Shown one piece after another: positions 1 through 26,146 of a stretch of 26,146 nt of DNA. Each line of letters begins with the position of its first letter. Positions within the stretch are counted from its first letter, which is position 1. The notes below the pieces were generated by a model, which made no database searches, was not told where the DNA came from, and saw only the letters and a program-made list of their open reading frames with translations. Made by a program: the position numbers and the translations under genes. This DNA is from a virus. The stretch is from IMG/VR virus record IMGVR_UViG_3300029267_001280, positions 1 to 26,146 of that record, one strand, 5' to 3'.

Positions 1-309
1 GGCGTCGCTCTGGTGATTGTGCACAGCGTCGGCCCATACCACGTCCCAGTCCAACTGCCCGCCCGAGTCCGCAGCATGAGTGTGGGCCTCGTCGTGATGA
101 TCGTCTGTGCCCACGCCAGAGAGGTCGCTGTGAGCAACCTGCCCGCCGTCGCCTGCATCCCCACTATGATCATGGTCCGGGAGAGTATCCAGCGCGTCCG
201 TGGGGATGTGCCCTCCGCCATCGTCATCTCCAATGATTTGGTCCGCGTCCACCATGCCGGTGAACCCATCATTCTTCGGCGCGATCTTATCGATCAATTC
301 GATAGCCAT
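1..309 (-). CDS. Partial tail fibre-like protein, N-terminal 103 residues
   Basis: An open frame begins with ATG at 309 and runs off the left edge of the window. The ATG overlaps the TAA stop of the preceding fibre gene as TAATG, and a GAGGTGG-like SD lies just upstream, so the start is well supported. The visible protein begins MAIELIDKIAPKNDGFTGM and is rich in Asp, Gly and His. It holds HxH motifs in LPDHDHSGDAGDGG, HTH and HNH. The LPDHDHSG..GDGG stretch is nearly repeated in the upstream 618-aa fibre protein, which suggests shared fibre modules. HxH motifs coordinate iron in the T4 long tail fibre tip; whether these do is inference. The role is probably a fibre or receptor-binding component, but the C-terminal part is not visible. 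Confidence 0.75.
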   Translation of the reverse strand, partial: MAIELIDKIAPKNDGFTGMVDADQIIGDDDGGGHIPTDALDTLPDHDHSGDAGDGGQVAHSDLSGVGTDDHHDEAHTHAADSGGQLDWDVVWADAVHNHQSDA

Positions 310-2165
310 TATGTCACCACCACCTCTGTGCTGCCCAAGTTGGCATTGGTTGAGCGGTACACGTAGTAATCCTCCGTGTAACCACTATCGTTGGTACGCG
401 AGACAGTCTCGGGATCTTCGAAGCCGCCCTCGAAGCCACCCACGGTGAACGTGGCCGCCCCAAGCCGAGACGGGTACGCATACAGAATGTACTCACCCGC
501 CCCTGGATTGACAGTGAAGGTTTTCACACGCGAGCCGGACAATTCATCATTGGCCAGATCTCCAATGTCGTCCGAGTCGTATCCGCTATCAGCGCTCGTG
601 ACGCCCCAGTGCCGACGATTGTAGAAAGTGACCGTCTCGTCATCCGTATCGTTTTCTCCCGCTGTAGCCGCGCTAAGTCGGAACACGATGCTGCCAGGGG
701 CGGCGGGGTAGTTGACCGCCTCCACGCTAACAGTAGCCCCCTCATAGTCTGGCCCTCCCATATCCAAGTCGGCCACCCAGGCCGCATGGCCACTGATAAT
801 ATTCACAGTCGCCGACGTGGGCGGGCCGCAGTTGTAAGAGGCCGTGAAGCTCAGTGCGCCGATTGCCTTCCAGACACCAGAGCCAATCTCCTGTGTGCTC
901 ACGCCATCGCTGAACGACGAGATATAGAACGTGAACTCGTTGGTGTCCCCAGCCGTCCCTGCGACCCAAGCAGCGCCATTCCACTTGAGCACCTTGTTAT
1001 TGGCTGCACCCGACGTGTCGACATCGGACAGGTTGTCTACACTGAACGTGCCCCCGTCCCCAGCGGCGCCCGAGTGGTCGTGGTCCGGTAAATCAGTCGT
1101 GAACTCCAATGCGTCCTCGCCAGCGTTCACTCTGACTAACTTGCCGCCCTCGTCGGTGTAGGCTGCCGGCGTGTCGGTGAGGCCAGTGAATGCGGTCGCA
1201 CCACTGCCACTGCCCCCCGCGCCGCCCAGGCAGCACCACTTGGAGTTCGTGGCGTCGTAGACGAACAGCAGGTGATCAGTGATGTCGTCAAGGTCGAGGT
1301 CGTCGCCACCGAGCATCCAGATATTCCCGGTGTTATGCTTGACCACCACAGTCCGGCTACCGTTCTCCGGGCGGATCACGAGCAGCTGACCGGCCGAGCC
1401 TCCATTGATCGTGTCCAGGTCATCAGAAGCGGCGTTCGACTCCGTGTCGATGCGGTGATACACCTGCGTGACGGTGATTGCACCAGTATCGATAGTCAGC
1501 TCTGTGGGGGCGTTCATGATCAGCGCTGTCAGGCCTGACAGAGATGTGCCGCCGAGGGCCGCGGTGCTGTGATCGTGCTCTTTGAGCCAGGGGCAGCTGG
1601 TGCCCTCCGTCCAAGCCGACCAGGCGGAGTACATCACGTTGTTATCACTAATCCAGCGGACGGCCCGCACCCGGAAGTAGAGCGTCTCGGCCGCGCCGCT
1701 GTCCGCCTCGTCATCCACCACGGGATAGATGTAGTAAGAGCCCCGCGTGGCCAGGGCAGTGGTTTCACTGCCATCTTCTGCTGCAGAAGTGTTGTACTGC
1801 ACCTGCCAGCAGAGATCCTCGCCGGGATAGGTGTCCCAGCAAGCCAGGATGGCAGCTGGCACCCCGGTCACGGTGAAGTTGTTGGGCGGTGCCAAGATCC
1901 CCGAGTGTGACAGGTTGGACTCGTACTCACCCACGATCTTGCTCACAACCAACACACGGTCGCGGTCCTTCGTCTTGGCTACAAGCACCTGGTCGCCCGG
2001 CTGCAGGCCGGTGACGCAGGCCCCGGCGCGGCGGCACACACGCCCACCACTAAGGCGCACCGCGAGGTCATGCGTGCCACGTGGGTCTGCTGAGACAACC
2101 GTGCCCAGCACAAGTGCAGACGGAGCCTCTTGCCGGATCACCTGACGCAACAAGTCGATGTTCAT
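309..2165 (-). CDS. Tail protein with OB-like N-terminus, FN3-like domain and fibre repeats (618 aa)
   Basis: The probable start is ATG at 2165 (MNIDLLRQVI), 5 nt after a GGGAG SD and overlapping the upstream TGA as ATGA; a GTG two codons earlier is less well placed. Residues ~1-78 resemble the small OB-fold of gp5/gpV-type hub-spike proteins (charged beta strands, with PGDQVLVAKTKDRDRVLVV). Residues ~90-188 look like a fibronectin type III domain (PPNNFTVTGVP...YFRVRAVR...YSAWSAWTEG). The rest is low-complexity fibre sequence: a NGGSAGQLLVIRPENGSRTV beta segment near 254-273, an AFTGLTDTPAAY repeat near 325, and HxH motifs at residues ~197-199 and ~362-364. I infer a spike or fibre attached to the hub at the tail tip, involved in host binding. 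The domain calls are by eye; membership of the tail-tip module is supported by its neighbours. Confidence 0.7.
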   Translation of the reverse strand: MNIDLLRQVIRQEAPSALVLGTVVSADPRGTHDLAVRLSGGRVCRRAGACVTGLQPGDQVLVAKTKDRDRVLVVSKIVGEYESNLSHSGILAPPNNFTVTGVPAAILACWDTYPGEDLCWQVQYNTSAAEDGSETTALATRGSYYIYPVVDDEADSGAAETLYFRVRAVRWISDNNVMYSAWSAWTEGTSCPWLKEHDHSTAALGGTSLSGLTALIMNAPTELTIDTGAITVTQVYHRIDTESNAASDDLDTINGGSAGQLLVIRPENGSRTVVVKHNTGNIWMLGGDDLDLDDITDHLLFVYDATNSKWCCLGGAGGSGSGATAFTGLTDTPAAYTDEGGKLVRVNAGEDALEFTTDLPDHDHSGAAGDGGTFSVDNLSDVDTSGAANNKVLKWNGAAWVAGTAGDTNEFTFYISSFSDGVSTQEIGSGVWKAIGALSFTASYNCGPPTSATVNIISGHAAWVADLDMGGPDYEGATVSVEAVNYPAAPGSIVFRLSAATAGENDTDDETVTFYNRRHWGVTSADSGYDSDDIGDLANDELSGSRVKTFTVNPGAGEYILYAYPSRLGAATFTVGGFEGGFEDPETVSRTNDSGYTEDYYVYRSTNANLGSTEVVVT

Positions 2166-3349
2166 AGACACTCCCTCATAGTCACATTGGATTCAAGTAC
2201 TGGCGCGCCTTGTCCTTGATTGCCACGCCAGGCAGCCCGGAAGTTGATCGAGGTCACACGCCAACTCGTGCCGTCCACACTAACCACGTCCTCTGGTTCC
2301 AGGGCCGGATTCGGGGCCATTACCACGTCCTTGGTGCGAGCGCCTTCTTCAAGTTGTTCGTGCCGACGCCCCGCCTTATCGTACGTCTCGTCCTCGCTCA
2401 ACGCATTCGGGTCTTGGCCTACGGCGAAGATGTGCCCCTGGGGGCCGCTGCGGAACACGTCCTTCTCGTGCATGGCACCCACCAGGCGGAAGTGGGTGGG
2501 CACAAAGATCTGCTGAGTTTCAGTAGCACTGAGCACGCGGCCGGACGGCACGGCCCAGTCCACGTCGGTCCCGGTATTACGCCACGCCTTAACTGCCCCG
2601 TCGTAGCGGCTGCGGGTCTTGATATTCTCGTAGCCAATCACCCGAGACAGGCCTGCAGATGCAGACTCCCCAGGATCTACCGAGGTCCATTCCACCAACT
2701 GGTGAAGCTGCGGGAGATGGAGATTGTCGAATGTGATCGTGTCGCTCTCATACACGGCAAAGCCCACGTGTTTACCTTGCTCCTGGTACGGCAGTGTGTG
2801 GGTCAGCAGGTGCTTGCCGTCAAACCACAGCATCACGACTATATCGTCGACCTGGTCGATGCTGGAGTAGCGCTTGGGCCAGACGGCCACGGTGACAGAG
2901 GCACTGCCCGTTTCGGCCAATGGTAGGCTGACCAACGTGGTCGCGGCGGTGTCGTCGATCTCGGACACGCCAACCGCTGTGCCGGTCCACCAGACCAGGT
3001 GGCCGTCGTAGTCATCGTCGCAGTTAAACAGGAAACCGCCCTGGTCGCCCGTCTTGTCGAAGGTGGCCACAAAGCCCAACTCGACCTCGGTCACGTGACG
3101 GATCTTGTACCACTGAGCCGCACCGCCGCCGTGGCCCTGGAGTGTCTCACTGCTATATGACCAAGTGCCTTCGTCGTCCTCGTAGGCGTCAGAGAGCGCG
3201 CCGGAAGCGTGCTGCTCCCATATCTCGTCGTCAAAGTCAGTGTCGTGGATACCCGAGAAGGCCAGGACGCGCTTCAGTGCATCTTCCTGGCTCAGCGCGG
3301 GCCTATCATCGTGACACTGTGTGATCTTGAACTCTACACTGTCAGCCAT
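2162..3349 (-). CDS. Tail hub-like minor tail protein with inserted lectin-like domain (395 aa)
   Basis: ATG at 3349 follows a TAGGAG SD and the gene ends in an ATGA overlap with the next fibre gene. Residues ~20-40 (SQEDALKRVLAFSGIHDTDF) resemble the helix that follows the first domain of phage hub proteins. Residues ~60-210 look like a concanavalin A-type beta sandwich (GFVATFDKTGDQGGFLFNCDDDYDG split across strands, ending TITFDNLHL). The C-terminus, LEPEDVVSVDGTSWRVTSI, is typical of hub/baseplate proteins that close a beta barrel. I infer that it forms the tail-tip hub together with the adjacent 1060-aa protein, with the lectin insert perhaps contacting cell-surface glycans. No enzymatic motif is visible. 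Assignment by position is firmer than assignment by sequence. Confidence 0.6.
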   Translation of the reverse strand: MADSVEFKITQCHDDRPALSQEDALKRVLAFSGIHDTDFDDEIWEQHASGALSDAYEDDEGTWSYSSETLQGHGGGAAQWYKIRHVTEVELGFVATFDKTGDQGGFLFNCDDDYDGHLVWWTGTAVGVSEIDDTAATTLVSLPLAETGSASVTVAVWPKRYSSIDQVDDIVVMLWFDGKHLLTHTLPYQEQGKHVGFAVYESDTITFDNLHLPQLHQLVEWTSVDPGESASAGLSRVIGYENIKTRSRYDGAVKAWRNTGTDVDWAVPSGRVLSATETQQIFVPTHFRLVGAMHEKDVFRSGPQGHIFAVGQDPNALSEDETYDKAGRRHEQLEEGARTKDVVMAPNPALEPEDVVSVDGTSWRVTSINFRAAWRGNQGQGAPVLESNVTMRECL

Positions 3350-3358
3350 TGGTTACTC

Positions 3359-6300
3359 CTAGTAGAACAGTAGGGAACGTGCATTGTCATAGGGATCTGC
3401 GCCACTTGTCCGCCCAGACCAGGAACCACTCAGTGCAGTCAACAGGTTGCCAGTCTTGTCGTAGAGGCTGCCACCCTTCACCCACTTCACGATAGGCGGG
3501 TCGCTGGTGCCACCGTGGTAAACCAGGCAGCCCCGGTCTGCACCCTTGGGCCACGGTGTGAACGAGACTGGTATCGCACCGCCGACATCCTGGTCAGCCC
3601 AGGCTGTGTCTCCATCGATGAACCGGTGTCCGTCACGCCAGATGTAGCCTTTGTCAGCTGCCTCGCCGGTCTCTCGCGCGCACGTGAATAGAGCGCAAGG
3701 ATGGTAGTCCGGGGGCGTACCGCAGGCCGAGTAGTTGGCCCAAATACTTTCATCAGACGACCATACCTCGGTCCAAGATGGCAGGTCGACGACAGAGTGT
3801 GCGCCTACCTGGTCATCCCAGATCGCATACAGGTGTCCGCCAACCACCGCCAGTGCCTCGGGGTGTTTGCCGTCTGAATAACGCCCGCCTTGCTCTGTGT
3901 GGACAGTCCAGGTAGAGCCCATATCCGAAGATACGATGTAGGCCGCGTGATTGTAGCTCCACACTACGGCGTCGGGGTTCCAGGTGCCACGGCCGCCGAT
4001 GTAGATCGAGCCATTCCAGAATACAACTGACTGCGTGTGGATGGTTGAGTAGATGTAAGCGTGGAAGGCTTCGTAGGTGCCTTCGCCATCCGAGCCAGCG
4101 TATTCCCAGGTCAGGTCGTCACTCCACCAGGTGTTCGTAATGCCACTCGAACTGCACATGAACACCGCTGACTGCCCACTATTGGCCCGCTGAACGGCGC
4201 AGAACACGCCGGGGGTGCAAGGACAGCCAGAGCTCACGACCGCGTTGCCGCCTCCCGCTGCAGTCGCAGCGTCGCTGAATGCCTGCTGGGTAGCCACAAG
4301 CGTCCAGTCGCCAATGCGTATATCGTCGGTATAGTAGAGCCCCTCTGTATCGTCGGTGCTGGCCCAGCCGGCGAGCAGCCAGGCCGCGTAGCCGTCGCTG
4401 GCATCCTGCCACACGCGCCAGACATGACCCATCGAGGATGGCGTGATGTCAGTCCAGGCAGGATAGCTGCTGTCAAAGTCCTCTGTGACTGCGACCTGAT
4501 CCTTAGACCAGGCCACCACAACGCTAGGTACGTCAGGCAGCACGTCCGGTACTACTGGGTCCCAGGGCGTGGGCTCCCAATCCCACGTCTCCTCCTCAGC
4601 ATAGCCGTAACCGATTGTACCGAAACGGCCCGAGACAATGGGCACACCGCTCCACAGCTGGAGCGCCTTGGTGGACGGGAAACCAGATAGCTCACCACTC
4701 CCAGAGTCCCAGGAGAGCGCTGTCCAGGTGATCCCATCGGTGCTGGTGTAGACGTAGACCTGGCCATAGCAGACACGCGCCCATAGATAGTACCAGTTGG
4801 TCCCATTGATCGTCCAGCTCATCGCGGCCGAGGCGGCCAGCGTGGTGGCCTCGCCGCCTGATACCTTCTTCAGCCGGATCACGTCGTCGTCGGCATAGTA
4901 GGCGGCGTAGTAGAAATTGTCCTTGTCGTGCACGCGGAACGCCACGCCGGCGTATTCGCCCTTGTCAGTGTAGGTCAGCTTGAAACCGGTGCGTATCGAG
5001 CCGTTCAGCGCATCAGCGACGAATGTGCTGACCGCCAGCCCTTCCTTGTTGCGGGACACCAGCTCAAGTATGCCGCCCTGCGCTTTCCAGGAGCCCTCGT
5101 AGGGTGCGGTGTGCCGCAGCCCGCCGTAGCCCGTGCCCGTAGGATCGTTGTAGGGGTCGCGCCCGGCCTGCTGCCCTGGCCATTCCGCCGCGTGATCGGA
5201 GACGGTGCGGTTTAGCCTGCCCAGCCGGTCCTGACTACTCAGCGTGGCATTCTCACGTGCACCCTGCTCGCTCTTGCCACGGGAGACCACGTCCTCGACA
5301 GAGATCTGTATACGCAGCGGTTCACCGCCAGTCACATACCCAAGGTCATAGACAGCCTGGACACGGTCGTCAGACTGGGCCAGGGTGCCGGCCAGCTCGT
5401 CGTCCACATTAGCCAATGCAAGGTTGGTGGCACGAACCTCTGCTGCCTGGGACTCGATAGCCGTCACGTTATCGTCGATGGACAGCTCCACCGGCGTCTG
5501 GCCGGCCCAGGCGCAGCAGGGAGAGCGATACGTAGCGTCCACGCCAACCACGTAGAGATAGTCATCTCGGGGCAGGAGGACAGCCGGCGCACTCACATCC
5601 TCGTCGACGAACTCAGGGAACTCCCAGCTCAGGCCGTCCTTCGAGCACGTCACGGCCAGCTTGGTGTAGGTATGATCCCCCACGCCGCCCGCGCGAGTGT
5701 ATGTCGCAAACAGGGTGCTGTTCACAAACGACAATCGCAGATCGGTTCTCGACTCCTCCACCTCTATGCGGTCGATCACGTCAATGAGTTCGTGATCAGA
5801 CCAGCGATCGTTGGCTATGCGGAACGTGACGATGCCCTGCACCGCGTTCACCTCAGTTGTGACCTCGGTGCCCACGGCCCGCGAGCCGACCAACGGCGGC
5901 AGATCGGAGGCCATCACCAACAGGTCAAAGTCGGTGTAGGCCACAGCATCAAAGCCGTGGATCGGGAAAGGCCAGTAGATCTCGCTGCTGGTAGACGTCC
6001 AACTGGCATCATACTCGTAGACGTGGAAGCGGCGATTGTAGGTTGTAGCGTCCTCGGTGACGTAGTAGGCTTTGGTTGTGCTCACTGCCGCTATAGCGAT
6101 TACGCCGCCCACCTCGCCCACCTCGACAGCCGCACCGAAGGCATCGGAGGTAATGTCCGCGCATTCAGTGTAGTAGATCTTGCCGTCCGTGCTGTAGTAG
6201 AACAGCCGGGCGGTAGTCCCGCTGGTGATCAGCGAGGGCGGCACGTCGGTGTCCACGTCGCTCAGATTGCAGGTGATCGAGGTCCAGGCTTCATCGCCGC

Positions 6301-6541
6301 CGGACTCGGAGGCCAGGCTCTCGACCTCTACGTCGGAGATGCTGCCCACGTAGGCGCGCAGCAGGTAGGTTGAGGCGATAGCCGCATCGAACAGCTCGCC
6401 GCTCCGAGTGGCGCTGGTATCGTGCGATGCCCAGACAGGGCCATATCGCTGCAATGTTAGCGCCACGGACAGATCGCCGGTGGCGGCCTGGATCGCGGTG
6501 TATTGGTCTGAGGTTAGCCCGGATTCAGCCTGGGTGATCAC
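3359..6541 (-). CDS. Large tail protein with sialidase-like Asp boxes, hub-like and lectin-like domains (1060 aa)
   Basis: The start is GTG at 6541, 6 nt after a GGAGG SD and directly abutting the TAG of a 42-aa gene. The protein is beta-rich. Three Asp-box-like motifs (SxDxGxxW) stand at residues 300-306 (SKDGLSW), 600-606 (STDGITW) and ~871-878 (SSDMGSTW), which suggests BNR/sialidase-type propeller blades. Residues ~350-450 (VELSIDDNVTAIE...ATLSSQDRLGRL) resemble the first barrel of a baseplate hub. Residues ~480-640 resemble a LamG/DUF1080-like jelly roll (GEYAGVAFRVHDKDNFYYAA). Residues ~672-1030 could form a second propeller. Asp boxes are structural, so sialidase activity cannot be claimed and I see no full catalytic set. 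The likely role is adhesion or hub formation at the tail tip. Confidence 0.65.
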   Translation of the reverse strand: MITQAESGLTSDQYTAIQAATGDLSVALTLQRYGPVWASHDTSATRSGELFDAAIASTYLLRAYVGSISDVEVESLASESGGDEAWTSITCNLSDVDTDVPPSLITSGTTARLFYYSTDGKIYYTECADITSDAFGAAVEVGEVGGVIAIAAVSTTKAYYVTEDATTYNRRFHVYEYDASWTSTSSEIYWPFPIHGFDAVAYTDFDLLVMASDLPPLVGSRAVGTEVTTEVNAVQGIVTFRIANDRWSDHELIDVIDRIEVEESRTDLRLSFVNSTLFATYTRAGGVGDHTYTKLAVTCSKDGLSWEFPEFVDEDVSAPAVLLPRDDYLYVVGVDATYRSPCCAWAGQTPVELSIDDNVTAIESQAAEVRATNLALANVDDELAGTLAQSDDRVQAVYDLGYVTGGEPLRIQISVEDVVSRGKSEQGARENATLSSQDRLGRLNRTVSDHAAEWPGQQAGRDPYNDPTGTGYGGLRHTAPYEGSWKAQGGILELVSRNKEGLAVSTFVADALNGSIRTGFKLTYTDKGEYAGVAFRVHDKDNFYYAAYYADDDVIRLKKVSGGEATTLAASAAMSWTINGTNWYYLWARVCYGQVYVYTSTDGITWTALSWDSGSGELSGFPSTKALQLWSGVPIVSGRFGTIGYGYAEEETWDWEPTPWDPVVPDVLPDVPSVVVAWSKDQVAVTEDFDSSYPAWTDITPSSMGHVWRVWQDASDGYAAWLLAGWASTDDTEGLYYTDDIRIGDWTLVATQQAFSDAATAAGGGNAVVSSGCPCTPGVFCAVQRANSGQSAVFMCSSSGITNTWWSDDLTWEYAGSDGEGTYEAFHAYIYSTIHTQSVVFWNGSIYIGGRGTWNPDAVVWSYNHAAYIVSSDMGSTWTVHTEQGGRYSDGKHPEALAVVGGHLYAIWDDQVGAHSVVDLPSWTEVWSSDESIWANYSACGTPPDYHPCALFTCARETGEAADKGYIWRDGHRFIDGDTAWADQDVGGAIPVSFTPWPKGADRGCLVYHGGTSDPPIVKWVKGGSLYDKTGNLLTALSGSWSGRTSGADPYDNARSLLFY

Positions 6542-6670
6542 CTAGTACCTCCGGTCGTTGAACCAATCTTCGCACTCGCGCGTGAACCAGCCAGCGACAG
6601 CTACGCACGCCAACACAAAACAGGCTAGCCCAGCCAATGCTAATGGGTCATTCAGTAGTTCCTCTAACAT
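6542..6670 (-). CDS. 42-residue single-span membrane protein
   Basis: ATG at 6670 is preceded at 6 nt by a clear GGAGG SD, and the TAG stop touches the GTG of the following tail gene. The peptide runs MLEELLNDPLALAGLACFVL and continues with a further hydrophobic run (ACVAVAGWF), then a charged tail (TRECEDWFNDRRY). Residues ~10-29 can span a membrane once; the short N-terminus is acidic and the C-terminus is mixed-charge. It sits between the small tail protein and the large propeller protein. A small holin-like protein, or a factor for membrane passage of DNA, are possible roles, but nothing in the sequence decides between them. I do not recognise a family. Confidence 0.7.
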   Translation of the reverse strand: MLEELLNDPLALAGLACFVLACVAVAGWFTRECEDWFNDRRY

Positions 6671-6680
6671 TTCTTGCCTC

Positions 6681-7118
6681 CTATGTTACTGCGTCGTCAT
6701 CGATCAGCTCAATGGTCACAAGCCAGTGCGACGCTCTTGGGTCCATGTTTGTGACCTGGCGTACCAATAAAATGCTGCGGACCACGTAGCTGGAGTCCGG
6801 CCAGATGTCTAGCGAACCGCCTCCGTCCTCATCGTCGTCGTGGTAGTTGAAAGCGTAGTAGACCGTCTTGCCGGCCATGCCAGTCAGCGCGACCATCTCA
6901 GCGTAGGTCAGCTTCATGCGCAGCTTGTCGCTCTGAAACGGGATCGGGTCGCCGCTATCGTCGGCCAGCGTGTGCACGTGGAGTTTGCCGTTCAGGGCAC
7001 GCTCGACCGCGACCGGGACATTGGGTGTGTGGTCAAGCGTACCGTGCGCCACCTTGTAGGTGTCGGTGGGCGGGTTGTCCGTATCCAGGTGAATGTGATC
7101 ATGCATCTCTACTGCCAT
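6681..7118 (-). CDS. Small tail-associated protein of unknown function (145 aa)
   Basis: ATG at 7118 is preceded by a GCGAGGTAAGAG SD region shortly after the tape-measure stop. The N-terminus is His/Asp-rich (MAVEMHDHIHLDTDNPPTD) and an acidic loop follows near residues 93-98 (HDDDED). The remainder alternates beta strands, ending SYVVRSILLVRQV and WLVTIELIDDDAVT. The position directly downstream of the tape-measure gene is where distal tail or minor tail proteins usually lie, so a small tail-tip component is plausible. No catalytic motif or known family is recognised. Confidence 0.6.
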   Translation of the reverse strand: MAVEMHDHIHLDTDNPPTDTYKVAHGTLDHTPNVPVAVERALNGKLHVHTLADDSGDPIPFQSDKLRMKLTYAEMVALTGMAGKTVYYAFNYHDDDEDGGGSLDIWPDSSYVVRSILLVRQVTNMDPRASHWLVTIELIDDDAVT

Positions 7119-7130
7119 CTCTTACCTCGC

Positions 7131-7143
7131 TTACGCCGCGTAA
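7131..7143. repeat. 13-bp inverted repeat TTACGCCGCGTAA, copy 1
   Basis: TTACGC and GCGTAA are exact reverse complements around a single central C. This copy lies between the tape-measure stop codon and the start of the 145-aa gene. It shares 18 consecutive bases (GCTTACGCCGCGTAAATC) with copy 2 at 17110-17122. Confidence 0.8.
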
Positions 7144-7144
7144 A

Positions 7145-10100
7145 TCAGCGTGGACTTGGGATCGAATAAGGGTTGCCACGGATTACCTGATCATATCCTG
7201 ATGCCGCCGCGCTCATCTGATTGATGCTGGACAGCATCACGTTTACAAAACCCTGCCAGTTGTTGACAAGCGGCCCGCTGGGATCGAACTGGGACGCAAA
7301 CCAGGTTGTCTGTTCCTGCTGGGCCTCGGCCAGGCCGGTCATTAGATCCTGCACCGTCTGAAGCTGTTCCTGCAGCCCCTTGGCGTGCTCGATGGCGTCT
7401 ATCTGCTTTTGGATCGTGAACTCCCAATACTCACGGGAGTTGGCGCGCTGTTCTTCCTGCAGTGCAAAGTTGTCCTCGTAGTATCGTTGGCTCTCCTGCA
7501 GGCGACGCCGGGACAGGCCCATCTGCTCTTCGTGGTTCCGGCGCTGCTGCTCCAGGCTCTGGCGGGACCACTGGGTGCGTTGCTCGAACCGACCGCGCTC
7601 ACGCTGGAAGTCCTCCTCCGCCCACTCCCGGCGTTGGTCAAGACGGTCGTCTTGGGTATCGAGGCGGCCCATACTCGTCGCGTAGTCTATGGTGGCCCGG
7701 CCCTGCTGCTTCATCAGTGCCCTGCGCTGCCGGCCTGTGGCGTAGCGCATCTGCTCCTGGAGATCCTCCTGGCCCCAGGCGTAATGCAGAGAGGTCTGTG
7801 CACCCTGGAAGGCCAGATCCTCCTCAGACCAGTCGAGCTGGGTCATCTGGCGCTGGAAGTTGCGGCCCATGTCCTGGCGCGCCCAGGCGGTCTGGACACC
7901 CATTCGCTGCGACTGCAAGCCCCAGTTTTCGTAGAACTGCCGGTCCTGCATATCCAGCTGCTCCCGCTGGAAGCCAAAGCCGGTCATCTGGTGCTGGTAT
8001 GCCAGGGCCACTTGCTCATCCTGGATCGCCCAGGTGCCACGGCCGATCTGTGGTGTGCCCTCTGGTGCCCAGCCTGGCATCCGGCCAGTGGTGTACGCAT
8101 ACTGCGCGCCCATAGAGGTTAGTTGCTGAGTGCGCTGGTAGCCTTGCTCGTCGCGCTGCATCCTGGTGGATAGATCTCGGAGCCCCACCTGCGTCAACGG
8201 AGCCTCTTTGCCACCCACTACCACCGTGGCCTCGCTGGCATCAATCTGGATATTGCTGGTCTCGAACGCCTTCTGGGACAGGGAGCCCATCGTGAAGCGA
8301 CCAGCCTGGATCTGTCGAGCCAGGACGCCGCCGCCCCAGTTGGTGCCCACGCCCATCCCAGTATCAGGGTTGACCGTGACTTGCTCGTCCATCCCCTGCG
8401 CCAGGCCAGCTCGGGACCAGGCGAACCGATTGCCGCTGGCAAGCTGCTGGAGGTTGTAGGCATCCGGGACACTCATGCTGCGTGCGTCAATCTCAGCAAA
8501 CTCGCCAGTCCTATGATACGTCTCCATCTGAAGCGGTTGCACCATCCCGGCGACCTGCGCGCGCCCCCACTGTTGCGTGGGATTCAAGTCGGCGTACCAC
8601 TCTTGGAACTCGGCTTGCCGCACATCTCCCATCGGGACGCCAGAAGCAAGGGCGAGATTGGCCCCGCCGCTCGAAACCTGACCTGCCACCCCCGGCGCAA
8701 GGCGAGCCAGGCGGGCGGCAGCTTGGATGTCCGCCTTGCCCCAGTCACCAGACTCCACTGTCCGGCCAGTGGTTTGACCGTACCGGGCCAGTGCCTGATC
8801 GGCGGCCGCGGCCTTGAGGCCAAACTCAGTCTGCAGCTCCATTGAGGCATCCTGGAACGCCCGGACTGCTGGGGAGACTTCCTCGCTTGAGCCTGCCAGT
8901 GCATTGGCGGCACCACCAAGGAAGCCGCCGCGCTGTGCCCAGCTGGCCACCTGTTGGGCGCCACGTTGGACGCCCGTCAAGCCCAGCTGGCCAGCCAGCT
9001 TACCCACTCCTACAGCGCCACCAAACACAGGAGAAAAGGAGCCCATCATCCTGATCAAGTGAGCCGCCGCATCGCCGCCCGTTTCGTAGTCCTCTGGCAT
9101 CAACTCGGAAGCCATCTCGGTGCCGAGCCAGAGACCACCGGCCACAGGCGCTGCCCTTGCAGCCATGCTGCCGACAAACCCGAGCTTGCCGGCCGCCCCA
9201 GCCATACCCATCCTCTTGGCTACATTGGCGGCCATATTGAGGCCCAGCGGTATGCCAGCTACGGGGCGGGCAAATTGGACGCCTCTCTCCAGTATGCCGG
9301 GGTCCATGTCGGCGTCGACGCCCCCGACCATTCGGGGTATCCACCCCCAGGTCTGCCAGGCAGCCTTGCCCATGCCGAGCTTGAAGCGTTCCATCGTAGC
9401 CTGGCCGGACATCACGTCCTGCGCCGCACCACCGTAGCCCTCGCCGATGCCCAGGCCAGCCATCGCCTGTTGCTGCTGGCCAGCGTAGGTGGCGTACTGA
9501 TTCATGTCCTTGGTAACTTGGCCACCCGTGTAGTTCCAGATCCGCTGCAGGTTGAACATGCCATAAGACAGCGCACCCAGATCCCCACCCAGAAGGCCCT
9601 TGCCCTTGGGTATGTACTTGTCGAAGAAGCCGATACCCTGCGGATTGCCGAGCCCCTCTCCCATCTGGGATGGGGCCATGCCAGCATCACGGGCTACGCC
9701 CAGCAGTTCTTGCCAGCGCCCGTATTCCTCCTCAGCTTCCTTGGGCACACCGCCAGCGGCCATTCGCTCAAGCTGCTGGGCCGTAGAGACCATCTGGCCC
9801 AGGTCACGCTTGAGTTCCGGCGTCATCTTCTGGCGGCCAGCCTGGACATCGGCGACTTGTTCCTTCATCATATCGCCGTACTTGTCCAGGTTGTCGCGCG
9901 CCTCCTTCAGGGCGTCGGTGAATTTCTCTACCTGCTCTGCCGCAGAAGCCTTGCCAGTGGCCAGAGACATGGCACGCTCGACAACTGGCGCAGCGTTCTC
10001 GTATGCCGGCCCAGCGTGGGCTGCATAGGAAATCGCCTCGCGCTCGCCACGGTTGAGCGAGGTACGTTGCTGTCGGGAAGCGGACTTGAGCATCAAGCTG

Positions 10101-13100
10101 GTAGCCTGGCTCTGGGAAATCTTGCCCTCCGCCACCAGGCTCAGGATCTCCTCGCGTCCCGGGCGTGACTTGCCTCTCAACCGGGCAAAGTCCGAAGGCA
10201 ACTCCCCTCCTTCGGCAACGCCGGCCCCCTCGAACTCGGTGAGGATCTCCTCCAGCCGCCCGCTCACGTCCTCGTCCATCCCGGACATATCCAGGATGGC
10301 TTGCATCTGGGGATCGGTTGGGCGTTTACCACTGGCAATGCCCATCAAGCCACTGAAGGCACTGCCCCTGATCCCGGCCTCAGTCAAGTCCCGGATATGC
10401 TGCGTACGCTGGTTCGGTGTTTCGATCCTATAGTCCAGCAGGTCCAACACGTCGGCCGGTGCCCACTCGCGCTTGCTTTTGGGGCCAGAGGTGAACCGGA
10501 AGCCACCCTCATCCTTCGGGTCCAGGCTCCAGCGCCAGCCCTCTGGATATTCCTCTAGGAACATGGAGTCGACATTGAACGGTAGCGGCACCTGGCCAAC
10601 CACCCGGTTGCCACCGTCGTCCCCACCGTCTCCACCGCCACCCCCAGAAGGTGGCTCTACACCACCCCCGCCACCGGGCGGTCTCCCGCCACCTCCAGGA
10701 GGAGGAGGCCCAGGCGGCCTACGTGAAGGGGGGCCACCAGCACCAGGCGGGGGCGCAACCCCATGCCGCCTGGCCTTGATCTCCTCATTGGTACGCCGGG
10801 CTACTGCCAGGGGATCTTCGCGGGTTTGCCCATCGCTCACGTCCTCGATGGGACCTTGTGTTTCTGCAACAACAGCGCCGCGTACGGCCGCGGGTCGCGT
10901 GACGTAAGTACCAGTATCCTCTACTGGCGGGTTTTGAATGCCCTGCAATTCAGCCAAGGCGTCCAGGCTATTACCCAAGTCTGGCTCTTGCGCCACTGGT
11001 GTAGCTGTAGTGTCCACGCCGCGCAGCATGTGCTGCCACGGATTCTCAGGGGAAGCCAGGCGGTGGGCACGCTGCACGAGTTTGGCGATAACCGGGTTGG
11101 GCTCGCTGTACTCGCCCACGTACTGATAGGCTGCGTCGAAGCGCTCGACCAGGCCAGGACGTTCCGGCTCTGGCAAGTGCGCCTGGGGCGACATACCCTT
11201 GATGTATTTGTCGACCAGCTCGCCCTGGCGGGCCAGCCAGGAGCGAACCCTGCCGAACGTCTCGGTCACGACGTTACCACGCGACGTCGTGCGGGTCACG
11301 GCCTGACCTGGGACCGCCTCGCCTTTCCTGACAGCTTTCCAGGCAGACGCCTCCAAGCCAGCGGCCATCACCGGGGAGCGATTGTAGAGTTCTTCCAGCC
11401 CCTCCCAATTGGTGAGATCGGCACCGCCAGTCACCGAGCCATAGAGGCCCTTGCTACTGGATATAGCGCGACGCTTGTCACGGCCCTCGGGCATCGCGTC
11501 AATGTCCTGGATCTGGGCAGTGACCTGCTTCCACAGCCCCTCGTCCTTGGCCGGTGAAACCAGCATAGCCGCACGGTCCGCAGCGCCCAGTAGCTCACCA
11601 TCCATACCAGGCAACGCCACAACGTCCTTAATCATATCCTCGACGTAGGGACGCATGCCTGTTTTGGGTGAGTAGCCATGCGGGACTGTCTCGCCAGTCT
11701 CAGGGTCGGTCTCCGACCAACCCAACGTAGCCATGTCGAAACGATTGATGCGGTTCAGGATGTTCTGCCACGGCTTGGGCAGCTCCTTGATGTCCAGTGC
11801 GGTCTGGTACGGCACATCCACTGGCCGGCGTGCGTGCTCTGCACCAGGATGGCCCGTGAGGCGGGACGACAGGCGACGGAAGAAAGTGTTGTAAGTGGAG
11901 CCCTTGATCATACCGCCCGTTCGCTTCTCCTCTGTGGCCGCCTGCAGCTCCGACAGCGCCAGCTCTCCCTGGTCTGCCTTGCCGCGAACCCACTTGCGCA
12001 CATCTGGGAGCGTAGCGCGTTCGTCTATTTTCTCAGTGTGGCGCGCCAGCTCACCACTGATACTGCCCTCAGTGGCCATGTGCACGATGTCGTCCACGCT
12101 GCTTTGCTTACTCAGGTGCATCGCGCGCCAGTTCCCCTGGTCATCCTTCTCGTACTTGGTGGAGACCATCCGTAGGAACTCGTCAACATCCCAGTCTTTC
12201 TCTTGACCATAAGCAACGAGCTGGGAGACGCCCAGGCGACCTGCATACATCTCGTTGAGTTCCTCGGGCGAGTCAGCCATACCGCGCATCATCGCCTCGA
12301 TCTCGGGGGTGTAGCCCAGGCTAATGTCAGCCTGGCCCGCATCAACGATGGGGTAGCCCACGATGTTCACGCGCGGCCCTGCCACCTTGCCCTCACGGAT
12401 CTGCCGCATAAGATCTTCACGGTCCTCATCGGAGGCACCAGGTGCAATAATCATCTGCCGCAGCAGGTCCTCGCCCGCCACGTACTTGTTGGGCGATACA
12501 CCCGTGACTGCGGTTGGGTGTGCGCCAATCAGATGCTTGCCAGCCTTCACGCCAATGAGGTTCATCAGCGTTTCCTTGCTCCGCGTAGAGTCCTGCATCT
12601 CCTGGTACGCACCCTCTACACGCTCTCGGCGGTACTGCTGGGCCATCTTCTCAAGCTGCTCGGGGGTGTAATCATCGGGCGTCTTGCCCTCGGGCAACCT
12701 GTCCGCTGGCAGATACGTGCTGCCTTCCTCGCGGCCCTGGGCCATCTCGGCTTCCAACATCTGGGCCATCTGGAGAGGCAGCTGGTTGAGCACGCCTTCC
12801 TGGAAGGGATAGCCGAACTGGCGCATCACCGATCGGGGATTGGGGAAGTATCGGGTTTCCCCGTCAGGGCTAGCGCCCTCCATAGCAATACCACGGTCGC
12901 CTAGCGCCTCGCCGATCACGTCCATAAGCGCGCTTTGCATCAGCTGGGGGACCTGGCCAACGTCCTCTATCCCAGCCTCGTGCAACCGCTCGATAGCCGC
13001 GTTCCGAAAGTCGCCGGCGCGGGCACGTAGTTCCTTGCCTGTCATGGCGGCCGCTGCATACGCCTGCCCTACCTCGGAATCTGGTCTCTCGTTGGCAGTC

Positions 13101-15136
13101 AGCGCGCCCAGGATATTGGCAGCCTCTTTCTGGTGCCGGAGACCACCACGAAACAGTTCATGGGCCAGACGGGGCTGGCGTTCGGCCACAGCTGCGAAGG
13201 TCTCGGGCTTAATGACACTGGCGCGCCCAGCAAATGCCTGAGTGGCGCGCATACCAACGTCGGCCTCGAAGCCGATGTCGAGTAATTGGGCACTGATTGC
13301 GCCCTTGGTGCCTGGCAACTGGCCCCCCCGTGCGGTGTCCGCAGTATACGCCTCGCCGGTCTCAGGATTGACCAGCTTGCCCAGGCCCAGCAACTTCTGG
13401 GTCACGGGGTCTGCCAAGTCAAAGGTCTGCGCGGGCAGCAGTCGCTCCTCCAATGGGCCATTGGGTCCTGTCAGCCAGTCCGTGAATTGCTTGCCGCTCT
13501 CTGGCCCCCACCGATCGGCGTTCTCCCCCCAGATCTCCTGGCGCATCGACTCTGGGGCTACCGACTGAATCATAGCGCCCAGCTGGAACACCTCATTGGG
13601 AGCCAGCACAAAGTCCACACCCATCTCTGTGGGCAGCGTATCGCCCGACATACCATGCTTGATCCAATGCTTGTTGGCGACCAGAGTGCCGGACGGGGCC
13701 ATACCCAACGCCTGGAACTCTACCTCGGTGTATCGCTCGCCGTCCGGGCCACGACGGTGCACTGGCGTAGCCTGTTGCACCACGACCTCGCTGTAGTTCT
13801 TGCCAAAGTCGAAGCCGGTGTGGGAGCCAAATACCGGGACGCGCTCGCCGGCCCCAAACTTCTGGCCAGGCTGCACGCTGATCTCCTCTCCCTCTGGCAG
13901 ACGGATGCGGCGTGTGATCTGCGTTGTAGGTCGGCCCAGGTGGGTGCCATACATACCAGCGCCCTGGGGCAGCCACTCACCAAAGGAGAGCCAGGCCCGT
14001 CCTTGCTGGACCGTCTCGGGTGTGTCAGCCATCTGGCCCAGGACGTTGGATTGCACCGTGGGCAGGTTGGGGAATGAAATACCGTGCTGCTGTGAGATCT
14101 GACTGATCCGCTTGCCAGCCTTCTTGGGATCCCCAGTGATGACGGACGTCACCATGCCGTTCTCGTCTACCCTGGCAGCGATGCCGGGCTCCTGGAGTAC
14201 GTGCTGGATATTGCCTACCAGGTCGCCGCTACGGTAAATCTCCTGCGGCCCCAGGACACTCTTATCGCTGCGAGTAACCGTGCGACCTTGCTGCAGAATC
14301 TGGGCCTGGGACAGTGCGGCAGATTGCGCGCCGGCAATCAGGCGGCCGCCCCGCTTGGCTCCTGGCATCCCCTCGGGAATCGCCTCCACATCTCTGGCAG
14401 CGCGTGGCGCGTAGTAGTACATATACTGATCGCCAGGATCGCCGCGTAACTCGGACTGCCCGCCGCGGGCAATGAACTCTTGGGCAATGGGGCCGTGTAG
14501 AATCGCGCTCAGTTCGTCCTGGCCCATACCCTCGACCTGCGACCAGTTCAGCCCCGTGCGACCAAGGGCGGTGTCCACGTTCTGCGTATTGAAGCCAAAC
14601 ATCGCCTGGGACATCGTGTAGAGCTTCTGGCGTTGTGGCGTAGCCGCATTGACAACCTGCATCCCAGCCGGCCCAATCTCTGCACCCAGCATACCGAGTT
14701 CCACGCCGCTCATACCAGAGAGAGAGGGCAGCAAGTCGGTGGTAGCCTGGGTTGCCCCCACGCCCTGGATGGCGTTGATCAGATCGGCCTTGTTCATATC
14801 CCAGCGGCCAGTGACACCCAGTTCCTTGCCCAGGCCCAGGCGGAGTTCACGCATCGTCATTGAACCAAGCTGGGCGGGATCTCGCAGCACCTCAGCACGG
14901 GCGATCTGCTCCGGCAAGCCTCCGTAGGTCATACGGCCGACCATATCGTTCAGGGACGCATCAAAGTCGAACGGCGAACCCCCCGCATCGTACGCCTGGG
15001 GAGTCACGCCCTTCGCCAGTTCTGCGGCAGAAGTTTGCTGTTCGAGTATGCCCTGTTGGACCTTGCGCGTCACCTCGTCGGCTGACACGTCTCCGCCATA
15101 CGCGGCGGCTAGTTGTGCTGCGATGCTAAGTTCCAT
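7145..15136 (-). CDS. Giant tape-measure protein with RNA polymerase-like N-terminal half (2663 aa)
   Basis: ATG at 15136 follows a GGGGGA SD. Its place after the frameshifted chaperones and its size identify the tape-measure gene. The C-terminal half is typical: Ala/Gly-rich hydrophobic segments near residues 1985-2010 and 2030-2055, then a long Gln/Arg-rich coiled-coil-like region at ~2375-2620. A Pro/Gly linker (1461-1510) separates it from an atypical N-terminal half. That half has a helix-extension-helix (Rho_N/SAP-like) segment at ~92-124, a beta-subunit-like barrel segment at ~405-530 with K489 and K493-H494-G495, and a beta-prime-like segment at ~915-1120 with D981-W-D983-V-D985. The tape-measure assignment is strong. 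The polymerase assignment is by eye; catalytic activity is inference, and the second conserved beta lysine appears to be Ser497. Confidence 0.9.
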   Translation of the reverse strand: MELSIAAQLAAAYGGDVSADEVTRKVQQGILEQQTSAAELAKGVTPQAYDAGGSPFDFDASLNDMVGRMTYGGLPEQIARAEVLRDPAQLGSMTMRELRLGLGKELGVTGRWDMNKADLINAIQGVGATQATTDLLPSLSGMSGVELGMLGAEIGPAGMQVVNAATPQRQKLYTMSQAMFGFNTQNVDTALGRTGLNWSQVEGMGQDELSAILHGPIAQEFIARGGQSELRGDPGDQYMYYYAPRAARDVEAIPEGMPGAKRGGRLIAGAQSAALSQAQILQQGRTVTRSDKSVLGPQEIYRSGDLVGNIQHVLQEPGIAARVDENGMVTSVITGDPKKAGKRISQISQQHGISFPNLPTVQSNVLGQMADTPETVQQGRAWLSFGEWLPQGAGMYGTHLGRPTTQITRRIRLPEGEEISVQPGQKFGAGERVPVFGSHTGFDFGKNYSEVVVQQATPVHRRGPDGERYTEVEFQALGMAPSGTLVANKHWIKHGMSGDTLPTEMGVDFVLAPNEVFQLGAMIQSVAPESMRQEIWGENADRWGPESGKQFTDWLTGPNGPLEERLLPAQTFDLADPVTQKLLGLGKLVNPETGEAYTADTARGGQLPGTKGAISAQLLDIGFEADVGMRATQAFAGRASVIKPETFAAVAERQPRLAHELFRGGLRHQKEAANILGALTANERPDSEVGQAYAAAAMTGKELRARAGDFRNAAIERLHEAGIEDVGQVPQLMQSALMDVIGEALGDRGIAMEGASPDGETRYFPNPRSVMRQFGYPFQEGVLNQLPLQMAQMLEAEMAQGREEGSTYLPADRLPEGKTPDDYTPEQLEKMAQQYRRERVEGAYQEMQDSTRSKETLMNLIGVKAGKHLIGAHPTAVTGVSPNKYVAGEDLLRQMIIAPGASDEDREDLMRQIREGKVAGPRVNIVGYPIVDAGQADISLGYTPEIEAMMRGMADSPEELNEMYAGRLGVSQLVAYGQEKDWDVDEFLRMVSTKYEKDDQGNWRAMHLSKQSSVDDIVHMATEGSISGELARHTEKIDERATLPDVRKWVRGKADQGELALSELQAATEEKRTGGMIKGSTYNTFFRRLSSRLTGHPGAEHARRPVDVPYQTALDIKELPKPWQNILNRINRFDMATLGWSETDPETGETVPHGYSPKTGMRPYVEDMIKDVVALPGMDGELLGAADRAAMLVSPAKDEGLWKQVTAQIQDIDAMPEGRDKRRAISSSKGLYGSVTGGADLTNWEGLEELYNRSPVMAAGLEASAWKAVRKGEAVPGQAVTRTTSRGNVVTETFGRVRSWLARQGELVDKYIKGMSPQAHLPEPERPGLVERFDAAYQYVGEYSEPNPVIAKLVQRAHRLASPENPWQHMLRGVDTTATPVAQEPDLGNSLDALAELQGIQNPPVEDTGTYVTRPAAVRGAVVAETQGPIEDVSDGQTREDPLAVARRTNEEIKARRHGVAPPPGAGGPPSRRPPGPPPPGGGGRPPGGGGGVEPPSGGGGGDGGDDGGNRVVGQVPLPFNVDSMFLEEYPEGWRWSLDPKDEGGFRFTSGPKSKREWAPADVLDLLDYRIETPNQRTQHIRDLTEAGIRGSAFSGLMGIASGKRPTDPQMQAILDMSGMDEDVSGRLEEILTEFEGAGVAEGGELPSDFARLRGKSRPGREEILSLVAEGKISQSQATSLMLKSASRQQRTSLNRGEREAISYAAHAGPAYENAAPVVERAMSLATGKASAAEQVEKFTDALKEARDNLDKYGDMMKEQVADVQAGRQKMTPELKRDLGQMVSTAQQLERMAAGGVPKEAEEEYGRWQELLGVARDAGMAPSQMGEGLGNPQGIGFFDKYIPKGKGLLGGDLGALSYGMFNLQRIWNYTGGQVTKDMNQYATYAGQQQQAMAGLGIGEGYGGAAQDVMSGQATMERFKLGMGKAAWQTWGWIPRMVGGVDADMDPGILERGVQFARPVAGIPLGLNMAANVAKRMGMAGAAGKLGFVGSMAARAAPVAGGLWLGTEMASELMPEDYETGGDAAAHLIRMMGSFSPVFGGAVGVGKLAGQLGLTGVQRGAQQVASWAQRGGFLGGAANALAGSSEEVSPAVRAFQDASMELQTEFGLKAAAADQALARYGQTTGRTVESGDWGKADIQAAARLARLAPGVAGQVSSGGANLALASGVPMGDVRQAEFQEWYADLNPTQQWGRAQVAGMVQPLQMETYHRTGEFAEIDARSMSVPDAYNLQQLASGNRFAWSRAGLAQGMDEQVTVNPDTGMGVGTNWGGGVLARQIQAGRFTMGSLSQKAFETSNIQIDASEATVVVGGKEAPLTQVGLRDLSTRMQRDEQGYQRTQQLTSMGAQYAYTTGRMPGWAPEGTPQIGRGTWAIQDEQVALAYQHQMTGFGFQREQLDMQDRQFYENWGLQSQRMGVQTAWARQDMGRNFQRQMTQLDWSEEDLAFQGAQTSLHYAWGQEDLQEQMRYATGRQRRALMKQQGRATIDYATSMGRLDTQDDRLDQRREWAEEDFQRERGRFEQRTQWSRQSLEQQRRNHEEQMGLSRRRLQESQRYYEDNFALQEEQRANSREYWEFTIQKQIDAIEHAKGLQEQLQTVQDLMTGLAEAQQEQTTWFASQFDPSGPLVNNWQGFVNVMLSSINQMSAAASGYDQVIRGNPYSIPSPR
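10607..10756 (-). repeat. Low-complexity Pro/Gly linker inside the tape-measure gene
   Basis: The DNA is made of CCACC/GGAGG-like runs and encodes residues ~1461-1510, almost only Pro, Gly, Arg and Asp. It divides the 2663-aa protein into a ~1460-residue N-terminal half and a ~1150-residue C-terminal half and probably acts as a flexible interdomain linker. Confidence 0.85.
11777..12394 (-). other. Beta-prime-like DxDxD segment of the tape-measure protein (residues ~915-1120)
   Basis: GPRVNIVGYPIVDAGQ (residues ~920-935) occupies the place of the RNA polymerase 'NRxPTLHR' strand. About 50 residues later GQEKDWDVDEF puts D981, D983 and D985 in a DxDxD arrangement, like DFDGD of beta-prime and similar to the G-x-DFDxDK form of crAss-like phage polymerases. 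Downstream, EEKRTGGMIKGSTYN (~1069-1083) and YQTALDIKELP (1110-1120) resemble the segments that follow the metal site in single-chain polymerases. The Arg expected before the Pro is Gly927 here, so the site is divergent. Confidence 0.55.
13547..13924 (-). other. Beta-subunit-like double-psi barrel segment of the tape-measure protein (residues ~405-530)
   Basis: Residues ~410-437 (RIRLPEGEEISVQPGQKFGA, then GERVPVFG) resemble the 'VkvGdkVkkGqvLa' stretch of bacterial beta subunits. Residues 485-498 (LVANKHWIKHGMSG) align without gaps to the beta-subunit motif GDKMAGRHGNKG: K489 matches the first conserved Lys, K493-H494-G495 matches RHG, and G498 matches the final Gly. The second conserved Lys is Ser497. 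GVDFVLAPNEV (506-516) follows, comparable to the beta-subunit PVDIVLNPLGV. These are read from the sequence and from known RNA polymerase motifs; no alignment was computed. Confidence 0.55.
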
Positions 15137-15147
15137 AAGATCCCCCG

Positions 15148-15869
15148 CTATTGGTGTGTGGCCTGGTAACGTTGATTGGCTGCTTCGTTGAACTTGGCGA
15201 TTTCATCTACACGCATACGCCCAATGGCTGCGGCTTCCAGATCTTGCATAAAGTACCAGGGCTGATCGAGAGAGCCCCCGGCACGTACGTGGCCATGCTT
15301 CTCGACCCAGAGCAACCAGTAGAGGACTGGTGGCAACTCGGGGTCAGTAGGTACACCCGGAGGCAGTTCCATACCCCGCTTGGCCTGGATGTAGAACTGC
15401 ACTTCGTTAGCAATGGCATCTCGACGCGCTGCGGGGCTCTGGAAACCGTCAGCTAAAAAGGGACAGCCCAATCCCTCACTACGTCCACGACGGCCATGTG
15501 CCACTCGTAGACGATGCCAGGAGGCAGCTGGCCCAGGCGGCTCATGAACTCGCCACGCGATATTTGATCACGGGGCTCGAACTTGACGGTCTTGACAGTC
15601 TCGCCCTCGGGGTCCGTGAAGTTGACGACCAGGTTGGTTTCCACGTAGGTGAGCCAGATTTCCAGCGCCCACAGGTCGTTCAGGTTGACCTCGACCTGCT
15701 GCCGGATCACGGTGCCGTCTGGCACCAGGTTGCGCTTGGTGAGGAGCGTCGCCCGGTCGGTATCTGCTCCATAGTCTGGCGGCGTGATGCGTACGTAAGT
15801 CTCCCCGCTGGGATCGGCAACACTCAGGTAGCGGGTCTGGGCGACAGGGGTTGAAACGTCAATAGCCAT
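15148..15869 (-). CDS. Tail assembly chaperone, -1 frameshift product (about 240 aa)
   Basis: An open frame in the -1 phase overlaps the end of the 138-aa chaperone gene and continues to a stop at 15148, just before the tape-measure gene. Ribosomes slipping at CCCTTTT (15456-15462) would join residue F138 to LADGFQSPAARRDAIANE and on, adding 102 residues. The extension contains PPVLYWLLWVEKHG and a charged helical C-terminus ending QRYQATHQ. The arrangement matches the gpG/gpGT pair of lambda-like phages, where the long form recruits tape-measure protein and tube subunits during tail assembly. A separate start for the second frame at 15504 has only a weak GAGTGG upstream, so frameshifting is the better explanation. 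Confidence 0.85.
15453..15869 (-). CDS. Tail assembly chaperone, short form (138 aa)
   Basis: ATG at 15869 (MAIDVSTPVAQTRYLS). The nearest GGAGG lies about 14 nt upstream, an unusually long spacing that could reduce initiation. The protein is a small alpha/beta protein with VRQQ-like strands and a helical region (NLNDLWALEIWLTYVETN), ending DVVRDWAVPF at a TAG that directly follows the slippery heptamer. Position between tail tube and tape-measure genes, small size and the -1 overlapping frame identify it as the gpG-type tail assembly chaperone, a cytoplasmic factor absent from the finished virion. Sequence alone would not have identified it. Confidence 0.85.
   Translation of the reverse strand: MAIDVSTPVAQTRYLSVADPSGETYVRITPPDYGADTDRATLLTKRNLVPDGTVIRQQVEVNLNDLWALEIWLTYVETNLVVNFTDPEGETVKTVKFEPRDQISRGEFMSRLGQLPPGIVYEWHMAVVDVVRDWAVPF
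15456..15462 (-). promoter_or_regulatory. -1 ribosomal frameshift slippery site CCCTTTT
   Basis: On the minus strand the zero frame reads GTC CCT TTT TAG. The heptamer C CCT TTT fits X XXY YYZ exactly: after a -1 slip the codons become CCC and TTT, keeping Pro and Phe pairing. The zero-frame stop TAG comes immediately after it, and the -1 frame stays open for 102 codons. I see no convincing downstream hairpin or pseudoknot by eye. Confidence 0.88.
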
Positions 15870-15904
15870 TGTTGTTCTGTTATCCTCCAGGATAGAAAGT
15901 GATT

Positions 15905-15932
15905 GGGGAGGCCAGCCTGAGCCAGCCTCCCC
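15905..15932 (-). promoter_or_regulatory. Stable hairpin after the tail tube gene
   Basis: On the minus strand GGGGAGGCTGGC pairs with GGCTGGCCTCCCC around a TCAG loop, about 12 pairs including two G-U. It lies just past the tail tube stop and before the chaperone start. It is followed by AATCACTTTC, not a U-tract, so it is better read as an mRNA-stabilising or attenuating hairpin than as an intrinsic terminator. It could lower expression of the chaperone relative to the tube protein. Confidence 0.6.
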
Positions 15933-15942
15933 AGTGGCCTGC

Positions 15943-17007
15943 TTAGCTTGGCCAGGTGTAATTGGCGGTCAGGTTCTCCAGCCACATACGGAACGTGTCC
16001 GTGCTGGTCTGTTCCTGGGCCACGCCGGTGAACTGAAGCGCCAGCCACCCGCCACCCACCAGCTGAGGCGGTCCGGCTGCCTGCCAGGTGAGCTCGGGGG
16101 CGTAAACGTCCAGCCGCCAGGGGTTGCTCATCCCGGTCGCGTTGCCAGGAGAACGCACGTCGAACTCGAAGGTATCGGTGTGCACGGTCGGGGACCAATC
16201 GATCAGGCCGTCAGCCTCCACGTTGCTGCCCGTGAGCAGGTCCTTGTAGAGGTCAGCGTTCTGCCACTTGTAGGTCCAGGTCACGGACAACACCTGCTGC
16301 TGCAGGATGAAGTCGTCGGGATACGGCGAGCCGATGATCATCTCCTCCTGGGGTGAGGTGTAACTGTTCACCAGGTCGATGACCAGGTTGGTCGCAGGCA
16401 CCTCGACGCCGCCCAGCTTCAGCGAGCCCTGGTGCGACAGCGGCACGCTGGGGTACGATTCGTACGTGTTGCCCCAGGTCCAGGTGTCCACGCCGGTCTC
16501 GGACAGCTTGGGCTCACGGCCCACGAACGTGAACGCGCTGTTGAGGATCGCGCCAGGCGCAGCGGCCAGCCGCATACCTACGCAGCGGGCGTCCTTGACG
16601 ACCTCGCCTACGTTGTCACTGGAGCCGGTCGCACCGGGGATCTCGCGCCGGAGCGACATCCACTCCATGTCGTAGTAGTTGTCGGGCGGGGTCAGGATAT
16701 GCCGGGTCATCCCGGCTTCCGGCGTGTCGGCCACGTCGGAGATCTTCCCGCAGGCTGCATACATCAGCCAGCCGATGACGTTTTCCAGGCGCGGATTCAT
16801 CACGGCCTGGCCAGCGCCAAAAGCCATCTGCTTGTACGCGCCAGTGGGGTGAAAGCCGCCGCCGATCTCAGGCGGGAACTGGCGGATCACCTGTTGGGGA
16901 CCAACGTTGACCTGCATGGCCTTGTGGCGGTAGTACGTGGTCGCCAGCGTGCCCTTCGCAGTCTGTGGCCCATAAGCAAAGATTGATTCGCTTGCAGCAA
17001 CTGTCAT
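15943..17007 (-). CDS. Major tail tube protein (354 aa)
   Basis: ATG at 17007 follows a TGGAGG SD and overlaps the glycosyltransferase stop as ATGA. The protein starts MTVAASESIFAYGPQTAKG, a typical tail tube opening in which an early strand is followed by a 'G..kgt' turn. It is beta-rich throughout, with FGAGQAVMNPRLENVIG and a C-terminal strand set ending FRMWLENLTANYTWPS. Location immediately before the two-frame chaperone and tape-measure genes is the standard place for the tube subunit. The length is larger than lambda gpV (246 aa), so an added surface domain is possible. No sheath gene is adjacent, which points to a non-contractile siphovirus tail. Confidence 0.82.
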   Translation of the reverse strand: MTVAASESIFAYGPQTAKGTLATTYYRHKAMQVNVGPQQVIRQFPPEIGGGFHPTGAYKQMAFGAGQAVMNPRLENVIGWLMYAACGKISDVADTPEAGMTRHILTPPDNYYDMEWMSLRREIPGATGSSDNVGEVVKDARCVGMRLAAAPGAILNSAFTFVGREPKLSETGVDTWTWGNTYESYPSVPLSHQGSLKLGGVEVPATNLVIDLVNSYTSPQEEMIIGSPYPDDFILQQQVLSVTWTYKWQNADLYKDLLTGSNVEADGLIDWSPTVHTDTFEFDVRSPGNATGMSNPWRLDVYAPELTWQAAGPPQLVGGGWLALQFTGVAQEQTSTDTFRMWLENLTANYTWPS

Positions 17008-18071
17008 ATCGAACCTCCATTTACGATCTTGGTGTAGACCCGGTGCCAGTCCTGCCAGTGGGTGGCCATGTCGTACCGCTGGGCATTCTTGTGACCTTGG
17101 ATCTGCAGCTTACGCCGCGTAAATCTGTCCTCGATCAGTTTGCGGATTCCGGCATCCCACGCCTCTGGGGTATGGTCGACCAGCAGCCCATTGTGACGGT
17201 TCTGGACGGTGCCGCGGTAGACCGCACACTTGCTGGCGATCACCGCACAGCCGCCCATCTGTTTCCCAACAGGCCGGGCCGCGCACCACCCCTCAATCGC
17301 CTTGATTGGCGACTTGCTGGCGTTGAACGGGTCATCGGGTATGAGCGGGGCACACAGGATGTCTGCCTGGGCCAGGATGCCTGGATATGCCGTGTACTTG
17401 ACCGGCGCGACGGTCTCAGCGCCGGCGTTCACCAGGTACTCGGACGTGATGCCTGCCACCAGGAACTTGACGTGTGGGTAGTCGGCCAGGATGCCAGGGA
17501 TGACATCCTGAAGAACCATCCAGTCCTGGTAGTGGGACTTGGTGCCGGCCAGCATCACGACGAGCTTGTCCGAGAAAGGCCGCTGGGCTGCCTGGGCCGT
17601 GCTGGCAAACCAAGCGCGGTCGATGGCGTTCGGGATGACGTGGACAGGTATGCGCCCGCCCGTCTCCTCCCGGACTCGCTTGGCCAGTGCTAGTGTGGAC
17701 ACGGTGATGGCGTCTACGTGTTGGATGTAGGGCTCCCAGGTGCGACTCTCGATAAGGTCCGCCTGCCTGTAGCGCCCGCTGTAGTCATCGTCGGTCTCAT
17801 AGACTACCCTGGCCCCACGGCACTTGAGCGCCGCGATTAGCGACTGCCCTGCACCAGGGTCCGCAGAGATTGTCCGATGCAGAACTACGATGTCGTTGCC
17901 GAACACGGTATCCGTATCATCTGCACGCAGATGGGCTGCCGCTTCGTTCACGGTCATCCACCCGCAGCGTGTCTCGCTCTCGTTGTTTAAGTACGTGTAG
18001 GGCAACGTGATTCGATAGACCTCTACCGCGCCTATCTGGTCTCGTTGACCAAAGAGCCCAAGGACTCTCAT
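17004..18071 (-). CDS. GT4-like glycosyltransferase embedded in the morphogenesis genes (355 aa)
   Basis: The start is ATG at 18071 (MRVLGLFGQRDQIGAVEVYR), overlapping the previous stop as ATGA with a GAGCGGGA SD; an upstream in-frame extension lies inside the neighbouring gene and is rejected. Features of the GT-B fold: a Rossmann-like first strand, VVYETDDDYSG (90-99), VHVIPNAID (143-151), VVMLAGTKSHYQDW (171-184), and a donor-binding region with DILCAPL (237-243) and SKSPIKAIEGW (252-262, E260), then GGCAVIAS and NGLLVD. The usual first Glu of the E-x7-E pair is not evident, as in several 'KSPIKxlE' members. It is coupled at both ends to tail genes, so it probably acts during morphogenesis, perhaps glycosylating capsid or tail proteins. 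Donor and acceptor are unknown. Confidence 0.82.
   Translation of the reverse strand: MRVLGLFGQRDQIGAVEVYRITLPYTYLNNESETRCGWMTVNEAAAHLRADDTDTVFGNDIVVLHRTISADPGAGQSLIAALKCRGARVVYETDDDYSGRYRQADLIESRTWEPYIQHVDAITVSTLALAKRVREETGGRIPVHVIPNAIDRAWFASTAQAAQRPFSDKLVVMLAGTKSHYQDWMVLQDVIPGILADYPHVKFLVAGITSEYLVNAGAETVAPVKYTAYPGILAQADILCAPLIPDDPFNASKSPIKAIEGWCAARPVGKQMGGCAVIASKCAVYRGTVQNRHNGLLVDHTPEAWDAGIRKLIEDRFTRRKLQIQGHKNAQRYDMATHWQDWHRVYTKIVNGGSI
17110..17122. repeat. 13-bp inverted repeat TTACGCCGCGTAA, copy 2
   Basis: Identical 13-mer inside the internal glycosyltransferase gene, where it encodes the Thr-Arg-Arg of FTRRKL (residues 317-322). Confidence 0.8.
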
Positions 18072-18709
18072 TCCCGCTCTGTCTGGACTTGAACCCACAC
18101 TGCTCCTTCCCAGATATAGTCGTCGTCCGGGCCACCTGTCGCCACAGCGTGTGACTTGGCCACGTGGGACTCCAGGGCTGTCTCGCCCAGGGCGTCCTGC
18201 AGGCCACCGCACTTCCAGCCGTGGAGGTTGGTCGCCCGGTAGGATTCACAGTACTTCTCAAGCATCGCCCGGAACAGGTTGCCCAGCCGTGTTGCTTCTG
18301 CCTCGGCTTGGTCCGAGTAGATGAAGAAAACTTTGAACGAGACCTTGAACCGCCTCCACCACACCCGGCCGCCGCCGATCTCGTACGGGTAGCCTATCGC
18401 CAGGCTCAAGTTCGTCGCCGAGCTGTCCACCGAGCTGGCTACCGAGTGCTTCCAGCCATCGGACAGGTCGTCCGGGTCGTGCGGCTGGATAGCGATGTGC
18501 GCCGATGGAATTGACAGATCGTCGCTCAATTCCGTAGGGTCATCCTGCAGCCGGCCGAGCTTGATTAGGCATGGCGCGAGGGTACGTGCAACACCCTCGG
18601 AGTCTGTGTAGGCCAACAGCGTCGCGTATTCATCCGGGATGCCGTCGATCATCTTGTCCTGCAGGTGGGCCTTGAGACTCACCATCAAGTCGTTGACGAT
18701 TTCGCCCAT
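18068..18709 (-). CDS. Neck or tail-completion protein (213 aa)
   Basis: ATG at 18709 has a GTAGGAG SD. The order of structural elements (N-terminal helix MGEIVNDLMVSLKAHLQDKM, a set of strands around AHIAIQPHD and RRFKVSFKVFFIYSD, then a helix QAEAEATRLGNLFRAMLEKY, ending WEGAVWVQVQTERE) resembles tail terminator/completion proteins that cap the tail and join it to the head. The place between the head-tail adaptor and the tail tube gene agrees. Sequence similarity to a named family is not recognised, so neck protein versus tail terminator is unresolved. Confidence 0.62.
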   Translation of the reverse strand: MGEIVNDLMVSLKAHLQDKMIDGIPDEYATLLAYTDSEGVARTLAPCLIKLGRLQDDPTELSDDLSIPSAHIAIQPHDPDDLSDGWKHSVASSVDSSATNLSLAIGYPYEIGGGRVWWRRFKVSFKVFFIYSDQAEAEATRLGNLFRAMLEKYCESYRATNLHGWKCGGLQDALGETALESHVAKSHAVATGGPDDDYIWEGAVWVQVQTERE

Positions 18710-18716
18710 AGGTCTC

Positions 18717-19415
18717 CTACTTGTAGTAGCGCGACTCGTGCGGCTGCAGCTTGGTGTACTGCGGTGGCTGATGAGCAGCCAGGATCTCGTAGTACCGCTT
18801 CATGTAGTGCTCCGCCAGGCGTAATAGCGGGTTGTCCTCGGGATCGCCTGATTCGCGCTTGGACTTGTACTGCCCCAGCTTGCTGGCCTTGGCCGAGCCG
18901 GGCTCCAGCGCCTCCGCGCACACGTAGTGCTTGATGGCGCTGCGAGCCCAGCGCGGCACTGAGATAGTAGAGCTGTCGTTCTCCACCTCGGCGTAGTAGG
19001 CAACGTAGTGGACCGTGACCGCCTGGCTGGCTGTCGGGATGCGGGAGAAGGAGATCTTCCCCTGCGGCCACAGGATGTAGCCAAGCGGCTTAGACGAGGT
19101 GGATCGTGTCGAGTTAGGCCATGCCTTGCCAGGCCAGTATTCCAGTCGCGCGAGCCACGTATTTTCTTCCCAGTGCACTGCGTAGACACCAGCGCCTTCC
19201 TCCTCGATGATATCACCGGGAAGGTCGAACTCATAGGTTGTTCCATCTCCCGTGAGATCGAAGTCAGACGCAACGCCCGTGTGCGCGGCGGCGAATGCCT
19301 CCAGCGCATCGTTCACGGCGTCCAGCAGCAAGGTCTCGGAGTACGTCCGGTAAGACGCATCGTCGAGCTTGCGTGCAATCTGAGCTTTGAACGTGGCCCA
19401 CGTAACTGATGCCAT
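18717..19415 (-). CDS. Head-tail adaptor/connector protein (232 aa)
   Basis: ATG at 19415 follows a GAGGTG SD, closely after the capsid stop. The N-terminus MASVTWATFKAQIARKLDDA continues with SYRTYSETLLLDAVNDALEAF-type helices, typical of gp6/gp15-like adaptors that dock on the portal. A beta-rich middle (YEFDLPGDIIEEEGAGVYAV) and a helical end (YMKRYYEILAAHQPP) follow. Position right after the capsid gene fits an adaptor that completes the head after packaging. Length is somewhat above the common 100-200 aa. Confidence 0.7.
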   Translation of the reverse strand: MASVTWATFKAQIARKLDDASYRTYSETLLLDAVNDALEAFAAAHTGVASDFDLTGDGTTYEFDLPGDIIEEEGAGVYAVHWEENTWLARLEYWPGKAWPNSTRSTSSKPLGYILWPQGKISFSRIPTASQAVTVHYVAYYAEVENDSSTISVPRWARSAIKHYVCAEALEPGSAKASKLGQYKSKRESGDPEDNPLLRLAEHYMKRYYEILAAHQPPQYTKLQPHESRYYK

Positions 19416-19430
19416 AGCGCACCTCGCAGG

Positions 19431-20795
19431 CTAGAGGTTCACAACCTGGCCCAGCTTGCGGATCGGGCCAGCGTGGAAGTAGACCTCGAACCGGTTCGGG
19501 TACATCTGCTGGTACTTCATCCGGGCGTCCCAGGCGAACCGGTAGATGGACTGCGTGTCATCGATCGGGGGCGGGTTGTAGGTCTGAGGCGGTTGCAGCA
19601 CGCCGGCGACCACGCCGCGCGGCCCCTTCATGAACACGGTCGCGTGGATCGGACGGGCGTTGGTCACGTACCCATAGACGGTGCCACCCAGGTCGGTCTG
19701 GAAGTAATCGACGGTGATGGGCTCGGTGAACACCAGCTTGCCGGTATCAACGCTGTAGATCTCGCGGGTGATCATCTTCGGGTCCGTGAACAACACGCCA
19801 TTGGTAGCCTTGTACTTGCTATCCAGCGCGCTGTCCCAGGTCGATGCGTCACCCGAGCGATGCACGTGCAGCGTCACGACGTCGCCAGCCTCGAAGCCGG
19901 ACGAATCGGCTACCGAGATGTAGTGCGTGGCGTCGCTCTGGCCAACCTGCCACACGCCCTCAACCTTCGTGGTCGCGGGGTCAGGAGCGCCGTCGCCCAG
20001 AGTGATGCTGGCCGCAATCGTGGTCTGGTGCAGGACCTCGCCACAGTTCCACAACGTCACGGTCGGGTGCTGCGCGAAGCGGACACCCTCGTACTCGCCG
20101 ATCTCATAGTTGAGCATCCGGCGATTGTCCGTGTACTTCAACCGGGAGATGAACTCGCCACTGTCGCTGTCCTTGATCGTGTAGACCGCGGACGGCGAAG
20201 CGATACCCACGATGGGGTTCTGCACCGGGTCGGGCTCAAAGTCCGCGCCCAAGTGCACCGCGCGAGCGATGCCCAGGTCGAAGGTGTCGGTCTTGCTCAG
20301 GGATCCAAAGTCGCTGGCGCTTCCGGCGAACATGACCGTGGTCTTGTTCAAGAAAGCGTTCCGAGCCAGCAGGTCCAGGGAGCCCACCATGTGCGGAGCC
20401 AAACGGCTGGAGACGATGCGACGCAGGCCAGCCTGCGCGTTTTCCTTCCAGTACGTGATCAAATCATCGTACTTATGCATCATCACTTTGTCGCCGTAGT
20501 AGGCCGCGGTGATTTCCAGCTGTCTGGAATCCATGTAGAGCTGGGGCAGCCAGATCTGGCGCGTGCTCAGCTCAGCGATGTTCGGCTCAGGGTCGAGCAC
20601 CTGGGTGAACACCATCTTGCCCGTCCGCTGGGCGGCCAGATTGACGCCGAACGTCACCAGGCCGTAGAACAGGGACGACTGCCGGTACGCTTCCAAAAGC
20701 TCCGGCACGTATACGGTTCTTTGGTTCTTGTCGAAGTCCTCCCACGGCGTATCGCCGTAGGCGGTATCGAGGAACCCACTGGATACTGATGCCAT
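19431..20795 (-). CDS. Major capsid protein, HK97-fold (N4-gp56-like) (454 aa)
   Basis: ATG at 20795 follows a strong AGGAGG SD. The protein has an N-terminal extended arm (YVPELLEAYRQSSLFYGLV, ~29-47), a long spine-helix region (DDLITYWKENAQAGLRRIVS, ~110-129), an A-domain-like part with VGIASPSAVYTIKD, and a C-terminal element YRFAWDARMKYQQMYPNRFE (418-437). These resemble N4-gp56-type HK97-fold capsid proteins. Residues ~255-360 form an extra beta-rich section (SGFEAGDVVTLHVHRSGDAS) that may be an insertion domain displayed on the shell. Scaffold and portal genes directly upstream support the call. No protease gene is seen, so the head may mature without proteolysis. Confidence 0.87.
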   Translation of the reverse strand: MASVSSGFLDTAYGDTPWEDFDKNQRTVYVPELLEAYRQSSLFYGLVTFGVNLAAQRTGKMVFTQVLDPEPNIAELSTRQIWLPQLYMDSRQLEITAAYYGDKVMMHKYDDLITYWKENAQAGLRRIVSSRLAPHMVGSLDLLARNAFLNKTTVMFAGSASDFGSLSKTDTFDLGIARAVHLGADFEPDPVQNPIVGIASPSAVYTIKDSDSGEFISRLKYTDNRRMLNYEIGEYEGVRFAQHPTVTLWNCGEVLHQTTIAASITLGDGAPDPATTKVEGVWQVGQSDATHYISVADSSGFEAGDVVTLHVHRSGDASTWDSALDSKYKATNGVLFTDPKMITREIYSVDTGKLVFTEPITVDYFQTDLGGTVYGYVTNARPIHATVFMKGPRGVVAGVLQPPQTYNPPPIDDTQSIYRFAWDARMKYQQMYPNRFEVYFHAGPIRKLGQVVNL

Positions 20796-20797
20796 AA

Positions 20798-20843
20798 TCG
20801 TTCCTCCTAAAGGATATGTTTATGCTGGGATGCAGAGGAACGA
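20798..20843 (-). promoter_or_regulatory. Inverted repeat able to mask the capsid SD
   Basis: On the minus strand TCGTTCCTC (20835-20843) is a perfect 9-base complement of GAGGAACGA (20798-20806), separated by 28 nt. The second arm contains part of the AGGAGG SD of the capsid gene. Pairing would block ribosome access; ribosomes finishing the scaffold gene at 20854 end close to the first arm and could influence folding. The structure is read from sequence; the regulatory role is inference. Confidence 0.5.
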
Positions 20844-20853
20844 GCCCGCAAGA

Positions 20854-21564
20854 CTACCCATTCGGGATAGTCTGAGCGGCGTACCACTGCTCCTTCAGCT
20901 CGTTGTACTTTCCCATGTCATCTGCACGCAGAGCGGTCATCATGTCCTGATGCAGTGCATCCAAGCTGGTCGTGCCACCGGACGGTGGCGAACTGGGCGG
21001 CTTGACTCCCTGGGCCATCTGCTCAAACTGCGCCTGGGCGGCCGCAGCCGACTGCGTAGTCATCGTCTGGTTCAGCTGCCCCAGCTTGGCTTCAAAGTCC
21101 TCCATGCTGTCAGCCTGGGGCAACGCGCCGGCCTCCACGAGCGGGGCCAGCGCCGGGAACTTGGCGGCAACCAGCTTGACGCGCTCGACCTCGGCCTGCG
21201 TGGCCGCGAGCTGCGCCTCAAGATCCTGTTTCACGCCATCTGCCGCGGTAGCCTTCTGCCGCAGAAGCTCCAGTTCCTCGGCCACGCCGGTGTCCTTGCC
21301 CTGGAGTGCCTCCAGTTGCTCGGTCAGGGCGGCCTTCTCGCCTTGCTCGACGGCCAACTGCTGGGTCAACCACGCCGTGCGCTTGTCCAGTCCTGCCTGA
21401 ATGCTCTTTTGCTCTGCCAACTGCGATTGGAGAGCCGCGACCTTGTCGGCACCAGCCGTTGGTGCAGGAGCACCGTCCGAAGTGCCGGGGGCCTGGGCGT
21501 TATCGCTTACTCCCTCGGTTCCGGGCGTTGTATCCTGCCCTTGTCCAGTGATTTCGTCGGCCAT
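20854..21564 (-). CDS. Scaffolding protein (236 aa)
   Basis: The better start is ATG at 21564 (MADEITGQGQDTTPG), 7 nt after GGAGG; an ATG at 21570 sits only one base from the SD although it overlaps the portal stop as ATGA. The protein is acidic and low in complexity at the N-terminus (Gly, Pro, Thr, Ala). A long heptad-rich coiled coil follows at ~45-130 (KVAALQSQLAEQKSIQAGLD...QATEVERVKL-like), then a Gln/Ala-rich region, and a short basic/helical C-terminus near KYNELKEQWYAAQ that may bind capsid protein. Position between portal and capsid genes is diagnostic. It guides procapsid assembly and is removed before maturation. Confidence 0.83.
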   Translation of the reverse strand: MADEITGQGQDTTPGTEGVSDNAQAPGTSDGAPAPTAGADKVAALQSQLAEQKSIQAGLDKRTAWLTQQLAVEQGEKAALTEQLEALQGKDTGVAEELELLRQKATAADGVKQDLEAQLAATQAEVERVKLVAAKFPALAPLVEAGALPQADSMEDFEAKLGQLNQTMTTQSAAAAQAQFEQMAQGVKPPSSPPSGGTTSLDALHQDMMTALRADDMGKYNELKEQWYAAQTIPNG

Positions 21565-21566
21565 GC

Positions 21567-23132
21567 TCATTCCTCCTTAGAGATAGATGGTTGCGGCTGG
21601 GATGGCCTGTTCAGCCCCGCTTGCTCGCCCTGCGCGCCGGTCCCCCCGAAGGGGTTGGCATTCATGGGCATCTGCGTGGAGGCTGTGTACTCCATCCAAG
21701 CCTTAATCAAGTTCATTTCCGTCTGGATGTCACGAATGTCACCCATCCGGTTCAATGCTGTTTCGGGTGCGACGAGCCCTGAGTTGATGCGCATGATCAT
21801 CTCGTTCACCAGCTGGTCGTGGTCGCGCGGCATAATCGGCGCCCACTCCTGCCAGATACGCATCTTGTTCAGGTCATCGCGGGTAATTGTGCGGCCACCG
21901 CCAACGTCCAGGCCCTTCTCGGCTGCGATCAGCAAGATCAGGCGCGCCAGGCGGTTCAGGCCGGCAGTCCACAACGTGCGCTCCTGACGCATGTGCACCA
22001 GGAGGGGAAGCGCCCGTAGCGCCAGGGTCAGCGAGGACCGCTGGCTCCCCTCGTCGATGCCATACAGCACCGGGGGCGTGTATGCCTCGGTGCGGGCGAT
22101 GTTGAGCAAATCCAGCGCCCAGGTCACAGTCGTGTTGTCCGTCGTCACACCGTTGGGGTAGACAATCTCGGGCGGGTCCATCCCCGGAGCGGCCTGGCCC
22201 AGGTTCAAGAGCGGCACGCCGTGACTCATCCGGTTGACCGTGATCTTGCGGGTATTCTTGATCGCCGGCATCATTCGGGCGTTCTCGCTCACGATGTCAC
22301 CCACGTCGGCGAGACGCTCGTTGATCTCCTGGGCGATCTCTTGCTTCCCGTGCAGGAGAGAAATTCCGTAAAATTCGCCGGCGCGGAGGTGGGGGATGTA
22401 CGTGTAAGGCACCTGGCCGCCCAGCGGAACGCCGGTCATGTGCAAGCCGCCCCAGCTAATCTGGTGGCCCTCCACGGTGATCTCGTAGTGATCTCCCCGC
22501 CACCACTCCTGGTAAAGTGCGTTTTCGTAGGATGCGTCGACGCCATACAACAGCTTGGCCTGTCGCCGGGTGATCTCGTAGCACACGAACGTCTCGGGTA
22601 GCTCCCAGTGGCGCGTAGGCGCGGGCACCGGAAAGAAGTACTCCGGGAGCACGTGCTCAAGCCGGATCGGCAGCTGGCCGTCCGCCTCGCGCGAGGGGTC
22701 ATAGAACGCACCAAAGATGCAGCCGCCAAGGATCTGCGAGATCAGGCCCGCCTCCTGCTGGAGGGCGCGCCCGTCGTTCTCGTACCACACGCGGTTGAGA
22801 AAGTCGCTCAGAATGGCCCCCAGCTCGCGGTCTGCCTCCGGCGTCTCGCGGCCCCAGGGCTCCACAACGGCCTCGACCAACGGGTCATTGCCGTCCTGGA
22901 CCTCGCCGAACAGGAAGCCGGCGTGTAGCAGGCACGGCATGTTGTACGGGTTCAGCCTCAGCGGGTACTTGAGGGAGGTGTCTGTGTCAGACACAGTAGA
23001 GTCGAGCCAGCCGCCATCGAAGTGACGCCAGTACTCCCAGTACTTGCTCCGCTGCGAGGCCCAATCCGCCGTGGGGTAGTCCCCAGGCGCTTGCGTCTCA
23101 GGATCACGAGAAAAGACAACGCGATCTGCCAT
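21567..23132 (-). CDS. Portal protein (521 aa)
   Basis: The start is ATG at 23132 (MADRVVFSRDPETQAPG), overlapping the TAA of the 69-aa gene as TAATG with an AGAAGG SD; a longer in-frame ORF from 23207 lies inside that gene and is rejected. The protein has the portal layout: N-terminal wing with LKYPLRLNPYNMPCLLHAGF, a helix-rich middle (GAILSDFLNRVWYEND, YGISLLHGKQEIAQEINERL), the stem/crown region with long helices after ~360, and a Pro/Gln-rich C-terminus (GLNRPSQPQPSISKEE). Size and place between terminase and scaffold fit the dodecameric DNA-entry portal of the head. Confidence 0.86.
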   Translation of the reverse strand: MADRVVFSRDPETQAPGDYPTADWASQRSKYWEYWRHFDGGWLDSTVSDTDTSLKYPLRLNPYNMPCLLHAGFLFGEVQDGNDPLVEAVVEPWGRETPEADRELGAILSDFLNRVWYENDGRALQQEAGLISQILGGCIFGAFYDPSREADGQLPIRLEHVLPEYFFPVPAPTRHWELPETFVCYEITRRQAKLLYGVDASYENALYQEWWRGDHYEITVEGHQISWGGLHMTGVPLGGQVPYTYIPHLRAGEFYGISLLHGKQEIAQEINERLADVGDIVSENARMMPAIKNTRKITVNRMSHGVPLLNLGQAAPGMDPPEIVYPNGVTTDNTTVTWALDLLNIARTEAYTPPVLYGIDEGSQRSSLTLALRALPLLVHMRQERTLWTAGLNRLARLILLIAAEKGLDVGGGRTITRDDLNKMRIWQEWAPIMPRDHDQLVNEMIMRINSGLVAPETALNRMGDIRDIQTEMNLIKAWMEYTASTQMPMNANPFGGTGAQGEQAGLNRPSQPQPSISKEE

Positions 23133-23341
23133 TAGCCTTCTTTCGCAACTGCGATAGTGATCGTCCCACCAGACCGGTCTGGTATGTGGGTGGGCAGCTC
23201 TTTCCATTGCCGCGTGAGCTGGTCAAAGACTTGGATACCGTGCTCGGTGATCCTGATCCCAAAGCGGGATAAGCTACCGCTCTCGCGGCGCTGGTAGAGC
23301 GCTCCTCTTTTGCCGATGTAGAAACCGTGTTCTGTATTCAT
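23132..23341 (-). CDS. Small protein of unknown function (69 aa)
   Basis: ATG at 23341 (MNTEHGFYIGKRGALYQRRE) and a TAA overlapping the portal ATG suggest a translated gene. The predicted protein has short strands (RFGIRITEHGIQVFDQLTRQ) and a basic N-terminal half. The 8 bases between its start and the T-tract of the terminator (GTTTACCT) hold no SD, so its translation start is doubtful. I do not recognise a family. Confidence 0.55.
   Translation of the reverse strand: MNTEHGFYIGKRGALYQRRESGSLSRFGIRITEHGIQVFDQLTRQWKELPTHIPDRSGGTITIAVAKEG
23168..23183. repeat. 16-bp perfect palindrome inside the 69-aa gene
   Basis: ACCAGACCGGTCTGGT is its own reverse complement and is loosely flanked by CCC and GGG. 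It could be a protein-binding site, but one such palindrome per window of this size is near chance. Confidence 0.4.
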
Positions 23342-23344
23342 AGG

Positions 23345-23384
23345 TAAACAAAAAAAGAGGCCGGTCGCCGAAGCGACCAGCCTC
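23345..23384 (-). terminator. Intrinsic transcription terminator
   Basis: On the minus strand GAGGCTGGTCGC, a TTCG tetraloop and GCGACCGGCCTC form a 12-pair stem with one G-U, followed directly by seven T residues (23350-23356). It closes the terminase-side genes, and the next ATG lies 8 bases after the T-run. Confidence 0.9.
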
Positions 23385-23458
23385 TACTTTCATGCGTCTG
23401 CAGATAGCAGATGACTGTCCTGTACTATAGGTGCGCCCGTGGCATTTGCGTCACAAAG

Positions 23459-23665
23459 CTACGGGCTGCTGTTCGATTGAAAGCATTGTACCATACTTAG
23501 GGCCTGCCGCGCCAGGGTTTTGAGCGACTTTTTTCGGACTTCTGAGGCAGAAAGCTCCGGTCCCACTATAGAGATCTTCACAACGTGCCCGCCATGCACC
23601 GAAACCAGCCAGCGGCCCTGGTTTTTGAGCACTTCCTCGAAAAATGCCGCGTCTCTGGGGTCCAT
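23459..23665 (-). CDS. Small protein of unknown function downstream of terminase (68 aa)
   Basis: ATG at 23665 (MDPRDAAFFEEVLKNQGRWL) shares its A with the terminase TAA stop (TAATG), and a perfect GGGAGGAACC SD sits upstream inside the terminase gene, so translation is likely. The protein has an N-terminal helix, two strands (RWLVSVHGGHVVKISIVG), and a helix with basic residues (SEVRKKSLKTLARQAL). No family recognised. Coupling to the terminase gene could mean a packaging accessory, but this is only positional. Confidence 0.7.
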   Translation of the reverse strand: MDPRDAAFFEEVLKNQGRWLVSVHGGHVVKISIVGPELSASEVRKKSLKTLARQALSMVQCFQSNSSP

Positions 23666-25365
23666 TAGCGGTTCCTCCCAGCATTGCGTATGTGACGCGG
23701 GTTATCGCTGCGGTGTCTATGGTACGGCCCGTCCTCCTCGACGATTTCGAGTTCGTTCTCGTCGTCGGCATTCTCAGCCTCGTCGATCACAAACAGGCGG
23801 TTCAGTACATCACCGGCCATAAAGAGCGTAGAGGCAATGTCCTGGCGTAGCTTGGAGTCCGGCATCCGCCAGCCACCCAACTGGAGCCAGATCCCCTGGA
23901 TGCCCTTGGGCATGAGCAAGAGTTGCTTGCCCAAGATCAGCTTGAGGGCCACGACCATGCGCATCTTGTTGCTATTGACCTGGATGCCTTCCATCAACAG
24001 GCCCTTCTGGGCGAACACTAGCTCATCGAAGCCCTTCTGGATACCCGTGGCGTCGAAGGCTGAGTAGATGGGCTTGTATGCCTTGTACCATTCCTCCATC
24101 CGGTTGATGAAAGGCCAGTAGGAGCCGTGGCCATCCACCCAGTCGAAGGCGACCAGTTCGGCTGGCACATACGGGAAGCCCGTTACCCGGATCACCATGA
24201 TCGCGGCGCTGTTACGGTCGGGCGGGCTGTTCTGACCGGGATCGCCGATCAGGACGTAGCGGTCGAACTCTGTGGGCGGGGTGATCCACCTCACGACGCC
24301 AGCGCGGCGCATTTCCTCTTTCTCGTAGCCGGGCAACCCGTTGGCACGTGCATTCTCCATCACGTCATCCAACGCGAGGCACTGACATGGCCCCAGTAGT
24401 GCCGGTGTGAACTCCTTGCCCTTGGGCAGCGGCCGCTCGTTCATCAGGAGTTGCTTGCGCTTGTCCGGGTCGGTGATTCGGCGCTTGATAGCCTTCAGCT
24501 GCTCCTTGGTGATCAGCGGGTTATCATAGATTGTCAGGCCGATAGACAGATAGTCATCGGGTAGCTCCTCCACCTGGTCGAAGCGTTCCCACAGCGCCGG
24601 GTCGTAGCCGGCGTTGGCCAGGACGATCAGCTTGCCCATCCGGGCACGGCCACCCGCCTGGCCACGCATACGAGTGCCCAGGTTGCCCATGACCTCCTCC
24701 AGGTCGGTGTTTGCCAGGTGCATCTTGTCTGACTCGTCGATGACGATCACGTCGCCGGACCAGGAGTAGATCTTGCCGCCGTTCTCATCGGCGGACATGA
24801 ACTCCAGAGTAGAGCCGTTGTAGTAGGTGATTTTGGGATACGGGCGCTCGACAAACTTGACGATAAAGTTGTGGCCATGGCGGGGCGTGCTATCTCGGTT
24901 CTCCCAGTCCAGCAACTCCATCCTGATGGCATCAAACATCTGCTTGGCCTGCCAGCCTACAGGGGCCACGTTCATTGCCTTGAACCCTGGGATCATGCAG
25001 GCCCAGTAATTCAGGGCGGCACCCATGCCCAGCGTCTTGCCGGTCCCGACCGCAGCGATGACCGTGGCATCTAGCCGGTTATCGTGCGCCAGGACCGCCT
25101 GCCAGGAGAGAGGGACCCACGGTACGTAATCCCCGCGTTCCCGATCCAAGTCCCACTCGTCTGGATTTACTCGGTCGTCCCACTCTGGCGAGAAGATGTT
25201 GGTCACGATCTCCCGATTATTCCACACCAGGTCCCAACGGGGAGTACCATTGATCGGCGCGTGGTAGTGGGAAGTGAACGTGGCGAAGCCGCCTGTCTCC
25301 AACTTGGAGGCGGCTTCCATGATTTGCACATCAGTTTTAGTTAGCTTGTAGCGCCGTAATCCCAT
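23665..25365 (-). CDS. terL: Terminase large subunit (566 aa)
   Basis: ATG at 25365 follows an AGGAG SD. ATPase motifs: Walker A AAVGTGKT (104-111), Walker B VIVIDE (206-211, D210 and E211 catalytic) and a coupling motif LANAG (249-253). The nuclease half has VLIGDPG (D375) and SAFDATG (D438) as RNase H-like metal-binding acids, with a later acid likely near LRQDIAST. The enzyme pumps DNA into the prohead through the portal and cuts concatemers. Length is in the normal 450-650 range. An acidic stretch near the C-terminus (DEAENADDENELEIVEEDG) precedes a basic tail, perhaps for portal or DNA contact. No small terminase is recognised in the window. The terminase type (cos, pac) cannot be told from the sequence. 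Confidence 0.93.
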   Translation of the reverse strand: MGLRRYKLTKTDVQIMEAASKLETGGFATFTSHYHAPINGTPRWDLVWNNREIVTNIFSPEWDDRVNPDEWDLDRERGDYVPWVPLSWQAVLAHDNRLDATVIAAVGTGKTLGMGAALNYWACMIPGFKAMNVAPVGWQAKQMFDAIRMELLDWENRDSTPRHGHNFIVKFVERPYPKITYYNGSTLEFMSADENGGKIYSWSGDVIVIDESDKMHLANTDLEEVMGNLGTRMRGQAGGRARMGKLIVLANAGYDPALWERFDQVEELPDDYLSIGLTIYDNPLITKEQLKAIKRRITDPDKRKQLLMNERPLPKGKEFTPALLGPCQCLALDDVMENARANGLPGYEKEEMRRAGVVRWITPPTEFDRYVLIGDPGQNSPPDRNSAAIMVIRVTGFPYVPAELVAFDWVDGHGSYWPFINRMEEWYKAYKPIYSAFDATGIQKGFDELVFAQKGLLMEGIQVNSNKMRMVVALKLILGKQLLLMPKGIQGIWLQLGGWRMPDSKLRQDIASTLFMAGDVLNRLFVIDEAENADDENELEIVEEDGPYHRHRSDNPRHIRNAGRNR

Positions 25366-25367
25366 AC

Positions 25368-25805
25368 CTACTCCTGTATCACAACGTCGCGCCCGGCAGC
25401 GAACTGCCCGGCGTGCGCCTCACACATCAGCAAGTCAATCGCGCCGTTGTCGAGGTGTTTGATCCGGCAACCGCAGGAGGGGGCGTCAACCTGGTCGGCC
25501 GTCGCCTCCTTGACCAGGGCCAGAAACAGGGCGGCATAGTTCCGCAGGTCGTGCACGCGGCCCTCGATGCTCTCCTCGGATTGCTCGTGGCCAACCGCGG
25601 CGTAGGACGCCAGGGAGGCAAAGTGCTTATACATATAGACCATGCAGACCTGTAACGGCGTGAGGCCCAGAAACTCTGCGCACACCTTGAAGTTACGCAG
25701 CGCATCCTCGTCACCCTGGGCATACTCGCGGCCCTTGGTCAGGTTGATCTCGTTCTCCGCCGTGACCAGTCCTTCGACCAGCTTGAGATAGTCATCGCGT
25801 ACCAT
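25368..25805 (-). CDS. DUF1599/MazG-like all-alpha protein with Cys-rich tail (145 aa)
   Basis: ATG at 25805 overlaps the preceding stop as TGATG and has a GAGGTGG SD at 7 nt; a TTG one codon earlier is less likely. Residues ~20-95 (KGREYAQGDEDALRNFKVCA, VYMYKHFASLASY, IEGRVHDLRNYAALF) match the pattern of phage 'nucleotide modification associated' DUF1599-type domains: K-x-x-[ED]-Y-x-x-G, N-F, then K-x-x-R-x8-D-x-x-N-Y. The C-terminal 35 residues hold CGCRIKHLDNG and MCEAHAG, a possible zinc-binding knuckle. The family is suspected to act on nucleotides, but its reaction is not established and no function is claimed. Confidence 0.6.
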   Translation of the reverse strand: MVRDDYLKLVEGLVTAENEINLTKGREYAQGDEDALRNFKVCAEFLGLTPLQVCMVYMYKHFASLASYAAVGHEQSEESIEGRVHDLRNYAALFLALVKEATADQVDAPSCGCRIKHLDNGAIDLLMCEAHAGQFAAGRDVVIQE

Positions 25806-26146
25806 CAAGCCACCTCGTAGATCGTCTCAAGGGCGTCAATTTTGTCATTCCACTGCAAGCAGTGCTCTGCATATTGCAGACACCCGGCTTCCAGATTACG
25901 CCGCGTAATTTCGTCCTCCATCATCTGCTGGGCAGCCGAGAGGACATCGTCGTAGTTGTACCCTGCCAGCAAGCAGTTCACCCCGTGGTGCAGGTCGTCA
26001 TCACCTTCTATGATCCCACGGACACAGGTCGTGCCGCAAGACATCGCCTCCACTGGCGCGCAGGCCCGCCCCTCGTACTTGCTGGCCTTGAGCAGGAACA
26101 GGCAGCTGGAGTACATCTGGCGCATTTGCTCAGTGGCGGGCACCAG
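25805..26146 (-). CDS. Glycosyltransferase, GT4-like, C-terminal part only
   Basis: The frame enters from the right edge and ends at TGA 25805, giving 113 visible residues. The donor-binding motif is clear: KASKYEGRACAPVEAMSCG has the E-x7-E pair, followed by a strand TTCVRGI, a DDLHHGVNCLLAG loop and a C-terminal helix with ITRRNLEAGCLQYAEHCLQW. It is therefore the second Rossmann half of a GT-B enzyme. The N-terminal half is outside the window, so any methionine near the edge is not the real start. With the internal glycosyltransferase it makes two sugar-transfer genes in one morphogenesis region. Substrate unknown. Confidence 0.85.
   Translation of the reverse strand: MVPATEQMRQMYSSCLFLLKASKYEGRACAPVEAMSCGTTCVRGIIEGDDDLHHGVNCLLAGYNYDDVLSAAQQMMEDEITRRNLEAGCLQYAEHCLQWNDKIDALETIYEVA
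25896..25908. repeat. 13-bp inverted repeat TTACGCCGCGTAA, copy 3
   Basis: Identical 13-mer inside the partial glycosyltransferase gene at the right edge, encoding the Thr-Arg-Arg of ITRRNL at the equivalent C-terminal position of the second glycosyltransferase. Confidence 0.8.

Follow-up and report, generated by a model that had tools for sequence, protein, structure and literature searches.

What does a glycosyltransferase (GT) do in the middle of the genes that build the head and tail of a phage? The question is raised by an IMG/VR virus record, of which a stretch of 26,146 bases, here called the window, was analyzed. Its minus strand carries a GT gene at positions 17004-18071 that encodes a protein of 355 aa and shares nucleotides with the structural genes on either side of it. 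We examined the enzyme, its neighbours, the relatives of this phage with and without the gene, and the other glycan genes that accompany it.

The glycosyltransferase gene and its operon

The minus-strand transcript reads, from 5′ to 3′, second GT (truncated by the end of the window), a gene designated o25368, terminase, portal, scaffold-like protein, major capsid protein (MCP), two proteins designated n1 and n2, GT and tail tube. Beyond the 3′ end of the tail tube gene are two small genes, a tape measure gene assigned by size and position, and genes presumed from their position to be tail-tip genes. The features are as follows.

15943..17007, minus strand: tail tube protein (PF18906, 2.5e-7; phrog_290, 1.4e-9), ATGA overlap with the GT stop
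17014..17018, minus strand: GGAGG, Shine-Dalgarno-like motif of the tail tube gene, inside the last codons of the GT gene
17004..18071, minus strand: GT-B-fold glycosyltransferase, 355 aa, ATG start (PF13692, phrog_7162, AlphaFold (AF2) model, PDB matches)
18072..18098, minus strand: possible 9-codon N-terminal extension of the GT from an alternative GTG start (18098) preceded by AAGGAG, as read from the sequence alone
18068..18709, minus strand: n2, tail-terminator-like protein (AF2 model, pLDDT 79.8; Foldseek), ATGA overlap with the GT start
18717..19415, minus strand: n1, neck/head-completion-like protein (phrog_399 ‘structural protein’, head and packaging, 3.3e-4; synteny)
19431..20795, minus strand: MCP (phrog_1357, 3e-7)
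20854..21570, minus strand: scaffold-like protein, named from position and conservation only, with no confident family match
21567..23207, minus strand: portal protein (phrog_64, 2e-7; PF05133 below cut-off)
23665..25365, minus strand: terminase large subunit, terL (phrog_2, 8.6e-17)
25368..25808, minus strand: o25368, between the second GT and the terminase (phrog_6802, unknown function, 1.8e-14)
25805..26146, minus strand: second GT, C-terminal part, cut by the window end

The original prediction placed the GT between a neck-like and a tail tube gene. This placement was borne out, the tube being recognized by PF18906 and the model of the upstream protein n2 resembling a tail terminator. No confident sequence family was found for n2 in Pfam or PHROGs. 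All eight Foldseek matches of its model at E ≤ 0.001 were phage tail or neck structures, and comparison with the T5 tail terminator p142 gave a TM score of 0.42-0.45 by query and 0.53-0.56 by target. From this modelled structure we consider n2 to be a putative terminator-like protein, with moderate confidence.

It had also been proposed that the GT is translationally coupled to its neighbours through ATGA overlaps. Both 4-nt overlaps are present in the window. Among the 10 distinct members of the window's clade described below (window included), the overlap with n2 is kept in 3 and that with the tube gene in 7; in the remaining three the GT and tube genes are 2-4 nt apart. All 10 have an SD-like motif before the start of the tube gene. 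Overlaps of 4 nt also join two other pairs in the window operon, portal/scaffold and o25368/second GT. The way in which the overlaps and the motif are conserved therefore indicates a tight late operon rather than a special coupling of the GT; the overlaps stand, but the pattern shows nothing more specific than that.

The GT protein matched Pfam PF13692 (Glyco_trans_1_4) with 32.2 bits, above the curated cut-off of 27, and matched phrog_7162 ‘glycosyltransferase’ at 2e-21 over residues 14-332; PHROGs files the latter family under moron/auxiliary. An AF2 model built with 54 homologues had a mean pLDDT of 93.3 and consisted over its full length of two Rossmann-like domains. It aligned with MshA over 319 residues (Z 27.3, rmsd 3.8) and matched other retaining GT-B enzymes over the whole length (PimA, Z 26.9; HepE, 26.3; BshA, 26.2). 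The protein-acting enzyme SdgB (structure title: O-glycosylated SD peptide) was among the Foldseek matches. Most structural matches, however, act on small molecules, lipids or polysaccharides and not on proteins.

Although MshA, PimA, BshA, HepE and SdgB share the whole-length GT-B fold with the window GT (Z about 23-27), they are only 12-20% identical to it, and the first Glu of the E-x7-E motif and an Arg/Lys pair are unaligned. Its score against the NCBIfam model for MshA was 21.8 bits, compared with a cut-off of 462.5. The E-x7-E sequence and the phosphate-binding Arg/Lys pair are motifs of canonical retaining GT4 enzymes of the PimA/MshA type. In a profile alignment with MshA and 5i45 the second Glu is kept as E260; the first is aligned with D246/D247, which precede an insert of five residues, and neither the Arg nor the Lys is present, all of this being a statement about the alignment and not about superposed side chains. 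The insert before the kept Glu carries a conserved N-x-x-K-S-x-x-K-x-x-E pattern. Over the 54 homologues D183 is invariant and K253, S254 and E260 are nearly invariant; H180 is conserved within the window's clade. Because the first Glu and the Arg/Lys pair are not where the profile alignment puts them, activity of the enzyme is uncertain. Taking the family matches and the model together, we conclude that the gene is real and encodes a glycosyltransferase of GT-B fold, with catalysis predicted.

Inheritance of the gene with the head-tail module

Searches with the GT, the capsid and the tube yielded 18 contigs (window included) with a GT at the n2/tube site. These represent 10 distinct GT sequences, the other nine being 34-62% identical to that of the window; one contig (L011/L007) matches the window at 100% identity in the genes that they share and is the same phage. 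In all 10 distinct members the GT gene lies between n2 and tube, down to a GT identity of 34-35%. Capsid-only or tube-only searches also reach GT-bearing contigs (L018, L023, L025), so the GT at this site is not an artefact of searching with the GT. One locus from the first GT search (L005/L010) was rejected as a chance peptide match.

A wider capsid search gave 75 loci, of which 74 were checked for synteny, L011 being omitted as the same contig as L001. The genes for MCP, n1, n2 and tube were seen in 56 of the 74, in that order and on one strand in every case (56/56), and 15 of these loci carry the GT. At the 41 loci without GT, the n2 and tube frames adjoin in 39. The remaining two are L147, with 3.3 kb of other small genes between n2 and tube, and L189, with a 250-nt gap followed by a split tube frame. 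Matches to the GT among the wider capsid loci were confined to the window's clade, and none was found in L145-L190.

These GT-minus relatives agree with the earlier expectation that no sugar enzyme is needed for assembly. The GT is dispensable for joining the terminator to the tube, and a role as assembly factor is thereby made unlikely. The same relatives bear on the idea that a degenerate or non-catalytic GT has been retained for a structural or chaperone-like role in joining head and tail. Such a role would account for the fixed site between the terminator-like and tube genes and for the departures from the canonical GT4 motifs. However, head-tail joining proceeds without the GT in these relatives, the residues D183, K253, S254, E260 and, within the clade, H180 are conserved as described above, and further GT genes accompany this one. 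We regard it as the most improbable of the explanations weighed here.

A tree of MCP sequences was built with 51 rows (50 loci and the window), leaving out duplicate contigs, truncated-capsid loci, loci without the site and some GT-minus loci that were thinned. The GT-bearing rows fell in one clade of 19 with an SH-aLRT support of 99 (15 with GT, 2 unknown and 2 without). The two members without GT are L125 (67% capsid identity), with a gap of 46 nt between n2 and tube, and L127 (51%), with a gap of 10 nt; tblastn matches to the GT were at chance level only, and no remnant was found at the L125 site. The GT label requires three changes on this tree, which a single gain followed by two losses could explain. 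The window's clade likewise forms one group in the GT tree.

For the 10 non-identical members (45 pairs), pairwise GT identity followed that of MCP (Pearson 0.956), tube (0.971), n1 (0.954), n2 (0.949) and portal (0.938), the reference value for MCP versus tube being 0.955. The GT is a vertically inherited, fixed part of the head-tail module in this clade, and the label ‘moron’ is for that reason unfit here. A moron or auxiliary metabolic gene was rejected for this clade, since the site is fixed and the divergence is congruent with that of the capsid genes.

The company of late structural genes also bears on the possible substrate. In T-even phages, GT-B enzymes glycosylate hypermodified DNA, and a corresponding function could be envisaged for the window GT; phage GTs are often assigned such a role, as stated in passages of PMC12619734 and PMC10202952. 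The gene sits, however, with late structural genes and not with those of DNA metabolism. Moreover, PF00303 (thymidylate synthase/hydroxymethylase type) was found in none of 9 clade contigs of 11-85 kb, a count that covers the PF00303 route only and contigs that may all be incomplete. DNA glycosylation is thus a highly unlikely function of this enzyme.

Glycan genes upstream of the terminase and homologues behind capsid genes

A second GT gene had been noted upstream of the terminase-side genes. It is indeed there, cut by the window end, and is complete in L011/L007, where it encodes 329 aa with PF13439 above cut-off and is preceded by a GT2-type enzyme (PF00535, 5e-15), a third GT. Further GTs lie upstream of terL in 6 of the 7 examined clade contigs that reach this region (G001, G002, G006, G007, G009 and L125). 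G002 has a relative of the second GT upstream of the terminase (PF13692 below cut-off). In G006 a sulfotransferase-GT2 fusion, methyltransferases and two more GT2 enzymes are found upstream of the terminase, together with a DegT aminotransferase (PF01041, 1.6e-89; best NCBIfam match PseC, below its cut-off), and G007 has the same three PF00535 matches as G006. In G009 the cassette encodes two GT2 enzymes, a GT9 and a GT4-type enzyme (below cut-off), as well as methyltransferases, a radical-SAM/B12 protein and a sulfotransferase. It also encodes a protein resembling heptose adenylyltransferases or cytidylyltransferases, which passes the cut-off of PF01467 but not those of the NCBIfam equivalogs. 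Upstream of terL in L125 are GT2 and GT4 genes and a sulfotransferase-like gene, the last of these below cut-off. The exception is G008, the sole PF00535 match of which is at 52 kb on the other strand and not upstream of terL. The contigs without a PF00535 match (G003 and G010-G013) start no earlier than the terminase or portal region and so are little informative.

Outside the clade, 24 contigs were searched for the GT families PF00535 and PF13692, and a single contig accounts for the one match to each. The clade being one evolutionary unit, its association with the cassette amounts to few independent events. The view that the window GT is an obligatory first step for the upstream cassette is weakened by L125: this phage keeps its cassette without the GT, so the cassette does not strictly need the enzyme, unless the GT has moved to an unassembled part of that genome.

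Distant GT homologues (L036-L102, from the best 80 of 91 relatives, and MW202801) are 23-32% identical to the window GT. All 27 distant records tested match phrog_7162. The GT homologue alignment left out L064 and L068 (internal stop), L051 and L057 (overlong) and near-duplicate loci; the neighbour-protein alignment comprised 72 of 74 proteins, two of L101 being omitted as near-duplicates, and seven GT loci contributed no neighbour proteins to it. Among the matches listed, the homologues form at least 36 clusters at 70% identity, and MCP was located in 23 of these, 13 by capsid queries and 10 more by phrog_10; these queries did not find it in the other 13 of the clusters listed. In all 23 clusters MCP is on the same strand as the GT; late operons are co-directional anyway. 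MCP is upstream of the GT in 20 clusters, at a distance of 11-12 kb in L067, L071 and L077; it is downstream in two (L038 and L047) and 38 kb off on a linear contig in L063.

Within the matches listed, MCP is no further than 4.1 kb upstream of the GT in 17 of the 23 clusters, whereas 20,000 random placements on the same contigs gave 2.3 on average and never more than 9; the capsid queries for 13 clusters came from GT neighbours, short contigs are included and many of the clusters belong to related phages. When only clusters with contigs of at least 25 kb were counted among these matches, MCP was near the GT in 7 of 13. The position of the GT behind MCP could partly reflect kinship of the phages. 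The direct neighbours of the GT include the capsid types phrog_10 (L040, L046), phrog_334 (L045) and phrog_1357 (L090). In L089-L101 (13 contigs, one cluster) the GT is directly 3′ of MCP, and the order in L090 is scaffold, MCP, GT, a 214-aa protein (no PHROG match, 4-nt overlap with the GT) and Dit.

Podoviridae sp. MW202801 (Manatee Spring) encodes a homologous GT with 23.5% identity over 83%. By annotation the gene lies among those for another GT, PhyH-like, methyltransferase and NodB-like proteins, with the major capsid gene on one side and a phage stabilization gene on the other. This phage is of another type, and its cassette is behind MCP, whereas that of the window's clade is upstream of terL.

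An enzyme of this kind could instead alter a glycan of the host surface late in infection, in the manner of O-antigen or teichoic-acid conversion; the effect would be superinfection exclusion or release from debris that bears receptors. Envelope glycans or lipids are the substrates of many enzymes with a similar fold (PimA, TarM), and the heptose-adenylyltransferase-like and GT9 genes of the G009 cassette are typical of envelope glycans. A passage of PMC10202952 names such a role as one possibility for GTs of freshwater actinophages. On the other hand, the window GT is in the late head-tail module and is inherited with the capsid genes, its distant homologues lie behind capsid genes, and no GtrA/Wzx-type flippase match was found among the 18 of the cassette proteins that were scanned, one of which (115 aa, G009) is without family. 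We therefore consider modification of the host surface rather unlikely.

Probable virion glycosylation and known systems

The best-supported reading is virion glycosylation, on the basis of context: the fixed site, the inheritance, the dispensability, the cassettes and the homologues behind MCP. We think it probable that the GT is a soluble, nucleotide-sugar-dependent GT-B enzyme that would put a sugar on a protein of the particle, be it capsid, tube or another late protein; acceptor, catalysis and solubility are predictions. The enzyme would be co-expressed with the late structural proteins, from the operon that they share. As a soluble enzyme, it would have access in the cytoplasm to capsid and tail proteins that have just been synthesized, and could transfer a sugar from a nucleotide donor onto one of the candidate acceptors. 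The upstream enzymes, which are lineage-specific (GT2- and GT4-type GTs, aminotransferase, sulfotransferase, methyltransferases), would then probably extend or decorate the glycan; we infer that the GT acts first and the upstream enzymes later.

An acceptor-site signature was sought in alignment columns kept with the GT and changed without it. By counts only, there was no clear excess of Ser, Thr, Asn or Tyr in such columns of MCP, tube, n1, n2 or portal; Ser or Thr accounted, for instance, for 3 of 17 columns in MCP and for 1 of 6 in tube. The suggestion that the GT modifies the virion is thus favoured by operon placement, inheritance and the cassettes, but gains nothing from acceptor sites and is weakened by the cassette of L125. 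That a sugar coat would hide the virion from antibodies or receptors, as originally guessed, is speculative.

According to passages of PMC12363180 and PMC12619734, mycobacteriophage GTs (Che8 gp108-110, Corndog gp38, Myrna; Freeman et al. 2023) glycosylate capsid and tail tube proteins, and in those passages virion glycosylation in tailed phages is named for few isolates, namely Che8, Corndog and Myrna. By Pfam, Che8 gp108-110 are a GT2 with methyltransferase, a GT2-like protein (below cut-off) and a GT25. Their genes are at 56.2-58.7 kb of the 59.5 kb genome, that is at its right end, and the structural genes of Che8 are presumably located away from them. Comparison of gp108 with the window GT by hhalign showed no relation (probability 0.3%); gp109 and gp110 were compared by Pfam family only. 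Che8 resembles the window's clade in having several GTs together and a methyltransferase domain, but its GTs are of other families and lie outside the structural genes. Judged from the sequences, the window GT would work like the mycobacteriophage system without being a member of the Che8 enzyme family. If the GT acts on virions, then that of the window's clade represents virion glycosylation of a known type, achieved via a GT family different from that of the Che8 enzymes.

The parallel originally drawn with actinobacterial phages that have GTs near their structural genes is therefore loose, since the Che8 GTs lie elsewhere in the genome, at its far right end, and are of other families, and no actinobacterial host is indicated. 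No host of the window phage was found: TerL and tail tube were without match in 50,697 phage records, and MCP had two weak partial matches. Separately, the single cellular contig that has a distant, GT-minus relative belongs to a Deltaproteobacteria MAG and does not count as evidence on the host of the window phage.

In titles and abstracts, with most subscription papers outside the scope, we found no description of a GT gene flanked by those for tail terminator and tail tube, nor of a GT-B family tied to capsid genes. More tentatively, we put forward the possibility that a phage GT-B family filed as morons is a dedicated virion-glycosylation enzyme, kept just behind the capsid genes by several unrelated tailed-phage lineages and fixed in the head-tail module of the window's clade. 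A fast-changing cassette (amino-sugar, sulfated, methylated or heptose-like glycans) would then provide every lineage with a sugar coat of its own. If this GT-B family does act on virions, natural sisters without the GT, such as L125, would permit a direct comparison, and phages with a sugar coat would occur across environmental lineages and be recognizable from gene order.

Glycan genes upstream of terL

One member of the clade with the glycosyltransferase (GT) at the terminator-tube site, present as locus L119 and contig G009, carries an extensive set of glycan genes.

Tailed phage with a large glycan cassette that lies upstream of the terminase gene terL (L119:627-11707; G009:26000-41962)

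Its content comprises GT4-type, GT2 and GT9 glycosyltransferases, a heptose-adenylyltransferase-like protein, a sulfotransferase, a radical-SAM/B12 protein and methyltransferases. In locus L125 the GT is naturally missing though the locus falls inside the clade, and no remnant was seen at the site (L125:10087-10137). Despite this loss, sulfotransferase-like, GT2 and GT4 genes are still present upstream of terL (L125:50-3135).

Start and placement of the GT gene

In the GT-bearing locus L025, the apparent start codon of the GT is a GTG that lies 31 nt within the tail-terminator-like gene (L025:6952-6982) and is preceded by AAGGAG; a similar alternative GTG lies at 18098 in the window. In a lineage apart from the clade (L089-L101), a GT homologue is found directly 3′ of the capsid gene (e.g. 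L090:5878-10371), and it shares a 4-nt overlap with the gene that follows.

Other arrangements of the head-tail module

Two lineages have an insertion between the capsid gene and the neck-like gene n1.

L128:4229-4960 and G006:30516-31223: small protein with a Cys-rich stretch

This stretch reads 'CxCGNYIxVRGYxLR', and by its appearance the protein is a putative homing or DNA-binding insert. A distant, GT-minus version of the module was found in only one cellular contig, that of a Deltaproteobacteria MAG (L120, JAHLLR010000018.1); this contig may represent a prophage, or phage DNA binned there in error. Since the terminator-tube junction of another GT-minus relative holds 3.3 kb of other genes (L147:11380-14724), this site may accept different inserts.
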